Assembly: GCF_007828865.1 (NCBI RefSeq)
Contig: NZ_VIVK01000001.1
Location: forward strand, 5,084,001-5,148,000
Length of the DNA: 64,000 bases
Direction of reading: 5' to 3'
From: Kribbella amoyensis
Lineage (GTDB): Bacteria > Actinomycetota > Actinomycetes > Propionibacteriales > Kribbellaceae
Shown: positions 1 to 64,000 of the stretch, piece by piece
Position numbering within the stretch: the first letter of the stretch is position 1
How the letters are laid out: the number at the start of each line of letters is the position of its first letter
Made by a program: the position numbers and the translations under genes
The notes under the pieces: model-generated
Databases searched by the model: none
What the model was told of the DNA's origin: nothing
What the model saw: the letters and a program-made list of their open reading frames with translations, nothing else

Positions 1-2
1 TG

Positions 3-374
3 ATCACCGGTGCGGTGCGCCCGCTGACCCGGCCGCTGGAGCCGTTGTTCGACGAGATCGTGGCGGCCGAGCTGGCCGTCGACGACCGCGGCCGCTGTAC
101 CGGGTTCCTGACCGGCCCGCCGTTGGTCGGCGAGTCCCGGGCCGCGTGGATCAAGCACCGCGCCCGCGGTACGTCGATCGACCTGTCCCGGTCGTTCGCG
201 TACGCCGACAGCCACTCCGACCTGCCGATGCTGACCACGGTCGGCAATCCGGTCGCCGTCTCGCCGGACGTGCCGCTGTTCCGGGCCGCCCGGGCCGCGC
301 GCTGGCAGATCGTCGACTGGAAGACCCCGTCCACTTCGTCCCGACTGGAGATCCCCGGGGTGAACGCCCGATGA
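3..374 (+). CDS. HAD-IB family phosphatase, C-terminal part (5' end outside window)
   Basis: The reading frame is already open at the first base, so this is the last 123 codons of a gene that begins upstream. It shows the C-terminal half of a HAD-superfamily subclass IB hydrolase: a segment ending LTGPPLVGE, then the motif IV region YADSHSDLPML, whose aspartates normally hold Mg2+, then GNPVAVSPD. Members of the class act on phosphoserine or lysophosphatidate-type phosphomonoesters; the substrate here is unknown. Its stop codon overlaps the start of the dehydrogenase gene (ATGATG), so the two are translationally coupled. An acyltransferase three genes downstream makes a lipid phosphate substrate possible, but that is inference. 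Confidence 0.8.
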   Translation: MTGAVRPLTRPLEPLFDEIVAAELAVDDRGRCTGFLTGPPLVGESRAAWIKHRARGTSIDLSRSFAYADSHSDLPMLTTVGNPVAVSPDVPLFRAARAARWQIVDWKTPSTSSRLEIPGVNAR

Positions 375-1567
375 TGCTCGCGCTCGAGATGTACCGGTCG
401 CCCGCCAAGTACCTCGCGGCGAAGGCGGTCGGCGGCCGGATCCCCGGCATCCTGACCGGCCCGGCGGCCCCGCTCCGCCTGGTCACGATCAACGAACCGA
501 AGGCCGACCGGGACGGCTGGGCGCGGATCCGCCCGATCCTGTCCGGCATCTGCGGTTCGGACCTCGGCATGGTCACCGGCAGTACCAAGCTGTACTTCTC
601 CGCGATGGTGTCGATGCCGTTCGTCCCCGGCCACGAGGTGGTCGGCGAACTGCTCGACGACTGCGAGGACCTGCCCAAGGGCACCCGCGTCGTGATGGAC
701 TCCGTCCTCACCTGCGCGGCCCGCGGCGTCGAGCCGTGCGTCGGTTGCTCGTCCGGCAACACGAACCGATGCGACCGGATCACGGTCGGCCACGTCGCGC
801 CGGGGCTGCAGACCGGGTTCTGCCACGACACCGGCGGCGGCTGGGGCAACGTGATGGTCGCCCACCGCAGCCAGTTGTACGCCGTACCGGACGGGCTGTC
901 GGACGAGCGCGCGGTACTCACCGAGCCGCTCGCGTGCGCGGTCCACACCGCGCTCAAGGCCAAGGTCGAGCCGGGCCAGTCGGTGCTGGTGAGCGGCGCC
1001 GGCGCGGTCGGCCTGTTCGCGACACTGGCGTTGCGTGAGCTGACCCAGGCCGGCCGGATCACCGTCGTCGCCAAGCACGCCCGGCAGCGCGAGCTGGCCC
1101 GGGCGTTCGGCGCCAGCGACGTGGTGGCGCCGGACGAGGTGTTCCGTGGCGTCCGCCGGGCGACCGGCGCGTTCCGGTTGACCCCGGAGATGGGCCGCGA
1201 GTTCCTGCTCGGCGGCGTCGACGTCGCCGTGGACGCGGTCGGCAGCAAGGACTCGATCGACACCGTGCTGCGGGTCACCAAGGCCGGTGGCCGGGTCGTG
1301 CTGTCGGGGATGCCGTCCACCGGGGCGGACCTGTCGCCGGTCTGGTTCCGCGAGCTGGAGCTGACCGGGACGTACGCGTCGGCGCTGGCCGAACCGAACG
1401 ACAAGCCGGCCTTCGAGACCGCGCTGGAGATTGCCGCGAAGGCCCCGCTGGACGGGATCGTCGGGGCGCGTTATCCGCTGTACCGGTGGCGTGAGGCACT
1501 GGACCACGCACAGTCCGCCGGCCGCTTGGGGACCGTCAAGGTCGCCTTCGATGTGAGGGCTTCATGA
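371..1567 (+). CDS. Zinc-dependent alcohol dehydrogenase (MDR superfamily)
   Basis: 398-aa medium-chain dehydrogenase. Residues 58-66 (LSGICGSDL) supply the catalytic zinc cysteine C61, and PGHEVVG supplies H88 and E89. A structural-zinc lobe is visible as C115, C123, C126 and C134. The Rossmann motif GAGAVG at about 209-214 binds NAD(P). A cytoplasmic NAD(P)-dependent alcohol/aldehyde oxidoreductase is the family role; the substrate cannot be read from sequence. The ATG at 371 overlaps the preceding stop codon, and I chose it over an in-frame upstream extension that would run through the HAD gene. It is second in a four-gene operon with the LarA-like and acyltransferase genes. Confidence 0.88.
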   Translation: MMLALEMYRSPAKYLAAKAVGGRIPGILTGPAAPLRLVTINEPKADRDGWARIRPILSGICGSDLGMVTGSTKLYFSAMVSMPFVPGHEVVGELLDDCEDLPKGTRVVMDSVLTCAARGVEPCVGCSSGNTNRCDRITVGHVAPGLQTGFCHDTGGGWGNVMVAHRSQLYAVPDGLSDERAVLTEPLACAVHTALKAKVEPGQSVLVSGAGAVGLFATLALRELTQAGRITVVAKHARQRELARAFGASDVVAPDEVFRGVRRATGAFRLTPEMGREFLLGGVDVAVDAVGSKDSIDTVLRVTKAGGRVVLSGMPSTGADLSPVWFRELELTGTYASALAEPNDKPAFETALEIAAKAPLDGIVGARYPLYRWREALDHAQSAGRLGTVKVAFDVRAS

Positions 1568-1603
1568 CGGGGCCGCTGAACGTACGACGAGAGAGGTTCT
1601 GAC

Positions 1604-3184
1604 ATGTCCCGGCCAGGGTTTGTGCTTGAGGTGGACGACCGCACGCCCCCGCTGCTCGTGCACAACGGCGAGGGCTTCCTGCTGGAGCGGTTCCCGCTCG
1701 GTACCCGGGTGGTGTACCCGCCGGAGGCGCTGCCGCCGGTCCGCGACGTGGAGGAGGCGATCCAGAACGCGTTGCTGAACCCGCTCGAGTCGGAGCCGCT
1801 GCCCGAACTGCTGCGGCCCGGGATGCGGCTGACCATCGCGTTCGACGACATCTCGCTGCCGCTGCCGCCGATGAAGAAGCCGGACATCCGGCAGCGCATC
1901 ATCGAGGCCGTGCTGACGATGGCGGCGGACGCCGGCGTCGACGACGTCGAGCTGATCTCCGCCAACGCGCTGCACCGCCGGCTCACCCCGAACGAGCTGC
2001 GCGAGATCGTCGGCGAGCGCGTCTTCCGGTCGTTCTTCCCCGACGGCAAGCTGTACAACTTCGACGCCGAGGACACCGAGAACCTGACCCACCTGGGCCA
2101 GACCAAGCACGGTGAGGACGTCGAGATCTCCAAGCGGGCGGCCGAGTCCGACCTGCTGGTCTACGTGAACGTGAACCTGGTGGCGATGGACGGCGGCCAC
2201 AAGTCGACGTCGATCGGGCTGGCGTCGTACAAGTCGCTGAAGCACCACCACAACAGCCACACGATGATCCACTCGCGGTCCTTCATGGACCACAAGGCCT
2301 CGAAGATGCACCACTCGGCCTGGCGGATGGGCGCGGTGCTGACCGAGCACGTCAAGGTGTTCCAGATCGAGACCACGCTGAACAACGACATCTTCGGCGG
2401 GCCGCTGGAGTTCCTGCAGAAGCGCGAGTGGGAGTGGTCGATCAAGGACCAGGCCGCGATGCTCGCCGCCAAGCGCGGGCTCGACCTGGCCCCGGCCAAG
2501 ATGCGGCACCGGATCTTCACCGACGTCCGGTCGAACTACGGCCTGACCGGGATCCATGCCGGCAAGATCGAGCCGGTGCACGAGAAGACGATCGAGAACG
2601 TGCACCGCCAGCACCTGGTCGAGGTGCAGGGTCAGTCCGACGTCGCGATCATGGGCGTGCCGTTCGTCGGCCCGTACAACGTGAACTCGGTGATGAACCC
2701 GATCCTCGCCGCCTGCATGGGACTCGGGTACTACTTCAACTCGTACCGGGGCAACCCCGTGGTCCGCAAGGACGGCGCGGTCATCCTGTACCACCCGGTG
2801 GACTACGAGTTCAGCCAGCTGCACCACCCGTCGTACGTGGACTTCTTCGAGGAGGTGCTGTCGGAGTCGACCGACCCGGCCACCATCGAGGCGAAGTTCG
2901 AGAAGCAGTACGCCGAGGACCCGTGGTACATCCACCTGTACCGGACGTCGTACGCGTACCACGGCGTGCACCCGTTCTACATGTGGTACTGGATCTCGCA
3001 CGCGCTGGACCACTGCGGCGACATCGTCTGGGTCGGGGCGAACCGCAAGGCCGTCGAGCGGATGGGCTTCCGGTCCGCGTCGACCCTGCAGGACGCGCTG
3101 GAGATGGTGAGCCACTCGGTCGGCCGGTCGCCGTCGATCACCTACCTGCACAACCCGCCGCACCTGCTCGCGGACGTGCGCTGA
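1604..3184 (+). CDS. LarA-like protein (lactate racemase N-terminal domain / DUF2088)
   Basis: 526-aa protein whose N-terminal half resembles nickel-pincer lactate racemase LarA. TIAFDDISLP is at 77-86, the NALHRRLTPNE motif contains H124 (the position of a LarA catalytic histidine), and DGGHKS holds H199 and K200, where LarA has its cofactor-carrying lysine. The C-terminal half is conserved-looking but unassigned, and the protein is about 100 residues longer than classical LarA. No larB, larC or larE cofactor gene is in the window, so the chemistry may differ or the cofactor genes lie elsewhere. A GAGAGG Shine-Dalgarno precedes the ATG. The stop overlaps the acyltransferase start by one base. 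Probably a racemase or epimerase; the substrate is unknown. Confidence 0.72.
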   Translation: MSRPGFVLEVDDRTPPLLVHNGEGFLLERFPLGTRVVYPPEALPPVRDVEEAIQNALLNPLESEPLPELLRPGMRLTIAFDDISLPLPPMKKPDIRQRIIEAVLTMAADAGVDDVELISANALHRRLTPNELREIVGERVFRSFFPDGKLYNFDAEDTENLTHLGQTKHGEDVEISKRAAESDLLVYVNVNLVAMDGGHKSTSIGLASYKSLKHHHNSHTMIHSRSFMDHKASKMHHSAWRMGAVLTEHVKVFQIETTLNNDIFGGPLEFLQKREWEWSIKDQAAMLAAKRGLDLAPAKMRHRIFTDVRSNYGLTGIHAGKIEPVHEKTIENVHRQHLVEVQGQSDVAIMGVPFVGPYNVNSVMNPILAACMGLGYYFNSYRGNPVVRKDGAVILYHPVDYEFSQLHHPSYVDFFEEVLSESTDPATIEAKFEKQYAEDPWYIHLYRTSYAYHGVHPFYMWYWISHALDHCGDIVWVGANRKAVERMGFRSASTLQDALEMVSHSVGRSPSITYLHNPPHLLADVR

Positions 3185-4116
3185 TGGGTGCCAACCTGGT
3201 CAAGTTCAGCCGGGACACCGCGCGGGACGTGAAGCAGGTCGCCCGCGGCTGGCGCTGGGGCCGCCGTCCGCAGGTTCCGCGGTCCGCCGAGCCGTACGTG
3301 GTGCCGAAGGAGACCACGGTCTTCCCGACCAAGTGGGCCCGGACGCCGGCGGCCATGGCGGTCCGAGAGGTGCTGCAGAAGGGCGCGCTCAATTCGGTCC
3401 TGCGGTGGGAGGTGAACCCGCGGGTGAGCGGGCTGGACTCGTTGCTGAAGCTGGACGGTCCGGCGCTGATCGTGGCGAACCACTCGTCCCACCTGGACAC
3501 CCCGTTGCTGCTCTGCACGCTGCCGGACGCGATGCGCCGGCGGACCGCGGTGGCCGCGGCGGCGGACTACTTCTTCGACACCTGGTGGCGGGCGACGGCG
3601 TCGGCGATCGTGTTCAACACGTTCCCGATCGAGCGCCGCGGCGGCAAACTCAGCTCGACCCCGGGTGACCTCCTCGCCGATGGCTGGAACGTGGTCGTCT
3701 TCCCCGAAGGCACCCGCTCACCCGACGGCTGGATGGAACGCTTCCGGATGGGCGCGGCCTACCTCGCCGTCGAGCACGGCGTCCCGGTCGTCCCCGTCGG
3801 CATCAAGGGCTCCTTCGCGGCCATGCCCCGAGGCCGAGGCTGGCCGATCCCGGGCCGCCCGACGGTTGCGGTCCGCTACGGCGACCCGCTGCACCCGGCC
3901 GAGGGGGAGAGCGCCCGCGAGTTCGCCCCGAAGATCTCGGCCGCGGTCTCCGCCCTCCTGGACGAAGAATCCACCACCTGGTGGGAAGCCCGCCGCCGGG
4001 TAGCAGCAGGCGCATCCCCCTCCCAGTCAGGCCCCCAAGCAGCCCGCTGGCGCCGAGTCTGGGAGTCGACCGCGCCGGTCGAGGCCCCCGAGTCGAAGCG
4101 CCGCGCCTGGAAGTAA
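3184..4116 (+). CDS. 1-acyl-sn-glycerol-3-phosphate acyltransferase family (PlsC-like)
   Basis: 310-aa lysophospholipid acyltransferase. The HX4D catalytic motif is NHSSHLD (N99-D105) and the acceptor-phosphate motif is FPEGTRS at 173-179, followed by the typical RFRMGAAYLA helix. The family transfers acyl groups to lysophosphatidate or related acceptors at the inner membrane face. The roughly 90-residue N-terminal extension before the motif is basic and may attach to the membrane. The ATG at 3184 shares its first base with the previous TGA, so it is coupled to the LarA-like gene and ends the operon. The shared operon with a HAD-IB phosphatase suggests glycerolipid or unusual lipid work, which is an inference. 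Confidence 0.87.
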   Translation: MGANLVKFSRDTARDVKQVARGWRWGRRPQVPRSAEPYVVPKETTVFPTKWARTPAAMAVREVLQKGALNSVLRWEVNPRVSGLDSLLKLDGPALIVANHSSHLDTPLLLCTLPDAMRRRTAVAAAADYFFDTWWRATASAIVFNTFPIERRGGKLSSTPGDLLADGWNVVVFPEGTRSPDGWMERFRMGAAYLAVEHGVPVVPVGIKGSFAAMPRGRGWPIPGRPTVAVRYGDPLHPAEGESAREFAPKISAAVSALLDEESTTWWEARRRVAAGASPSQSGPQAARWRRVWESTAPVEAPESKRRAWK

Positions 4117-4239
4117 CCGAGAAGCCCCGGCCGCACCCCGCAGCCGGGGCCTCGTCTCGCCCCCTTCGCCCTCGCCTCGCCCCTTCGCCCTCGCCTCGCC
4201 CTCGCCCTAGTCCCGCCTCGACCCCGCCGCGCCGCCGCC

Positions 4240-4499
4240 GACTTTGTGCGCGGGCTAGTCATTTAGCCTTGCCGAGTACGGCTGGTGGGCGCACAGAGTC
4301 GGTGGGGCGTGGTTGGTGGGCGCACAAGGTGTACCCGGGGTGGCGGGCGGGTGTGTCCCAGGCGTTCGTCCCGGTGGGTCGTCTCGCCTGCCTGGCCGTG
4401 GTACTCGGACTTTGTGCGCGGGCCAGGCATTCACCCCTGCCGAGAACGGCTGGTGGGCGCACAGAGTCGGTGGGGCGTGGTTGGTGGGCGCACAAGGTG
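4240..4499. repeat. Palindromic GACTTTGTGCGC element, two tandem copies (168-bp period)
   Basis: Copy 1 has GACTTTGTGCGC at 4240-4251, the inverted arm GCGCACAGAGTC at 4289-4300 and a second inverted arm GCGCACAAGGT at 4320-4330. Copy 2 has the same three pieces at 4408, 4457 and 4488. The arm offsets are 49 and 31 nt in both copies, and the copies lie exactly 168 bp apart. The two outer arms can pair over 12 bp (one G-T wobble) around a 37-nt loop that ends GGCTGGTGG in both. The same arrangement recurs at 26763 and, with the 49-nt offset only, at 25005-25332. Function unknown. Confidence 0.85.
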
Positions 4500-4602
4500 T
4501 GTACCCCGGGGTGGCGGGCTTGTGTGGCGGGCGGACCAGGCGGTGTCTTGGGTCGTTCGAGTTGAAGGGGACCGGTGTCCTGGGTCGGGCCGGTCGGCTG
4601 GG

Positions 4603-4608
4603 TACGCT
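4603..4608 (+). promoter_or_regulatory. Putative -10 element for a leaderless hisF transcript
   Basis: TACGCT ends 7 nt before the hisF GTG, and no Shine-Dalgarno is visible. That places the predicted transcript start at or next to the start codon. No clear -35 box is seen. Confidence 0.35.
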
Positions 4609-4615
4609 TGGCCGC

Positions 4616-5377
4616 GTGAGTCTTGCCGTGCGTGTGATCCCCTGCCTGGACGTGGATGCCGGGCGGGTGGTCAAGGGTGTCAACTTCGTCGACGTGCGCG
4701 ACGCCGGCGACCCGGTCGAGATGGCCGAGTTGTACGACGCGGAGGGCGCCGACGAGCTGACGTTCCTCGACATCACCGCGTCCTCGGGTTCCCGGGAGAC
4801 GACGTACGAGGTGGTCCGCCGGACGGCCGAGCAGGTGTTCATCCCGCTCACGGTCGGTGGCGGTGTGCGGGAGGTCGGCGACGTCGACCGGTTGCTTCGG
4901 TCGGGCGCGGACAAGGTCGGTATCAACACCGGCGCGATCGCCCGGCCCGAGGTGATCTCCGAGATCGCCCAGCGGTTCGGCAACCAGGTGCTGGTGCTGT
5001 CGCTGGACGTGCGTCGTTCGGCGGACCAGCCGAGCGGGTTCGAGGTGACCACGCACGGTGGTCGCAGGTCCGCCGGCCTGGACGCGATCGAGTGGGCCCG
5101 GCGGGGCACCGAGCTCGGCGCGGGCGAGATCCTGCTCAACTCGATGGATGCCGACGGCACCAAACAGGGGTTCGACCTGGACCTGATCCACGCCGTCCGC
5201 GCCGTCGTCGACATCCCGCTGATCGCCAGCGGGGGAGCGGGCGCACCCGAACACTTCCCGCCGGCGGTCGAGGCAGGCGCCGACGCGGTGCTCGCGGCGA
5301 GTGTCTTCCACTTCGGCGACTTCCGCATCGCCGATGTCAAGAAGGCGCTGCGCGACGCCGGCGTCGTGGTCCGGTGA
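4616..5377 (+). CDS. hisF: Imidazole glycerol phosphate synthase cyclase subunit HisF
   Basis: 253-aa TIM barrel, the normal length. It takes ammonia from HisH and converts PRFAR to imidazole glycerol phosphate plus AICAR in histidine synthesis. The catalytic aspartates are present as D12 (CLDVD) and D131 (LSLDVRR). The phosphate-binding stretches TVGGGVR and [11 protein letters not shown] are intact. I chose the GTG that gives [11 protein letters not shown] near the N terminus; upstream extension would run into the repeat array. No hisH or hisA lies beside it, and hisI is 24 kb away at 29176, whereas related actinomycetes usually keep the two close. A marR gene overlaps its end. Confidence 0.96.
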
Positions 5378-5934
5378 GCGGCATGGTGGTCCAGCGCCCG
5401 GACCAGGACGACAAGGCGGGCACCCCAGCACCTGGTACCAAGAGCGCAGAGCAAGCCGAGCAAGCAGGGCGTACGCGGGGAGCTGAGCAAGCCGGTCGGT
5501 TGATCGCTGACGTCGAGCAGGAGCTGTCGATGCTGCTCCGCCGGTCGCGGTCGGCTTCGATGCTGCTCGCGCGGCGGGTGCACCCGGAGATGGACGCCGC
5601 GGGGTACGCGTTGATCTCGCAGATCGACCTCGGCACCGCGTCCGGCGGTCCGGGGGTACGGGCGTCCGACGTGGCGCAGGCGCTCGGCCTCGACAAGTCG
5701 ACCGTCAGCCGTGGACTGACCCAGCTCGAGACCCTCGGCCTGATCGAGCGCGTGGGCGACCCGGACGACGGTCGGGCCCGGTTGCTGCGCCTGACGGAGA
5801 CCGGCGCGGAGCGGTTCGGCGCGATGCGCGACCAGCGGCGGGCCGAGTTCCGCGAGATCCTGGACCGCTGGGACACCCCGGACCTGACCGACCTGGCCCG
5901 CCTGCTCAGCCGCCTCAACACCGACTTCAGCTGA
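5374..5934 (+). CDS. MarR-family transcriptional regulator
   Basis: 186 aa if started at the GTG overlapping the hisF stop; an in-frame ATG at 5383 is an alternative. An unstructured Ala/Gly/Glu-rich N-terminal tail of about 40 residues precedes a winged-helix domain: the recognition helix region reads [19 protein letters not shown] and the wing contains [13 protein letters not shown]. MarR proteins are cytoplasmic dimers that repress efflux or catabolic genes and release DNA on binding a phenolic ligand. There is no obvious target gene beside it, and its overlap with hisF suggests it merely uses that transcript. The target is unknown. Confidence 0.85.
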
Positions 5935-6286
5935 TCTGTACGCCCGCAGTCGGCCATGTGGCGCCTTGTTGGGCGACTGTCGTGTTGTAGCCCGCCAGTC
6001 GTCCAACAACCCGCCAGTCGCCCAACAACCGGCTGGTCGCCCAACAACCGGCTGGTCGCCCAACAACCGGCTGGTCAGCTGACCGGGCACCCACTGCAAC
6101 GACTGGCGTGCAGCTGGCTGGCGCCTTGTTGGGGGACTGCCGTGTTGTAGCCCGCCAACAACCTGCCATCCGTCAATATCCCTGGCCGTCGACCGCGGTC
6201 ATCGACGCGGGTGGCGGCTACAGTGCGCACCCAAGGTCCAGGCTGAGATCACCAAAGTCACCATATCCCCACCCCTTGAGCATATG
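5935..6286. other. Intergenic stretch with tandem repeats, no gene seen
   Basis: About 350 bases between the two marR genes. It contains the 38-bp and 19-bp repeats listed below, then 100 bases of more ordinary sequence before the second marR promoter. No credible coding region: the open frames on both strands follow the repeat period. Confidence 0.65.
5960..6157. repeat. 38-bp direct repeats flanking four tandem 19-bp units
   Basis: A 38-bp sequence starting GGCGCCTTGTTGGG and ending TAGCCCGCCA occurs at 5960-5997 and again at 6120-6157, with two differences. Between them, four tandem 19-bp units ending CCAACAACC run 5993-6068, followed by a partial fifth. The repeats contain TTGTTGGGCGACT and its reverse complement, so the block can fold. 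This family has a different sequence from the GACTTTGTGCGC element. Confidence 0.85.
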
Positions 6287-6303
6287 GTTGCAGAAACCAA
6301 CTA
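6287..6303 (-). promoter_or_regulatory. MarR operator, distal copy
   Basis: Read on the minus strand this is TAGTTGGTTTCTGCAAC. It matches the proximal copy at 6314-6330 at 15 of 17 positions but in opposite orientation. It covers the predicted -35 box (TTGCAG, 6289-6294), so binding would block RNA polymerase. Inferred to be the operator of the adjacent MarR protein. Confidence 0.6.
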
Positions 6304-6317
6304 ATCGGGTATATAGT
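6289..6317 (+). promoter_or_regulatory. Leaderless promoter of marR-MFS operon
   Basis: TTGCAG (6289-6294), a 17-nt spacer and TATAGT (6312-6317) form the best sigma-70-type promoter in the window. The -10 box ends 6 nt before the ATG at 6324, so the transcript should begin at or beside the start codon without a Shine-Dalgarno. Confidence 0.65.
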
Positions 6318-6332
6318 TGGGTTATGCAACTA
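6314..6332 (+). promoter_or_regulatory. MarR operator, proximal copy over the start codon
   Basis: TAGTTG-GGTTATG-CAACTA is a perfect 6-bp inverted repeat that covers the -10 box and the ATG of the marR gene. It shares TAGTTGG, TT and TGCAAC with the distal copy. This points to autorepression of the marR-exporter operon. Confidence 0.65.
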
Positions 6333-6833
6333 GCCCAGCAACCCTCTGTCCCGGAGGTGGAGCGGGACACGCCGGCCCAGGACGTCCTCGAAGGGGTCAG
6401 CTCGCTGATCCGGGCCGTGCGGTGTATCGAGCATCGGCAGCTCTGGCCCGATGCGGGGCTTCGTCGTGCCGACGCCAGCGTGCTCAAGGTGCTGGCCAAG
6501 GGCGGCGAGCAACGCGGCGGGGAGATCGCCGCGAAGCTGGGGGTCGACGCGTCCGTGGTCAGCCGGCAGCTGACGAACCTGGAGGGCGACGGTCTGGTGA
6601 GCCGTCGGCCCGATCCGGCGGACGCCCGGGTGTCCCTGGTCGAGCTTTCGCCGCTCGGCCGGGCCCGGCTGGAGGCCCTCTACGCGAACTACACCCAGCA
6701 ACTTCGTGCCGCTCTGGCGGACTGGGACGACGACGCCATGACGGCGGCCGCCGAAACGCTGCGGCGGGTCGCCGACGCGGTCGCCCGGTCCGCTGAGTCC
6801 GTGAGGCGCACCACCACTTCGACTGGAGACTGA
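6324..6833 (+). CDS. MarR-family regulator, likely repressor of the adjacent exporter
   Basis: 169-aa winged-helix protein. GGEIAAKLGVDASVVSRQL is the helix-turn-helix and PDPADARVSLVEL the wing. The ATG at 6324 is set by the promoter, whose -10 box ends 6 nt upstream; earlier in-frame codons lie in the repeat block. The stop overlaps the ATG of the 14-TM drug exporter, the classic marR-emrB layout. Two matching operator copies cover the promoter. By family knowledge it should repress itself and the exporter until a toxic ligand binds. Confidence 0.9.
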   Translation: MQLAQQPSVPEVERDTPAQDVLEGVSSLIRAVRCIEHRQLWPDAGLRRADASVLKVLAKGGEQRGGEIAAKLGVDASVVSRQLTNLEGDGLVSRRPDPADARVSLVELSPLGRARLEALYANYTQQLRAALADWDDDAMTAAAETLRRVADAVARSAESVRRTTTSTGD

Positions 6834-8413
6834 TGACTGTCACCGAGACCCGGCCGGCGGATGCCGCGCCGGAACTCACCCACCGCGAGATCCTCGAGAT
6901 CCTGATCGGGCTGCTCGCCGCGCTGTTCACGGCGATGCTCAGCTCGACGATCGTCAGCAACGCCCTGCCGACGATCATCGCCGACCTGCAGGGTTCCCAG
7001 ACGCAGTACACCTGGGTACTGACCGCCAGCCTGCTGGCCACGACGGTGTCCACCCCGATCTGGGGCAAGCTGTCGGACCTGATGAGCAAGAAGCTGCTCG
7101 TCCAGCTGGCGATCGTGCTGTTCGTGGTCGGCTCGGCGCTGGCCGGGATGGCGCACAACGTGCCGTTCCTGATCGGCGCCCGGGTGCTGCAGGGGCTCGC
7201 GATGGGCGGTCTGATGGCGCTCGCCCAGGCGATCATCGGCGCCGCGATCCCGCCGCGCAGCCGCGGCCGGTACTCGGGGTACATGGGTGCCGTGATGGCG
7301 GTCGCGACCGTGAGCGGCCCGCTCATCGGTGGCGTCATCGTCGACACCTCCTGGCTCGGCTGGCGCTGGTGCTTCTACGTCTGCGTCCCGCTGGCCGTGG
7401 TCAGCCTGGTGATGCTGCAGCGCTACCTGCGCCTGCCGGTGGTCAAGCGCAGGGTCAAGATGGACTACCTCGGCGCCGTACTGATCAGCGCCGCGGCGAG
7501 CTTGCCGCTGATCTGGGTCACGTTCGCCGGTCACGACTTCGCTTGGATGTCCTGGCAGTCCGCACTGTTCGTCGGCGGCACGGTGCTGTTCGGTGTGCTG
7601 GCCGTGATCGTGGAGAACCGGGCGGCCGAGCCGCTGGTCCCGCTGAAGGTCGTCAGGGAGCGCACCACCGCGCTGGCCATCATCGCCAGCCTCGCCGTCG
7701 GCGTCGCGATGTTCGGCAGCGCGCTGTTCCTCGGCCAGTACTTCCAGGTCGCTCGCGGGTACAGCCCGACCGAGGCCGGCCTGCTCACCATCCCGATGAT
7801 GCTCGGCTCGTTCCTCGGCTCGGTCGGTTCCGGCCAGATGATCACCCGCTACGGCAAGTGGAAGCGGTACCTGGTCGCCGGCGGCATCCTGCTGGTCGCG
7901 GGGCTCGTGGTGCTCGGCACGATCGACCACACCAGCCCGTACTGGTACGTCGGCACCGGCATGCTGGCGATGGGTCTGGGCATGGGCATGACGATGCAGA
8001 ACCTGGTCCTCGCGGTGCAGAACACCGTCGACGTCAGTGAGATCGGTGCTTCCAGCGCCACGGTGTCGTTCTTCCGCAGCCTCGGCGGTGCGGTCGGCGT
8101 CTCCGCTCTCGGCGCGGTGCTCGCGGTCCGGGTGAAGGACCTGCTGATCGAGGGCGTACTCGCCACCCCGGGCGGCGCCGAAGCGGCCCGCAAGCTGCAG
8201 GAGGGCGGCGACGGCACCAGCCTGCTGGACGTCAAGCACCTGCCGCCGCAGCTGGCCGAGCTGGTCCGTCAGTCGTACGGCGACGCCACCGGGCGCATCT
8301 TCCTGATCGCGGCCGCGTGTGCCGTGGTCAGCCTGATCGCGGTCCTCTTCATCAAGGAGGTCCCGCTCCGCCGGACCGTCGCCAAGCTCGACGAACCGGT
8401 CGAGCTGGACTGA
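6833..8413 (+). CDS. MFS drug exporter, DHA2 (EmrB/QacA) family
   Basis: 526 aa with about 14 predicted membrane segments, the DHA2 length. Family signatures are visible: the motif-A loop after TM2 reads WGKLSDLMSKK and motif C in TM5 reads SGPLIGG. It should expel amphipathic drugs or antibiotics by proton antiport at the cytoplasmic membrane. The start ATG overlaps the marR stop, so the pair is one transcript under the predicted MarR operators. A strong terminator follows within 15 bases. The substrate is unknown. Confidence 0.92.
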   Translation: MTVTETRPADAAPELTHREILEILIGLLAALFTAMLSSTIVSNALPTIIADLQGSQTQYTWVLTASLLATTVSTPIWGKLSDLMSKKLLVQLAIVLFVVGSALAGMAHNVPFLIGARVLQGLAMGGLMALAQAIIGAAIPPRSRGRYSGYMGAVMAVATVSGPLIGGVIVDTSWLGWRWCFYVCVPLAVVSLVMLQRYLRLPVVKRRVKMDYLGAVLISAAASLPLIWVTFAGHDFAWMSWQSALFVGGTVLFGVLAVIVENRAAEPLVPLKVVRERTTALAIIASLAVGVAMFGSALFLGQYFQVARGYSPTEAGLLTIPMMLGSFLGSVGSGQMITRYGKWKRYLVAGGILLVAGLVVLGTIDHTSPYWYVGTGMLAMGLGMGMTMQNLVLAVQNTVDVSEIGASSATVSFFRSLGGAVGVSALGAVLAVRVKDLLIEGVLATPGGAEAARKLQEGGDGTSLLDVKHLPPQLAELVRQSYGDATGRIFLIAAACAVVSLIAVLFIKEVPLRRTVAKLDEPVELD

Positions 8414-8426
8414 CACCGGAACAAGC

Positions 8427-8460
8427 ACCGGCGGTACCCCTCACGCGGGGTACCGCCGGT
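8427..8460. terminator. Bidirectional terminator between convergent MFS genes
   Basis: Perfect 14-bp stem (8427-8440 with 8447-8460) around a 6-nt loop, lying between the stops of two convergent exporter genes. It is followed by TCTGTCATTT rather than a long T run, which is usual in actinomycetes. Confidence 0.85.
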
Positions 8461-8464
8461 TCTG

Positions 8465-9733
8465 TCATTTCAGCTCGGGTGGCTCCAGTCCGTCCAGCGA
8501 CTTCGTCTTGAGGATGGGGGAGCCGAGCAGCCACAGCACCGCGACCAGTCCGCCGCACGCCGAGATCAGCAGCGTCTCCCGGACACCGATCCAGGTGCCG
8601 AGCAGACCGCCGACCACGGCACCCAGCGGGCGGACGCCGTAGTTGATGCTCGAGAACGCGCCGACCACCCGGCTGCGCATGTGGTCGTGGATCACGGCCG
8701 CCTGCAACGAGTTCAGCGGGACGTCGAAGCACATCACCGCGAACGCGCCGACGAACTCGGCCAGCGCGAGCGCCGACGCCTTGACCCAGACCGGGCCGGT
8801 CGCGAACGCCGCGATCGCCACCGCTCCCGGGAACACGACGGCCCCGAGTGCGATCAGCCGGCCGGCCCCCAGCCACCGGGTCAACGGGGCTGCCGCGACC
8901 GCGCCGAGGAAACCGCCCGACGCGCCGATCCCGAGCGCCAGGCCGATCGTCCCCGCGGACAGTTCGAGGTGCCGGCTCGCGAACAACACCAGCAGCGCCG
9001 TCTCCATCAGGTTGAAGAAGTTCACCGTGGTCGCGCAGGCCAGGCTGCTGCGCAGGTACGGATGCCGGAGCAGGTACGACATGCCCGCGCGGGCCCGGCG
9101 CAACAGCGGCTCCGACGACTCCTCCGGCTCGGCCGGCTCCGCCTTCACCCGCATCAGCTGGAGCGCCGAGAACAGGAACGACAGCGCGTCGACCAGGATC
9201 GCGATCGGCGCGGTGAGCCACTGGACCAGGGCGCCGCCGATCGCCGGTCCGGCCATGAACGAGACGGACCGGGTCGCCGAGAGCTTGCTGTTCGCTTCGA
9301 GGAACTGCTCCCGGGTCACGATCGTCACGAAGAACGCCGCGTTGGCGGTGATGAACAGGACGTGGGCGGTCCCGGCCAGGATCGCGATCACGAAGAGCTG
9401 CGCCATCGTGAGCACGTCCAGCCAGTACGCGATCGGCAGCGAGAGCAGGACGACGGTCCGGGCCAGGTCGGCCGCGATCATCAGCGGGCGTTTGTCCCGG
9501 CGCTGGTCGACCCAGGTGCCGATGAACAGCGACGCCAGGTTCGGCAGCCAGACCGCGGCGGTCAGGAAGCCGACCTGGCTCGGTGAGGCGTCGAGCAGCG
9601 TGATCGCGATCAGCGGGATCGCCAGCTCGGTGACCCGGTCGCCGAACTCGGACACGCCCTGCGCCGACCAGAAGGTACGGAACCGGCGGTCCCGCCACAG
9701 GCTCCGCGCCGGTGTGGAAGTGGTGGTGGTCAT
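8465..9733 (-). CDS. MFS transporter, DHA3 (macrolide-efflux-like)
   Basis: 422 aa, about 12 membrane segments. The N terminus FRTFWSAQGVSEFGDRVTELAIPLIAI resembles the macrolide exporter (MefA-like) branch, with motif A seen as GTWVDQRRDKRPLM. A drug/proton antiporter of the inner membrane is the likely role. The start lies 16 bases after the ArsR-type regulator gene, so they form a regulator-exporter operon. The C terminus ends just inside the shared terminator. Substrate unknown. Confidence 0.87.
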   Translation of the reverse strand: MTTTTSTPARSLWRDRRFRTFWSAQGVSEFGDRVTELAIPLIAITLLDASPSQVGFLTAAVWLPNLASLFIGTWVDQRRDKRPLMIAADLARTVVLLSLPIAYWLDVLTMAQLFVIAILAGTAHVLFITANAAFFVTIVTREQFLEANSKLSATRSVSFMAGPAIGGALVQWLTAPIAILVDALSFLFSALQLMRVKAEPAEPEESSEPLLRRARAGMSYLLRHPYLRSSLACATTVNFFNLMETALLVLFASRHLELSAGTIGLALGIGASGGFLGAVAAAPLTRWLGAGRLIALGAVVFPGAVAIAAFATGPVWVKASALALAEFVGAFAVMCFDVPLNSLQAAVIHDHMRSRVVGAFSSINYGVRPLGAVVGGLLGTWIGVRETLLISACGGLVAVLWLLGSPILKTKSLDGLEPPELK

Positions 9734-9749
9734 CGTCCCCCCAGCTCGG

Positions 9750-10337
9750 TCAGTTGCTTGCCTCGGGCAACACCATGCGCAGCGTCCGGACCGGGCCGGC
9801 GTCGGCCGGCGCGCCCTCCTCGCCGCGCTGGACGTACGGCGCGATCAGGTTCTCGATCGCCTCTTCCAGCTGCTCCAGCTCGTCGCCGGTGACGAACAGC
9901 AGCGTGTTCGCCGATCCGGCGTGCCGGCTCCAGTCGGCGGACAGGCCCGGCTCGGTCTCGGCCAGCCAGTGCTGGGCGGCCTCCAACGCCTGGTTCATCA
10001 TTTCGGCGCGCAGCAGCCGGCCGGCCTCGGCGCCCTCCGGGGTGTCCGGCATCTCGAACCGGAACCCGCGCGCGACCGCCTGCCACCAGCGCTGCCGCCG
10101 GTCCTGGACGCCGTCCGGCGGCGGTCCGTCGGACACCAGCCCGAACGACGCGAGGTGCCGCAGGTGCCAGCTGGTCACCGACGGCGAAGCGCCGACGTGC
10201 TCGGACAGCTGGGTCGCCGTGGCCGGGCCGTGCTTCTGCAGATAACTGAGCGCGGCCAGCCGGACGGGATGGGCGAGCGCCCGCATCGCCTGCGGGTCGG
10301 TGACCTCGAAGTCGCCGTAGGGATTTCTGAGAGACAT
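9750..10337 (-). CDS. ArsR-like winged-helix regulator
   Basis: 195 aa. The N-terminal HTH reads ALAHPVRLAALSYLQKHGPATATQLSEHVG and then SPSVTSWHLRHL, the ArsR/HTH_20 pattern; the C-terminal 100 residues are a helical region that may bind a ligand. No metal-binding CxC pair is seen, so a non-metal inducer is likely. The start at 10337 (ATG) gives MSLRNPYGDFEV and sits next to an inverted repeat; a longer reading would enter the divergent sigma factor gene. Probably represses itself and the downstream exporter. Confidence 0.87.
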   Translation of the reverse strand: MSLRNPYGDFEVTDPQAMRALAHPVRLAALSYLQKHGPATATQLSEHVGASPSVTSWHLRHLASFGLVSDGPPPDGVQDRRQRWWQAVARGFRFEMPDTPEGAEAGRLLRAEMMNQALEAAQHWLAETEPGLSADWSRHAGSANTLLFVTGDELEQLEEAIENLIAPYVQRGEEGAPADAGPVRTLRMVLPEASN

Positions 10338-10342
10338 GTTTC

Positions 10343-10356
10343 GAGAGTAATCTCTC
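10343..10356. promoter_or_regulatory. Putative operator of the ArsR-type regulator
   Basis: GAGAG-TAAT-CTCTC is a perfect 5-bp inverted repeat 6 bases before the regulator start codon on the minus strand. A related GAGAG half-site lies at 10330-10334, inside the first codons. The position suits autorepression; this is inferred only. Confidence 0.45.
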
Positions 10357-10457
10357 ATATCTCCGGCAGGCAAGAGACGCGCGGGAAAACCCCACCGTCC
10401 GGGACCGGGTCGGCACGCACCGTTCCATCCATCCGAAATCGAGTGGAACCTGATCCG

Positions 10458-10994
10458 GTGCCAGCGCGTGTTAGCGATGTGAGGGACAGCGAACCGGATC
10501 CGAACGCGGAGGTCGCGGCGCTCTACGCCCGGACCTGGCCGCGGCTGATCGGTGTGCTGATCTCGATCGGCGGGTCCCGGGCGGACGCGGAGGAGGTCGC
10601 CCAGGACGCGTACGTGAAACTGCTCGGCCGGTGGAACAGCATCCGCCGGTACGACGATCCCGAGGCCTGGGTACGGGCGGTCGCCGTCCGGACCCTGATC
10701 AGCCGGTTGCGCCGTCAGCAGGTGGCGGCGCGGGCCTCGGCCAAGTTGCTCGGACGGACAGGAGAGGTACGTGAGCCCGACGGGGACGCGCTCGACGTGG
10801 CCGCCGCGCTGGCGCGGATCACGCCGGCCCAGCGCGCCGTGGTGGTGCTGCACCACGTGATGGATCTACCGATCGAACAGATCGCCGACGAACTCCAGCT
10901 ACCGCCGGGCACCGTGAAGTCCCGGCTGGCCCGCGCCCGGCAGGCGCTGGCTCCGCTGCTCGCCGTCCAGGAGGAGGTGCCGGACCATGCCTGA
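10458..10994 (+). CDS. RNA polymerase sigma factor, ECF / SigE family
   Basis: About 178 aa. Region 2 is seen as LYARTWPRLIGVLISIGG with the DAEEVAQDAYVKLLGRW helix; region 4 is ITPAQRAVVVLHHVMDLP then IEQIADELQLPPGTVKSRL. This is the size and layout of group IV sigma factors. The start is uncertain: in-frame GTG codons at 10443, 10458 and 10479 all lack a clear ribosome site, and I give the middle one. It overlaps the next gene by 8 bases, so the two are co-translated. Regulon unknown. Confidence 0.88.
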   Translation: MPARVSDVRDSEPDPNAEVAALYARTWPRLIGVLISIGGSRADAEEVAQDAYVKLLGRWNSIRRYDDPEAWVRAVAVRTLISRLRRQQVAARASAKLLGRTGEVREPDGDALDVAAALARITPAQRAVVVLHHVMDLPIEQIADELQLPPGTVKSRLARARQALAPLLAVQEEVPDHA

Positions 10995-11583
10995 ACTGAG
11001 GACCGATCTGCTGATCGAGTACGTCGACGAGCAGACGCCCGGCGAGGCGCCGCCGTTCGGCGGGGTCGAGCGGGTGGTCCGCCGGAAGAAGCGCCGGCGC
11101 GCCCTGGCCTCGGTCGGTGCCGTGGTGGTGTTCGCCGCCGGCGCGGCCCTGGTCACGACGAACCTGCCGCACGCCGGGGAGCCGGCGGCGCCGACGAAGT
11201 CGCCCACCGTCGGCGTGCTCGACGACGGACCGCCACCCGAGCGGTTCAGGATCGGCACCACCTTGCTGGTGCTGCAGAAGGAGATCCCGGTAACGGCTGT
11301 GCGGCCCGATCCGGGGAACTCCTCCGTGCTGGTGGTCGAGACGGGCCGGGACGCGACGGGCAGTACCTGCCTGCCGCACACCATGGTCCGGATCCTCTCC
11401 CAGGACGTGGCCGAGGTCCGGATCGCCGCGTACCGGTACTCGGTGGCACCGGACCAGCCCGAGGCCCAGACCTGCGGGAAGCCGCAGACGGGGCCGGTCC
11501 GGATCCACCTGGATCTCCGCTCCGCACTCGCCGGCCGGACGGTACTGGCCGGGAGTACGGGTCGCCAGGTGGTGCTGAACTGA
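10987..11583 (+). CDS. Single-pass membrane protein, probable partner of the sigma factor
   Basis: 198 aa. A short cytoplasmic N terminus (about 45 residues ending RKKRRR) precedes one membrane segment at about 38-58 (LASVGAVVVFAAGAALV), then an extracytoplasmic domain with two cysteines that could pair. The topology and the 8-base overlap with the sigma gene fit an anti-sigma factor, but the cytoplasmic part is short and shows no zinc-binding HxxxCxxC motif. I call it a probable regulator or sensor, not a proven anti-sigma factor. Confidence 0.65.
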   Translation: MPELRTDLLIEYVDEQTPGEAPPFGGVERVVRRKKRRRALASVGAVVVFAAGAALVTTNLPHAGEPAAPTKSPTVGVLDDGPPPERFRIGTTLLVLQKEIPVTAVRPDPGNSSVLVVETGRDATGSTCLPHTMVRILSQDVAEVRIAAYRYSVAPDQPEAQTCGKPQTGPVRIHLDLRSALAGRTVLAGSTGRQVVLN

Positions 11584-11626
11584 CGTCCTCGCCGGGGTGG
11601 ACCGCGACCGCCCTGGCGAGGACGTC
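11582..11626. terminator. Hairpin between convergent genes
   Basis: A 12-bp perfect stem (11582-11593 with 11615-11626) around a 21-nt loop, starting inside the stop codon of the membrane-protein gene and ending just before the convergent GNAT stop. Likely a bidirectional terminator. Confidence 0.6.
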
Positions 11627-11628
11627 GA

Positions 11629-12579
11629 TCAGCGCGGCGCGACCGTCCTGGTCCAGACCTCGCTGACCAACGTCGGCGCCATCCCGACGCCCAGGTAGAG
11701 ACCGACCGCCGGGGTCGGGTTCGAGCTGTCCACGTGCAGGATCGTCCCGCTCCGCCCGGCCGCGGCGTCCAGCGCGAACTGGTCGCGCAGCAGGTACTTC
11801 GCCAACCCGCGGCCCCGTGCCTCGTCGAGGACGGCGAGCCGGCTGATGTACCCGCAGCCGTCCGACTCCACGAAGTGGTCGCTGCAGTCCCGATAACCGA
11901 CCACCCTGCCGTCGAGCTCGAGCAGGGTCACGTCGGACCAGTGGAACGTGGACCGCGCCTCCCGCGAAGCCACCCACTCGTCGTACGGCCGCGGTACGGC
12001 GGACGGCTGGTCGGCGAAGGCGGCCGTGATCACCGCGTGCCCGGCCCGCCGCGCGGCCTCGTCGTACGCGCCCCGTCGGATCACCACGCCGGCGGGAACC
12101 TCCGGGGTCGGCACGGACCCGTCGTGGTCGATGCGCATCCGCTGGATCGACGTCTCGAAGGCGTACCCGCGTTCGCCGAGCAAGGACTGCAGCTGCCGGT
12201 CTTCGCCCAGCAGGCTCACGCTCAACGTCACCTGGTCGCCGCCGGACGCCACCTCGACGGCCCGCTCGGCCCCGCGATCCAGGAGCCACCCGGCGATCCG
12301 CGGATCCGCCGCGAAGGCGTCGTGGCTCACCCGTCCGGTCCCGAGGTGGGCGAGGGTCGTCCCGGTACCGACCAGCTTCTCGCCGTCGAACACGAGCCAG
12401 CTGTCGTTCGCCAGGTCGAGCTGCGGATCCCGCTGGTAGTTCGCGACGTCCTCGAGGCTGTACTTCGCGTACCCGATCAGCGCATTCGTGTACGCCCCGA
12501 GCTGCGCGGTCACGAGCTCGGCGTCGTCGGGACCGATGGGGCGAACAGTCAGCCCGTCCGGGAGCAGTGCGGCGGTCAT
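11629..12579 (-). CDS. GNAT-family N-acetyltransferase, two-domain
   Basis: 316 aa, about twice a single GNAT fold. The C-terminal half carries the acetyl-CoA motif: RLAVLDEARGRGLAKYLL with the RGRGLA pyrophosphate loop. The N-terminal half looks like a degenerate GNAT domain, an arrangement also seen in mycothiol synthase (MshD), but nothing specific to MshD stands out. The acceptor is unknown. It stands alone between two convergent or tandem units, with its start close to the dacB-type gene downstream on the map. Confidence 0.8.
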   Translation of the reverse strand: MTAALLPDGLTVRPIGPDDAELVTAQLGAYTNALIGYAKYSLEDVANYQRDPQLDLANDSWLVFDGEKLVGTGTTLAHLGTGRVSHDAFAADPRIAGWLLDRGAERAVEVASGGDQVTLSVSLLGEDRQLQSLLGERGYAFETSIQRMRIDHDGSVPTPEVPAGVVIRRGAYDEAARRAGHAVITAAFADQPSAVPRPYDEWVASREARSTFHWSDVTLLELDGRVVGYRDCSDHFVESDGCGYISRLAVLDEARGRGLAKYLLRDQFALDAAAGRSGTILHVDSSNPTPAVGLYLGVGMAPTLVSEVWTRTVAPR

Positions 12580-12636
12580 CTCCGCATTGTGGTGAGTGAC
12601 CGCCGCACTGTCGAACCCTTTAGCAGGCGAACGCTC

Positions 12637-14208
12637 TTAGCAGGCCACGCCCTTCGCCTGGTCCCAGTCACCGCAGGCGTCCGCGGTCTGCGCCGTCCGG
12701 GCGTTGCCGGGCGCGATCGCGGCGACCTGGCCCTGCTCGGTCCACGATGCGAGGGTGACGCCGACCGCGTCCTCCACCGAGCGCGGGCTGGTCAGGTAGT
12801 TGTTGCTGATCATCGAGAAGACCAGCTTGCGGCCGTCCTGGTCCGTCACGTACCCGGACAGCGCGGTCACCCCGGTGAGCGACCCGGTCTTGCCGTGCAG
12901 GTTGTTGGCGGCCGGGGTGTTCGCCATCCGGCTGCGCAGGGTGCCGCCGGTGAAGCGGTCCGGGTTCCCCGCGATCGGCAGCGCGTCGTACCACTGCTGG
13001 AACCACGGCTCCCGCTGCGCGCCGATCAGGAGGTCGGTCACGCTCTTCGCGGTGACGTTGACCTTGCGGGACAGCCCGGACCCGTCCGAGAGCCGGATCG
13101 TGCTCGTGTCCACGCCGGCGCTCTTGGCGTACTGGGTGACCAGGCCGAGCCCGGCGGACCAGCTGCCGTCGGCTTCGGCGACCGCGCCCATCGCCTTGAC
13201 CAGGTGCTCGGCGTGCATGTTGTTGGAGAGCTTGAGGAACGGGTTCATCAGCTCGCCGACCGTCATCGACTCGTCCCGGGCGAGCTGCCGGGCCTTGTCG
13301 ACCGGAGTCGCCGCGGCCTTGATCCGGCCGTCCACGCGAACGCCCTGCGCGGCCAGGGCGCGCTTGAAGACGTCGGCCGCGTACAGCTCAGGCTCCCAGA
13401 CGGTCACCCATTCCTGGCCGACCGCGGCACCCAGCGGGACCGAACCGGTGATCCGGACGACGTTGGTGCCGTGGTCCCGCTCGATGCTGAGCGTGTTCGC
13501 CGAACCGGCCGCGCCCGTCGTCGCCGTACTGACCAGCTTGATCGTGTCGTTGGCGGGGACGAGGCTCAGCTTCACCGGTGCGCCGGCCGCGGTCCCGGGG
13601 CGGCTCTCGACGATCGCGGTGCCCGAGTCGTAGTCGGTGTTCGGGGCCAGCGTCAGCGCCGAGATCTGGGCCGAGTAGTAGAACGGCTCGTCGTCCCAGG
13701 ACCAGGTGTCGCCGAGCCGGGCCTTGTCGAAGTACGTGTCGTCGGCGACCAGGTCACCGTCGATCCGGCGGATCCCGCTCTTGGCGACCTGCTTGGCCAG
13801 GGCCACGTAGTCGGCCTCGAGTGCGGTCGGGTCGCCGTACCCCTTGAGGTACAGGTCGCCGTCCAGCTTGCCGCCGCGGACCGGGGCCGTCGCGAGGACG
13901 TCGGTGTGGAACCGGAAGTCCGGGCCGAGCGTGTGCATCGCGGCCGTCGAGCTGAACAGCTTGGTGTTCGAGGCGGGCAGCAGACGAGTACCACCGGCGC
14001 GGTCGTACAAGGTCTCGCCCGTGGTCGCGTCGCGGACCACCAACGCCACCTGCGACCCCTGGAACCTGGAGTCGCCGAGCAGGGTGTCCAGCCGCTGCTG
14101 CAACCCCGTCGCCTGCGCCTGCTGGGGCGCGCCGACGGACTGGCTGACCAGCCCAGCACCGGCCGCCACCGTCGCGGCGATCGCCACGACCTTAGGAAAA
14201 ATTCTCAC
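12637..14208 (-). CDS. dacB: D-alanyl-D-alanine carboxypeptidase/endopeptidase (PBP4, peptidase S13)
   Basis: 523 aa. All three penicillin-binding motifs are present: SxxK as PASNTKLF (S80, K83), SxN as KLSNNMH (328-330) and KTG as HGKTGSL (440-442). The long insert between SxxK and SxN is the PBP4 hallmark. An N-terminal hydrophobic segment (about 5-25) then AQAT is a secretion signal. It trims or cleaves cross-links in peptidoglycan outside the membrane. I chose GTG 14208 because a GGGAGG Shine-Dalgarno sits about 11 bases upstream; a start 10 codons earlier would bury that site. The extreme C terminus has two cysteines that may pair. Confidence 0.92.
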   Translation of the reverse strand: MRIFPKVVAIAATVAAGAGLVSQSVGAPQQAQATGLQQRLDTLLGDSRFQGSQVALVVRDATTGETLYDRAGGTRLLPASNTKLFSSTAAMHTLGPDFRFHTDVLATAPVRGGKLDGDLYLKGYGDPTALEADYVALAKQVAKSGIRRIDGDLVADDTYFDKARLGDTWSWDDEPFYYSAQISALTLAPNTDYDSGTAIVESRPGTAAGAPVKLSLVPANDTIKLVSTATTGAAGSANTLSIERDHGTNVVRITGSVPLGAAVGQEWVTVWEPELYAADVFKRALAAQGVRVDGRIKAAATPVDKARQLARDESMTVGELMNPFLKLSNNMHAEHLVKAMGAVAEADGSWSAGLGLVTQYAKSAGVDTSTIRLSDGSGLSRKVNVTAKSVTDLLIGAQREPWFQQWYDALPIAGNPDRFTGGTLRSRMANTPAANNLHGKTGSLTGVTALSGYVTDQDGRKLVFSMISNNYLTSPRSVEDAVGVTLASWTEQGQVAAIAPGNARTAQTADACGDWDQAKGVAC

Positions 14209-14369
14209 CGGATCATCAACCTCCCAGGCGGAAACCAACTGCGAGCAGTCAACACCTGGCCGGGGCAGCGGTCCAGTGATGATTCGAAAGAAGTTTCAGG
14301 TCTCGCCCTCCAGGTGAATCGATGGAAAAGTTGGTTCCACAGGTTCCGCCCCACCTGAGGAGTGTTGTG

Positions 14370-15677
14370 ATGCGCAGACGAATCCTGGCGGTGCTGACCG
14401 TTCTGGTCGCGCTGGCCGCCCCGGTCACCCCGGCCGCGGCCGGCGAACAGCGAGCCGAGGCCGCGGTCTTCCCGAGCGCGGTGATCGGCGAGGACTTCCC
14501 CGATCCGGACGTGATCGAGGTCAACGGCACCTGGTACGCCTACTCCACCAACAACGGCCGCGGCCACGTCCCGGTCGCCAGCGCCCCGGCGCCGAACGGC
14601 CCGTGGACGATCCGCGGCGACGCGATGCCCGGCGGTCCCTCGGCCGGCTGGGCCCAGTCCGGCCGGACCTGGGCACCCGACGTGCACCCGAACCCCGACG
14701 GCAGTTTCACCCTCACCTACACCGCGTGGCACAAGGCGTCCGGCCGGCAGTGCGTCGGCGTCGCGACCGCGAGCTCGCCGCTCGGCCCGTTCACGCCGCT
14801 CGGCAGCCAGCCGATGATCTGCCCGTTGGAGCTCGGCGGCGCGATCGACGCGAACACGTTCGTCGGGAACGACGGCACCCGGTATCTGCTGTGGAAGAAC
14901 GACGGCAACGCGATCGGCGTGAACTCCACCCTGTGGCTCACCCGCACGACGAACAACGGCACCACGCTGTCCGGCGGCAACACCGCGCTGATCTCGTCGA
15001 GCGGCGTGATCGAGGCCCCCGACCTGGTCCAGCGCGGCAGCCAGTACGTGCTGTTCTACTCCGGCGGCGGGTACGTCGACTGCAACTACCTCACCTCGTA
15101 CGCGACGGCGCCCTCGCTCAACGGCCCGTGGACGATCGCGTACCGGCCGTTGATGACCACGGCCTCGTTCGACAACCACGTCTGCGGACCTGGTGGCGCC
15201 GACTTCACCGGGGACAAGGTCTTCCTGCACGGCTGGGTGAACGGATCCCGCCATCTGTATGTCGCGGATCTCGGCTGGGCCAACGACTACCCGGTGGTCC
15301 GCGGCAGCCGGGTCCGGTACGAGGCCGAACGCGGCACGCTGAACAATTGCCGGGTCCGGACCGGCGCGGCCGGGGCGTCGCAGGGCGCGGTCGCGGCGTA
15401 CATCGACTTCGCCGACTCGTGGGTCGAGAACACCGTGTACGCACCACGCTCGGGCAGTTACACGCTGCATGTCGGCTACGCCAACGGCACCGGCAGTACC
15501 GGGTCCCACGGTGTCGTTGTCAATGGCAACAGCCAGGGGTCGGTCAGCTACCCGGTCACCGGCTGGGACAACTGGCGGCAGGCATCCACCTCGGTCACGC
15601 TCACCGCGGGCTGGAACACGATCCGGCTGACCAAGGGCAACTCCTACGCCGAGGTCGACTACCTCGAGGTCCAGTAG
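14370..15677 (+). CDS. Secreted glycoside hydrolase family 43 enzyme with C-terminal carbohydrate-binding module
   Basis: 435 aa. A signal peptide (MRRRILAVLTVLVALAAP, cleavage near PAAAGEQ) is followed by a five-bladed beta-propeller catalytic domain. GH43 residues are placed at D45 (FPDPDVIE, base), D160 (GAIDANTF, pKa modulator) and E215 (GVIEAPDL, acid). From about 320 a CBM6/35-like domain begins (RYEAERGTLN ... SGSYTLHVGYANG ... YAEVDYLEVQ). Arabinan or arabinoxylan are the usual substrates. A GAGGAG Shine-Dalgarno supports ATG 14370. A very strong terminator follows. Confidence 0.88.
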   Translation: MRRRILAVLTVLVALAAPVTPAAAGEQRAEAAVFPSAVIGEDFPDPDVIEVNGTWYAYSTNNGRGHVPVASAPAPNGPWTIRGDAMPGGPSAGWAQSGRTWAPDVHPNPDGSFTLTYTAWHKASGRQCVGVATASSPLGPFTPLGSQPMICPLELGGAIDANTFVGNDGTRYLLWKNDGNAIGVNSTLWLTRTTNNGTTLSGGNTALISSSGVIEAPDLVQRGSQYVLFYSGGGYVDCNYLTSYATAPSLNGPWTIAYRPLMTTASFDNHVCGPGGADFTGDKVFLHGWVNGSRHLYVADLGWANDYPVVRGSRVRYEAERGTLNNCRVRTGAAGASQGAVAAYIDFADSWVENTVYAPRSGSYTLHVGYANGTGSTGSHGVVVNGNSQGSVSYPVTGWDNWRQASTSVTLTAGWNTIRLTKGNSYAEVDYLEVQ

Positions 15678-15679
15678 GA

Positions 15680-15721
15680 CCGGGCCGTCCCGGGGTCAGG
15701 GTTGACCCCGGGACGGCCCGG
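15680..15721 (+). terminator. Terminator after the GH43 gene
   Basis: A 19-bp perfect stem (15680-15698 with 15703-15721) with a 4-nt loop, starting two bases after the stop codon. It is the longest perfect hairpin seen in the window. Confidence 0.88.
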
Positions 15722-15828
15722 CCGCCGACCCGCATTCGTCCCGTCCGTGCGTCGCGCCGTACCGTCGATGTCGCCCCGGCCTCGTAGGCTCGGAGCAGCA
15801 CAAACGCACGCAACGGGGAGTCCGAAGG

Positions 15829-18003
15829 TTGGCGAAACCACCTGAACAGGTCTCCGGCGATCGGCGCCGGCTACCGATGTGGCTGGACCTGCGCCGCACC
15901 GCCGGCGGTCTGCAGGCCATCTTCTTCGGCGGCCTCGCGTCGCTGATCTCGCTGGTCATCACGTTCTGGACCCTGCCGCAGATCAGCAGCGACGGACCGC
16001 TGCCGGTGCTGCGGCTGGTCGTGCTGCTCGCGATCATCGGCCTGCTGATGCGCTGGGTGCTGGCCGGCGTGGCGATCCTGATCGGCTCGATCGGCGTCCT
16101 GATCGGCGGTCTGCTGTCCCAGTTCGGCGTCGTGTACCTGGGCGTCAGCGTCGATCCCGGCGTCAACCTGCACGGCGGCCCCGAGGCGGCGCTGCTGGTC
16201 TCGATCGTGATGTCGTCGATCAGCGCCTTCGTCGGCTGGATCGCGTACGCCGGCAGTGACGACGCGTACGTCGCCGAGGTGATGCGCGGGGTCCGCCGGA
16301 GGGCGCGCCGGATCGAGCCCGCGCCGAAGACCGGGCTGCTGATCATTCAGCTGGACGGCCTGTCGGCGCCGCTGCTGAACTGGATGGTGCTGTCCGGCAA
16401 CCTGCCCACCATCGGCGGCTGGATCCGGGACGGCAGCCACTCGCTCGTCGGCTGGCACACCGGGGTCCCGGCGACCACGCCGGCCAGTCAGGCGGGCATC
16501 CTGCACGGTGGTTCCGGCCAGATCCCGGCCTTCCGGTGGTACGAGAAGGAGACCGGCCGGGTGATGGTGACCAACCGGGCCCGGGACGCCGCCGAGATCG
16601 AGGCCCGGATGTCGACCGGCCGCGGCCTGCTCGCCGACGGCGGCGCGAGTATCAGCAACAACTGGTCCGGGGACGCCCAGCAGTCCGTCCTCGTCTTCAG
16701 CCGCGCCGCCCTGCCGAACTACCGCAGCCGCGGGTACGTCCGCTTCTTCTCGAGTCCGCAGGGTGCCGCCCGTGGACTGGTGCTGTGCGTCGCCGAGATG
16801 GTCAAGGAGTTGCACCAGGCCCGGCGGCAACGCCGGCGGAACCTGGTCCCGCGGGTCAAGCGCGGCGGCTCGTACATCTTCCTGCGCGCGATCTCGAACG
16901 TGCTGCTCCGCGACCTCAACGTCTCGCTGATCACCGACGAGCTGGTCAAGGGCACCCCGGTGATCTACTGCGACTTCGTCGACTACGACGAGGTCGCCCA
17001 CCACGCCGGGCCGACCCGGCCGGAGTCGCTGCAGACGCTGGAGGGCCTGGACCGGGTGATCGGGTCGCTGCGCCGGATCATCGACACGCTGCCGCACTCG
17101 TACGAGATCGTGGTGCTGTCCGACCACGGCCAGAGCCAGGGCTCGACCTTCCTGCAGCGCTACGGCCGGACCCTGACCCAGGTGGTCGACGACCTGGTCG
17201 ACACCACCAAGGAGCCGGTGGCCGCGACCGGCAAGTCCGAGGGCTGGGGCCCGGTGAACGCGTTCCTGACCGAGCTGAGCCTGCGCCGCAGCGTGGCCGG
17301 CACGGTCACCCGGAAGGCCCTTCACGGCAAGGTGGGGCGCGGTGAGGTCGAGCTCGGCCCGGCCGACTGCGAACCACCGGTCGCTCCCGACGAGCAGATG
17401 GTCGTCACCTCGTCCGGCAACCTGGCGCTGATCTACCTCGCGACCACGCCCGGCCGGGTGCCGCTGGAGGAGATCGAGCTGCTGCATCCCCGGCTGATCC
17501 CAGGGCTCGCGACGCATCCCGGGATCGGGTTCGTCATGGTCGACTCGCTGGCCGAAGGCCCGGTGGTGATCGGGCGGGCCGGTGTCCACGTGCTGCGGAG
17601 CGGCCGGATCGAAGGCGTCGACCCGCTGGAGGCGTTCGGGCCGTACGCGCCGGCGTCGATGCTGCGGCAGTCGGACATTCCGCACAACGGCGACATCGTG
17701 GTGGTCAGCCGGCTGGACGAGCACACCCACGAGGTGGCCGCGTTCGAGGAACTGGTCGGCTGCCACGGCGGGATCGGCGGCTGGCAGACCGACGCGGTAC
17801 TGGTCCACCCGCGCCGCTTCGTGGTCGACGAGCCACCGGTCGGTTCGGATGCGGTGCACGAGCTGCTGATCGGCTGGCTCGACCAGCTCGGCCAGCGCCG
17901 GCACCCGGACGAGCTGACCAAGGACCAGCCGGTGGGGGACCGGCCGGCCGGGGACGAGGAGCAGCGGGTGGGCAGCCCGTCGGACGCGAGTGTGGAGGCC
18001 TGA
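15829..18003 (+). CDS. Membrane-anchored alkaline-phosphatase-superfamily phosphodiesterase
   Basis: 724 aa. Four N-terminal membrane segments (about 25-145) lead into a phosphodiesterase/nucleotide pyrophosphatase-type domain. Metal ligands of the superfamily are visible: LIIQLDGLSAPLL, the nucleophile region VPATTPASQAG, CDFVDYDEVAHHAGP and VVLSDHGQSQG. The C-terminal tail from about 680 is charged and disordered. The start is TTG with GGGGAG upstream; an ATG at 15877 is possible. It is first in a unit with a metallo-beta-lactamase-fold protein and a DedA protein, 3 bases apart. A membrane lipid or nucleotide phosphodiester could be the substrate; not determined. Confidence 0.82.
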   Translation: MAKPPEQVSGDRRRLPMWLDLRRTAGGLQAIFFGGLASLISLVITFWTLPQISSDGPLPVLRLVVLLAIIGLLMRWVLAGVAILIGSIGVLIGGLLSQFGVVYLGVSVDPGVNLHGGPEAALLVSIVMSSISAFVGWIAYAGSDDAYVAEVMRGVRRRARRIEPAPKTGLLIIQLDGLSAPLLNWMVLSGNLPTIGGWIRDGSHSLVGWHTGVPATTPASQAGILHGGSGQIPAFRWYEKETGRVMVTNRARDAAEIEARMSTGRGLLADGGASISNNWSGDAQQSVLVFSRAALPNYRSRGYVRFFSSPQGAARGLVLCVAEMVKELHQARRQRRRNLVPRVKRGGSYIFLRAISNVLLRDLNVSLITDELVKGTPVIYCDFVDYDEVAHHAGPTRPESLQTLEGLDRVIGSLRRIIDTLPHSYEIVVLSDHGQSQGSTFLQRYGRTLTQVVDDLVDTTKEPVAATGKSEGWGPVNAFLTELSLRRSVAGTVTRKALHGKVGRGEVELGPADCEPPVAPDEQMVVTSSGNLALIYLATTPGRVPLEEIELLHPRLIPGLATHPGIGFVMVDSLAEGPVVIGRAGVHVLRSGRIEGVDPLEAFGPYAPASMLRQSDIPHNGDIVVVSRLDEHTHEVAAFEELVGCHGGIGGWQTDAVLVHPRRFVVDEPPVGSDAVHELLIGWLDQLGQRRHPDELTKDQPVGDRPAGDEEQRVGSPSDASVEA

Positions 18004-18006
18004 GGC

Positions 18007-18774
18007 GTGCGGATCACCTGGTGGGGGCACAGCACGACCACGATCGAGGAGAACGGCACCAGGCTGCTCACCGACCCCGTACTGACCTCGCGGATCGCCC
18101 ACCTGCGCCGCCGTCGCGGTCCGGCCCCGCTGCCCGAAGCGGCCGAGTGCGACGCCGTCCTGGTCTCGCACCTGCACGCCGACCACCTGCACCTCACCTC
18201 GCTGCCGCTGGTCGCGCCGGGTGCCGCGTTGATCGTCCCCCGGGGCGCCGCCAAGCTGATCGAGAACGACTGCGGCAAGGCGATCGCGGACCGCTGCATC
18301 GAGGTTGCTCCCGGCAACCAAGTACGGATCGGCGGGCTCGAGCTGACCGCGGTGACCGCGCAGCACGACGGCCGCCGGCTGCCCTGGTCCTCCTACGCCG
18401 GGCCCGCGCTCGGGTACCGGGTCGAGGGGTCGCCGAGTGTCTGGTTCGCCGGGGACACCGGGTTGTTCGACGGGCTCGCGGCCGAGGTGGGTCCGGTCGA
18501 CCTCGCGCTGGTCCCGGTCGGTGGCTGGGGGCCGTCGCTCGGTCCGGGCCACCTGGATCCGCCGCGGGCGGCCGAGGCCGTCAGCCGGGTCGGTGCGCGG
18601 GTCGCGGTCCCGGTGCACTTCGGGACGTTCTGGCCGATCGGGTGCGACTGGCTGAAGCCGGAGTTGTTCCTGCCGCCGGGGGAGCGGTTCAAGGAGGAGA
18701 TGACCGCGGTGGATCCCGCCGTGAGAGTGGAGTTGCTGGTGCCCGGCGAATCGACCGAGGTGGTGCACCGATGA
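18007..18774 (+). CDS. Metallo-beta-lactamase-fold hydrolase (UlaG-like)
   Basis: 255 aa, cytoplasmic. The zinc motif HxHxDH is SHLHADHLH, and further ligands are probably in TAQHD, FAGDTGLFDG and VPVHFGTF. The N terminus RITWWGHSTTTIEENG is typical of UlaG/YtnP-like lactonases or phosphodiesterases. The GTG start lies 3 bases after the previous stop, and its own stop overlaps the DedA start (ATGA), so the three are one operon. The reaction is unknown. Confidence 0.86.
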   Translation: MRITWWGHSTTTIEENGTRLLTDPVLTSRIAHLRRRRGPAPLPEAAECDAVLVSHLHADHLHLTSLPLVAPGAALIVPRGAAKLIENDCGKAIADRCIEVAPGNQVRIGGLELTAVTAQHDGRRLPWSSYAGPALGYRVEGSPSVWFAGDTGLFDGLAAEVGPVDLALVPVGGWGPSLGPGHLDPPRAAEAVSRVGARVAVPVHFGTFWPIGCDWLKPELFLPPGERFKEEMTAVDPAVRVELLVPGESTEVVHR

Positions 18775-19388
18775 CCGGTGAGCCACGCTTCGACCTGTGG
18801 TACCTGATCGTGTTGGCGGGAGCGGTCCTGGTCGGTGCGGTCCTGCCGGTCCTGCCGACCGGGGCGGCCGTCTCGGCGGGTGCGGTGCTCGCGTCCCACC
18901 ACAACCCGATCGGTCTCGTCGGCGTACTGATCGCGGGCGCCTTCGGGGCGTACCTCGGCGACCTGATCGTGTACGCCGGGTGCCGGGCGGGCGGGGAGAC
19001 GCTGGCCAAGCGGGTCGGCTGGCTCCGGGAGAACGCGTCGCTGGAGAGTCTGCGCCTGCGCCTGGCCGATCACGAGGTCACCGTGTTGCTGACGTCCCGG
19101 CTGATCCCTGGCGGCCGGGTGCCCGTCCTGCTCGCGGCCGGGCTCGCGGGGTACCCGTGGCGCCGGTTCGCTGTGGTCGACCTGACCGCGTCGGCGTTGT
19201 GGGCGGCGGTCTACATGGCGATCGGGCTGCTCGGGTACGCGCTGTTCGACGACCCGTGGCAGGGCGTGGTGGCGGCGATCGTGCTGGTGCTGCTGGTGAC
19301 GCTGATCAGCAGCCTGGTCCAGCGCGCCCGGAAGCGGCGGGCCGGCGGACCGAACCCGACCGACGAGCCGGTCACCGACACGGAGTAG
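18771..19388 (+). CDS. DedA-family membrane protein
   Basis: 205 aa with four to five membrane segments. The DedA signature is seen as GAYLGDLIVYAGCR and LTSRLIPGGRVPVLLAAGLAG, where the conserved arginines and the glycine-rich turn form the re-entrant half-helices. DedA/VTT proteins flip or carry lipids such as undecaprenyl phosphate. Together with the two upstream hydrolases it suggests a lipid phosphate function, which is an inference. The start overlaps the previous stop. Confidence 0.88.
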   Translation: MTGEPRFDLWYLIVLAGAVLVGAVLPVLPTGAAVSAGAVLASHHNPIGLVGVLIAGAFGAYLGDLIVYAGCRAGGETLAKRVGWLRENASLESLRLRLADHEVTVLLTSRLIPGGRVPVLLAAGLAGYPWRRFAVVDLTASALWAAVYMAIGLLGYALFDDPWQGVVAAIVLVLLVTLISSLVQRARKRRAGGPNPTDEPVTDTE

Positions 19389-19430
19389 AGCTTGCGGAGC
19401 CGGCCCCGGACGTGGAGCTTCGGAGCCGGC
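19388..19430. repeat. Short direct repeat between convergent genes
   Basis: GAGCTTGCGGAGCCGGCC and, about 26 bases later, GAGCTTCGGAGCCGGCC lie between the stops of dedA and the TIGR03085 gene. No clean hairpin is formed. Confidence 0.4.
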
Positions 19431-19431
19431 C

Positions 19432-20073
19432 TCAGACGCCGAACGAGGTGGACCTCAGTCGCTCGACGATCTCGGCGTCGCCGTCCAGGTCGACCTGGGC
19501 GACCGTCTGCCGGCCGAAGCAGAACAGCAGCAGCTCGGCCGGTTCACCGGTCACCGTGACGGACCCGGCCGCGGTCGGCTTCTTCGCGACCGATTCGCGG
19601 CCGTCCGGTGTCCGCAGGACCAGTCCGCTCGGCGCCTTCCGGGTCATCGACTTCGCGGCCAGCCGGACCTGCTTCCACAGCGCGTCCTGCTGGTCGGCGG
19701 GCAGCGCGCGCGGCTCGTACTCGGGCTGCGCCCGGCGGACGTCCTCGTGGTGCACGAAGTACTCGGTGGTGTTCAGCTGGTGACCGAGCTTCGGGAACGA
19801 GTAGATCGAGAACGTCGGCGGCCCGGTGCGGACCTTCTCGACGATCTCGGCGAACGAGTACCGCGCCTTGGCCTGCGCCATCCGCCGCTCGGTGGTGTCC
19901 GACAGAGCCGGAATCATGATCCCCGGCCCGGCCAGTGGATCCGCCTCCCGGACCTGCAGATGCACCGCGAGGTCGTACGTGGTCCACCCCTCGCACAGTG
20001 TCGGCTGGTCAGGCCCGAGCCTCTCGAAGAGGTCACAAAGAGCAAGACGTTCTACCCGGCTGTAGTCGGTCAC
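19432..20073 (-). CDS. TIGR03085 family protein (DinB-like / mycothiol-dependent fold)
   Basis: 213 aa, typical length. The N-terminal four-helix domain contains LCEGWTTYDLAVHLQVRE, the histidine-bearing motif shared with mycothiol-dependent maleylpyruvate isomerase N-terminal domains, and LNTTEYFVHHEDVRRA supplies two more histidines for a metal site. The C-terminal part (PSGLVLRTPDGRE ...) is an SCP2-like fold. Family members are common near hisF/hisI in actinomycetes but have no proven function. The GTG start is preceded by a -10-like TACGAT and no Shine-Dalgarno. Confidence 0.85.
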   Translation of the reverse strand: MTDYSRVERLALCDLFERLGPDQPTLCEGWTTYDLAVHLQVREADPLAGPGIMIPALSDTTERRMAQAKARYSFAEIVEKVRTGPPTFSIYSFPKLGHQLNTTEYFVHHEDVRRAQPEYEPRALPADQQDALWKQVRLAAKSMTRKAPSGLVLRTPDGRESVAKKPTAAGSVTVTGEPAELLLFCFGRQTVAQVDLDGDAEIVERLRSTSFGV

Positions 20074-20079
20074 AACTCG

Positions 20080-20085
20080 ATCGTA
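20080..20085 (-). promoter_or_regulatory. Putative -10 of a leaderless transcript
   Basis: TACGAT on the minus strand, 6 nt before the GTG of the TIGR03085 gene. A weak TTCTGC sits 17 nt further upstream. Confidence 0.45.
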
Positions 20086-20177
20086 GTTGTCGGAGTCGAA
20101 TGGCAGAATGTCAGCGTTGTCAGGCTCGTGCCTGGCTCTCGCCCCTGACAGGTTCGTCTTCGAAGGATGTGCGCCGC

Positions 20178-22031
20178 GTGCCGCTGCCGAAAGTTCCCAG
20201 CAAGGGGAGCGTGACCCGGCGCGGGTTCGCTGTCCTGCGGGTCGCGATCTACGAGGAACCCTGGATCTTCGCGCTGTCGGTGCTCGCGAGCATGCTGTAC
20301 GGCGCGATGACGGTGGCCGACGGCTGGGCGCTCGGCTGGGCGACCGACCATGTGATCCGGCCGGCGCTGGAGCGGGGTGATACCACCTTCGGCGCGGTCG
20401 CGGGGCTGATCTCGCTGTTCCTCGGCATCGCCGTGCTGCGCGCGATCGGCGTGGTCGGCCGGCGGATCGGGGCCGGCGTGATGCAGTTCCGGCTGCAGGC
20501 CACGTACCGCCGCCGCGTCACCCGGCAGTACCTGAAACTCCCGCTGGAGTGGCACCACAAGCACCCGACCGGGATGCTGCTGTCCAACGCGAACGCCGAC
20601 GTCGAGTCGACCTGGTACCCGATCGCCCCGCTGCCGATGGCGGTCGGCGTGATCGCGATGCTTGCCTTCGCCACCGTCGCGATGTTCGCGGCCGATGTCT
20701 GGCTGGCCCTGGTCGGCTGCCTGATCTTCCCGCTCGTCTTCGTCGCCAATGTGTTCTTCCAGCGCGTTCTCCAGCCGCTGGCCACCCGTGCTCAGGAGTT
20801 GCGCGCGGATGTGTCCGAGGTCGCGCACGAGTCGTTCGACGGCGCCCTGGTGGTGAAGACGCTGGGCCGGGAAGCCGCCGAGACCGAGCGCTTCACGGTC
20901 CCGACCCACGAGCTGCGCGAGGCCAACATCGCGGTGAACAAGGCCCGCGGCGTCTTCGACCCGGTGATCGACAGCCTGCCCCGGATCGGCATCCTGATCG
21001 TGCTGCTGGTCGGTGTCGCCCGGGTGAAGTCGGGCGATGCCGAGGCCGGTGACGTCGTCCAGGTCGCGTTCCTGTTCACGCTGATCGGCTTCCCGATCCG
21101 CGCGCTCGGCTGGGTCCTCGGTGAGCTGCCGCGCTCGGTCGTCGGCTGGGACCGGGTCCAGCGCGTGCTGACCGCGGAAGGCGGCATGGAGTACGGCGAG
21201 GAGAAGCTGACCTCGGCCAAGGCGGCCCGGCTCGAGGTCACCGACGTGCGGTTCGGGTACCTGCCCGAGCGCGACGTACTCGCCGGGGTCGACTTCACCG
21301 TGGAGCCCGGCCGGACGGTCGCCGTCGTCGGTCCGACCGGGGCCGGCAAGTCCACGCTCACCACGTTGCTGACCCGGCTGGTCGACCCGGAGGAGGGCGC
21401 CGTCAAGGTCGACGGGCTCGACCTGCGCGAGTTGGCCCGGGACGAGCTGGCCGGCTCGGTCGCGCTGGTGGCGCAGACCGCGTTCCTGTTCGACGACACG
21501 ATCCGCGGCAACGTCACGCTCGGCGCCGACTACAGCGACGACGAGGTCTGGGACGCCCTCCGGGTCGCGCAGGGCGACGGCTTCGTGAAGACGCTGCCGG
21601 ACGGCCTGGACACCAAGGTGGGGGAGCGCGGTACGTCGCTGTCCGGCGGCCAGCGGCAGCGGATCGCGCTCGCCCGGGCCCTGGTCCGGCGGCCACGGCT
21701 GCTCATCCTCGACGACGCGACCAGCGCCGTGGACCCGCAGGTCGAGGCCCGGATCCTGGCCGGCCTGCGCAGCGCGGTCCAGGGCGAGGACGCGGCCACG
21801 ACCGTCCTGGTGATCGCGTACCGGAAGGCGACCATCTCGCTCGCCGACGAGGTGCTGTTCGTCGACGAGGGCCGGATCGCGGCGCAGGGGACCCACCTCG
21901 ACCTGCAGCGGTCCACCCCGGCGTACCGCGATCTCGTCGACGCGTACGAGAAGGACGCGGCCCGCCGCGAGGAGGAGGCCGACCTGGCCGCCGAACTCGA
22001 CGACCTCGACTCGGAAGGAGCGTCCGCGTGA
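20178..22031 (+). CDS. ABC exporter half-transporter, degenerate-site subunit
   Basis: 617 aa: six membrane helices (about 30-340) fused to an ATPase domain. Walker A is GPTGAGKS (385-392) and the signature is a perfect LSGGQ (488-492). However, the catalytic glutamate after Walker B is aspartate (LILDDATS, D513) and the switch histidine is tyrosine (VIAYRK, Y548). This is the pattern of the degenerate-site chain in heterodimeric exporters such as TM287/288 and BmrCD. The partner gene overlaps its stop. The start GTG 20178 has GAAGGA 10 bases upstream. Substrate, probably a drug or lipid, unknown. Confidence 0.92.
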   Translation: MPLPKVPSKGSVTRRGFAVLRVAIYEEPWIFALSVLASMLYGAMTVADGWALGWATDHVIRPALERGDTTFGAVAGLISLFLGIAVLRAIGVVGRRIGAGVMQFRLQATYRRRVTRQYLKLPLEWHHKHPTGMLLSNANADVESTWYPIAPLPMAVGVIAMLAFATVAMFAADVWLALVGCLIFPLVFVANVFFQRVLQPLATRAQELRADVSEVAHESFDGALVVKTLGREAAETERFTVPTHELREANIAVNKARGVFDPVIDSLPRIGILIVLLVGVARVKSGDAEAGDVVQVAFLFTLIGFPIRALGWVLGELPRSVVGWDRVQRVLTAEGGMEYGEEKLTSAKAARLEVTDVRFGYLPERDVLAGVDFTVEPGRTVAVVGPTGAGKSTLTTLLTRLVDPEEGAVKVDGLDLRELARDELAGSVALVAQTAFLFDDTIRGNVTLGADYSDDEVWDALRVAQGDGFVKTLPDGLDTKVGERGTSLSGGQRQRIALARALVRRPRLLILDDATSAVDPQVEARILAGLRSAVQGEDAATTVLVIAYRKATISLADEVLFVDEGRIAAQGTHLDLQRSTPAYRDLVDAYEKDAARREEEADLAAELDDLDSEGASA

Positions 22032-23824
22032 GCGCCGCAGAGGCCACCCGGCTCGACCACGGTGACGACGCCGGTGGGATGGAGACGCTACGGCAGGGCC
22101 TGCGGGTCTCGCCCGAACTCGGCCGCGGCTGGGTCGTCACCGGCCTGCTCGCGCTGACCATGACGGCCGGCCGGATCGTCATCCCGATCGCGGTCCAGCA
22201 GACCATCGACAAGGGGCTGTCGGGTCCCGGCGGCCCGGACATGGCGTTCGTCGCCTGGATGTGCCTGGCCTGCGTGGCCGGGATCCTGGTCACCGGCGTC
22301 GCCTCGTATCTCACCACCGTGCGGCTCGCGATCAACTCCGAGAGCGGCCTGGCGACGATGCGGATCAAGGCGTTCCGGCACGTCCACGACCTGCCGGTGC
22401 TGACCCAGAGCACCGAGCGCCGGGGTGCGCTGGTCAGCCGGGTGACGTCGGATGTCGACACGGTGTCGCAGTTCCTGCAGTTCGGCGGGTTCATCTTCCT
22501 GGTCAGCCTCGGGCAGATGCTGCTGGCGACCGTGGTGATGTTCATCTACTCCTGGCAGCTCGCCCTGGTCGTCCTGCTGTGCTTCGTGCCGTTGTTCGCC
22601 AGTCTGCGGTTCCTGCAGCGCAAGATGTCCGCCGCGTACGGCGTGGTCCGGGCGAAGGTCGGCGAGATGCTGTCCGCGATCGCCGAGCCGGTCGTCGGCG
22701 CGCAGGTGGTCCGGGCGTACGCGATCGAGCGGCGCACCCAGCAGCGGATCGACGCCTCGATCGAGGACTACCGCCGGACCGCGACCCGGGCCCAGGCGAT
22801 CACCGGGATCACCTTCTCGATCGGCGGTCTCGCCGCGGGCCTGGCGAACGCGGGCGTCCTCACGGCCGGCGTCCTGCTCGGTGTGGACGGTAACGCGACG
22901 CTCGGCGAGATCCTGGCCTTCATGTTCCTGGTCGCGTTGTTCTCCGACCCGGTGCAGATCGCGACCCAGGTCCTCACCGACGCGCAGAGCGCCTTCGCCG
23001 GCTGGCGCCGCGTCCTCGGGGTGATCGCGACCCCGGCCGACGTGGTCGACCCGGGCAAGGACGGGACGGTGCAGGACCGCGGCCCGATCACGGTCGAGTT
23101 CGACGACGTGCACTTCGCGTACCCGGAGGGCGAGCTCGTCCTGCGAGAGGTCGACGTCCGGCTCGAACCCCATCGCCGCGTCGCCGTGGTCGGGGAGACG
23201 GGTTCGGGCAAGACCACGTTCGCGAAGCTGCTGACCCGGTTGATGGATCCGAGTACGGGGGCGGTGCTGCTGGACGGAGTCGATGCCCGGCGGATCGCGT
23301 TCAGCTCGTTGCGGGAACGCGTCGTGATGGTGCCGCAGGACGGGTACCTGTTCGACTCGACGCTGGCCGAGAACGTCCGCTTCGGCCGGCCCGAGGTGAC
23401 CGACGAGGAGTTGCTCACCGCGTTCGAGTCGCTCGGCCTGACCGATTGGCTGGAGTCACTGCCCGACGGCCTGAACTCCCCGGTCGGCCAGCGCGGCGAG
23501 TCTCTGTCGGCCGGCGAACGGCAGCTGGTCGCCCTGGTCCGCGCGAACATCGCCGACCCGGATCTGCTGGTCCTCGACGAGGCCACCTCCGCGGTCGACC
23601 CGGGCACCGAGGTCCGCGTGAACGCCGCCCTCGAACGGCTGATGGCAGGGCGTACGTCGGTCACGATCGCGCACCGGCTGTCCACGGCCGAGGCCGCCGA
23701 CGAGGTGCTCGTGTTCGACCAGGGCCGGGTCGTCGAGAGAGGTACGCACGCCGACCTGGTCAACCAGGGCGGCGTCTACACCAGACTCCACGCATCCTGG
23801 ATCGCCCAGCGCTCCGCGGGTTGA
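22028..23824 (+). CDS. ABC exporter half-transporter, catalytic partner subunit
   Basis: 598 aa, same fold: six membrane helices then an ATPase domain. Walker A GETGSGKTT, intact catalytic glutamate (VLDEATS, E518) and intact switch histidine (IAHRLST, H549), but the signature is LSAGE (493-497) rather than LSGGQ. Its weak signature faces the defective Walker site of the first subunit, while its own good Walker site faces the good LSGGQ of the partner. GTG 22028 overlaps the preceding stop. The stop codon lies inside a 28-bp tandem repeat. Confidence 0.92.
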   Translation: MSAAEATRLDHGDDAGGMETLRQGLRVSPELGRGWVVTGLLALTMTAGRIVIPIAVQQTIDKGLSGPGGPDMAFVAWMCLACVAGILVTGVASYLTTVRLAINSESGLATMRIKAFRHVHDLPVLTQSTERRGALVSRVTSDVDTVSQFLQFGGFIFLVSLGQMLLATVVMFIYSWQLALVVLLCFVPLFASLRFLQRKMSAAYGVVRAKVGEMLSAIAEPVVGAQVVRAYAIERRTQQRIDASIEDYRRTATRAQAITGITFSIGGLAAGLANAGVLTAGVLLGVDGNATLGEILAFMFLVALFSDPVQIATQVLTDAQSAFAGWRRVLGVIATPADVVDPGKDGTVQDRGPITVEFDDVHFAYPEGELVLREVDVRLEPHRRVAVVGETGSGKTTFAKLLTRLMDPSTGAVLLDGVDARRIAFSSLRERVVMVPQDGYLFDSTLAENVRFGRPEVTDEELLTAFESLGLTDWLESLPDGLNSPVGQRGESLSAGERQLVALVRANIADPDLLVLDEATSAVDPGTEVRVNAALERLMAGRTSVTIAHRLSTAEAADEVLVFDQGRVVERGTHADLVNQGGVYTRLHASWIAQRSAG

Positions 23825-23872
23825 CATCTGAGCCCGGCGTTGTGCGGGTTGACCGCGGAGCCCGGCGTTGTG
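23817..23872. repeat. Two tandem 28-bp units over the ABC exporter stop codon
   Basis: CGGGTTGA... units at 23817-23844 and 23845-23872 share CGGGTTGAC at their start and GAGCCCGGCGTTGTG at their end, followed by a partial third. The first unit contains the TGA stop of the exporter gene, so the coding end itself is built of repeat sequence. Confidence 0.8.
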
Positions 23873-23895
23873 CGGGCTGAGAGCGGACAGGCAAC

Positions 23896-23935
23896 AGGCG
23901 GGCCGGGGAGGGAGGAAAGGGGCCCCGACCCGCCT
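23896..23935 (+). terminator. Terminator after the ABC exporter operon
   Basis: AGGCGGGCCGGGG (23896-23908) pairs with CCCCGACCCGCCT (23923-23935) with a single mismatch around a 14-nt purine-rich loop. Confidence 0.6.
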
Positions 23936-24093
23936 GTCAGCCTCGCAAGGGCGCACTGGTGAGGCAGCGCGCCCAGCCTGTGCAACTAGGAACCCAGCTG
24001 CGCCGAACGCTTCACGCCATCACGCAGCGATTGCTCAAGGCATCACCACGGAGTAACCGCCCGGCGGCGCCGCGCGGTCACGTCAGGCCGAAC

Positions 24094-24414
24094 TCACGGA
24101 GTCGGTGCGGCTCCGTTCTCCTGACCGGCGCCGGGCTGCGGCACGAGGAGGAACTCGACACCACCCTTGTCGTCCACCGCCGCGTCCAGGATCTTGTCGT
24201 CCAGGGTCTGGGCGGCGTTCTGCTCCAGGAACACCCGGGCCCCGGCCTCCTCGACCACCTGGTCGCCCGGCTTCGGCGCCTCGGTCGTGGTCACCGCCAG
24301 CGCCGGGTCGGCCGGATTCTCCTGCGAGATCCGCACCCCAGCTCCTTCCGGCGCCCCGTCGACGCCCGTGATGCTCTTGATCACCAGAGTCGCGTTCTCC
24401 GTCAACGTCAGCAC
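24094..24414 (-). CDS. HesB/IscA-like protein lacking the cluster cysteines
   Basis: 106 aa. The start MLTLTENATLVIKSITG and the pattern GVRISQ ... VVEEAGARVFLEQNAAQTLDDKILDA match the HesB/IscA iron-sulfur carrier fold. A true IscA has three conserved cysteines (one central, CGC near the end); this protein contains none, so it cannot bind a cluster in the usual way. Such cysteine-free versions are found in actinomycetes without known role. GTG start with GAGGAG six bases upstream. It stands alone between repeat arrays. Confidence 0.75.
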   Translation of the reverse strand: MLTLTENATLVIKSITGVDGAPEGAGVRISQENPADPALAVTTTEAPKPGDQVVEEAGARVFLEQNAAQTLDDKILDAAVDDKGGVEFLLVPQPGAGQENGAAPTP

Positions 24415-24541
24415 AACTACTCCTCGTATCGATCAACACGGTGAGCCAGCCCCGTGCCCGATCCCCCAACCCCCAAACGTCCCCATCCCAACCCTCGACA
24501 CAGCCCGGTCCGAACGCACTGAACCCGCCCCGGCCTCACCC

Positions 24542-24629
24542 CAACCCCACCCCGCATCACCGACCCATCCACCCCGCATCACCAACCCATCCACCCCGCA
24601 TCACCGACCCATCCACCCCGCGTCTCACG
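24542..24629. repeat. 22-bp tandem repeat, four units
   Basis: Units of the form CCCATCCACCCCGCATCACC plus two bases start at 24542, 24564, 24586 and 24608. The inner two are nearly identical; the outer two diverge at one end. Confidence 0.85.
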
Positions 24630-24684
24630 CCATCCGGGCCCCGCTCCACGGCCCGCCCCCGGACCACCTGAGACCGCCCCGAGT

Positions 24685-24848
24685 GACTTTGTGCACACGC
24701 CAACCACCGCTCCCGCGCCCCAGCCGACTTTGTGCGCACGCCAACCACCGCTCCCGCGCCCCAGCCGACTTTGTGCGCACGCCAACCACCGCTCCCGCGC
24801 CCCAGCCGACTTCGTGCACTCCAGCCACCGCACCACCCCAGCCACTGA
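24685..24848. repeat. 41-bp tandem repeat, four units, each beginning with GACTTTGTGCGC
   Basis: GACTTTGTGCRC starts at 24685, 24726 and 24767, and a variant GACTTCGTGCAC at 24808, exactly 41 bp apart. The rest of the unit reads ACGCCAACCACCGCTCCCGC and CCCAGCC. The last unit is followed 48 bases later by the inverted arm GCGCACAAAGTC at 24856, so it also forms a palindromic element. Confidence 0.88.
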
Positions 24849-25004
24849 CCAGTACGCGCACAAAGTCACTCCTGAAGCGGGCGGACGCCCCGCCAACGAC
24901 GTGGTCACCTGCGCGACTGAAGGCCTCATGCGGCGACGAGGCCGGCAGCGGGGACTGTCCGTCGAACGGTGTTTCCGGCAGCGCGATGCCCGCCGGTGCG
25001 GTCG

Positions 25005-25332
25005 GTCTTTGTGCGCCCATCAGCCACGTGATCGCGTACCCCGCGGTCGGTGGCCGCACAAAGTCGCGCCGGCCTGCGACCTTGTGCGCCGATTGGTCGC
25101 TAGGGGCCATTGGCGCTGGGCGGCGTGTGCACAAAGTCGCTCCTCGCTTGGGCGTCTTGCTGCCCCGGGGCTCGGTCGGCATCCCCGGCCGGCTGGTGGA
25201 CCTTGTGTACGTCTCGGTCAGGTGAGCGTGTACGTCGTGGTCGGTGGGTGCACGAGGTCGCGTTGGTCGGCGACTTTGTGCGCGTGCTGGTTGCGGTGGG
25301 CTGCTGGTGGTGTGTGGTGCGTGCACAAAGTC
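25005..25332. repeat. Four palindromic GACTTTGTGCGC elements with constant arm spacing
   Basis: Plus-orientation arms at 25005, 25078, 25199 and 25272 each have an inverted arm exactly 49 bases later, at 25054, 25127, 25248 and 25321. Each element is therefore 12 + 37 + 12 = 61 bp. Elements 1-2 and 3-4 are each 73 bases apart, giving two pairs. Loop sequences differ, but three end in GGTGG. Arms vary by one to three bases from GACTTTGTGCGC. Confidence 0.85.
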
Positions 25333-25384
25333 GATTGGGGCAAGCGGAGCGTCGGCCGGGCGGGCCGGGGGGAGCGGGCCGCTG

Positions 25385-25516
25385 GATGCGCGGGCCGAGG
25401 GACGAGCGGGGCCGAGGGATGCGAGGGCCGAGGGACGGGCGGGGCCGGGGGATGCGCGGACCGAGGGACGAGCGGGGCCGGGGTTGGCGGGCCGAGGGAC
25501 GAGCGGCGCGAGGGAG
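25385..25516. repeat. 33-bp tandem repeat, about four units
   Basis: GATGCGCGGGCCGAGGGACG-type units begin at 25385, 25418 and 25451, with a diverged fourth at 25484. Because 33 is divisible by three, every frame through it looks like a repetitive protein; no start signal or domain supports coding. Confidence 0.8.
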
Positions 25517-25672
25517 GTGTCGGGTGCGGGTGGTCTCTGGGAGGTGGCCCGAGGGTGGAGAGCTACGCGGCTGGGTTGGACGGACGTTGGCGGACTCGTG
25601 TGGAGGCGGCGAGCTGCGTGGAGATAAAGAGCTACGCGTGGAGGTCGGGCTATGGGCGGGGTAGGTGAGGAG

Positions 25673-26701
25673 CTAGGGGCGGGGGACGGGTGGGGGTGCG
25701 GTGGTCCAGTGGGGTTGGGGGTCGGGGCGGTTCTGGCCTCGGGTGAAGGCTGCTTTGAGGCGGTGGACGAGGTGGTGGGGTTCGTTGACGAGGTCTTCCC
25801 AGCCGAAGTGGAGGAGTTCCACGCCGAGGTCGGCGAGGCGTTGGTCGCGGAGATGGGCGCGGCGGAGGAGGGCTCGTCTTTCGGGTGCGGTCTCGGCTTC
25901 GTACTTCGCCAGGCCGTCCGCCTCGGCGATGGTGCGGAACTGGGGCCACCAGAAGTCGACGCGTTCGGGCATCCAGTCGATCCCGTCGCCGAATCTCGCC
26001 TGCAGGATCGGGCGAGGGAGCTTGGCTGAATCGAACACGGCGCGGGCGATGGATTCGAGGGCCGACTCTGCGCGCGGGTCGCCTAGCGCGATCGTGCGGC
26101 GGGCGCGTTGGATGCCCGGCCAGCGTCGTTGCCGGGTGAGGACGGCGTCGAGGTCGGCCATCGACGTACCGAGTCGGAGGGCGTGGTCGACCGTGACGAG
26201 CGCTTCCTGGACGGGTAGCTCCCGCGCCAGGTCGACGACGGTTCTCGCGTCGGTGGTTCGGCGGAGAATGCCGCGTTGGTCGAGGTCGCCTTTCACGAGG
26301 CCCGCGCGGCGGAGTACCACGTCTGGGCGGTAGTGATTGCGTGTCGCGGTCGGCCGACGGGTGAGCCAGACCGCGTTGGCCGGCGGCGCGTCCGGACGTT
26401 GCGCCTCCACCCAGTACCTCAGGTTGGCCAGACGAGCCGCGCTGAGGTGGCTGAGTACGGATCCTGGGTACGCCGCTTGGAGGCAGGCGAGGCGGGCCCA
26501 TTCGGGGTCGGTCGTGCCGTCGAGGTAGTACCGGTTGACGTGGTGCAGGTGGCCGCGCCGGACCAGTCGGCGCAGGTCGTGATCCTCCAGGCCGGCTGCC
26601 CGCAGTTCGTGGCGGCGGCGCGGTGCTTGGGCCGCGGTGACGACGAGCGCCCGCGTTGTTGTATCCAGTCGATCCACACGGGCAATGTGCCGTCGTTCCA
26701 C
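25673..26701 (-). CDS. DUF559 / AbiEi-like protein, actinobacterial type
   Basis: About 342 aa. The N-terminal winged-helix part (RRHELRAAGLEDHDLRRLVR then GHLHHVNRYYL) resembles AbiEi antitoxin-type domains. The C-terminal part contains ADGLAKYEAETAPERRALLR and GWEDLVNEP, the DUF559/Vsr-like endonuclease-fold pattern (D, then E, then W) common in lone actinobacterial proteins. Function unknown; no toxin partner is adjacent. The start is uncertain: GTG 26701 gives VERRHIARVD, and GTG 26677 is also possible. It sits between two repeat blocks. Confidence 0.72.
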   Translation of the reverse strand: MERRHIARVDRLDTTTRALVVTAAQAPRRRHELRAAGLEDHDLRRLVRRGHLHHVNRYYLDGTTDPEWARLACLQAAYPGSVLSHLSAARLANLRYWVEAQRPDAPPANAVWLTRRPTATRNHYRPDVVLRRAGLVKGDLDQRGILRRTTDARTVVDLARELPVQEALVTVDHALRLGTSMADLDAVLTRQRRWPGIQRARRTIALGDPRAESALESIARAVFDSAKLPRPILQARFGDGIDWMPERVDFWWPQFRTIAEADGLAKYEAETAPERRALLRRAHLRDQRLADLGVELLHFGWEDLVNEPHHLVHRLKAAFTRGQNRPDPQPHWTTAPPPVPRP

Positions 26702-26762
26702 TGCCCGCCACGCACCCTTCTCGCGTCTGTGGACAAGCCGCGTGGATTCACCTGATGCGCAG

Positions 26763-26854
26763 CTCTTTGTGCGCGGGCCAGTCACGATCTGAGGCTGAGT
26801 TTGGCTGATGCGTGCCCAAAGTCGGGGACGGGTGACCGATGGGTGCTCAAAGTG
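26763..26854. repeat. Diverged palindromic element with the 49/31 spacing
   Basis: CTCTTTGTGCGC at 26763, the inverted arm GTGCCCAAAGTC at 26812 and a second inverted arm GTGCTCAAAGTG at 26843. The offsets 49 and 31 are identical to those at 4240 and 4408, and the loop begins GGGCCAG like the 4408 copy. It is a more diverged member of the same family. Confidence 0.75.
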
Positions 26855-26879
26855 GAGGTGGCTGCCGGGGCGCTGCGCG

Positions 26880-26995
26880 GGGTCACGAGCGCGCCGGGCA
26901 CGAGCGCGCCGGGCACGGGGCGCGCGAGGGCGCGGGGCGCGCGGGGGCGCGGGGGCGCGGGGGGCGCGGGGGCGCGAGGGCGCGGGGGTGGGTCT
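26880..26995 (+). repeat. G-rich low-complexity run, possible G-quadruplex
   Basis: Two GAGCGCGCCGGGCAC units lead into a run of at least five GGG-GGGGGG tracts separated mostly by CGC, almost free of T. Four or more G tracts in 50 bases could form a G-quadruplex on the plus strand, about 50 bases upstream of the GNAT gene. Confidence 0.6.
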
Positions 26996-27043
26996 GGGGA
27001 AACTCGGGTGCGGATTGTCGATGGGGTGGTGTGGGATCGGGGG

Positions 27044-27910
27044 ATGAGGATCGAGTTGGGGACGCCTGGTGTCGGTGGGTTGGCGGAGGTTGTGGGGGTG
27101 TTGGGGGACTGGCAGGGGGATCGGGGGTCGGTGCAGCTGCATCCTGGGGACTTGGGGTGGTACTGGCGGTTCGGGGTCGAGCGGACTGCTGGTGCGGTGC
27201 GGACTTGGCGGGTGGACGGGGTGATCGGGGCGGTCGGGATGTTGGACGAGCCTGATCTGGTGCGGATCGCGATCGCGCCCGAGTTGCAGCAGGACGAGGA
27301 GTTCGCGCGGGTGCTTGCGGCGGACTGCGCTGATCCGGAGCGTGGGGTGCTGATCGAGGGGAAGGTGTACGTCGAGGCCCCGATGGGTTCGCGGGTGCAG
27401 GACCTGTTGTTCAAGGAGGGGTGGGACCTCGACGAGCCGTGGACGCCGCTGCGCCGGGATCTGACCGAGCCGGTCGAGGATTCGGGGATGCGGGTGGAGC
27501 CGGTGACACCGGCGACCTCGGCCGAACGGACCGCGGTGCAGCGGGCTTCGTTCGACGGGTCCACGTTCACCGACGAGCGTTGGCAGGCGATGGCGGCCGG
27601 GACTCCGTACGCGGGGGCGCGGTGCCTGCTGGGGCGCGACGGCGACGGTACTGCGGTGGCCGGGGTGACCGTGTGGTCCGCGGGGCGGGGGAAGCCTGGG
27701 TTGATCGAGCCGATGGGGGTGCACCGCGCGCATCGCGGTCACGGGTACGGCCGCGCGATCACGGTGGCCGCGGCGGCGATGTTGCGGGAGCTCGGGGCGT
27801 CGACTGCGGTGGTCTGTACGCCGAGCTTCAACGTCGGCGCGGTCGCCACGTACCGCGCGGCCGGGTTCGCGCCGCTGCCCGAGACGCGCGACCTGGTCCG
27901 GAAGGGCTGA
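27044..27910 (+). CDS. GNAT-family N-acetyltransferase
   Basis: 288 aa. The C-terminal half holds the acetyl-CoA motif: LIEPMGVHRAHRGHGYGRAI (HRGHGYGRA binds the pyrophosphate) followed by ATYRAAGF. The N-terminal half (about 1-145) may be a second, weaker GNAT-like domain. The acceptor is unknown. I chose ATG 27044, preceded by a GGGGG stretch; a start further upstream would enter the G-rich run. It converges on the dipeptidase gene with a hairpin between. Confidence 0.8.
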   Translation: MRIELGTPGVGGLAEVVGVLGDWQGDRGSVQLHPGDLGWYWRFGVERTAGAVRTWRVDGVIGAVGMLDEPDLVRIAIAPELQQDEEFARVLAADCADPERGVLIEGKVYVEAPMGSRVQDLLFKEGWDLDEPWTPLRRDLTEPVEDSGMRVEPVTPATSAERTAVQRASFDGSTFTDERWQAMAAGTPYAGARCLLGRDGDGTAVAGVTVWSAGRGKPGLIEPMGVHRAHRGHGYGRAITVAAAAMLRELGASTAVVCTPSFNVGAVATYRAAGFAPLPETRDLVRKG

Positions 27911-27915
27911 GCCGA

Positions 27916-27941
27916 CCCGGCGACACCACGGTGCCGCCGGG
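27916..27941. terminator. Hairpin between GNAT and dipeptidase genes
   Basis: CCCGGCGACA (27916-27925) pairs with TGCCGCCGGG (27932-27941) with one A-C mismatch and a 6-nt loop, between two convergent stop codons. Confidence 0.55.
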
Positions 27942-27969
27942 CGGCCGCATGACCCGAGGTTCCCTGGAA

Positions 27970-29076
27970 CTACGCGGAGGCCTCGTCGGCGGCGCGGAGG
28001 ACGCGGAGGATGTTGCCGCCGGCAAGTTTCGCGAGCTCGGGGTCGGACCAGCCGCGATCGGCCAGGGCGCGGAACAGGGTCGGGTACGTCGCGACGTCGC
28101 TCAGCCCGATCGGGAACTGCGGGCAGCCGTCGTAGTCGCCGCCGAGGCCGATGTGGTCGATGCCGGCCACCTCGCGGACGTGCTCGACGTGCGCCACCAC
28201 GTCGTCCACGGTGACCTGTGGCCGCGGTACGTCGTACTCGGTCTTCAGCTTCTTCTGGTCGGCCGGGCGCAGCGGGTCGAGGTCGGGGTACGCCGCGCGC
28301 GCCCCGGCCACCCAGTCGACGAACGGCTGCGAGACGAAGTACGGGACGAACGTGACCATGCAGACGCCGCCGTTTCCGCTGAGCGTCCGCAGCACGTCGT
28401 CCGGGACGTTCCGCGGAACGTCGCAGACGGCGCGGGCCGAGGAGTGGCTGAAGATCACCGGCGCCGTGGTGACGCGGAGCGCGTGCCGCATCGTGTCGGC
28501 GGAGACGTGCGACAGGTCGACGAGCATGCCGAGCCGGTTCATCTCCGCGACGACCTGCTCGCCGAACTCGTTCAGCCCGCCGAGCACCGGTTCGTCGGTC
28601 GCCGAGTCGGCCCAGGAGACGTTGTTGTTGTGGGTCAGTGTCATGTACCGGACGCCGAGCTCGCGCATGATCCGGAGCACGCCGAGCGACTCGCCGATCG
28701 AGTGCCCGCCCTCCATCCCCATCAGCGAGCCGATCCGCCGGTCCTTGAACGCGGCCTCCACGTCGTCGGCGGTGGGGGTGAGCGCGAGCGAGTCCGGGAA
28801 CCGTGCGACGAACCGCCGGACGAAGTCGATCTGCTCGAACGTGCGCCGGACCGCGTCGTCGTCCTGCGGCACCCACAGCGACCAGAACTGGGCCGCCACC
28901 TGGCCGAGCCGGAGCCGGGGCAGGTCGGTGTGCAGCTTCGGCACCGAGATGCTCAGGTCGACCGCGTCCAGGTCGTAGTCGCAGAGCTCGTGAAAGGCGA
29001 TCGGCAGGTCGTTGTGGCCGTCGATCAGCGGATGGTCCTGCAGCAGGGTCTGCACCCGGGCAACGCTCGTCGTCAT
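27970..29076 (-). CDS. Membrane dipeptidase family (renal dipeptidase-like, peptidase M19)
   Basis: 368 aa TIM-barrel zinc peptidase. Metal ligands are visible as DGHND (H21, D23), the bridging glutamate in MGMEGGHSIG, DLSHVS and FSHSSAR; the C-terminal GLGGDYDG is also conserved. The family hydrolyses dipeptides, including those with a D-residue. No signal peptide is present, so it is probably cytoplasmic despite the family name. It is divergent from hisI, 100 bases apart. Confidence 0.9.
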   Translation of the reverse strand: MTTSVARVQTLLQDHPLIDGHNDLPIAFHELCDYDLDAVDLSISVPKLHTDLPRLRLGQVAAQFWSLWVPQDDDAVRRTFEQIDFVRRFVARFPDSLALTPTADDVEAAFKDRRIGSLMGMEGGHSIGESLGVLRIMRELGVRYMTLTHNNNVSWADSATDEPVLGGLNEFGEQVVAEMNRLGMLVDLSHVSADTMRHALRVTTAPVIFSHSSARAVCDVPRNVPDDVLRTLSGNGGVCMVTFVPYFVSQPFVDWVAGARAAYPDLDPLRPADQKKLKTEYDVPRPQVTVDDVVAHVEHVREVAGIDHIGLGGDYDGCPQFPIGLSDVATYPTLFRALADRGWSDPELAKLAGGNILRVLRAADEASA

Positions 29077-29163
29077 CCGCTCATCCTGTCAGGCTCGCGG
29101 GTTCGGCGCTGCCGTGCCCGTCGAGCCGTCACCCTGCTGGTCGGGACCGCGACACCGATCGGC

Positions 29164-29169
29164 GACAAT
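29164..29169 (+). promoter_or_regulatory. Putative -10 of the hisI-trp transcript (leaderless)
   Basis: GACAAT ends 6 nt before the hisI GTG, with no Shine-Dalgarno in between. The -35 region is not recognisable. Confidence 0.45.
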
Positions 29170-29175
29170 GGGCCC

Positions 29176-29505
29176 GTGAGTATCGAGGAGCTGACGTTCG
29201 ACGCGGCCGGGCTGATCCCGGCCGTGGTGCAGCAGTACGACACCCGCGAGGTCCTGATGGTCGGCTGGATGGACGCCGAAGCCGTCCGCCGGACCGCGGC
29301 CACCGGCCGGAGTACGTTCTGGTCCCGCAGCCGGCAGGAGTACTGGGTGAAGGGCGAGACCAGCGGTCATCGCCAGCACGTGAAGCAGATCCTCGTCGAC
29401 TGCGACGCCGACACCCTGCTGGTGCTGGTGGACCAGGAAGGGCCGGCCTGTCACAAGGGGACCCGCAGCTGCTTCGAGCACGGTGAGATCGAGGTCAAGG
29501 CATGA
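29176..29505 (+). CDS. hisI: Phosphoribosyl-AMP cyclohydrolase
   Basis: 109 aa, single-function HisI without a HisE domain. It opens the adenine ring of phosphoribosyl-AMP in histidine synthesis. The zinc and Mg2+ ligands are present: DCDAD (C76, D77, D79), C92 (PACHKG) and C99 (RSCF). The [17 protein letters not shown] signature is intact. The GTG start is fixed by family length and by the -10 box upstream. Its stop overlaps trpE, so histidine and tryptophan genes share a transcript here. Confidence 0.95.
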
Positions 29506-30995
29506 CGACGAGCCCGTCCCTGGAGACCTTCCGCGAGTACGCGAAGGACCGCCGGGTCATCCCGGTCACCCGCCGGCTGCTGGCCGACGCGGAGACGCCG
29601 ATCGCGGTCTACGGCAAGCTCGCGGCCGAGCGCCCCGGCACCTTCCTGCTCGAGTCCGCGGAGAACGGCGGCGTCTGGTCGCGGTACTCGTTCATCGGGG
29701 TCCGCAGCGCCGCGACGCTGACCGAACGCAACGGCGAGGCGGTCTGGACGGGCAACCCGCCGGTCGGCCTGCCCGAGCACGGTGACCCGTTGCGGGCGCT
29801 GCGCGAGACGCTGGAGATCCTGCACACGCCGCGCCTTCCCGACCTGCCCCCGTTGACCGGCGGCATGGTCGGCTTCCTCGGGTACGACGCGGTGCGCCGG
29901 CTGGAGAAGTTGCCGGACACAACGGTCGACGACCTCGGCCTGCCCGAGCTGACGTTCCTGTTCGCCACCGATCTGGCCGCGCTCGACCACGAGACCGGCG
30001 AGATCTGGCTGATCGCGAACGCGGTGAACTGGGACGACTCCGACGACCGGGTGGACGACGCGTACGCCGACGCGGTCCGCCGGCTCGACGCGATGGAGAA
30101 GGACCTGGCCCAGCCCACCCCGTCGTACGTGGTGCGCGCGGACCGGACCGCGATCCCGGAGCCGCACCGGCAGCGGTCCAGCGCGGAGTACCGGGAGGCC
30201 GTCGAGCACGCCAAGGAGGAGATCCGGGCCGGCGAGGCGTTCCAGATCGTCGTGTCCCAGCGGTTCGAGCTGGAGACGTCGGCGAGCGCGCTGGACATCT
30301 ACCGGGTGCTGCGCCGGTCGAACCCGAGCCCGTACATGTACCTGGTCCGGCTGGACGGCTTCGACATCGTCGGGTCCAGCCCGGAGGCGCTCGTCAAGGT
30401 CACCGACAACAAGGTGATCCTGCACCCGATCGCCGGAACCCGTCGCCGTGGCGCGACCCCGGAGGAGGACCACGCGCTGGAGGAGGAGCTGCGCGCCGAC
30501 GCGAAGGAGCGGGCCGAGCACCTGATGCTGGTCGACCTCGGCCGCAACGACGTCGGCCGGGTCTGCGCGCCGGGCACGGTCGAGGTGGTCGACTTCATGG
30601 ACGTCCGGCGGTACAGCCACGTGATGCACCTGGAGTCGACCGTGACCGGGCGGCTCGCGGCCGGCAAGACCGCCTTCGACGCGCTCACCGCGGCGTTCCC
30701 GGCCGGTACCTTGTCGGGGGCGCCGAAGCCGCGCGCGATGGAGATCATCGACAAGCTCGAGGTGACCAGACGCGGCGTGTACGGCGGGGTGGTCGGCTAC
30801 CTCGACTTCGCCGGTGACGCGGACACCGCGATCGCGATCCGTACCGCCGTCCTGCGCGGGAAGACCGCGTACGTGCAGGCCGGTGCGGGCATCGTGGCGG
30901 ACTCGGACCCGGCGGCCGAGGACGCCGAGTGCCGGACGAAGGCGGCGGCGGTGCTGAACGCGATCGCCGTGGCCGGAACGTTCTCCGAGGTCTGA
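29502..30995 (+). CDS. trpE: Anthranilate synthase component I
   Basis: 497 aa. It converts chorismate and ammonia (from TrpG) to anthranilate. The tryptophan-feedback pocket LLES is present near residue 50 ([10 protein letters not shown]), and the chorismate-binding C-terminal domain shows [33 protein letters not shown] and [13 protein letters not shown]. No trpG or trpD is in the window. The ATG overlaps the hisI stop and the TGA overlaps the next ATG. Confidence 0.96.
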
Positions 30996-31525
30996 TGCGC
31001 TCACAACGTCTGGTCGATCTGCTCGCCGTCCTGGCGCTGGCCCTGCTCGCGCTGTCGGCCTACCTGAACTGGTCGTACGGCGACCCGGGCAGCGGCCGGC
31101 CCCGGGTGGAGTTCAGCGGGTACTCGGTCACGCGCGCCCCGGTCACGCTGGCGCTGGCCGCGTTGGTCGCGGTCGTCGTCACCAAGCTGGCCGGGACGGC
31201 GTTGCGCCGAGTCCTGGCCGTGCTCGTCGTGCTGATGGGTGTGGCCGCGATCGGTGTCGCGCTGCAGGTCCGGCCGAACGCGGAGGAGCTGAGCCGGTTG
31301 CGGCCGGAGCTCAGCCAGGCCGTGACCGACCAGGTGGTGCTGACGACGGGACCGGCGCCGTGGTTCGCGTTGGCCGGGGGAGTGGCCCTGGTCACGGCGG
31401 GGGTGATCGCGCTGTCGACGGCCCATCACTGGCGGCGACCGACGGCGAAGTACGACCGGGATCCGGCCGCCACACCGGCCGATCAGTGGAAGGCGATCGA
31501 CGCGGGTGAGGACCCGACGATCTGA
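30995..31525 (+). CDS. Trp-operon-associated membrane protein (TIGR02234 family)
   Basis: 176 aa with four predicted membrane segments (about 8-25, 48-65, 70-90, 128-148) and a hydrophilic C-terminal tail. It has the position, size and topology of the actinobacterial family that always sits between trpE and trpC; the role is unproven. The ATG shares a base with the trpE stop. Confidence 0.88.
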   Translation: MRSQRLVDLLAVLALALLALSAYLNWSYGDPGSGRPRVEFSGYSVTRAPVTLALAALVAVVVTKLAGTALRRVLAVLVVLMGVAAIGVALQVRPNAEELSRLRPELSQAVTDQVVLTTGPAPWFALAGGVALVTAGVIALSTAHHWRRPTAKYDRDPAATPADQWKAIDAGEDPTI

Positions 31526-31580
31526 TCGCGGCGGCCTACCGCCACAATAGGACGGGACGACAGGAGGAGTGGCGCCAACT

Positions 31581-31841
31581 ATGGACAAGACGACCGCTGA
31601 TCAGCCGGTGGCATTCGAGAGCGACGAAGGTCACGCGGGCGGCCTGCACGGAAGCACTCCGGCGGCCTGGACCGCCGTGGTGATCGTGCTGCTCGGCTTC
31701 ACCCTCGGAGCCATCGCGATGGTGATGGGGCCGAACTGGGTGCTGTTCTGGATCTCCGTCGCGATCGCCCTCGTCGGCGGCCTGGTCGGCAAGGTGATGC
31801 AGCTGCTCGGCTTCGGCGCCAAGTCCAGCGACCACCACTGA
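31581..31841 (+). CDS. HGxxPAAW-family small membrane protein
   Basis: 86 aa. The family signature is HGSTPAAWTAV, followed by two membrane segments separated by GPNWVLFW. Actinobacteria-specific and regularly found in the trp locus; function unknown. I prefer ATG 31581 to GTG 31569, because AGGAGG at 31562-31567 is too close to the GTG. Confidence 0.88.
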   Translation: MDKTTADQPVAFESDEGHAGGLHGSTPAAWTAVVIVLLGFTLGAIAMVMGPNWVLFWISVAIALVGGLVGKVMQLLGFGAKSSDHH

Positions 31842-31856
31842 CGGACGGACGACTCG

Positions 31857-32663
31857 ATGACTGTGCTTGACGACATCCTCGCCGGGGTCCGGGAGGACCT
31901 GGCGGAGCGCCAGGCGCGGATCAGCCTGGACGACCTCAAGGTGGAGGCACACCGCAAGCCCGACGCCAAGGACCCGATGCCGAAGTTCCGCGGCGAGGGC
32001 ATCGCGGTGATCGCCGAGGTGAAGCGGTCCAGCCCGTCCAAGGGCGCGCTGGCCGACATCGCCGATCCGGCCGCGCTCGCCTCGGAGTACGAGGAGGGCG
32101 GCGCGGCCGCGATCTCGGTGCTAACCGAGAAGCGCCGGTTCAACGGCAGCCTGGAGGACCTGCGCGAGGTCCGCGGCCGGGTCGACGTTCCCGTGCTGCG
32201 CAAGGACTTCGTGGTCTCCTCGTACCAGCTGTGGGAGGCCCGGGCGGCCGGCGCCGACATGGTGCTGCTGATCGTGGCGGCGCTGGAGCAGGAGGCCCTG
32301 GTCTCGCTGATCGAGCGCGCGCACTCGATCGGTCTGTGCCCGCTGGTCGAGGTGCACGACGAGGAGGAGACCCGGCGTGCGGTGGACGCCGGAGCCCAGC
32401 TGATCGGCGTGAACAACCGCAACCTGAAGACCCTCGAGGTCGACCGGAACACCTTCGCCCGGGTCGCCCCGGTCATCCCGTCCAACGTGGTCCGGGTGGC
32501 GGAGTCCGGCGTCCGTGGCCCGCATGATGTAATCGAGTTCGCGCGCGCCGGGGCCGATGTCGTCCTCGTCGGTGAGACCCTGGTGACCGGCAGCGATCCC
32601 CGCTCCTCGGTCGCCGACCTGGTCGCTGCGGGATCGCATCCCGCCATCCAGCAGCGCCACTGA
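31857..32663 (+). CDS. trpC: Indole-3-glycerol-phosphate synthase
   Basis: 268-aa TIM barrel, monofunctional. It closes the indole ring of CdRP. The active-site loop [12 protein letters not shown] has the phosphate/catalytic lysines, with [17 protein letters not shown] and AESGVRG also intact. The start is 15 bases after the previous gene. It is followed by 115 untranslated bases with three hairpins before trpB, where streptomycetes carry the small trpM gene; no trpM is seen here. Confidence 0.96.
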
Positions 32664-32671
32664 CAACAGAG

Positions 32672-32696
32672 GTGACCCGCTTCCAACCCGGGTCAC
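32672..32696 (+). promoter_or_regulatory. Hairpin 1 in the trpC-trpB gap
   Basis: GTGACCCG (32672-32679) pairs with CGGGTCAC (32689-32696). The same CGGGTCAC recurs at 32758-32765, just before the trpB ribosome site, so the left arm could pair with either copy. Two exclusive folds are possible. Confidence 0.5.
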
Positions 32697-32705
32697 TCGG
32701 TTCAC

Positions 32706-32737
32706 GAGCGGGTTCAACGAGACCGTTGAGCCCGCTC
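32706..32737 (+). terminator. Hairpin 2 in the trpC-trpB gap, terminator- or processing-like
   Basis: A 13-bp stem (32706-32718 with 32725-32737, one G-T wobble) and a 6-nt loop, followed by GAACGGTTTT. It could be a partial terminator, a processing barrier or part of an attenuator. No leader peptide with tryptophan codons is visible. Confidence 0.55.
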
Positions 32738-32778
32738 GAACGGTTTTCGACCCACGACGGGTCACGGAAGGCTTCACC

Positions 32779-33984
32779 ATGACCGTAGTGCTGCCCGACC
32801 AGCTCGGGCACTTCGGCCGCTTCGGCGGCAGGTTCATGCCGGAGGCGCTGATCGCGCCGCTCGACGAGCTCACCAAGGCGTGGCAGGAGGCGATGGCCGA
32901 TCCCGCCTTCACCGCCGAGTTCGAGCGGATGCTGCGGGAGTACGCGGGCACGCCGAGCCTGCTGTACGACGCGACCCGGCTGTCCGAGGTCGCCGGGGCG
33001 CGGATCCTGCTCAAGCGCGAGGATCTCAACCACACCGGCGCGCACAAGGTCCGCAACGTCCTCGGCCAGGCGTTGCTGACCAAGCGGATGGGCAAGACCC
33101 GGGTGATCGCCGAGACCGGCGCCGGCCAGCACGGCGTCGCCACCGCCACCGCGTGCGCGTACCTGGATCTCGAGTGCGTCGTCTACATGGGCGAGGTCGA
33201 CACCGAGCGGCAGGCGCTGAACGTGGCCCGGATGAAGCTGCTCGGCGCCGAGGTGATCCCGGTGAAGACCGGCAGCCGGACGCTGAAGGACGCGATCAAC
33301 GAGGCCCTGCGGGACTGGGTCGCCAGCGTCGACGACACCCACTACCTGCTCGGCACGGCGGCCGGCGGGCACCCGTTCCCGGCGATGGTGCGCGACTTCG
33401 TCCGCGGCATCGGCGACGAGGCCCGGGCCCAGTCGCTCGAGCTGCTCGGCCGGTTGCCGGACGCCGCGATCGCCTGTGTGGGCGGCGGTTCGAACGCGAT
33501 CGGCCTGTTCGCCGCGTTCGTCCCGGACACCACCGTGAAGCTGTACGGCATCGAGGCCGGCGGCGACGGGTACGACACCGGCCGGCACGCCGCGACGATC
33601 ACGGCCGGCCAGGTCGGTGTCCTGCACGGCGCCCGCTCGTACCTGCTGCAGGACGAGGACGGCCAGACGATCGAGTCGCACTCCATCTCGGCCGGCCTGG
33701 ACTACCCCGGCGTCGGTCCGGAGCACGCGTGGCTCGCGGAGACCGGGCGGGCGACGTACCGGCCGGCGACCGACGCGGCCGCGATGGACGCGCTGAAGCT
33801 GCTGGCCAGGACCGAGGGCATCATCCCCGCGATCGAGTCCGCGCACGCCATCGCCGGCGCGCTGGAGATCGCCCGTGAGCTCGGTCCCGAGGCGGTGCTG
33901 CTGGTCAACCTGTCCGGCCGTGGCGACAAGGACATGGACACGGCCGGGGAATGGTTCGGCCTGATCGAAGGCGGGAAGGCATGA
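32779..33984 (+). CDS. trpB: Tryptophan synthase beta chain
   Basis: 401 aa. Condenses indole with serine. The PLP lysine is K90 in [15 protein letters not shown], the phosphate-binding loop is GGGSNAIG and the C-terminal LSGRGDKD is intact. GGAAGG precedes the ATG. Its stop overlaps trpA, consistent with equal production of the two chains. Confidence 0.97.
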
Positions 33985-34808
33985 GCGACTTGGTTGCCTT
34001 GGGCAAGGCCGGAGCCGCGATCCGGACCGCGAACGACGCCGGCCGCGGCGCCCTGGTCGGGTACCTGCCGGCCGGCTACCCGACGTACGAGGGTGGCGTG
34101 GACGCGATCAAGGCGCTCGTCGACGGCGGCGCCGACGTGATCGAGATCGGCCTGCCGTACTCGGACCCGGTGATGGACGGGGTCACGATCCAGCGCGCCA
34201 CCGAGCAGGCGCTGGCCGGTGGGCTGCGGATCCGCGACGTGCTGAGCACGGTGGAGAAGGTTGCCTCGTACTCCGAGGTGCCGGTGCTCGTGATGACGTA
34301 CTGGAACCCGATCGAGCGGTACGGCGTGGACCGGTTCGCCGCGGACCTGGCCGGGGCCGGGGGAGCCGGGCTGATCACGCCCGACCTGATCCCCGAAGAG
34401 GGCGTGGAGTGGATCGCGGCCGCCGACAAGTTCGAGCTGGACAAGGTGTTCCTGGTGTCGCCGTCGTCGACCGAGGAGCGGATCGCGCTGACCACGGCGA
34501 ACTGCCGCGGCTTCGTCTACGCGACCGCTGTGATGGGTGTCACGGGCGCTCGTGAGTCCACCTCCGACCTGGCCGCGCCGCTGGTCGCCCGGACGAAGGC
34601 GGCCACCGGGTTGCCGGTCGGGGTCGGCCTGGGCGTGTCCAACGCGGACCAGGCGGCCGGTCTCGCCGCGTACGCGGACGCGGTGATCGTCGGGTCCGCG
34701 TTCGTCAAGGTGCTCGAGGCAGGTGGCGGTCCGGCGGGGGTCCGGGAGCTCACCGCGAGCCTCGCCGAAGGGGTCCGTCGGGAACCTCGCGCGCGCGCCG
34801 ATCGTTAG
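33981..34808 (+). CDS. trpA: Tryptophan synthase alpha chain
   Basis: 275 aa. Cleaves indoleglycerol phosphate to indole and glyceraldehyde 3-phosphate. Catalytic acids correspond to E55 ([12 protein letters not shown]) and D66 (DPVMDG). The ATG overlaps the trpB stop. The last 10 residues are arginine-rich and not conserved. A lipoprotein gene follows almost without gap. Confidence 0.96.
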
Positions 34809-34809
34809 A

Positions 34810-35478
34810 GTGCGCGTGAGTCGATCCAGGAACGCGGCCGTCCTGTTCGCCGCGGTGGCTCTGCTGGCCCTCGCGGGCTGCGGAGGCGGTCAGAAGGAAG
34901 AACCCAACAACCCGGGCGGGGCGATCATCCGTACCCCGGCCGGCGACCCGAACGGGATGCGCGGGGCCACGCTCGACCGGCCGTACGCGTTGCCCGCGAA
35001 GTCGCTGACCGACACCGGGGGCAACGAGTTCAACCTGGTCACCTCGACGAAGAAGCCGGTCACCCTGGTGTTCTTCGGGTACACCAACTGCCCGGACGTC
35101 TGCACGACCGTGATGGCCGACATCGCCTCCGCGCTGACCAAGGTGGACGAGTCGGTGCGGAACCAGGTGCAGATGGTGTTCATCACCACCGACCCGGCCC
35201 GGGACAACCCGGCGGTGATCCGCAAGTACCTGGACCGGTTCGACCCGTCGTTCGTCGGGCTGACCGGGCCGCTGGAGGAGATCAAGGACATCGCGAAGAC
35301 GGTCGGCGTCCCGGTCGAGGGGATGAAGAAGCTGCCGTCCGGCGGGTACGAGGTCGGGCACGGCGCGCAGACGCTCGGCTTCGGCGCCGACGACAAGGCG
35401 ACCGTGCTGTGGCTGGAGAACGCGGCCATCGGCGATCTGGCCCACGACTTCGGCAAGTTGGTCGAGGACAACCAGTGA
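34810..35478 (+). CDS. SCO1/SenC-family copper-binding lipoprotein
   Basis: 222 aa. A lipobox (LALAGC, C24) makes it a membrane-anchored exported lipoprotein. The thioredoxin-fold SCO domain has CPDVC (C94, C98) and the distal histidine H184 (EVGHGAQ), the three copper ligands. SCO proteins deliver copper to cytochrome oxidase CuA or act as thiol reductases. Two nested GTG starts (34810, 34816) are possible. It is the first of three extracytoplasmic redox genes lying between trpA and lgt; its maturation needs Lgt, encoded just downstream. Confidence 0.9.
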   Translation: MRVSRSRNAAVLFAAVALLALAGCGGGQKEEPNNPGGAIIRTPAGDPNGMRGATLDRPYALPAKSLTDTGGNEFNLVTSTKKPVTLVFFGYTNCPDVCTTVMADIASALTKVDESVRNQVQMVFITTDPARDNPAVIRKYLDRFDPSFVGLTGPLEEIKDIAKTVGVPVEGMKKLPSGGYEVGHGAQTLGFGADDKATVLWLENAAIGDLAHDFGKLVEDNQ

Positions 35479-35960
35479 GCCGGTCGTCCTGGCCTGCCTG
35501 GGCGTCGACGGCGGCCCGGCTGGTGCTGGGCGGCGTGATGCTGGTGGCCGGGGCGCTGAAGGTGACCGATCCGGCGACGGCCGCGCAGGCGGTCCGTGCC
35601 TACGAGCTGCTCCCGGAGGCGCTGGTGACCCCGGTGGGGTGGGGCCTGCCGTTCCTGGAGATGGCGATCGGCCTGCTGCTGGTCGTCGGTTTCGGAGTCC
35701 GGGTGGCCGCACTGGCCGCCGGGCTCTTCATGGTGGTGTTCGTCGCCGCGGTGTCCTCCGCCTGGGCTCGTGGTCTGTCGATCGACTGCGGCTGCTTCGG
35801 CGGCGGCGGTCAGGTCGCACCCGGCCAGACGAAGTACCTGCAGGAGATCCTGCGGGACGTCGGTCTGCTGGTACTCGCGGGCTGGCTGTGGTTCAGCCCG
35901 CACAGCAAGTTCGCGCTCGAATCGGATCCGCACGTATCGACAGGAGTAGCCGCGTCGTGA
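35475..35960 (+). CDS. MauE/DoxX-like membrane protein
   Basis: 161 aa with four membrane segments. The loop SIDCGCFGGGG carries a CxC pair, typical of MauE-type proteins that help form disulfides in exported proteins. Its start overlaps the SCO gene stop and its stop overlaps the DsbA-like gene start, so the trio is translationally coupled. Probably passes electrons to or from the DsbA-like protein; inferred from context. Confidence 0.85.
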   Translation: MSRSSWPAWASTAARLVLGGVMLVAGALKVTDPATAAQAVRAYELLPEALVTPVGWGLPFLEMAIGLLLVVGFGVRVAALAAGLFMVVFVAAVSSAWARGLSIDCGCFGGGGQVAPGQTKYLQEILRDVGLLVLAGWLWFSPHSKFALESDPHVSTGVAAS

Positions 35961-36670
35961 GCAAGACCAAACCCCCCATGAACCCGCTGCTGGCGCAGAA
36001 GAAGCGCCGGATCGGCCCCGGTGTCGTCGTCGTGGTCATCCTCGTGCTGGCGCTCGGCGCCGGGGTCGGGGTGCAGTACTGGCGGAGCAACTCCAAGGTC
36101 GAGGTGAGCTCGAACGGCAACCCCGAGCCCACCGTGATCACCGGCCCGGGCACGGCCGGCAAGGGCGTCACGGTCGGCAAGGAGGGCGCCAAGGCCCACA
36201 TCGACCTGTACCTGGACTTCCGCTGCCCGCACTGCAAGGACTTCGAGGACGAGGCCGGCCCGGCGATCAACAAGCTGGTCGACGACGGCACCGCGACGCT
36301 GACCTACTGGCCGCTGATGTTCGTGAACCCGGACTCCTCGCCCCGGCTGGCGAACGCGTTCGCCGCCGCGGCCGCGAACGGCAAGGCGCGCAGCTACTCC
36401 GACGAGATGTACGCCGACTTCGCCAAGTCCTGGACCAACGACCAACTGATCGAGCTGGGCAAGCAGCTCGGTATCGACGACGCGAAGTTCGAGACCGCGA
36501 TTAAGGACAACGCCTACGGCGGCTGGCTGCAGTCGGTCGGGCAGGCCGCGACCGACCGCAAGGTGGAGGGCACGCCGACCGTGTTCGTGAACGGCAAGAT
36601 GCTCGAGGCCGACCAGCTCACGCCCGAAGGCATCACCGACGCCGTCACGGCGGCCTCCAACGGCAGCTGA
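35957..36670 (+). CDS. DsbA-family thiol-disulfide oxidoreductase, membrane-anchored
   Basis: 237 aa. One N-terminal membrane anchor (about 22-42) then an extracytoplasmic thioredoxin domain with active site CPHC (C90-C93) and the cis-proline loop EGTPTVFV. It catalyses disulfide formation or isomerisation outside the membrane, most like the actinobacterial DsbA/MdbA group. It is coupled to the MauE-like gene, its likely redox partner. Confidence 0.9.
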   Translation: MSKTKPPMNPLLAQKKRRIGPGVVVVVILVLALGAGVGVQYWRSNSKVEVSSNGNPEPTVITGPGTAGKGVTVGKEGAKAHIDLYLDFRCPHCKDFEDEAGPAINKLVDDGTATLTYWPLMFVNPDSSPRLANAFAAAAANGKARSYSDEMYADFAKSWTNDQLIELGKQLGIDDAKFETAIKDNAYGGWLQSVGQAATDRKVEGTPTVFVNGKMLEADQLTPEGITDAVTAASNGS

Positions 36671-36799
36671 CGACCGCCGGCCCGTCGCGGGCGGTAGCCG
36701 GTCGAGTCGATCGGGTACCGGCGTGACGGGCCGAGTCCTCTTCGTGACCACGGGTTCGGTGGTTCCTGGGAGGGTGGTCGAGTAGCGTTCGTGCTTGCC

Positions 36800-37816
36800 A
36801 TGTCTAGTCTGTTGCCCGCCGTGGTCGTACCGGCGTTCATCCCCAGTCCCAGCCAGGGTGTCTGGCACCTCGGTCCGCTGCCGCTGCGCGCGTACGCGAT
36901 CTGCATCCTGCTCGGCATCTTCGCCGGGTACTGGCTCGGCCGGAAGCGCTGGGTCGCCCGCGGCGGATCGCCCGAGGTGCTGGCCGACATCATCATGTGG
37001 GCGGTGCCGTTCGGCCTGGTCGGGGCCCGGATCTACCACGTCCTGACCGACTACAAGCGGTACTTCGGGGCCGGCGGCGACCCGATCGACGCACTGAAGA
37101 TCTGGAACGGCGGGCTCGGGATCTGGGGTGCGATCGCGTTCGGCGCGTTCGGGGCCTGGATCGCCTGCCGCCGGCACAAGGTGCCGTTCCTGGCGGTCGC
37201 GGACGCGATGGCGCCGGGGATCGCGCTGGCGCAGGTGTTCGGCCGGTTCGGCAACTACTTCAACCAGGAGCTGTTCGGCCGCCCGACCACGCACTGGTGG
37301 GGCCTGGAGATCGACCCGCAGCACCGGCCGGCCGGGTTCGAGCAGTTCGCCACCTTCCACCCGACCTTCCTGTACGAAGCGCTCTGGAACCTCGGCGTCG
37401 TCGCGCTGGTGATCCTGGCGGACCGGCGCTTCAAGTTCGGTCACGGCCGCGCGTTCGCGCTGTACGTCGCCGGGTACACCGCGGGCAGGGCCTGGATCGA
37501 GAACCTGCGCATCGACGAGGCGGACCACATCGCGGGTCTGCGCCTGAACGTGTGGACGTCGATCCTGGTCTTCGCCGGGGCCGTGGTCTTCTTCGTCCTC
37601 AGCGCCAAGCTGCGTCCGGGTCAGGAAGACGTCAGCGGTGGGAAGCCCGATCAGCCGACCGACCCGGAGGACGCCGAGGCGCGCCCTTCCGACGAGGCGG
37701 AGACCGCGGACAAGGCGTCTGACGAGACGCCGGACAAGGTGTCGGAGAGTGCCTCGGACGGGGCGAAGTCCGCCGCGGCCCCGGCAGACGCTCCCACTGA
37801 CAGGCCTCGTGGCTGA
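36800..37816 (+). CDS. lgt: Prolipoprotein diacylglyceryl transferase
   Basis: 338 aa; seven membrane segments and the Lgt signature GRFGNYFNQELFG, with VGARIYHVLTDY and HPTFLYEALWN intact. It attaches diacylglycerol to the lipobox cysteine of prelipoproteins, such as the SCO and LivK proteins in this window. A C-terminal acidic, disordered tail of about 60 residues is an actinobacterial feature. ATG 36800 is preferred; GTG 36791 adds three residues. A TAGCGT box at 36783-36788 may be its promoter. Confidence 0.95.
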   Translation: MSSLLPAVVVPAFIPSPSQGVWHLGPLPLRAYAICILLGIFAGYWLGRKRWVARGGSPEVLADIIMWAVPFGLVGARIYHVLTDYKRYFGAGGDPIDALKIWNGGLGIWGAIAFGAFGAWIACRRHKVPFLAVADAMAPGIALAQVFGRFGNYFNQELFGRPTTHWWGLEIDPQHRPAGFEQFATFHPTFLYEALWNLGVVALVILADRRFKFGHGRAFALYVAGYTAGRAWIENLRIDEADHIAGLRLNVWTSILVFAGAVVFFVLSAKLRPGQEDVSGGKPDQPTDPEDAEARPSDEAETADKASDETPDKVSESASDGAKSAAAPADAPTDRPRG

Positions 37817-38600
37817 GCAGGAACCAACCCCCACCGACGGCGCCGAACCCATCACGCCGCCGGTTCCAGCAGGCCCCGTCCCACCTCCAGCGGGTGGTTC
37901 GGCGGAGCATTCGGGGGATCACACGCATCGGGATGTGACCGGTGGGTGGTTGCGGCCGGCGGTGTTCGGGGCGATGGACGGGCTGGTGTCGAACTTCGCC
38001 CTGATCGCCGGCATGGACGGCGGCACCAGATCGGGATCGCAGGTGATCGTGCTCGCCGGGCTGGCCGGGTTGGCGGCCGGGGCGTTCTCGATGGCGGCGG
38101 GGGAGTACACCTCGGTCGCCTCGCAGCGGGAGCTGGCGCGGGCCGAGATCGAGGTGGAGCGGCGCGAGATCGAGACGCACCCGCACGACGAGGAGTACGA
38201 GCTCGCCGAGACGTACCGGGCGAAGGGCCTGGACCCCGACCTGGCGAGCAAGGTGGCGAAGCAGTTCCACGCCGACCCGGACCAGGCGCTCGAGGAACAC
38301 GTCCGCGAGGAGCTCGGTCTGGACCCGAACGACCTCCCGTCCCCGGTGACCGCGGCCGCGTCGTCGTTCGTCTGCTTCGCGATCGGCGCCCTGATCCCGT
38401 TGCTGCCGTACCTGCTCGGCGCGGGCAGCGTGATCCCGGCGCTGATTCTGTCCCTGACCGCGTTGTTCGCCTGCGGGGCCGTGGTCAGCCGGGTCACGAG
38501 CCGCTCCTGGTGGTACTCCGGCCTCCGCCAGCTCCTGCTCGGCGCCGCGGCCGCCGGCCTCACGTACTTCGTCGGCACCCTGGTCGGTCCGGGGATCTGA
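37809..38600 (+). CDS. VIT1/CCC1-family transporter
   Basis: 263 aa. After a proline-rich 40-residue N terminus comes DVTGGWLRPAVFGAMDGLVSNFALIAG, the VIT1 first-helix signature, then a cytoplasmic helical hairpin rich in E, H and D (about 105-165) that binds metal in this family, then three more membrane segments. Likely an iron or manganese exporter. The GTG start overlaps lgt by 8 bases. Confidence 0.88.
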   Translation: MAEQEPTPTDGAEPITPPVPAGPVPPPAGGSAEHSGDHTHRDVTGGWLRPAVFGAMDGLVSNFALIAGMDGGTRSGSQVIVLAGLAGLAAGAFSMAAGEYTSVASQRELARAEIEVERREIETHPHDEEYELAETYRAKGLDPDLASKVAKQFHADPDQALEEHVREELGLDPNDLPSPVTAAASSFVCFAIGALIPLLPYLLGAGSVIPALILSLTALFACGAVVSRVTSRSWWYSGLRQLLLGAAAAGLTYFVGTLVGPGI

Positions 38601-38710
38601 CTCCCTCGTAGACCTTCGGCGCATCGCTGCGAACTTTCTTCGGGCGGCACGTCAAGAATGCTCGGCCGGCCCCGACTGATCGGTGACCAACGACGAACCA
38701 GGGAGAGATC

Positions 38711-38809
38711 ATGCCGGCTGCCGGCCAGTCCATCAACAAGCAGACCGTCGAGCGGTACATCGACGGGTTCAACAAGTCCGACCACGAGCAGATCCTGTCG
38801 TGCCGCTGA
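38711..38809 (+). pseudogene. Remnant of an NTF2-like/SnoaL-type gene
   Basis: GGGAGAG precedes an ATG opening 32 codons: the peptide contains TVERYIDGFNKSDHEQILSC, the usual start of NTF2-like (SnoaL, DUF4440-type) proteins of about 130 aa, which would continue LTDD. Here a stop follows at once and nothing downstream continues the fold in any frame. I read it as the 5' stump of a deleted gene. Confidence 0.55.
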
Positions 38810-38858
38810 CCGGGAACGACTACAAGGCAATCACTCAAGAAACTTCCAACCCGGGGCA

Positions 38859-39902
38859 CTAGCTGTGAGGTCCAGGGACATCCAGCCGCTGGGTGTGCGT
38901 GAACAGGCCGCTGTAGGCGTTGAGGGCGGGCTGGCCGCCGAGGTGGGCGTAGAGGACGTTCGAGTCCTTGCCGAGCTCGCCGGCGCGGACCAGGTCGATC
39001 AGGCCGGCCATCGACTTCCCCTCGTACACGGGGTCGATGATCATCCCCTCCAGCTGCCCGGTCAGCCGGATAGCGTCCAGAGTGGACTGGACCGGGATGC
39101 CGTAGGACTCGCCGGCCCAGCCGTTCAGCACGACGATCTCGTCGTCGCGCAGATCCCGGCCGAGCTCGATCAGGTCCGCGGTGGCGCGCGCGATCCGCTC
39201 GACCTGCTCGCGCGTCTCGGTCAGCTTGGCGCTGGCGTCGATCCCGAGCACCCGGCGCGGCCGGTCCTGGCCGGCGAACCCGGCGATCATGCCGGCCTGG
39301 GTCGACCCGGTCACCGCGCAGACCACGATCGTGTCGAAGAAGACACCGAGCTCCCGCTCCTGCTGCTCGACCTCGTACGCCCAGTTGGCGAAGCCGAGTC
39401 CGCCGAGCCTGTGGTCCGACGCGCCCGCCGGGATCGCGTACGGGGTGCCGCCGCGCGCGGTCACGTCGGCGAGCGCCTGCTTCCAGCTGTCCTTGAACCC
39501 GATCCCGAAGCCGGCCGGGTCGAGCCGGACCTCGGCGCCCATGATCCGGCTCAGCAGGATGTTGCCGACCCGGTCGTTCACCGCGTCCGGCCAGTCGACC
39601 CACTTCTCCTGTACCAGCACGCAGTCCAGCCCGGCCCTGGCCGCGACCGCCGCCACCTGCCGGGTGTGGTTGGACTGGTATCCGCCGATCGACACCAGCG
39701 TGTCGGCGCCCTGGGCGAGCGCGTCGGGCAGCAGGTACTCCAGCTTGCGCGTCTTGTTGCCGCCGTAGGCGAGCCCGGAGTTGCAGTCCTCCCGTTTCGC
39801 CCAGATCCGCGGCCCGCCGAGGTACCCGCTGAGCCGGTCGAGCGGATGGACCGGGCTGGGCCCGAACGTCAGCGGATACCGGGGAAAGTCGGCCAGTCTC
39901 AT
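38859..39902 (-). CDS. acdS: 1-aminocyclopropane-1-carboxylate deaminase
   Basis: 347 aa. The sequence tracks Pseudomonas AcdS along its whole length: [36 protein letters not shown] with PLP lysine K50, the [12 protein letters not shown] loop (S77), [21 protein letters not shown] and YAHLGG. The glutamate in VYEGKSM and the leucine in AHLGG are the residues that separate true ACC deaminase from D-cysteine desulfhydrase, and both are of the deaminase type. It splits the ethylene precursor ACC to 2-oxobutanoate and ammonia. GGAGGAA precedes the ATG. Second gene of an operon with a phosphotransferase. Confidence 0.92.
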
Positions 39903-39924
39903 GGTTCCTCCAGTCCAGATCGCC

Positions 39925-40749
39925 TCACCCCATCTTCGCGCGCGCCGCCTCGTCCACCACGTCCGCCAGCGCCGTCAACCGACGGACGTGGTCCCCGGGC
40001 TCGGGCTGATCGAGCGACCAGGCCGCCCGCGAGACCGCCGTGTACGCCGCGGTGATCACGGCACCACGACGAGCGCCCCGCCGGTTGCCATACGCGCCGA
40101 GCAAATCGTCCAGGGTGCGATCCTCGGCGAGGAGCAGGTACCCGAGGTCGAAGCCGATCGGGCCGACGCCGAACTGCTCCCAGTCGATCGCGATCACGTC
40201 GTCGCCGTCCCGGCCGAGGAGGTTCACCGGATGCGCGTCACCGTGCGTCGGTACCCGCGGCAACGCGTCCAGCTCGGCCAGCGCCTCCGCCCGGCGGGAC
40301 CACAACGCTTCAACCGCGTGCCGAAGCTCGGCCGGCAGCTCGATCCGATCCAGGGCACGCCACCCACCACGCCGTTCGACGGTCGCCAGCCGGGTCCGCA
40401 GGACGTCGCGGGCTCCCCATGCGGGCTCGGCGACCACCGAGGCCGCGAACCGCCCGAGCGCGTGCGCGAGTTCAGCAGATGTCAGCGCGACCGGCTCGAC
40501 CCAGGAGGTCCACACCGTGATCCCGGATCCGTCCCGCTCGACCTTGACGGTCGTGGGGGAGCGGAGTCCCGGCGTACGGGCGACGAGGCCGGATTCGGCG
40601 ACCAGGGCCTGCCGTTGCCAGTACGCGTGGTGCCGTGGTTGCTCGGGACCGGGCAGGAGGCGTTTGACGACGAGCCCGTCGGGGGTCCGCCAGACTCCGC
40701 CGTTGTGCTGGCCGGTTCCGCTGGTGAGGGGTTCCCAGTCCGGACGCAT
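39925..40749 (-). CDS. Aminoglycoside phosphotransferase-like kinase
   Basis: 274 aa. Kinase-like fold with the catalytic loop [13 protein letters not shown] and the metal-binding [11 protein letters not shown], the APH/choline kinase pattern. The true substrate may be a sugar, amino sugar or antibiotic; nothing identifies it. ATG 40749 has AGGGTGG upstream; a GTG three codons earlier is possible. It ends 22 bases before acdS on the same strand. Confidence 0.85.
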
Positions 40750-41000
40750 GAGGTCCACCCTGGCGGAGACGACGCGAGGAATTCACCTGGTTTCGGGTGG
40801 TTGTGGACCTCGTGACCTGGGAGGATGGGCGGGGAGAGTGAGCGCTTGCTTACACCCTGTCACCGGAAGGTGCGCAAGGCGTTGTGACGGTGGAACGGCT
40901 GTCCATCTGTCGGGCGTCATGAGGTAGTCTCGGGACTCCCGGCTTGGGCCAATGTTGTCCCGCGGCCAGTTGTTGACCGTAGGACGACGGGAGCCCCTGA

Positions 41001-44000
41001 ATGTTTGGTCGCCCCCCTTTCCCGAGCGAGGGTCTGTACGACGGACAGCACGAGCACGACGCCTGTGGTGTCGCGTTCGTCGCCACCCTCACCGGTGAAC
41101 CCAGCCACGACATCGTGGCCAAGGCTTTGACCGCCCTGCGGAATCTCGAGCACCGTGGTGCCTCCGGCGCCGAGCCGGACTCCGGCGACGGGGCCGGCAT
41201 CCTGATCCAGGTCCCGGACGCGTACTACCGCAAGGTCTGCGACTTCGAGCTCCCGGTGCAGCGTGGGTACGCCACCGGCATCGCCTTCCTGCCGGCCGAT
41301 CCCGACGACGCGGCGAAGGCGGTCGCGCGGATCGAGGAGATCGCCGCCGAGGAGAGCCTGACCGTGCTCGGCTGGCGCGACGTGCCGACCGACGCGTCGA
41401 TGCTCGGCTCCACCGCGCGCTCGGTGATGCCGTTGTTCCGTCAGCTGTTCGTGGCCGCCAAGTCGGGCCGGGTGCTCGGGCTGGCGCTGGAGCGGATGGT
41501 GTTCCGGCTGCGCAAGCGGGCCGAGCGGGAGACCTCGACGTACTTCCCGTCGCTGTCCGGGCGGACCATCACCTACAAGGGGATGCTGACCACCGACCAG
41601 CTGGACAAGTTCTTCCCCGAGCTGACCGACCCCGACCTCGCCTCGGCGATCGGCGTCGTGCACTCGCGGTTCTCCACCAACACGTTCCCGTCCTGGCCGC
41701 TGGCGCACCCGTACCGGTACATCGCCCACAACGGTGAGATCAACACCGTCCAGGGCAACCGGAACTGGATGCGGGCCCGGGAGGCGCTGCTGGCCAGCGA
41801 CCTGATCCCGGGTGACCTGGAGCAGCTGTACCCGATCTGTACGCCGGGCGCGTCGGACTCCGCGTCGTTCGACGAGGTGCTGGAACTGCTCCACCTCGGT
41901 GGCCGGTCGCTGCCGCACGCGATGCTGATGATGATCCCGGAGGCGTGGGAGAACGCCACCACGATGGATCCGAAGCGGCGCGCGTTCTACGAGTTCCACT
42001 CGACCCTGATGGAGCCGTGGGACGGACCGGCCTCGGTCGTGTTCTCCGACGGCACCAAGGTCGGCGCGGTGCTGGACCGCAACGGCCTGCGCCCGTCCCG
42101 GTACTGGGTGACCGAGGACGGCCTGGTCGTGCTGGCCTCCGAGGCCGGCGTGCTCGACATCGACCCGGCCACCGTGACCCAGAAGGGCCGCCTCGAGCCG
42201 GGCAAGATCTTCCTCGTCGACGTCGAGGGGCACCGGATCATCACCGACCCCGAGGTGAAGGCCGCGCTCGCCGAGGAGAACCCGTACGACGAGTGGCTGC
42301 ACGCGGGCCTGATCCGGTTCGAGGACCTGCACGAGCGCGAGCACGTGGTGCACAGCCACGCCTCGGTCACCCGTCGCCAGCAGGTCTTCGGGTACACCGA
42401 GGAAGAGCTCCGGGTCATCCTCACCCCGATGGCGAAGACCTCCGCCGAGCCGATCGGCTCGATGGGCACCGACACCCCGATCGCGGTCCTCAGCGACCGG
42501 CCGCGGCTGCTGTTCGACTACTTCGCGCAGTTGTTCGCCCAGGTGACGAACCCGCCGCTGGACGCGATCCGCGAGGAGCTGGTGACCTCGCTGTCGTCGT
42601 CCCTCGGCCCGGAGTCGAACCTGCTCAACCCGAGCCCGGCGTCCTGCCGGCAGGTTGTGCTGCCCTTCCCGGTGATCACCAACGACGAGCTCGCCAAGCT
42701 GCGCCACATCAACCTGGACGGCGACATGCCGGGCCTGGCGACCACGGTGCTGCGCGGCGGGTACGACGTCGAGGGCGGCGGCGACGCGCTGCGGACCCGG
42801 CTGGAGGAGATCTGCGCCGAGGCGTCGGCGGCGATCGCGGACGGCGCCCGCATCCTGGTGCTGTCCGACCGGCACTCCAACGCGGACAAGGCGCCGATCC
42901 CGTCGCTGCTGCTCACCGCCGCGGTGCACCACCACCTGGTCCGGGAGAAGACCCGGACCCAGGTCGGCCTGGTGGTCGAGGCCGGTGACGTCCGCGAGGT
43001 CCACCACGTCGCGCTGCTGATGGGCTACGGCGCGGCCGCGATCAACCCGTACCTCGCGCTGGAGTCCGTCGAGGACCTCTGCCGGCGCGGCACGTACCTG
43101 CCCGGGATCGAGCCGGAGCAGGCCGTCCGGAACGTGGTGAAGTCGCTCGGCAAGGGCGTGCTCAAGGTGATGTCCAAGATGGGCGTCAGCACCGTCGCGT
43201 CGTACACCGGCGCGCAGATCTTCGAGGCGACCGGCCTGGCGCCGGAGCTGGTGGACACCTACTTCACCGGCACGTCGAGCAAGCTCGGCGGCGTCGGCCT
43301 GGACGTCATCGCCGAGGAGGTCCGCCGGCGGCACCTGCGGGCGTACCCGGCCGACGGCATCCTGCCCGCGCACCGCAAGCTCGAGGTCGGCGGCGAGTAC
43401 CAGTGGCGCCGCGAGGGTGAGCCGCACCTGTTCGACCCGGAGACGGTCTTCCGGCTGCAGCACTCCACCCGGACCGGGCGCTACGACATCTTCAAGCAGT
43501 ACACGCACCGGGTCGACGAGCAGTCCGAGCGGCTGATGACGCTGCGCGGCCTGTTCGGGTTCGCCTCCGACCGGGAGCCGATCAGCATCGACGAGGTCGA
43601 GCCGGTCTCGGCGATCGTCAAGCGGTTCTCCACCGGCGCGATGAGCTACGGCTCGATCAGCGCGGAGGCGCACGAGACACTCGCGATCGCGATGAACCGG
43701 CTCGGCGGCAAGTCGAACACCGGTGAGGGCGGCGAGAACTCCGACCGGCTGCACGACCCGGCCCGGCGCAGCTCGATCAAGCAGGTCGCGTCCGGCCGGT
43801 TCGGCGTGACCGCGGAGTACCTGACCAACTCCGACGACATCCAGATCAAGATGGCGCAGGGCGCGAAGCCCGGCGAGGGCGGCCAGCTGCCCGGCCACAA
43901 GGTGTACCCGTGGGTGGCGGGCACCCGGCACTCCACGCCGGGCGTCGGCCTGATCTCGCCGCCGCCACACCACGACATCTACTCGATCGAGGATCTGGCC

Positions 44001-45524
44001 CAGCTGATCCACGACCTGAAGAACGCCAACCCGAAGGCGCGGATCCACGTCAAGCTCGTCTCCGAGGTCGGCGTCGGCACGATCGCCGCCGGCGTCAGCA
44101 AGGCGCACGCGGACGTCGTCCTGATCTCCGGCCACGACGGCGGGACGGGCGCGGCGCCGCTCACCTCGCTCAAGCACGCGGGCGGTCCGTGGGAGCTCGG
44201 CCTGGCCGAGACCCAGCAGACCCTGCTGCTGAACGGCCTGCGGGACCGGATCGTGGTGCAGACCGACGGCCAGCTGAAGACCGGCCGGGACGTCATCGTG
44301 GCGGCCCTGCTCGGCGCCGAGGAGTACGGCTTCGCGACCGCGCCGCTGGTCGTGTCCGGCTGCATCATGATGCGCGTCTGCCACCTGGACACCTGCCCGG
44401 TCGGCGTCGCGACCCAGAACCCGGTGCTGCGGGACCGGTTCGCGGGTAAGCCGGAGTTCGTGGTGAACTTCTTCGAGTTCATCGCCGAGGAGGTCCGCGA
44501 GTACCTGGCCCAGCTCGGCTTCCGGTCGCTGGACGAGGCGATCGGTCACGCCGAGGTGCTGGACATCCAGCGGGCGATGGAGCACTGGAAGGCCGACGGG
44601 CTCGACCTGTCGCCGATCCTGCACGTGCCCGCGCTGCCCGAGGGTGCGGCCCGGCACCAGACCGTCGAGCAGGACCACGGCCTCGACAAGGCGCTCGACA
44701 ACGAGCTGATCCGGATCTGCGCGCCCGCCCTGGAGGACGGCGAACCGGTCCGCGCCCAGCTCGCGATCCGGAACGTGAACCGCACCGTCGGCACCCTGCT
44801 CGGCCACGAGATCACCAAGAAGTACCGGGCGGCCGGGTTGCCCGACGGCACCGTCGACCTGACCTTCACCGGGTCGGCCGGCAACTCGTTCGCCGCCTTC
44901 GTCCCGCGCGGGGTGACGCTGCGCCTCGAGGGCGACGCGAACGACTACGTCGGCAAGGGCCTGTCCGGTGGCCGGGTGGTGATCCGGCCGGACCGGCACG
45001 CCCGGTTCGACGCGGCCGACCAGATCATCGCCGGCAACGTGATCGCGTACGGCGCGACGTCGGGCGAGCTGTTCATCAGCGGGGGAGCGGGGCAGCGGTT
45101 CTGTGTCCGCAACTCCGGTGCCACCGCGGTCGTCGAGGCGGTCGGCGACCACGCGTGCGAGTACATGACCGGTGGCCGCGTCGTCGTGATCGGCGCGGTC
45201 GGCCGGAACTTCGCGGCGGGCATGTCGGGCGGCGTGGCCCACGTGCTCGACCTGGACCCCGCGCTGGTCAACCCCGAGCTGGTCGACCTCCAGCCGGTCA
45301 GCGACGAGGAGTCCGCCCTGTTGCAGGACCTGGTCCGCCGGCACCAGGAGGAGACCGGTTCGGAACGAGCGGCCAAGCTGCTCGCCGACTGGCCCGCCGC
45401 GGCCGCCAGGTTCACCACGGTGATGCCCCGCGACTACGCCCGGGTGCTCGCGGCCAAGGCGGCCGCCGAGCGGGACGGGCTGGACGAGGACGCCACCACC
45501 CGAGCGATGATGGAGGCCATCTGA
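41001..45524 (+). CDS. gltB: Glutamate synthase (NADPH) large chain
   Basis: 1507 aa, full length. Class II glutamine amidotransferase domain with the nucleophile cysteine C22 exposed after removal of a 21-residue propeptide (EHDACGVAF), central and FMN domains ([20 protein letters not shown]), the 3Fe-4S cysteines C1121, C1127 and C1132 ([12 protein letters not shown]) and a C-terminal beta-helix. Makes glutamate from 2-oxoglutarate and glutamine. The 240-base upstream gap may hold its promoter (TAGTCT at 40925). Stop overlaps gltD. Confidence 0.97.
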
Positions 45525-46990
45525 TGGCTGACCCGAAGGGATTCCTGACCACGCAACGCGAGGTCGCGGAGCGCCGTCCGGTGGCCGAGCGCGTCCAGGA
45601 CTGGAACGAGGTCTACCCCGGTGGGCCGGGCAAGGCGCTGCTGCCGATCATCGGCAAGCAGGCCGGCCGCTGTATGGACTGCGGTATCCCGTTCTGCCAC
45701 TCCGGCTGCCCGCTGGGCAACCTGATCCCGGAGTGGAACGACCTGGTCTGGCGGGACGACTGGACCGGGGCGATCGAGCGGCTGCACGCGACGAACAACT
45801 TCCCCGAGTTCACCGGCCGGCTCTGCCCGGCGCCGTGTGAGCCGGCCTGCGTGCTCGGCATCAACCAAGAGCCGGTGACGATCAAGAACGTCGAGGTCGC
45901 GATCATCGACAAGGCCTGGGAGTCCGGTGACGTCCGGCCCCAGCCGCCGGAGTGGCTGACCGGCAAGACGATCGCGGTCGTCGGTTCGGGTCCGGCCGGG
46001 CTCGCCGTCGCCCAGCAGCTCACCCGCGCCGGTCACACGGTCGCGGTGTACGAGCGGGCCGACGCGCCCGGCGGCCTGCTGCGGTACGGGATCCCCGAGT
46101 TCAAGATGGAGAAGGCGCAGGTCGACCGCCGGATCCAGCAGATGAAGGAAGAGGGCACCGTCTTCCGCTCCGGCGTCAACGTCGGCGCGGACGTCACCGG
46201 CACCCAGCTGAAGCAGCGGTACGACGCCGTCGTCATCGCCACCGGCGCGACCGCGGCCCGCGACCTGCCGGTCCCGGGCCGGGAGTTCGGCGGCGTGCAC
46301 CAGGCGATGGAGTACCTGCCGCAGGCCAACCGGGTCGCCCTGGGCGCGACGGTCGAGGACCAGATCGTTGCGACCGGCAAGGACGTGGTGATCATCGGCG
46401 GTGGCGACACCGGCGCCGACTGCCTCGGCACGGCGCACCGGCAGGGCGCGCGCAGCGTGACCCAGCTGGAGATCATGCCGCGCCCGTCGGAGGAGCGGCC
46501 GAGCGGGCAGCCGTGGCCGACGTACCCGATGATCTACCGGGTCGCCTCCGCGCACGAAGAAGGCGGCGAGCGGGTGTACTCGGTGTCGACGAAGAACTTC
46601 GTCGCCGATGCCGACGGCAACGTGTCCGGCCTGGAACTGGTCGAGGTCGAGCTCAAGGACGGCAGGTTCACCCCGGTCGAGGGGTCGGAGCAGACCATCC
46701 CGGCGCAGCTGGTGCTGCTCGCGATGGGCTTCGTCGGCCCGGAGAAGGAAGGGTTCCTCGAGCAGCTCGGCGTGGAGCTGGACGAGCGCGGCAACGTCCG
46801 CCGGGACAAGGCGTACCAGACCTCGGTCGATGGCGTCTTCGCCTGCGGTGACGCCGGCCGTGGCCAGTCGCTGATCGTCTGGGCGATCGCGGAGGGCCGG
46901 TCCTGCGCGAACGGTGTGGACGCGTTCCTGACCGGTTCGTCCACGCTGCCGACCCCGATCCCGCCGACCGCCCGGCCGTTGGTGGTCTGA
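45524..46990 (+). CDS. gltD: Glutamate synthase (NADPH) small chain
   Basis: 488 aa. N-terminal two 4Fe-4S clusters (CMDCGIPFCHSGCPLGN and CPAPCEPAC), FAD-binding VVGSGPAGLAVAQQL, NADPH-binding IIGGGDTGADC and the closing GDAGRGQSLIVWAI. Supplies electrons from NADPH to GltB. ATG overlaps the gltB stop. Confidence 0.97.
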   Translation: MADPKGFLTTQREVAERRPVAERVQDWNEVYPGGPGKALLPIIGKQAGRCMDCGIPFCHSGCPLGNLIPEWNDLVWRDDWTGAIERLHATNNFPEFTGRLCPAPCEPACVLGINQEPVTIKNVEVAIIDKAWESGDVRPQPPEWLTGKTIAVVGSGPAGLAVAQQLTRAGHTVAVYERADAPGGLLRYGIPEFKMEKAQVDRRIQQMKEEGTVFRSGVNVGADVTGTQLKQRYDAVVIATGATAARDLPVPGREFGGVHQAMEYLPQANRVALGATVEDQIVATGKDVVIIGGGDTGADCLGTAHRQGARSVTQLEIMPRPSEERPSGQPWPTYPMIYRVASAHEEGGERVYSVSTKNFVADADGNVSGLELVEVELKDGRFTPVEGSEQTIPAQLVLLAMGFVGPEKEGFLEQLGVELDERGNVRRDKAYQTSVDGVFACGDAGRGQSLIVWAIAEGRSCANGVDAFLTGSSTLPTPIPPTARPLVV

Positions 46991-47076
46991 GGCAACGGTC
47001 CGCTGTGCCCGCCGTGCGCCGGAGTGTGACCGGGGAAACGCCGCGCCGCCTGTCGCGGGCGTTTGTGGCGGCCCAA

Positions 47077-47082
47077 TAGGTT
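47077..47082 (+). promoter_or_regulatory. Putative -10 of a leaderless transcript
   Basis: TAGGTT ends 7 nt before the GTG of the metallophosphoesterase gene. Confidence 0.4.
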
Positions 47083-47089
47083 GGTGCAC

Positions 47090-48640
47090 GTGGCTAGACG
47101 GTTACTGACCCGGTCCCGGCTCCGCAAGGCGGCGCCGTGGGCCGGGTTGGTGCTGTTGTGGCTGGTCGTCTCGGCGACCGTCGGGCTGTTCGGGTTCGTG
47201 AACGACTCCGAGCGGGTGACGATCGGCGCTCACGCCGCCGAGGTGTCGCCGACCTTCGACGGGCATGCGACGCTCGACCTCGGCGCCGTCCTGCCCCGGC
47301 TGCGGCTGCCGACCGATCTGCCGCTCGACCTGGGCGTCGACCTCGACGTCCAGGAGACCGACGCGAACAACCTCACCGACCTGCTCACCCGGGACGCGCT
47401 GATCGCGTCCCAGCCCGAAGGTGAGATCGCCCGGATCCGCCAGGTGGTCCAGGACATGGCGGTCGACAACGCGGTCGCCGGGGCCGGGTCCGGCCTGCTG
47501 GTCGCGGTGGTGGTGACCACCGTCTGGGCGATGCTCGGCCCGCGCCGCCGCCGCGAGCTGTGGGTCCTGGTGCACTCGCACGAACGCCGGGTCCGGCATC
47601 GCGCGATCGTGCTGCTGGTCGCGTTCCTGATCACGATCGCCTCGGTGATCGGGCCGGGCCAGATGCGGGCCGCCGAGGCGCCGCCGACCCAGTGGCGCCC
47701 GCTCGCCGACCTGCTGCCCGAGCTGACCTTCGACGCGCGGTTGCAGTCCGTCGAGGTGGCCTCCGGGTTCTCGACGACGGGCGGCGTCGGCATCATCCGG
47801 ACCGCGGTGGAGACCTACGAGCGGTCCACGGACTTCTACGGGCGGCTGCGCGACCAGGTCAGCCGGGTCGGCGGCCGGATCCGGGCCGCCGGTGACGACG
47901 AGACGGTCGCGCTGCTGGTGTCCGACCGGCACGACAACATCGGGATGGACCCGTTCGCCGCCGAGGTGGCCAAGACGGCCGGCGCGAAGGTCCTGATCGA
48001 CGCCGGTGACGATTCCTCGTCCGGGCAGTCCTGGGAGGTGTTCAGCATCAACTCGCTGGCCCAGCACTTCAAGGACCTCAAGGTGGTCGCGGTCGCGGGC
48101 AACCACGACGCCGGCGGCAACATCGAGGACGCGATGCGGAAGAACAAGTTCACCGTGCTGGACAGCAAACCGGTCGAGGTGGAGGGGATCCGGTTCCTCG
48201 GCGACAGCGACCCGACCCGGACCGGTCTCGGCAGCGCCGACAGCCCGGGGGAGGAGACGATCGCGGACCAGTCCGAGCGACTCGCCGACGTGGCCTGCGA
48301 CCAGCCCGAGGACAAGCCGATCTCGACGATGGTGGTGCACGACCCGTCGTCGTTCGCGGAGACCGCCGCCCGAGGGTGCGCGACGCTGCTGGTCTCGGGT
48401 CACCTGCACCGCCGGGTCGGACCGGACACCAAGGTCGTCGACGGCAAGCCGGTGACCACCTTCACGAACGGGACCACGGGCGGCGCGGCGTACGCGTTCG
48501 CCCTCGGGTACACCCTGCGCCGCCCGGGCGAGGTCACGCTGGTCACGTACCGGCAGGGGTTGCCGATCGGTCTCCAGACGGTGACCGCGGAACTGACCGG
48601 CGAGGTCACCGTCGGGGCCTACAAACCCTTGCCGGGCTGA
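47090..48640 (+). CDS. Membrane-anchored metallophosphoesterase
   Basis: 516 aa. Three membrane segments (about 14-33, 130-150, 175-192) separate a first extracytoplasmic loop rich in D/L from the C-terminal calcineurin-like domain. Metal motifs: VSDRHDNIG, DAGDDSSSG, VAGNHDAGG, VVHDPSS and SGHLHRR. It probably hydrolyses a phosphoester outside the cell, since the domain follows the last membrane segment. Substrate unknown. GTG 47090 is chosen because of the -10 box and the basic start ARRLLTRSRLRK. Confidence 0.85.
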   Translation: MARRLLTRSRLRKAAPWAGLVLLWLVVSATVGLFGFVNDSERVTIGAHAAEVSPTFDGHATLDLGAVLPRLRLPTDLPLDLGVDLDVQETDANNLTDLLTRDALIASQPEGEIARIRQVVQDMAVDNAVAGAGSGLLVAVVVTTVWAMLGPRRRRELWVLVHSHERRVRHRAIVLLVAFLITIASVIGPGQMRAAEAPPTQWRPLADLLPELTFDARLQSVEVASGFSTTGGVGIIRTAVETYERSTDFYGRLRDQVSRVGGRIRAAGDDETVALLVSDRHDNIGMDPFAAEVAKTAGAKVLIDAGDDSSSGQSWEVFSINSLAQHFKDLKVVAVAGNHDAGGNIEDAMRKNKFTVLDSKPVEVEGIRFLGDSDPTRTGLGSADSPGEETIADQSERLADVACDQPEDKPISTMVVHDPSSFAETAARGCATLLVSGHLHRRVGPDTKVVDGKPVTTFTNGTTGGAAYAFALGYTLRRPGEVTLVTYRQGLPIGLQTVTAELTGEVTVGAYKPLPG

Positions 48641-48751
48641 CGAAATCGCTGCCGCGGCAGGTGGATCCACGGCTCGTCACAACTTGTTAACCGTCCAGTA
48701 ATGGGGGCGGACCAGCGGGCCCAGTGGTTTGTAGGAGTAGGGTTTTGTGAC

Positions 48752-50194
48752 GTGCGTCGCGCAAAGATCGTTTGTACGCTCGGCCCGGCTACGGCCGCCC
48801 CGGAGCGCATCCTGGAACTCGTCCAAGCGGGCATGGACGTCGCCCGGCTCAACCTGAGCCACGGCGCCCACGCCGAGCATGAGCGGATCTACCAACGGAT
48901 CCGCACGGCCGCGGCCGAGACCGGCAAGAACGTCGGCATCCTGGTCGACCTGCAGGGCCCGAAGATCCGGCTGGCGGAGTTCGCCGAAGGCAAGGTCACC
49001 CTGACCTACGGCGAGCGCTTCACCATCACCACCCGCGAGGTCCCCGGCGACGTCACCATCTGCGGGACGACGTACGACGGGCTGCCCGGCGACGTGAAGC
49101 CCGGCGACCAGCTGCTCATCGACGACGGCCGGATCGCGCTGGTCGCCGAGGAGGTCACCGAGACCGACGTGATCTGCCGGGTCACCGTCGGCGGGCCGGT
49201 GTCGAACCACAAGGGCATCAACCTGCCCGGCGTCGCGGTCAGCGTGCCCGCGATGTCGGAGAAGGACGCCGAGGACCTGCGCTGGGCGCTGCACCTGCCG
49301 GCCGACATGATCGCGCTGTCGTTCGTCCGGGACGCCAGCGACATCCAGCTGGTGCACAAGATCATGGACGAGGAGGGCCTGCGGGTCCCGGTGATCGCCA
49401 AGATCGAGAAGCCGCAGGCGGTCGCGAACCTGGACGAGATCATCGAGGCCTTCGACGGCTTCATGGTCGCCCGCGGTGACCTCGGCGTGGAACTCCCGCT
49501 CGAGGAGGTCCCGCTGGTGCAGAAGCTGATCATCGACCAGGCCCGGCTGAACGCGAAGCCGGTGATCGTCGCCACCCAGATGCTGGAGTCGATGATCTCC
49601 GCCCCGCGGCCGACCCGGGCCGAGGCGTCCGACGTCGCGAACGCGGTGCTCGACGGCGCCGACGCGGTGATGCTGTCCGGTGAGACCAGCGTCGGCCGGT
49701 TCCCGATCGAGACGGTCAAGACGATGTCCCGGATCGTGGAGTCGACCGAGGACCACGGTCTCGGCCGGGTCCAGGAGATCGAGTGGGAGCCGCGCACCAA
49801 GGGCGGCGTGATCGCGAAGGCGGCCGCCGAGGTGGCCGACCGGATGGACGCGAAGTACCTGGTCGCCTTCACCCAGTCCGGCGACACCGCGCTCCGGCTG
49901 GCCCGGTACCGCACCGAGATCCCGGTGCTCGCGTTCACCCCGGTCCCGTCGGTCAGTTCCTGGCTGAGCGTGGTCTGGGGCATCGAGACCCACATCGTCC
50001 CCACCGTCGACCACACCGACGAGATGGTCCGCCAGGTCGACCAGCGCCTGCTCGAACTCGGCAAGCTCCAGAAGGGCGACCTCGTCGTCATCGTCGCCGG
50101 CAGCCCGCCCAGCATCCCGGGCAGCACCAACGCCCTCCGCATCCACCGCATGGGCGACGCCATCGAAGGCATCGCCCCGGGCTACCGCAGCTGA
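48752..50194 (+). CDS. pyk: Pyruvate kinase
   Basis: 480 aa. Converts phosphoenolpyruvate and ADP to pyruvate and ATP. Motifs: RRAKIVCTLGPA at the start, ARLNLSHG, the catalytic-lysine block VIAKIEKPQAV, MVARGDLGVELP and the C-terminal allosteric domain ending NALRIHRMGD. GTG 48752 gives the usual short N terminus; TAGGGT ends 8 nt upstream. Followed by a strong hairpin. Confidence 0.96.
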   Translation: MRRAKIVCTLGPATAAPERILELVQAGMDVARLNLSHGAHAEHERIYQRIRTAAAETGKNVGILVDLQGPKIRLAEFAEGKVTLTYGERFTITTREVPGDVTICGTTYDGLPGDVKPGDQLLIDDGRIALVAEEVTETDVICRVTVGGPVSNHKGINLPGVAVSVPAMSEKDAEDLRWALHLPADMIALSFVRDASDIQLVHKIMDEEGLRVPVIAKIEKPQAVANLDEIIEAFDGFMVARGDLGVELPLEEVPLVQKLIIDQARLNAKPVIVATQMLESMISAPRPTRAEASDVANAVLDGADAVMLSGETSVGRFPIETVKTMSRIVESTEDHGLGRVQEIEWEPRTKGGVIAKAAAEVADRMDAKYLVAFTQSGDTALRLARYRTEIPVLAFTPVPSVSSWLSVVWGIETHIVPTVDHTDEMVRQVDQRLLELGKLQKGDLVVIVAGSPPSIPGSTNALRIHRMGDAIEGIAPGYRS

Positions 50195-50206
50195 CCTGAA
50201 ACTGCC

Positions 50207-50241
50207 ACTCGCCGGATCCGAGGCGCTCGGATCCGGCGAGT
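50207..50241 (+). terminator. Terminator after pyk
   Basis: A perfect 15-bp stem (50207-50221 with 50227-50241) and a 5-nt loop, located 12 bases after the pyk stop and just before the convergent HTH-LAGLIDADG gene. Likely works in both directions. Confidence 0.88.
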
Positions 50242-50254
50242 CCGCATTAGTGGG

Positions 50255-51028
50255 TCAGGTCTTCGGCCCGACGAATCGGTCCAGCGCGGCGACCGCCTCC
50301 CGCCGCGCGACCGACAGCAGCGTCGGCCGCGGCATCCGCCAAGGAATCTCCAGCAGATCCAGCGCCCACTGGCAGCAGCGCATGATGTCGCCGGAGGAGT
50401 TCGAGAACAGGTACCGCGGGTACTCGTAGCGCTTGGTCTGTCCGGCGACCTGCCGCCCGGTCCAGTTCAGAACGCGGCAGCCGTCCGAGTCGAACAGCCC
50501 ACGCACGAACCGTTCGGGGCTCCCGGCAACGATCTCCCGCTGCCAGTCCGCCAATTCGATCAGCCGCAGATGCTTCGGCCCGGCGCCGTGCTGAGGGAAC
50601 AGACACGGCCAGTGCTTCCAGTACGAGGTCACTTGCGTGCACCCGGCGGCGCGGGTGAGGTGTACCGGGCGCGTGGGGTGGACGGCAACAATTGACTCGG
50701 TGGCCTCGCTGATCAGACGGGGGTACGCGGTGTCGCAGGCGATGCGGAGGGAGTACACACCTTTCGCCAGCTTCGACAAGCAGCCATCACCCAGGTACAG
50801 CCCGATCAGGTGCGCGTAGGACGCCGAGTCCAGACCTCGCCCGGTACAGCGTGGGCAGGCGGTCGGATCGGCGTCACGTGGAGCCTCCTCCCGCCAGGCC
50901 CGCAGCGTCGCCCGGCTCGGCCCGAGCCGGCGACTGACCGAGCTGAGACTCTCACCCGAGCGCAGCGCCGCCAGGGCAGCCGACCGTCGGGACTCTTCGT
51001 ACACGAGGGAGAGCGTGGCAGCAGCCAC
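50255..51028 (-). CDS. HTH protein with LAGLIDADG homing-endonuclease-like domain
   Basis: About 257 aa. The N-terminal helix-turn-helix (SLSSVSRRLGPSRATLRAW, about 37-55) and a CPRC knuckle precede a domain with two LAGLIDADG-type motifs: HLIGLYLGDGCL and, about 100 residues later, FVRGLFDSDGC. In homing enzymes the acidic residue in each motif binds metal for DNA cutting; both are present here. The start is uncertain (GTG 51028 or 51004), and neither has a Shine-Dalgarno. The gene begins 18 bases after the 3' end of the tRNA on the same strand, so they may share a transcript. Whether it is a nuclease or a regulator is unknown. Confidence 0.75.
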   Translation of the reverse strand: MAAATLSLVYEESRRSAALAALRSGESLSSVSRRLGPSRATLRAWREEAPRDADPTACPRCTGRGLDSASYAHLIGLYLGDGCLSKLAKGVYSLRIACDTAYPRLISEATESIVAVHPTRPVHLTRAAGCTQVTSYWKHWPCLFPQHGAGPKHLRLIELADWQREIVAGSPERFVRGLFDSDGCRVLNWTGRQVAGQTKRYEYPRYLFSNSSGDIMRCCQWALDLLEIPWRMPRPTLLSVARREAVAALDRFVGPKT

Positions 51029-51046
51029 CGACAGTTCGGGAAAGTG

Positions 51047-51120
51047 TGCCCTGGGTGGGACTCGAACCCACACTGAACGGGTTTTGAATCCGCGCTCTCT
51101 GCCAATTGGAGTACCAGGGC
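51047..51120 (-). tRNA. tRNA with anticodon CAA (Leu), short variable loop
   Basis: A 74-nt cloverleaf on the minus strand: acceptor GCCCTGG/CCAGGGC (7 bp), D stem CTC/GAG, loop with AATTGGCA, anticodon loop TTCAAAA, T arm GTGGG-TTCGAGT-CCCAC and discriminator A. CCA is not encoded. The anticodon reads CAA, which decodes UUG. Leucine tRNAs normally carry a long variable arm (total about 85 nt), but here only five bases separate anticodon and T stems. The anticodon stem has one G-T wobble and one A-C mismatch. The identity is by anticodon only; charging may differ. Confidence 0.8.
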
Positions 51121-51205
51121 TGGCTTGCCAGATCCTAGCGTATCCATCGGACGACCGTGACCACGGGGCAGACGAAACTGTCGGTGCCTGCAGAGACCAT
51201 CGGTC

Positions 51206-51803
51206 ATGGCGCACTTTCGTTCTCAGGAGACCGTCGACTCCGCGTTGTGGATGTCGGACGCCGTGATAAGTGACCGGCGTAACGCTGAGATCCACGGGGT
51301 GGCTGTGAAGACCGTCAAGCGGTGGCGGCGGCAGTATCGCGAGCTCGGGCTGCCCCGGCACGCGGGCTTCCAAGGGACGCCCTGCCCTCGGTGCGACGGC
51401 GCGGCGCTGGACGAGGAGGCGTACGCCCTGCTCCTCGGTTGGTACCTGGGGGACGGGCACATCGTCGCGGCGCGGGTATACATCTGCGCCGGATCGAGCT
51501 GGTCGACTGGCAGCGGGAGATAGTTGCCGAGTACCCCGAACGGTTGCTGCGTGGCCTGTTCCACTCCGACGGGTGCCGGTTCGTGAACTGGGCCACCCGC
51601 ACGACCGCGGACGGGGGAGAGTGCGGCGGCACGAGTACGTCCGCTCCATGTTCTCCAACGAGTCGGACGACATCCATCGGATCCTCACCGACGCCTTGGA
51701 CGAGCTCGGGATTCCGTGGCGCCGGCCGCGGCGGAACGCGATCGCCGTGAGCCGGCGGGAAGGGGTCGCCGCGCTGGAGGGGTTCGTCGGTCCCAAGGGC
51801 TGA
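51206..51803 (+). pseudogene. Decayed paralog of the HTH-LAGLIDADG gene
   Basis: Three reading frames together rebuild a protein like the neighbour at 50255-51028. Frame 1 (51206 to about 51480) has the HTH VAVKTVKRWRRQ, CPRC and LLLGWYLGDGHIV; then about 60 residues are missing; frame 2 has RIELVDWQREIVAEYPERLL and RGLFHSDGC; after about 51610 frame 3 has YVRSMFSNESDDIHRIL and ends GFVGPKG, matching DRFVGPKT of the intact copy. One deletion and two frame changes make it a pseudogene. It is divergent from the tRNA, starting 86 bases away. Confidence 0.78.
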
Positions 51804-51815
51804 CGGCGCGATCGA

Positions 51816-51821
51816 TACAGT
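51816..51821 (+). promoter_or_regulatory. Putative -10 of a leaderless pdtaR transcript
   Basis: TACAGT ends 7 nt before the preferred GTG at 51829. A GTG at 51820 lies inside the box, which argues against using it. Confidence 0.45.
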
Positions 51822-51828
51822 GTGGGCT

Positions 51829-52410
51829 GTGACTGCTAAGCGTGTGGTGATCGCCGAGGACGAGGCGTTGATCCGGATGGATCTGGCCGAGATGCTGGCT
51901 GAGGAGGGGTACGACGTCGTCGGGCAGGCCGGCGACGGGGAGGAGGCCATTCGGCTGGCTTCGGAGTTGCGGCCGGATCTGGTGATCCTGGACGTGAAGA
52001 TGCCGAAGCTGGACGGGTTGTCCGCGGCCGAGAAGATCGCCGGTGAGCGGATCGCTCCGGTGCTGATGCTGACCGCGTTCTCGCAGCGGGAGCTGGTCGA
52101 GCGGGCCCGGGACGCGGGCGCGATGGCGTACCTGGTGAAACCGTTCTCCAAGACGGATCTGCTGCCCGCGATCGAGATCGCCGCCAGCCGGTACGTCGAG
52201 CTGGCCGAGCTGGAGCGCGAGGTCGCCGACCTGGCCGAGCGGCTGGAGACCCGCAAGCTGGTCGACCGGGCCAAGTCGATCCTGCAGACGAAGTTCGGCC
52301 TGTCCGAGCCGGACTCGTTCCGGTGGATCCAGAAAACCGCTATGGACAAGCGAGTTTCGATGCGCCAGGTGGCGGAGTTGGTGGTTGACGAGGCTGGCGG
52401 TAGCGACTGA
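51829..52410 (+). CDS. pdtaR: Response regulator with ANTAR RNA-binding domain (PdtaR type)
   Basis: 193 aa. Receiver domain with the acidic pocket AEDE, phospho-acceptor D55 (VILDVKMPK) and lysine in YLVKPFSK, linked by a coiled coil (about 125-150) to an ANTAR domain with DRAKSILQTKFGLSEPDSF. ANTAR proteins bind paired hairpins in nascent RNA and prevent termination. The sensor kinase is not adjacent, as in Mycobacterium. The location between pyk and polA matches the conserved actinobacterial position of Rv1626. Confidence 0.93.
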   Translation: MTAKRVVIAEDEALIRMDLAEMLAEEGYDVVGQAGDGEEAIRLASELRPDLVILDVKMPKLDGLSAAEKIAGERIAPVLMLTAFSQRELVERARDAGAMAYLVKPFSKTDLLPAIEIAASRYVELAELEREVADLAERLETRKLVDRAKSILQTKFGLSEPDSFRWIQKTAMDKRVSMRQVAELVVDEAGGSD

Positions 52411-52613
52411 ATCACTCTGCGCACACCAGGTTCGGCCGGGTTCGGTAACGGTACAGCCGTCACTGGTGCCCACACTGCTTACAGCGGTAACGACCTCACA
52501 ACACACGCTGGGTGACGTGCGCAGGAGAGATTCCCAAGGTCTAATCTGCGGGTGCTCGCGGCAAACGCGGGAGTCCGGGGGATGGCTCGGACTATCCAGA
52601 CATGGGAGGAACA

Positions 52614-53843
52614 GTGCAACAGCGTTCCGTAGTACGGGTCGGCGCGTCGCTGATCGTTGCGTCGTTGGCCCTGACTGCCTGCGGTTCCCGCAGCGGCGAC
52701 AGCGACGGCGGGAACTCGGGCGACGCGACGAAGACCGCCAAGATCGGCGTCATCGCGCCCCTGTCGGGTGACCTGTCCGCGCTGGGTCTGGGTATCCAGC
52801 ACTCGGTGGAACTGGCCGTCAAGCAGGCCAACGACTCGAACGCGATCCCGGGCTGGAAGCTCGAGGTCGACGCCAAGGACGACGAGGCCAAGCCGGACGT
52901 CGGCAAGAACGCCGCGACCGCGCTGTCCTCGGACGCCAATGTCATCGGGGTCGTCGGCACCCTGAACACCAGCGTGTCGCAGCAGGTCCAGCCGGTCCTC
53001 GCGCCGAAGAACATCGTCCAGGTCTCGCCGGCCAACACCGGCCCCGGCCTGACCCAGGGCGCGAACTGGCAGAGCGACCCGAAGCGGCCGTACCCGACCT
53101 ACTTCCGCACCTGCACGACGGACGCGGTCCAGGGTCCGTTCGCGGCGCGGTACCTGTACGAGACGGCCGGCATCAAGAAGGTCGCCACCATTCACGACAA
53201 GAAGGCGTACGGCCAGGGCCTGGTCGGCACCTTCACCGACGAGTTCAAGAAGCTCGGCGGTCAGGTCGTGGCGGCGGAGACCATCAACCCGGACGACTCC
53301 AACTTCCAGGCCGTCGTCTCGGCGATCAAGCCGTCCGCCCCGCAGGCGCTCTACTACGGTGGTGAGTACCCGCAGGCCGGTCCGCTCTCGCAGCAGATGA
53401 AGGCCGCCGGCCTGAACATCCCGCTGATGGGCGGCGACGGCATCTACGACCCGAAGTTCATCCAGCTGGGTGGCAAGACCAGCGACACCGACCTGGCCAC
53501 CTCGGTCGGCGCCCCGGTCGACGCGCTGCCGTCGGCGAAGAAGTTCGTCGAGGACTACAACGCGGCCGGCTTCAAGGAGCCGTACGCGGCGTACGGCGGC
53601 TACTCCTACGACGCGGCGAACGCGATCATCGCGGCGCTGAAGGAGTCCCTGAAGGACGCCTCCGACGTCGAGTCCGCCCGGCAGAAGACTGTCGATGCCC
53701 TCGGCAAGGTTTCGTTCGACGGTGTCACCGGTAAGGTCTCGTTCGACCAGTACGGCGACACCACCTCCAAGGTCCTGACCGTCTACAAGGTTGCCGGTGG
53801 CAAGTGGACCACCGTGGAGACCAAGGACTTCGAGGCGAAGTAG
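52614..53843 (+). CDS. livK: Branched-chain amino acid ABC transporter, substrate-binding lipoprotein
   Basis: 409 aa. Lipobox LALTAC in the first 25 residues, then a Gly/Asp/Ser linker and a type I periplasmic-binding fold starting KIGVIAPLSGDLSALG. Captures Leu/Ile/Val or a related amide outside the membrane and hands it to LivHM. GTG 52614 is chosen because GGGAGGA lies just upstream; the in-frame ATG at 52602 would place that site inside the coding region. First gene of livKHMGF. Confidence 0.92.
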   Translation: MQQRSVVRVGASLIVASLALTACGSRSGDSDGGNSGDATKTAKIGVIAPLSGDLSALGLGIQHSVELAVKQANDSNAIPGWKLEVDAKDDEAKPDVGKNAATALSSDANVIGVVGTLNTSVSQQVQPVLAPKNIVQVSPANTGPGLTQGANWQSDPKRPYPTYFRTCTTDAVQGPFAARYLYETAGIKKVATIHDKKAYGQGLVGTFTDEFKKLGGQVVAAETINPDDSNFQAVVSAIKPSAPQALYYGGEYPQAGPLSQQMKAAGLNIPLMGGDGIYDPKFIQLGGKTSDTDLATSVGAPVDALPSAKKFVEDYNAAGFKEPYAAYGGYSYDAANAIIAALKESLKDASDVESARQKTVDALGKVSFDGVTGKVSFDQYGDTTSKVLTVYKVAGGKWTTVETKDFEAK

Positions 53844-53850
53844 TCGACCA

Positions 53851-53897
53851 CATGACCCCGGGGGTGGGACGCCGTGTCGTCCCACCCCCGTGTCATG
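53851..53897 (+). terminator. Large hairpin between livK and livH
   Basis: A 13-bp perfect stem (53859-53871 with 53878-53890) extended by an outer CATGAC/GTCATG pair, with a 6-nt loop. Placed directly after the binding-protein gene it probably stabilises the livK message and partly stops transcription, so that binding protein exceeds permease. Confidence 0.7.
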
Positions 53898-53926
53898 CCG
53901 AAATCTGAGGCAGTTGGGAGGTCGAC

Positions 53927-55243
53927 GTGGACCAGTTTCTCCAGCAGCTCGTGAACGGGCTGACTCTCGGATCGCTGTACGCCCTGATCGCGGTCGGGTA
54001 CACCGTCGTCTACGGCATCGTGCAGCTGATCAACTTCGCCCACGGCGAGGTCTTCATGATCGGTGCGTTCGGCGCACTGACCACGTACTTGTTGTTCTTC
54101 GACGGTGAGACATCGTTCTGGATTCTTCCGGTGATGATCGTCGGAGCCATGATCGCCTCGGTCGGTACGGCCGTGGCGATGGAACGTGTCGCGTACCGTC
54201 CCCTGCGGAACGCGCCACGACTAGCACCACTGATCACCGCCATCGGTATCTCGGTGTTCCTGCAGGAGTTCGTCCGGCTGTTCTACGAGCGTCCGGAGTG
54301 GACCATCCCGGTGCTGGCCGGACTCGCGGCCGGAACCGCCTACTACTGGGGCAGCCGCCGGACCGACGTGAACCTGAACAACCCGGTCACCAAGTGGCGC
54401 GACCGGGCACCACTGCTGGGCGCTGCGGGGGGCTCGTTGGTGGTGTGGATCGCGCTGCGGCTGATTCAGCCGGAGCTGTCGATCGTGCTCGCGCTCGTGG
54501 TGATCGTGGCCGGCACCGCCGTCGGTATGGCCGCCGGGTGGGTCGCCGCGCGGTACGGCGTCGACGCGGAGCGGGCGAGCAAGATGATCAGCCCGGTCTG
54601 GCAGACCGCGCTCGGGTCGGCGGTCCTGCTCGAGGTGTTCTGGCTCGCCTACGAGAAGCTGATCGCGAGCATCGACTGGCCGAGCGCCAAGCAGCGCATC
54701 CCGTTCCCGCAGATCAACGTGGTGACCGGGAACGCCCTGCAGGTCGGCGGGGTCACCATCCAGCGGTCGGCGATCTTCACCGTGCTCGCGCTGGGGATCT
54801 GCTCGGTGCTGCTGTGGTTCTTCATCAACCGGACCCGGCTCGGCCGCGGCATGCAGGCGGTGTCGCAGGATCCGGACACGGCCCGGCTGATGGGGATCAA
54901 CGTCGACCGGATCATCGTGGTCGCGTTCGCCCTCGGTGCGGTGCTGGCCGCGGTCGCGGGCGTCTCGCAGGGTCTGCAGAACAACAACATCGACTTCCGG
55001 ATGGGCTTCCTGGCCGGCCTGAAGGCGTTCACCGCGGCCGTGCTCGGCGGTATCGGCAACATCTACGGCGCCGTCGTCGGTGGCCTGGTGCTGGGCGTCG
55101 TCGAGGCGATGGCCACGCAGTACATCCCGGGCCGGTTCGGTGGTGGGTCCTGGAAGGATGTCTGGGCGTTCGTCATCCTGATCCTGGTACTGGTGTTCAG
55201 GCCGCAAGGTCTGCTCGGAGCGAGGGTGGTGGACCGCGCATGA
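53927..55243 (+). CDS. livH: Branched-chain amino acid ABC transporter permease LivH, enlarged
   Basis: 438 aa; ordinary LivH has about 290-310. The N-terminal LYALIAVGYTVVYGIVQLIN and the C-terminal TARLMGINVDRIIVVAF and AVLGGIGNIYGAVVGG are typical. Between about residues 115 and 245 lies an extra block containing a charged loop and two additional hydrophobic segments (LVVWIALRLIQPELSIVL, VVIVAGTAVGMAAG). The insert may be lineage-specific. GGGAGG precedes GTG 53927. Stop overlaps livM. Confidence 0.92.
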   Translation: MDQFLQQLVNGLTLGSLYALIAVGYTVVYGIVQLINFAHGEVFMIGAFGALTTYLLFFDGETSFWILPVMIVGAMIASVGTAVAMERVAYRPLRNAPRLAPLITAIGISVFLQEFVRLFYERPEWTIPVLAGLAAGTAYYWGSRRTDVNLNNPVTKWRDRAPLLGAAGGSLVVWIALRLIQPELSIVLALVVIVAGTAVGMAAGWVAARYGVDAERASKMISPVWQTALGSAVLLEVFWLAYEKLIASIDWPSAKQRIPFPQINVVTGNALQVGGVTIQRSAIFTVLALGICSVLLWFFINRTRLGRGMQAVSQDPDTARLMGINVDRIIVVAFALGAVLAAVAGVSQGLQNNNIDFRMGFLAGLKAFTAAVLGGIGNIYGAVVGGLVLGVVEAMATQYIPGRFGGGSWKDVWAFVILILVLVFRPQGLLGARVVDRA

Positions 55244-56946
55244 CCGACGTGAAGGCGAAGACACCGGCCGCGTTGCCGGAAGCACCCGCCGTGACCGGAC
55301 CGGCGTGGCCGCTCGGCCTGGCCGGGGTCGCGCTGGTGATCGTCGGGTCGTTCCTGTCCTGGAGCTACGACGGCACGATCCTCGGCGATCTGTCGATCAA
55401 CTTCTTCCCGGGCTCGCTGCAGATCCTGGCGATCATCGTCGCCGTGCTCTGCCTGGTGCTGCTGCTGACCGTCAAGGGTCCGCTGGCCGCCCGCCTCGGG
55501 CCGTGGCTGGACGCCACCGCGGGGCTGCGGGCGATGGGCCTGACGCTCACGCTGTACATGGTGCTGGTCCTGATCGCGATCACCACCCAGTCCGACGGGC
55601 TGATCAACGTCAACCCCGGCGGGTACGTCTCGACCGTGGGCGCGGTGCTGATCCTGGTCAGCGCCCGGATGCTGCCGCTGCGGGAGCTGCGGGACCTCAG
55701 CGAGGCCCGGCTGCCGGGCTGGCTGGAGATCCTGTTCATCGCGATCCTGATGGGCGCCGTGCTGTTCGGCGCGGCGTTCGCGCTCGGGCTGACCGAAGCG
55801 TGGTCGTTCATCCTCTGCCTGGTCTTCATCGCCGCCGTGGTGGCGGGGATGTTCCGGACCGGGGTGTTCGGCTGGCTCGGCCACGTCTCCCAGCGGCACC
55901 GCAAGGTGCTCACGCTGTCGGCGTTCCTGGTCGCGTTCCTGTTCCCGTTCACCCAGGGCGGGTCGGACGCGAACATGTCGATCGCGACCCAGGTGCTGAT
56001 CTTCGCGGCCACCGCGATGGGCCTGAACATCGTGGTCGGCCTGGCCGGCCTGCTCGACCTCGGGTACATCGCGTTCCTGGGCGCCGGTGCGTACGTGGCC
56101 GCGATGCTGTCGCAGTCGGCGTTCTCGACGATCGACTGGCACCCGCCGTTCATCGTCGTGATGCTGGTCGGCGCCGGCGTGGCTGCGACCCTGGGCCTGA
56201 TCATCGGGTCGCCGACGCTACGGGTCTCGGGTGACTACCTGGCCATCGTGACGCTGGGCTTCGGTGAGATCTTCCGGCTGGCGATGTTCAACCTGGACGG
56301 CACCAACGGCCCGCTGCTGACGAACGGCCCGAATGGTATCCCGGGCATCCCGGAGCTGGAGATCGGCAGTTTCAACTTCGGCGACAGCCACACCGTGCTG
56401 GGCCTGGAGCTCGGCCGGTTCGCGAACTACTACTTCCTGCTGCTGCTCCTGATCGGGTTCATCATCCTGGTCTTCGCCCGGCTGAACGACAGCCGGATCG
56501 GCCGGGGCTGGATCGCGATCCGGGAGGACGAGAAGGCCGCCGAGGCGATGGGCGTGAACGTCTTCGGGCTGAAGCTGCTGGCGTTCTCGGTCGGTGCGTT
56601 CCTGGCCGGTCTGGCCGGCACCATCAAGGCGCACCAGGACGTGGCGGTGAGCCCGGACCAGTTCATCTTCCTGGAGTCGGCGTTCCTGCTCGCGGCGATC
56701 GTGCTCGGCGGTATGGGCACCATCGCGGGTGTGCTGCTCGGGGCGACGATCCTGAAGCTGCTGCCCGAGAAGCTGCGGTTCTTCTCCGAGTACCGGCTGC
56801 TGCTGTTCGGTCTGCTGCTGGTGCTGATGATGCGGTTCCGTCCCGAGGGCCTGGTCGCGAACCGGAGACGGGCGCTGGAGTTCCACGAAGAGGACGAGGA
56901 ACTCGCGGAGGCGATCGAGAGCGAAATGGTCGAGGAGGCGAAATGA
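55240..56946 (+). CDS. livM: Branched-chain amino acid ABC transporter permease LivM, N-terminally extended
   Basis: 568 aa versus the usual 320-420. The conserved permease part starts near residue 245 (IATQVLIFAATAMGLNIVVG) and includes GLLDLGYIAFLGAGAY, the LRVSGDYLAIVTLGFGEI signature and RGWIAIREDEKAAEAMG. The first 240 residues contain about six extra membrane segments. The C terminus is acidic. Start and stop overlap neighbouring genes. Confidence 0.92.
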   Translation: MTDVKAKTPAALPEAPAVTGPAWPLGLAGVALVIVGSFLSWSYDGTILGDLSINFFPGSLQILAIIVAVLCLVLLLTVKGPLAARLGPWLDATAGLRAMGLTLTLYMVLVLIAITTQSDGLINVNPGGYVSTVGAVLILVSARMLPLRELRDLSEARLPGWLEILFIAILMGAVLFGAAFALGLTEAWSFILCLVFIAAVVAGMFRTGVFGWLGHVSQRHRKVLTLSAFLVAFLFPFTQGGSDANMSIATQVLIFAATAMGLNIVVGLAGLLDLGYIAFLGAGAYVAAMLSQSAFSTIDWHPPFIVVMLVGAGVAATLGLIIGSPTLRVSGDYLAIVTLGFGEIFRLAMFNLDGTNGPLLTNGPNGIPGIPELEIGSFNFGDSHTVLGLELGRFANYYFLLLLLIGFIILVFARLNDSRIGRGWIAIREDEKAAEAMGVNVFGLKLLAFSVGAFLAGLAGTIKAHQDVAVSPDQFIFLESAFLLAAIVLGGMGTIAGVLLGATILKLLPEKLRFFSEYRLLLFGLLLVLMMRFRPEGLVANRRRALEFHEEDEELAEAIESEMVEEAK

Positions 56947-57809
56947 CCGTCACGGAACCGGCGCCCAGTGCGGCGCCGACGACCGGCCGGCCAGTGCTGG
57001 AGGCCGCCGGGGTGACCATGCGGTTCGGTGGTCTGCTGGCCGTCAACGACGTGAACCTGACCGTCCGGGAGGGCGAGATCGTCGGTCTGATCGGCCCGAA
57101 CGGGGCCGGCAAGACGACGTTCTTCAACTGCCTGACCGGCCTGTACAAGCCGACCGGCGGTGAGGTCCGGTTCGACGGGACGCCGTTGCCGCCGAAGCCG
57201 CGGGCGGTCGTCCGGGCCGGGATGGCGCGGACGTTCCAGAACATCCGGTTGTTCGCGAACATGACCGCGCTGGAGAACGTCATGGTCGGCCGGTACTGCC
57301 GGACCTCGGCGGGCCCGATCACCTCGGTGTTGCGGGGCCCGAAGTTCCGCCGGGAGGAGGCCGCCACCCGGGCCCGCGCCCAGGAGCTGCTCGACTTCGT
57401 CGGTCTCGGCAAGTCGTCGGAGCACCTGGCCCGGAACATGCCGTACGGCGACCAGCGCCGGCTCGAGATCGCCCGGGCGCTGGCCACCGACCCGAAGCTC
57501 ATCCTGCTGGACGAGCCGACGGCCGGGATGAACCCGCAGGAGACCCGGCAGGCCAGTGACCTGATCTTCAAGATCCGGGACTCGGGTCTGTCGGTGGTCG
57601 TGATCGAGCACGACATGCGCTTCATCTTCAACCTCTGCGACCGGGTGCTGTGTCTGGTCCGCGGCGAGGCGCTGGTCGAGGGCAGCCCGGAACAGGTGCA
57701 GTCGGACCCGCGGGTGATCGAGGCGTACATCGGCACCGGCGAGGACGAGGACGAGGAGGACGAGCGGCCGCAGGACACGCCGCCCGCGGACGAGGAGGCC
57801 GGCCGATGA
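56943..57809 (+). CDS. livG: Branched-chain amino acid ABC transporter ATPase LivG
   Basis: 288 aa. Walker A GPNGAGKTT, Walker B LILLDEPTAGMNP, signature YGDQRRLEIARAL (YGDQ instead of LSGGQ, usual for LivG) and switch histidine VIEHDM. The acidic C-terminal 25 residues are extra. Powers transport as a pair with LivF. Confidence 0.95.
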   Translation: MTVTEPAPSAAPTTGRPVLEAAGVTMRFGGLLAVNDVNLTVREGEIVGLIGPNGAGKTTFFNCLTGLYKPTGGEVRFDGTPLPPKPRAVVRAGMARTFQNIRLFANMTALENVMVGRYCRTSAGPITSVLRGPKFRREEAATRARAQELLDFVGLGKSSEHLARNMPYGDQRRLEIARALATDPKLILLDEPTAGMNPQETRQASDLIFKIRDSGLSVVVIEHDMRFIFNLCDRVLCLVRGEALVEGSPEQVQSDPRVIEAYIGTGEDEDEEDERPQDTPPADEEAGR

Positions 57810-58522
57810 CCGCGATGCTCGAGGTCCGGGACCTGGAAGTGGCCTACGGCAAGATCGTCGCGGTGAAGAAGATCAGCTTCACCGTCGAGCAGGGCCAGGT
57901 GGTGTCGCTGATCGGCACCAACGGGGCCGGCAAGACGACCACGCTGCGGACGATCTCCGGGCTGCTCCGGCCGACGTCCGGCGAGATCCTGTTCCAGGGT
58001 GAGCGGATCGACAACGTGGCCGCGCACGACATCGTCATGCGCGGGCTGGCGCACTCGCCGGAAGGCCGGCGGATCTTCCCCCGGCTGTCGGTGGAGGAGA
58101 ACCTGATGCTCGGGGCGTTCGCGCGCAACGACCACTCGGTGATCCGCACCGACCTGGACGCGGCGTACGACCTCTTCCCGATCCTGGGGGAGCGGCGCAA
58201 GCAGCCGGCCGGGACGTTCTCCGGTGGTGAGCAGCAGATGCTGGCGATGGGCCGGGCGATGATGAGCAAGCCCAAGCTGCTGATGCTGGACGAGCCGTCG
58301 ATGGGGCTGTCGCCGATCATGATGAAGCGGATCATGTCGACGGTGAGCGAGCTGCAGCGGCAGGGGACGACGATCCTGCTGGTCGAGCAGAACGCCCAGG
58401 CGGCGCTGAAGCGGGCCGACTACGGCTACGTGCTGGAGGTCGGCAAGATCGTCCTGCACGGCTCCGGCCGGGAGTTGATGGTCAACGACGAGGTCCGCAA
58501 GGCCTACCTCGGCGAGGACTGA
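57806..58522 (+). CDS. livF: Branched-chain amino acid ABC transporter ATPase LivF
   Basis: 238 aa. Walker A GTNGAGKTT, signature FSGGEQQMLAMGRAM, Walker B LLMLDEPSMGLSP and VEQNAQAAL. Completes the livKHMGF uptake system. ATG overlaps the livG stop; a strong terminator follows. Confidence 0.95.
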   Translation: MTAMLEVRDLEVAYGKIVAVKKISFTVEQGQVVSLIGTNGAGKTTTLRTISGLLRPTSGEILFQGERIDNVAAHDIVMRGLAHSPEGRRIFPRLSVEENLMLGAFARNDHSVIRTDLDAAYDLFPILGERRKQPAGTFSGGEQQMLAMGRAMMSKPKLLMLDEPSMGLSPIMMKRIMSTVSELQRQGTTILLVEQNAQAALKRADYGYVLEVGKIVLHGSGRELMVNDEVRKAYLGED

Positions 58523-58532
58523 AACCCGTTGC

Positions 58533-58568
58533 CAAGAGCCCCGATCCCGCGAGGGACCGGGGCTCTTG
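58533..58568 (+). terminator. Terminator of the liv operon
   Basis: A 16-base arm (58533-58548) pairs with 58553-58568 around a GCGA tetraloop with one A-C mismatch. Located 11 bases after livF, between convergent genes. Confidence 0.85.
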
Positions 58569-58597
58569 CGCTGTCCGGGCTCCGGTTCTGTTGGGGG

Positions 58598-59332
58598 TCA
58601 GCCGCGGACGACGATCAGGAGCTGCACCAGCAGCGGGGCGACGATCAGCGCGGGCAGCATGTCCGCGACGGCGACCTGCTTGAGCTTGAGCAGCCGCAGC
58701 GCGACGCCGATGAGGAGCAGGCCGCCGGTCGCGCCGAGGGCGGTGACGTGCGCCTCGGGCAGGACGTCGCCGAGCAGCGCGCCGACCAGGGTCATCAGGC
58801 CCTGCACCACGAGCACGACGAGTGCGGAGGCGGCCACGCCCCAGCCGAGGGAGGCGGCGAAGGCGATCGAGGCGAAGCCGTCCAGGACCGACTTGAGCAA
58901 CAGCTGGTCCGCGCCGCGGCCGAGTCCGTCGGACAACGAGCCCAGGAAGGTCAACGGGCCGACGCAGAACACCATCGACGCCGTCACGAATCCCTCGACG
59001 AACGTGCTCTCGCCGCGGCTGAACCGGCGCTGCATCCAGCCGCCGAAGTCCTCCAGCCGCTGCTCGATCCGCAGCAGCGAGCCGGCGATCCCGCCGATCA
59101 GCATGGCGCCGAGCACGATCAGGATCGGTGCGCTGCCGCCGACGGCCGCGCTCAGCACCTGGTCGCCGACGGCGAGTGCCGAGGTGATCGCGATCAGCAA
59201 CGTGACCAGGCCGAGCGCGTCGGTGACCAGGTCCCGGGTCCGCTGCGGCAGCCGGTGCCCGATCAGGACGCCGAGTACGGATCCGACGAGTACGGTCGCG
59301 ACGTTCACGACCGTACCGATTCCGATGAACAC
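58598..59332 (-). CDS. DUF554 family membrane protein
   Basis: 244 aa with about seven hydrophobic segments. The start FIGIGTVVNVATVLVGSVLG, then GLVTLLIAI and FVEGFVTASMVFCVGPLTFLGSL are typical of DUF554 (YqgA-like) proteins, putative transporters without known substrate. GTG 59332 has a GAGGAG site upstream; earlier codons would cover that site. Confidence 0.88.
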   Translation of the reverse strand: MFIGIGTVVNVATVLVGSVLGVLIGHRLPQRTRDLVTDALGLVTLLIAITSALAVGDQVLSAAVGGSAPILIVLGAMLIGGIAGSLLRIEQRLEDFGGWMQRRFSRGESTFVEGFVTASMVFCVGPLTFLGSLSDGLGRGADQLLLKSVLDGFASIAFAASLGWGVAASALVVLVVQGLMTLVGALLGDVLPEAHVTALGATGGLLLIGVALRLLKLKQVAVADMLPALIVAPLLVQLLIVVRG

Positions 59333-59481
59333 GCCTGCTCCTCGCGACGCGGCCGGATCCGGCCGCTGGGTGGGTGGTGCCGTCACTTTGCAACGGACCG
59401 TGAAGGCCCTACTGTTGCGCGGGGACGAGCGTATCCGCCCGTCCTGTTCACCTCGGGGGTGGACCTGACCAGGAGGCCGAC

Positions 59482-60105
59482 GTGGCGCCAGCCATCGAGG
59501 TTCGCGACGCCTGTCCGGACGACGCGGACACGGTGGTGATGCTGTGGAGTGAGCTGTCCCTCGGGGCCGGGCACCAGCGCATGCTCGCCCCGCCGACGAT
59601 CTCCTCCGCGCGGACCGCGCTCGGTCGGCTCACCGACGACCCGACCGGCCGGCTGGTCGTGGGCGAGCTCGACGGCCGGGTCTGCGGGATGGCGTACCTG
59701 CGCCGCACCCCGATCAGCCCGTTGCACGAAGAGGTCACCGTCACGGTCGAGTACCTCCATGTCACCGCGCGCGCTCGGCGGCACGGTCTCGGCAAGGCAC
59801 TGCTCGCAGAAGCCGCCGCGTGGGCCGAGCAGAGCAACTGCCCGCACCTCGGTGTGGTCGCCCCCGCGGTCGCACGGGAGGCGAACCGGTTCCTCGCCCG
59901 TCTCGGACTCGGCCAGGCCGCGGTCCTGCGCTTCGCGAGCACGCACACGGTACGTCGCCGCCTCGGTACCGAGCACGCGCCGAAGTTGCTCGCCCTGCTC
60001 TCGTCACGACGCTCCGTGGTCGCGCGACGGGCCCAGCTCGGCCGTCCCGTGGTCGTCGAGGAGCGCGACTACTCCGACGGCGTCGGCTTGCCGGGCGGCG
60101 TCTGA
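59482..60105 (+). CDS. GNAT-family N-acetyltransferase
   Basis: 207 aa. Acetyl-CoA site: VEYLHVTARARRHGLGKALLAEA (RRHGLG loop) then REANRFLARLGL. The C-terminal 45 residues form an arginine-rich tail not usual for the fold. GGAGG precedes GTG 59482. Its last 37 bases overlap the end of the convergent thioesterase gene. Confidence 0.85.
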   Translation: MAPAIEVRDACPDDADTVVMLWSELSLGAGHQRMLAPPTISSARTALGRLTDDPTGRLVVGELDGRVCGMAYLRRTPISPLHEEVTVTVEYLHVTARARRHGLGKALLAEAAAWAEQSNCPHLGVVAPAVAREANRFLARLGLGQAAVLRFASTHTVRRRLGTEHAPKLLALLSSRRSVVARRAQLGRPVVVEERDYSDGVGLPGGV

Positions 60106-60512
60106 ATCAGCTGACAGGTGATCCGCGCGGTACACACGCGCTTGTCCCGCTCGTCGGTGATGACGATCTCGTACGACGTGGTGGTGCGGCCCAGGTAGAT
60201 CGGGGTGGCGACACCGGTGACCACGCCTTCGCGGACCGCGCGGTGGTGCGTCGCGTTGATGTCCACGCCGACCGCGACCTTCCCGTACGCCGCCGCGTGC
60301 AGCGCCGAGCCGATCGAGCCGAGGCTCTCGGCGAGCACGCAGGACGCGCCGCCGTGCAGCAGCCCGTACGGCTGGACGTTGCCCTTGACCGGCATGGTGG
60401 CGACGACCCGCTCGGGCGACGCCTCGGTGACCATGATGCCCATCAGGTCGAGCAGGGTGTTCTCGGTCGCCATCCCGGCCGGCAGCGCCGCGGCGGTCGG
60501 TTCGTCACTCAC
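60069..60512 (-). CDS. PaaI-like hotdog thioesterase
   Basis: 147 aa. Hotdog fold with the conserved LLHGGASCVLAES helix and VGVDINATHHRAV. Hydrolyses acyl-CoA thioesters, often aromatic ones; substrate unknown. GTG 60512 has GAGGAG upstream. It shares a divergent promoter region with polA and overlaps the convergent GNAT gene by 37 bases. Confidence 0.9.
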   Translation of the reverse strand: MSDEPTAAALPAGMATENTLLDLMGIMVTEASPERVVATMPVKGNVQPYGLLHGGASCVLAESLGSIGSALHAAAYGKVAVGVDINATHHRAVREGVVTGVATPIYLGRTTTSYEIVITDERDKRVCTARITCQLIQTPPGKPTPSE

Positions 60513-60602
60513 AGCGGGTCTCCTCGGGGTCGCCGGACACGTCGACTCGCAGACTACGTCAGCCGCCCGCGTGCGCGTTCCGGAACTGTCCCCGGCAACC
60601 AC

Positions 60603-60608
60603 TAGAGT
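60603..60608 (+). promoter_or_regulatory. Putative -10 of a leaderless polA transcript
   Basis: TAGAGT ends 6 nt before the polA GTG at 60615; no Shine-Dalgarno is present. Confidence 0.45.
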
Positions 60609-60614
60609 CGGTAC

Positions 60615-63344
60615 GTGGCTGCAGAGACCAATACGACGACGATGACCAAGGACCCGACGGCCGGCGACGGACCGAGGCCGCGGATCCTGCTGCTGGACGG
60701 GCACTCGCTCGCGTACCGGGCGTTCTACGCGCTGCCGGTGGAGAACTTCTCCACCACGACGGGTCAGCACACCAACGCGGTGTACGGGTTCACCTCGATG
60801 CTGATCAACATGTTGCGCGACGAGCAGCCGACGCACGTCTGCGTGGCGTTCGACGTGTCCCGCAAGACGTTCCGCTCCGAGCAGTACGCGGAGTACAAGG
60901 CCGGCCGGTCGAAGTCGCCGGACGAGTTCAAGGGACAGGTCTCGCTGGTCAAGGAGGTGCTGGAGGCGCTCCGGATCCCGACCACCGAGATCGACGGCTG
61001 GGAGGCCGACGACATCATCGCCACGCTCGCGACGCAGGCGTCCGGGCAGGGCTTCGAGGTGCTGATCAGCAGCGGCGACCGGGACGCGTTCCAACTCGTC
61101 AGCGACGACGTGACGGTGCTGTACCCGAAGCGTGGCGTGTCCGAGATCGCCCGGATGGACCCGGCCGCGATCGAGGACAAGTACGGCGTCACCCCGCGGC
61201 TGTACCCGGATCTGGCCGCGTTGGTGGGGGAGACCAGCGACAACCTGCCGGGCGTGCCCGGGGTCGGCCCGAAGACGGCGGCCAAGTGGCTGAACCAGTT
61301 CGGCTCGCTGAACGACGTGGTCGACCGGGTGAACGAGATCAAGGGCAAGGCCGGCGAGTCCTTGCGCGAGCACCTGTCCGACGTGATCCGGAACCGGCAG
61401 ATCAACGAGCTGGTCCGCGACCTCAGCCTGGACGTCACAGTCGACGACCTGGCTCGCCAGCCGTGGGACCGGGACAAGGTGCACACGCTGTTCGACAGCC
61501 TGGAGTTCCGCGTACTCCGCGAGCGGCTCGTCGCCGAGCACGAGCAGGTGGACGAGACCGTCGAGCAGGGGTTCGAGCTGCAGGGCGCGCAGCTGAAGCC
61601 GGGCGAGGTGGCCGGCTGGCTGAAGGAGAACGTCAGCTCCGGCGACCGGGTCGGCGTCGCGGTGCAGGGTCACTGGGGCCGCGGGACCGGGGAGATCACC
61701 GGGCTCGCGCTGGCCACCACGACCGGCGCGGCGGCCTGGTTCGACCCGGCCACGCTGACCCCCGACGACGACGCGGCCTGGCAGGCCTGGCTCGCGGATC
61801 CCGCGCAGCCCAAGGTGCTGCACGACGCGAAGGGCCCGCTGCTCGGGTTCCTGGAGCGCGGCTGGATCCTGGCCGGACTGACCTCGGACACCGAGCTCTC
61901 GGCGTACCTGGTGCGCCCCGACCAGCGCTCGTACGACCTGGCCGACCTGACCGTGCGGTACCTGCGTCGCGAGTTGCGCACCGAGGACGTCGCCGAGGGC
62001 CAGCTCAGCTTCGACGATGTCGAGGGCGGGCCGGCCGCGGACGCCACGATGCTGCGCGCCCGCGCGATCGCGGACCTGGCCGACACCCTTGACGCCGAGC
62101 TGGAGAAGCAGGCCGGGACGGCGTTGCTGGCCGACGTGGAGCTGCCGCTGATCGACGTGATCGCCGGGATGGAGCGGGACGGCATCGCGGTCGACCGGGA
62201 GTACCTGCAGCACCTCGAGGAGCGGTTCGCGACCGGGGTCCGGGAGGCGGCCACCTCGGCGTACGAAGTGATCGGCAAGGAGATCAACCTCGGCTCGCCG
62301 AAGCAGCTGCAGGTGGTGCTGTTCGACGAGCTGCAGATGCCGAAGACCAAGCGCACCAAGACCGGGTACACGACCGACGCGGACTCGCTGCAGGCGTTGT
62401 TCGAGAAGACCGAGCACCCGTTCCTGGCGTACCTGCTGGCGCACCGGGACGCGACCCGGCTGCGGCAGACGGTCGAGGGGCTGCTGAAGACGATCAGCCC
62501 GAAGGACGCCCGGATCCACACCACGTTCAACCAGACGATCGCGGCGACCGGGCGGCTCAGCTCGACCGACCCGAACCTGCAGAACATCCCGATCCGGACC
62601 GAGGAGGGCCGCCGGATCCGCGAGGCGTTCGTCGTCGGCGCCGGGTTCGAGGCGCTGATGTCGGCCGACTACAGCCAGATCGAGATGCGGATCATGGCGC
62701 ACGTGTCGGAGGACGAGGGGCTGATCTCGGCGTTCAACTCCGGCGAGGACTTCCACTCGGTGACGGCCGCGCGGGTGTTCTCGGTCGAGGCCGCCGACGT
62801 GACCCAGGAGCAGCGCGCCAAGATCAAGGCGATGAACTACGGCCTGGCGTACGGGCTGTCGGCGTACGGGCTGAGCCAGCAGCTGAAGATCGGCGTGGAC
62901 GAGGCCAAGGGCCTGATGGACGAGTACTTCGAGCGCTTCGGCGGCGTCCGCGACTATCTGCGCAGCATCGTCGGCGACGCCAGCAAGAGCGGGTACACCG
63001 AGACCATCCTGGGCCGCCGGCGCTACCTGCCGGACCTGACCAGCGAGAACCGGCAGCGCCGCGAGATGGCCGAGCGGATGGCGCTGAACGCGCCGATCCA
63101 GGGGTCGGCCGCGGACGTCATCAAGATGGCGATGCTCAAGGTCGACGCGTCGCTGCGGACGTCCGGCCTGAAGTCGCGGATGCTGCTCCAGGTCCACGAC
63201 GAACTGGTCTTCGAGATCGCCCCGGGCGAGCGCGACGAGCTGGAGAAGCTGGTCCGCCACGACATGGGCGCAGCGGTCGAGATGGCCGTCCCGCTCGACG
63301 TCTCCGTCGGCGTCGGCCGCACCTGGCACGAGGCCGCGCACTGA
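60615..63344 (+). CDS. polA: DNA polymerase I
   Basis: 909 aa. The 5'-3' nuclease domain (about 23-310) has LLLDGHSLAYRAFYAL, WEADDIIATLA and SSGDRDAFQL. The middle 3'-5' exonuclease domain is degenerate: the DxE start motif is replaced by ALATTTGAAAWFD, so proofreading is probably absent, as in other actinobacterial and Thermus enzymes. The polymerase domain is complete: motif A DYSQIE (D685), motif B RAKIKAMNYGLAYGLSAYG, motif C VHDE (D862). GTG start. Confidence 0.96.
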   Translation: MAAETNTTTMTKDPTAGDGPRPRILLLDGHSLAYRAFYALPVENFSTTTGQHTNAVYGFTSMLINMLRDEQPTHVCVAFDVSRKTFRSEQYAEYKAGRSKSPDEFKGQVSLVKEVLEALRIPTTEIDGWEADDIIATLATQASGQGFEVLISSGDRDAFQLVSDDVTVLYPKRGVSEIARMDPAAIEDKYGVTPRLYPDLAALVGETSDNLPGVPGVGPKTAAKWLNQFGSLNDVVDRVNEIKGKAGESLREHLSDVIRNRQINELVRDLSLDVTVDDLARQPWDRDKVHTLFDSLEFRVLRERLVAEHEQVDETVEQGFELQGAQLKPGEVAGWLKENVSSGDRVGVAVQGHWGRGTGEITGLALATTTGAAAWFDPATLTPDDDAAWQAWLADPAQPKVLHDAKGPLLGFLERGWILAGLTSDTELSAYLVRPDQRSYDLADLTVRYLRRELRTEDVAEGQLSFDDVEGGPAADATMLRARAIADLADTLDAELEKQAGTALLADVELPLIDVIAGMERDGIAVDREYLQHLEERFATGVREAATSAYEVIGKEINLGSPKQLQVVLFDELQMPKTKRTKTGYTTDADSLQALFEKTEHPFLAYLLAHRDATRLRQTVEGLLKTISPKDARIHTTFNQTIAATGRLSSTDPNLQNIPIRTEEGRRIREAFVVGAGFEALMSADYSQIEMRIMAHVSEDEGLISAFNSGEDFHSVTAARVFSVEAADVTQEQRAKIKAMNYGLAYGLSAYGLSQQLKIGVDEAKGLMDEYFERFGGVRDYLRSIVGDASKSGYTETILGRRRYLPDLTSENRQRREMAERMALNAPIQGSAADVIKMAMLKVDASLRTSGLKSRMLLQVHDELVFEIAPGERDELEKLVRHDMGAAVEMAVPLDVSVGVGRTWHEAAH

Positions 63345-63374
63345 CGAAGCACGGAGAGCACGACCTTCGGTCAC

Positions 63375-63407
63375 CCGGCTGAAGCGGCGGTGACCCGCTT
63401 CAGCCGG
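63375..63407. terminator. Bidirectional terminator between polA and the NUDIX gene
   Basis: A perfect 13-bp stem (63375-63387 with 63395-63407) with a 7-nt loop. The right arm contains the stop codon of the convergent NUDIX gene (63400-63402). Confidence 0.8.
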
Positions 63408-63876
63408 TGGTGGCGAAGACGGGCAGGAGGTCGTCGCGGCGGGCGTTGGCGATACAGCGCTCCTCGCGGTCGGTCAGGGCCGGGCGGTCGGTGAGCGGGT
63501 ACCAGCCGACCTCGAGGGACTCGTCGTCGTTCACGCGAGCTTCGCCGCCGAGCGGGTGCAGGCGGAAGCAGAGGTCGAGGTACTGGACCTGGTCGCCGTT
63601 CGGATAGGTGTGCGGAGGCAACGACTCGAAGCTGACCAGCCGGTCGACGGCGGCCTCGACTGCGGTCTCCTCGCGGATCTCGCGGACGATCGCGACCGCG
63701 GGCTCCTCACCTGGCTCGAGGATGCCGGCCGGAAGACTCCAGCGGCCGTCGTCGGCGCGCCGGACCAGCAGGATCCGCTCGGCGTCGTCGAGCACCACCG
63801 CGGTGATCCCCGGCAGCCAGAGCGGATCGTGACCGATCTTCTCCCGGAGCTGCAGGATGAACTTCGGAGTCGCCAT
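63400..63876 (-). CDS. NUDIX hydrolase
   Basis: 158 aa. The NUDIX box is complete: GILEPGEEPAVAIVREIREE followed by TAVEA. The N terminus FILQLREKIGHDPLWLPGITAVV and the C-terminal half fit the actinobacterial MutT-like group that hydrolyses nucleoside diphosphate derivatives. The substrate is unknown. A TAGGCT box lies 7 nt before the ATG on the minus strand, another leaderless-type start. Confidence 0.9.
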   Translation of the reverse strand: MATPKFILQLREKIGHDPLWLPGITAVVLDDAERILLVRRADDGRWSLPAGILEPGEEPAVAIVREIREETAVEAAVDRLVSFESLPPHTYPNGDQVQYLDLCFRLHPLGGEARVNDDESLEVGWYPLTDRPALTDREERCIANARRDDLLPVFATTG

Positions 63877-64000
63877 GCCCCGCAGCCTAGTGCTCCAGCC
63901 ACGCCGGGGTAGAGCCCTGGCCGAAGTCGGCGGTGCTGCGCCGAGCCCTTCCGCATCGAGCAGTTGTGTGCAATCCTCCCGGATTATCCGTAGATCCTAT
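63877..64000. other. Window end, upstream of the NUDIX gene
   Basis: The last 124 bases contain the putative NUDIX promoter (TAGGCT, complement of 63884-63889). I see no other feature. Confidence 0.4.

Follow-up and report, generated by a model that had tools for sequence, protein, structure and literature searches.

Genes for LAGLIDADG proteins with an added helix-turn-helix (HTH) domain lie on both sides of a tRNA gene on the chromosome of Kribbella amoyensis, one of them intact and the other decayed, and this arrangement raises the question of what such a protein does beside a tRNA gene. A first-pass annotation of the surrounding window of 64,000 nucleotides (assembly GCF_007828865.1, contig NZ_VIVK01000001.1, positions 5,084,001 to 5,148,000) had offered two answers, a mobile or tRNA-targeting system and a domesticated regulator, and had taken the decay of one copy beside the other as a sign of turnover. 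No report of an HTH-LAGLIDADG family beside tRNA-Leu was found in the open-licence literature searched. Here the locus is described and compared with its relatives in actinobacterial chromosomes and in viruses, and the resulting evidence is weighed for and against each explanation.

Results

Layout of the locus

The intact gene (LAG-A), a tRNA-Leu(CAA) gene and the decayed paralogue (LAG-B) sit together between a gene that we take to be pyk (pyruvate kinase) and a response-regulator gene, presumably pdtaR (Table 1). The arrangement described in the first-pass annotation was confirmed on both sides of the tRNA, the intact two-motif gene lying just past its 3' end on the same strand and the decayed relative being directed away from its other side. 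A GTG at 51028 is 17 bases from the tRNA edge called by ARAGORN at 51046; the GTG at 51004 (VYEES..) is the likelier start of LAG-A, judging from the usual start in the family (MYD.., MYP..) and the upstream sequence. The motifs of LAG-A read GLYLGDGCL and GLFDSDGC, and their acids, D81 and D182 when counted from 51028, are encoded at approximately 50786–50788 and 50483–50485. LAG matches its own genome four times, always at the tRNA-Leu(CAA) locus, and this tRNA has the only CAA anticodon among the 54 Rfam tRNA matches of the genome, all of which were named by ARAGORN. The arrangement of a group I intron-encoded endonuclease is not seen, the tRNA-Leu(CAA) gene being uninterrupted and the tRNA being all that Rfam finds in the window. 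Outside the window, the same genome has a small tRNA island (G000:C1:1130560-1135160) with odd extra tRNAs, including a short-variable-loop Leu-CAG, a second His and a Tyr.

Table 1. Features of the tRNA-Leu(CAA) locus, in window coordinates.
Feature	Position	Strand	Remarks
pyk	48701..50194	+	Left flank of the conserved site; name presumed
LAG-A, HTH plus two-motif LAGLIDADG gene, intact	50255..51004	-	Alternative start GTG 51028
CTGTCGGTG box	51026..51034	-	Putative -35 element of the LAG-A promoter
tRNA-Leu(CAA)	51046..51120	-	Short, class I-type variable loop; same strand as LAG-A
CTGTCGGTG box	51178..51186	+	Ahead of decayed LAG-B; from sequence
LAG-B, decayed paralogue	51206..51803	+	Frameshifted, readable in pieces in different frames; directed away from tRNA
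pdtaR, response-regulator gene	51820..52410	+	Right flank of the conserved site; name presumed

Of 50 Kribbella LAG genes, 44 are preceded by the CTGTCGGTG box with at most one mismatch, as are 5/9 in family f2, 4/7 in f5, 5/27 in f18 and 1/32 in f20, all of these being raw counts uncorrected for chance; the box looks like LAG's own promoter. The notion that the tRNA is a co-transcribed leader of LAG was dropped in view of this upstream box and of a hairpin between tRNA and LAG in Streptomyces, both seen by eye.

The LAG protein

An AlphaFold2 model of LAG-A (pLDDT 91.8, pTM 0.78) places the HTH at residues 12–47, ahead of the LAGLIDADG part, and in this model the protein has the LAGLIDADG fold with two motif repeats. 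Foldseek ranks I-Tsp061I first among PDB structures (E 4.5e-8) and also returns LAGLIDADG maturases (2ab5, E 1e-7). The VIA Z scores are nearly tied between the TliVMA intein endonuclease (16.9), I-DmoI (15.7) and WhiA (8dy7_I; 15.7, rmsd 3.2, 171 aligned). At the level of sequence, no Pfam or NCBIfam model exceeded its cut-off with the LAG-A protein, PDB sequences returned two matches only, both with E of 1 or worse, and no LAG protein match was obtained from a phage collection of 50,697 records or a plasmid collection of 72,556. Both motif acids are kept in all 121 full-length LAG proteins, scored as LGDG together with the motif 2 aspartate (114 by pattern, 7 read from printed segments). Among 41 aligned relatives, motif 1 GDG and motif 2 DG are invariant and a PQHG-x-G-x-KH-x-R block is mostly so; for alignment A2, L032 was left out (internal stop) and L028 was trimmed.

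Association with tRNA-Leu genes

The LAG family is present in 91 of 394 genomes sampled from the class, and a tRNA-Leu lies within 300 bp of LAG in 87 of these (79 CAA, 8 UAG); the remaining four consist of two contig edges (G050, G158), a fragment at 343 bp (G314) and G089, in which a weak LAG match of 42 residues lies by a tRNA-Gly. Within Kribbella (f1, with which five named Kribbella loci have sequence in common), 37 of 38 genomes have a LAG match and the 38th, G032, has a relic, while tRNA-Leu(CAA) adjoins LAG in all 30 loci fetched. A locus titled Streptomyces sp. SID13031 (L281) has sequence in common with G027 of the Kribbella group, and its title may be wrong. The usual gene order in the class is pdtaR, tRNA, LAG, pyk, with LAG downstream of the tRNA in most genomes. 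Genomes of f21 have LAG between the tRNA and pdtaR, divergent from the tRNA 5' end (4/5 genomes with nearby pdtaR); in eight genomes of f5 it occupies another locus, beside tRNA-Leu(UAG) and divergent from it. Beyond the class, 13 genomes of the phylum sample match LAG, and in all 12 LAG loci fetched from other classes a tRNA is no farther than 263 bp away; it is Leu in 11 cases (CAA 9, UAG 1, CAG 1) and Trp in one. Among 545 named relatives, the 80 best matches, including 12 genomes already in the sampled set, all have tRNA-Leu(CAA) at the locus, within 282 bp in 79 cases and at 2226 bp in one. At LAG-free sites, tRNA-Leu(CAA) is kept beside pdtaR and/or pyk in all 34 loci fetched from genomes chosen by tRNA patterns (24 class I, 10 class II).

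Since most loci in the class represent one site, much of the class-wide adjacency reflects one old site and few independent events; it is therefore the independent settings (f5, the other classes and the viruses) that matter for the link to tRNA. The link is real, LAG adjoining tRNA genes more often than chance would predict, and mostly leucine-specific. The expectation of the first-pass annotation that homologues would lie beside tRNA genes holds for nearly all of them, and they were found to lack neither a tRNA association nor the nuclease residues.

Form and variation of tRNA-Leu(CAA)

The Kribbella tRNA is of class I form in 25 genomes and of class II form, with a long variable arm, in 12, and G002 matches neither pattern; each of 17 loci searched with Rfam has a single tRNA. 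Across 32 class I sequences, 98.1% of cells are paired and 13 pairs are changed on both sides, the stems being kept through paired changes. A14 and A73, which are given as leucine identity bases in a passage of PMC9976931, are also kept, and together with the good pairing this makes leucine charging of the class I tRNA plausible. Identity of the Kribbella class I tRNA to that of the window ranges from 77 to 99% (24 genomes), against 97–100% for tRNA-Trp (37/37 others), 98–100% for Leu-CAG (36 listed) and 92–100% for Leu-GAG (35 listed), so that tRNA-Leu(CAA) varies more than these three; Leu-UAA and Leu-UAG stand at 94–100% (23) and 91–100% (14) among the matches listed. Variable columns are concentrated in the D and anticodon arms (20/36) and scarce in the acceptor and T arms (2/31).

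Family f19, with LAG in none of its 35 genomes, includes 33 genomes of five genera with one identical 29-base tRNA stretch, the other two being class II; it is a single family that may differ for other reasons, and this 29-base stretch also occurs in G294, which bears LAG. Among Streptomyces, genomes with and without LAG can have an identical tRNA, which therefore does not amount to a plain immunity allele. Two associations of tRNA form with LAG were rejected. A tie between LAG and the class I form was dropped because class I is common among LAG-free genomes of the class and LAG occurs in one of the 120 viral loci listed with the short-loop tRNA pattern. The idea that the class II form comes with LAG gave 11/33 in LAG-bearing against 0/6 in LAG-free f20 genomes (p 0.16), and a class II match is also present in LAG-free f18 genomes (G147, G168) and in many LAG-free f2 genomes. 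In LAG-free f5 genomes, the tRNA-Leu(UAG) pattern gave chance-like matches only. Tangentially, some families have short-variable-loop tRNAs with a UAA anticodon (L183:1486-1562 and rows of the TTAAA pattern), and the class I form is thus not confined to CAA. The f21 loci (L208/G237, L206/G246, L207/G263) have a differently built short-variable-loop tRNA-Leu(CAA) beginning GGCCCGG, a difference that suggests a separate origin.

Inheritance, loss and selection

On the LAG tree there are 8 changes of host family against a minimum of 7, and LAG distances rise with those of pdtaR in Kribbella (r 0.58, p 0.0005) and f18 (r 0.43), and weakly so in f20 (r 0.22, p 0.07); from these comparisons, LAG inheritance looks largely vertical within families. 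The distances of the tRNA do not track those of LAG in Kribbella (r 0.01) or f20 (r 0.02), nor those of pdtaR in either group; in f18 the tRNA tracks LAG weakly (r 0.32, p 0.01). No recent gain of LAG was found, although LAG-free sites exist among the class genomes. Loss is visible in G160, a LAG-free Streptomyces that keeps a 3' relic of LAG, and the turnover proposed from the K. amoyensis locus gains support from 16 of the 91 class genomes, in which every copy is broken or partial, in a few cases at a contig edge. Full-length LAG-A occurs in 22/25 class I and 1/12 class II Kribbella genomes (p 5e-6, ignoring relatedness), and tRNA class splits 14:0 in one LAG clade of f20 and 4:11 in another (p 5e-5, likewise ignoring relatedness). 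Estimates of dN/dS, which like the protein distances were made on full-length copies only, have medians of approximately 0.2 in Kribbella (up to two A copies falling in the B set when A and B were split) and 0.36–0.46 in the mixed f20 and f18 sets. By this measure, LAG gene bodies are under purifying selection.

Viral relatives and split tRNA genes

Viral relatives of LAG with 29–42% identity lie 8–132 bp from a tRNA in all seven of the closer lineages, counting L304 and L305 as near-copies of L303 and L308 and L309 as near-copies of L307. The tRNAs concerned are Leu-UAA, Leu-UAG, Met and Leu-CAA, and for each viral locus the probability of lying this close to a tRNA by chance was 0.003–0.128 by a crude test in which one tRNA was read by eye; in L306 the nearest tRNA-Leu, at 36 bp, was seen by eye and the nearest called tRNA is an Ala at 76 bp. 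Weak relatives outside these lineages (L311–L314, L326 and L327; 25–30% identity over roughly 110–130 residues) have no tRNA at the locus in L311, L312, L313, L314 and L326. In three viral loci (L310, L318, L322) the 5' half of a tRNA-Leu stops just past the D arm, ahead of LAG, and in L310 the LAG stop is followed directly by the T arm and acceptor 3' strand that match this half, both features being read by eye and pattern. With tRNA-Leu halves on both sides, the LAG reading frame of L310 therefore lies inside a tRNA-Leu gene. On the downstream side of chromosomal LAG genes, no tRNA remnant or target duplication was found beyond chance (2/128 with z > 3).

Several further observations concern viral tRNA-Leu. 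L310:4700-5530 also has a complete class I tRNA-Leu(CAA), in frame between the HTH and LAGLIDADG parts of LAG. Viral contigs commonly have a short-variable-loop tRNA-Leu(CAA), which ARAGORN calls in 113 of 120 listed pattern loci (L328–L447). Cluster J mycobacteriophages are described in a passage of PMC3706429 as integrating at a tRNA-Leu gene, one of the two att borders falling within its anticodon loop.

Comparison with known systems

By analogy, the closest known kind would be SegB of the T-even phages, with LAG as a variant of the tRNA-linked homing endonuclease. Passages of PMC13096335 and PMC2988022 describe SegB homologues as enriched near tRNAs, and the former describes SegB as a phage GIY-YIG enzyme without isotype preference. 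Both are freestanding genes of homing-endonuclease type adjoining tRNA genes, cleavage by LAG being presumed; LAG differs in combining LAGLIDADG with an HTH, in almost invariably adjoining tRNA-Leu and in occurring mainly in chromosomes, and the GIY-YIG domain of the SegB family has no place in its predicted fold. Among cellular proteins, WhiA (DUF199) comes closest in composition, being an actinobacterial LAGLIDADG fold with a helix-turn-helix and a strong structural match. Its HTH is C-terminal and that of LAG N-terminal, a passage of PMC4255298 describes WhiA as being without catalytic residues, and no tRNA setting is described for it in the sources consulted, whereas LAG has both invariant motif acids and a tRNA beside it. 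I-DmoI, I-Tsp061I and other two-motif LAGLIDADG endonucleases have, like LAG, two repeats in one chain, but those enzymes are intron-encoded, whereas LAG is a freestanding gene with an intact tRNA as its neighbour and encodes an HTH. The nearest Pfam family, LAGLIDADG_3 (PF14528), matches LAG-A weakly around motif 2, under its curated cut-off (20.9 against 22.5 bits).

Discussion

LAG-A is probably a freestanding, chromosome-resident homing endonuclease that targets tRNA-Leu, a reading in which cleavage, its exact site and homing are inferred. It would be a LAGLIDADG enzyme, extended by an HTH at the N-terminus, that is dedicated to tRNA-Leu genes and encoded next to its presumed target. Such an enzyme would bind and cut the tRNA-Leu gene in LAG-free DNA, probably in the stretch of the D and anticodon arms; repair templated by a LAG-bearing copy would then insert LAG at the break, at times along with the adjoining tRNA allele, and resident copies would decay afterwards, as LAG-B has. 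This explanation draws on the fold, the kept motif acids and the adjacency to tRNA-Leu in unrelated settings, on the existence of LAG-free sites with the tRNA, on frequent breakage and on tRNA variation that is both concentrated and compensated, as well as on viral tRNA-Leu pieces that end after the D arm. It has to contend with the tracking of hosts within families, the absence of recent gain, the uncorrelated distances of tRNA and LAG and the absence of a downstream remnant. The mobile or tRNA-targeting system of the first-pass annotation is retained as the best reading, while the vertical inheritance and lack of recent gain count against its mobility.

Its other proposal fares less well. 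That LAG is a DNA-binding regulator domesticated in the manner of WhiA, controlling the tRNA or itself with its nuclease activity lost or unused, accords with the HTH, the structural match to WhiA, the long vertical residence in Kribbella and Streptomyces, the low dN/dS in Kribbella and the recurrent upstream box; but a regulator of this kind would hardly be expected to keep both acids without exception when WhiA is described as lacking catalytic residues, to occur in under a quarter of the class genomes and be broken or partial in 16 of these, or to have phage relatives beside other tRNAs, and we consider it unlikely. The adjacency could also be mostly a single event, tRNA genes being common landing sites and LAG the passive neighbour of one, with one old insertion between pyk and pdtaR inherited ever since. 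One site is indeed common to most loci of the class and LAG is clustered by family, yet leucine is favoured again in independent settings (the tRNA-Leu(UAG) of f5, other classes, phages) the gene bodies are kept by purifying selection, and no integrase or att repeat was noticed incidentally, which leaves this account rather improbable. Very little probability attaches to a protein that works on the transcript and not the gene, whether a tRNA maturase, a processing factor or a tRNA nuclease: no intron is seen in the tRNA, changes that preserve the fold of the stems would matter more to a reader of DNA than to a reader of RNA shape, and certain viral loci have the tRNA-Leu gene itself split into two parts, against which stand the LAGLIDADG maturase among the structural matches and the fact that the partner is a tRNA.

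An elaboration of the homing endonuclease reading, which we put forward only tentatively, is an escape race in which LAG would cut the D and anticodon stretch of tRNA-Leu and hosts would respond by swapping or compensating stems, up to an exchange between class II and class I forms. LAG together with a resistant allele would then form a module resembling cleave-and-rescue, with phages as one source. It would work like engineered home-and-rescue or cleave-and-rescue gene drives, with the difference that those are designed and rescue by the LAG module is hypothetical.

Overall, it looks as if LAG were a selfish gene coupled to its neighbouring tRNA. If LAG is indeed a homing endonuclease, many actinobacteria, among them Streptomyces, would have had a DNA-cutting selfish gene as a long-standing chromosomal neighbour of a single tRNA gene, related genes being present in phages, and tRNA-linked homing endonucleases would extend from phages to the chromosomes of cells. 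There would also be a cause for the odd and fast-changing tRNA-Leu(CAA) of these bacteria, including the loss of its long variable arm, and the locus would provide a natural model for the evolution of a host tRNA under attack on its own gene.
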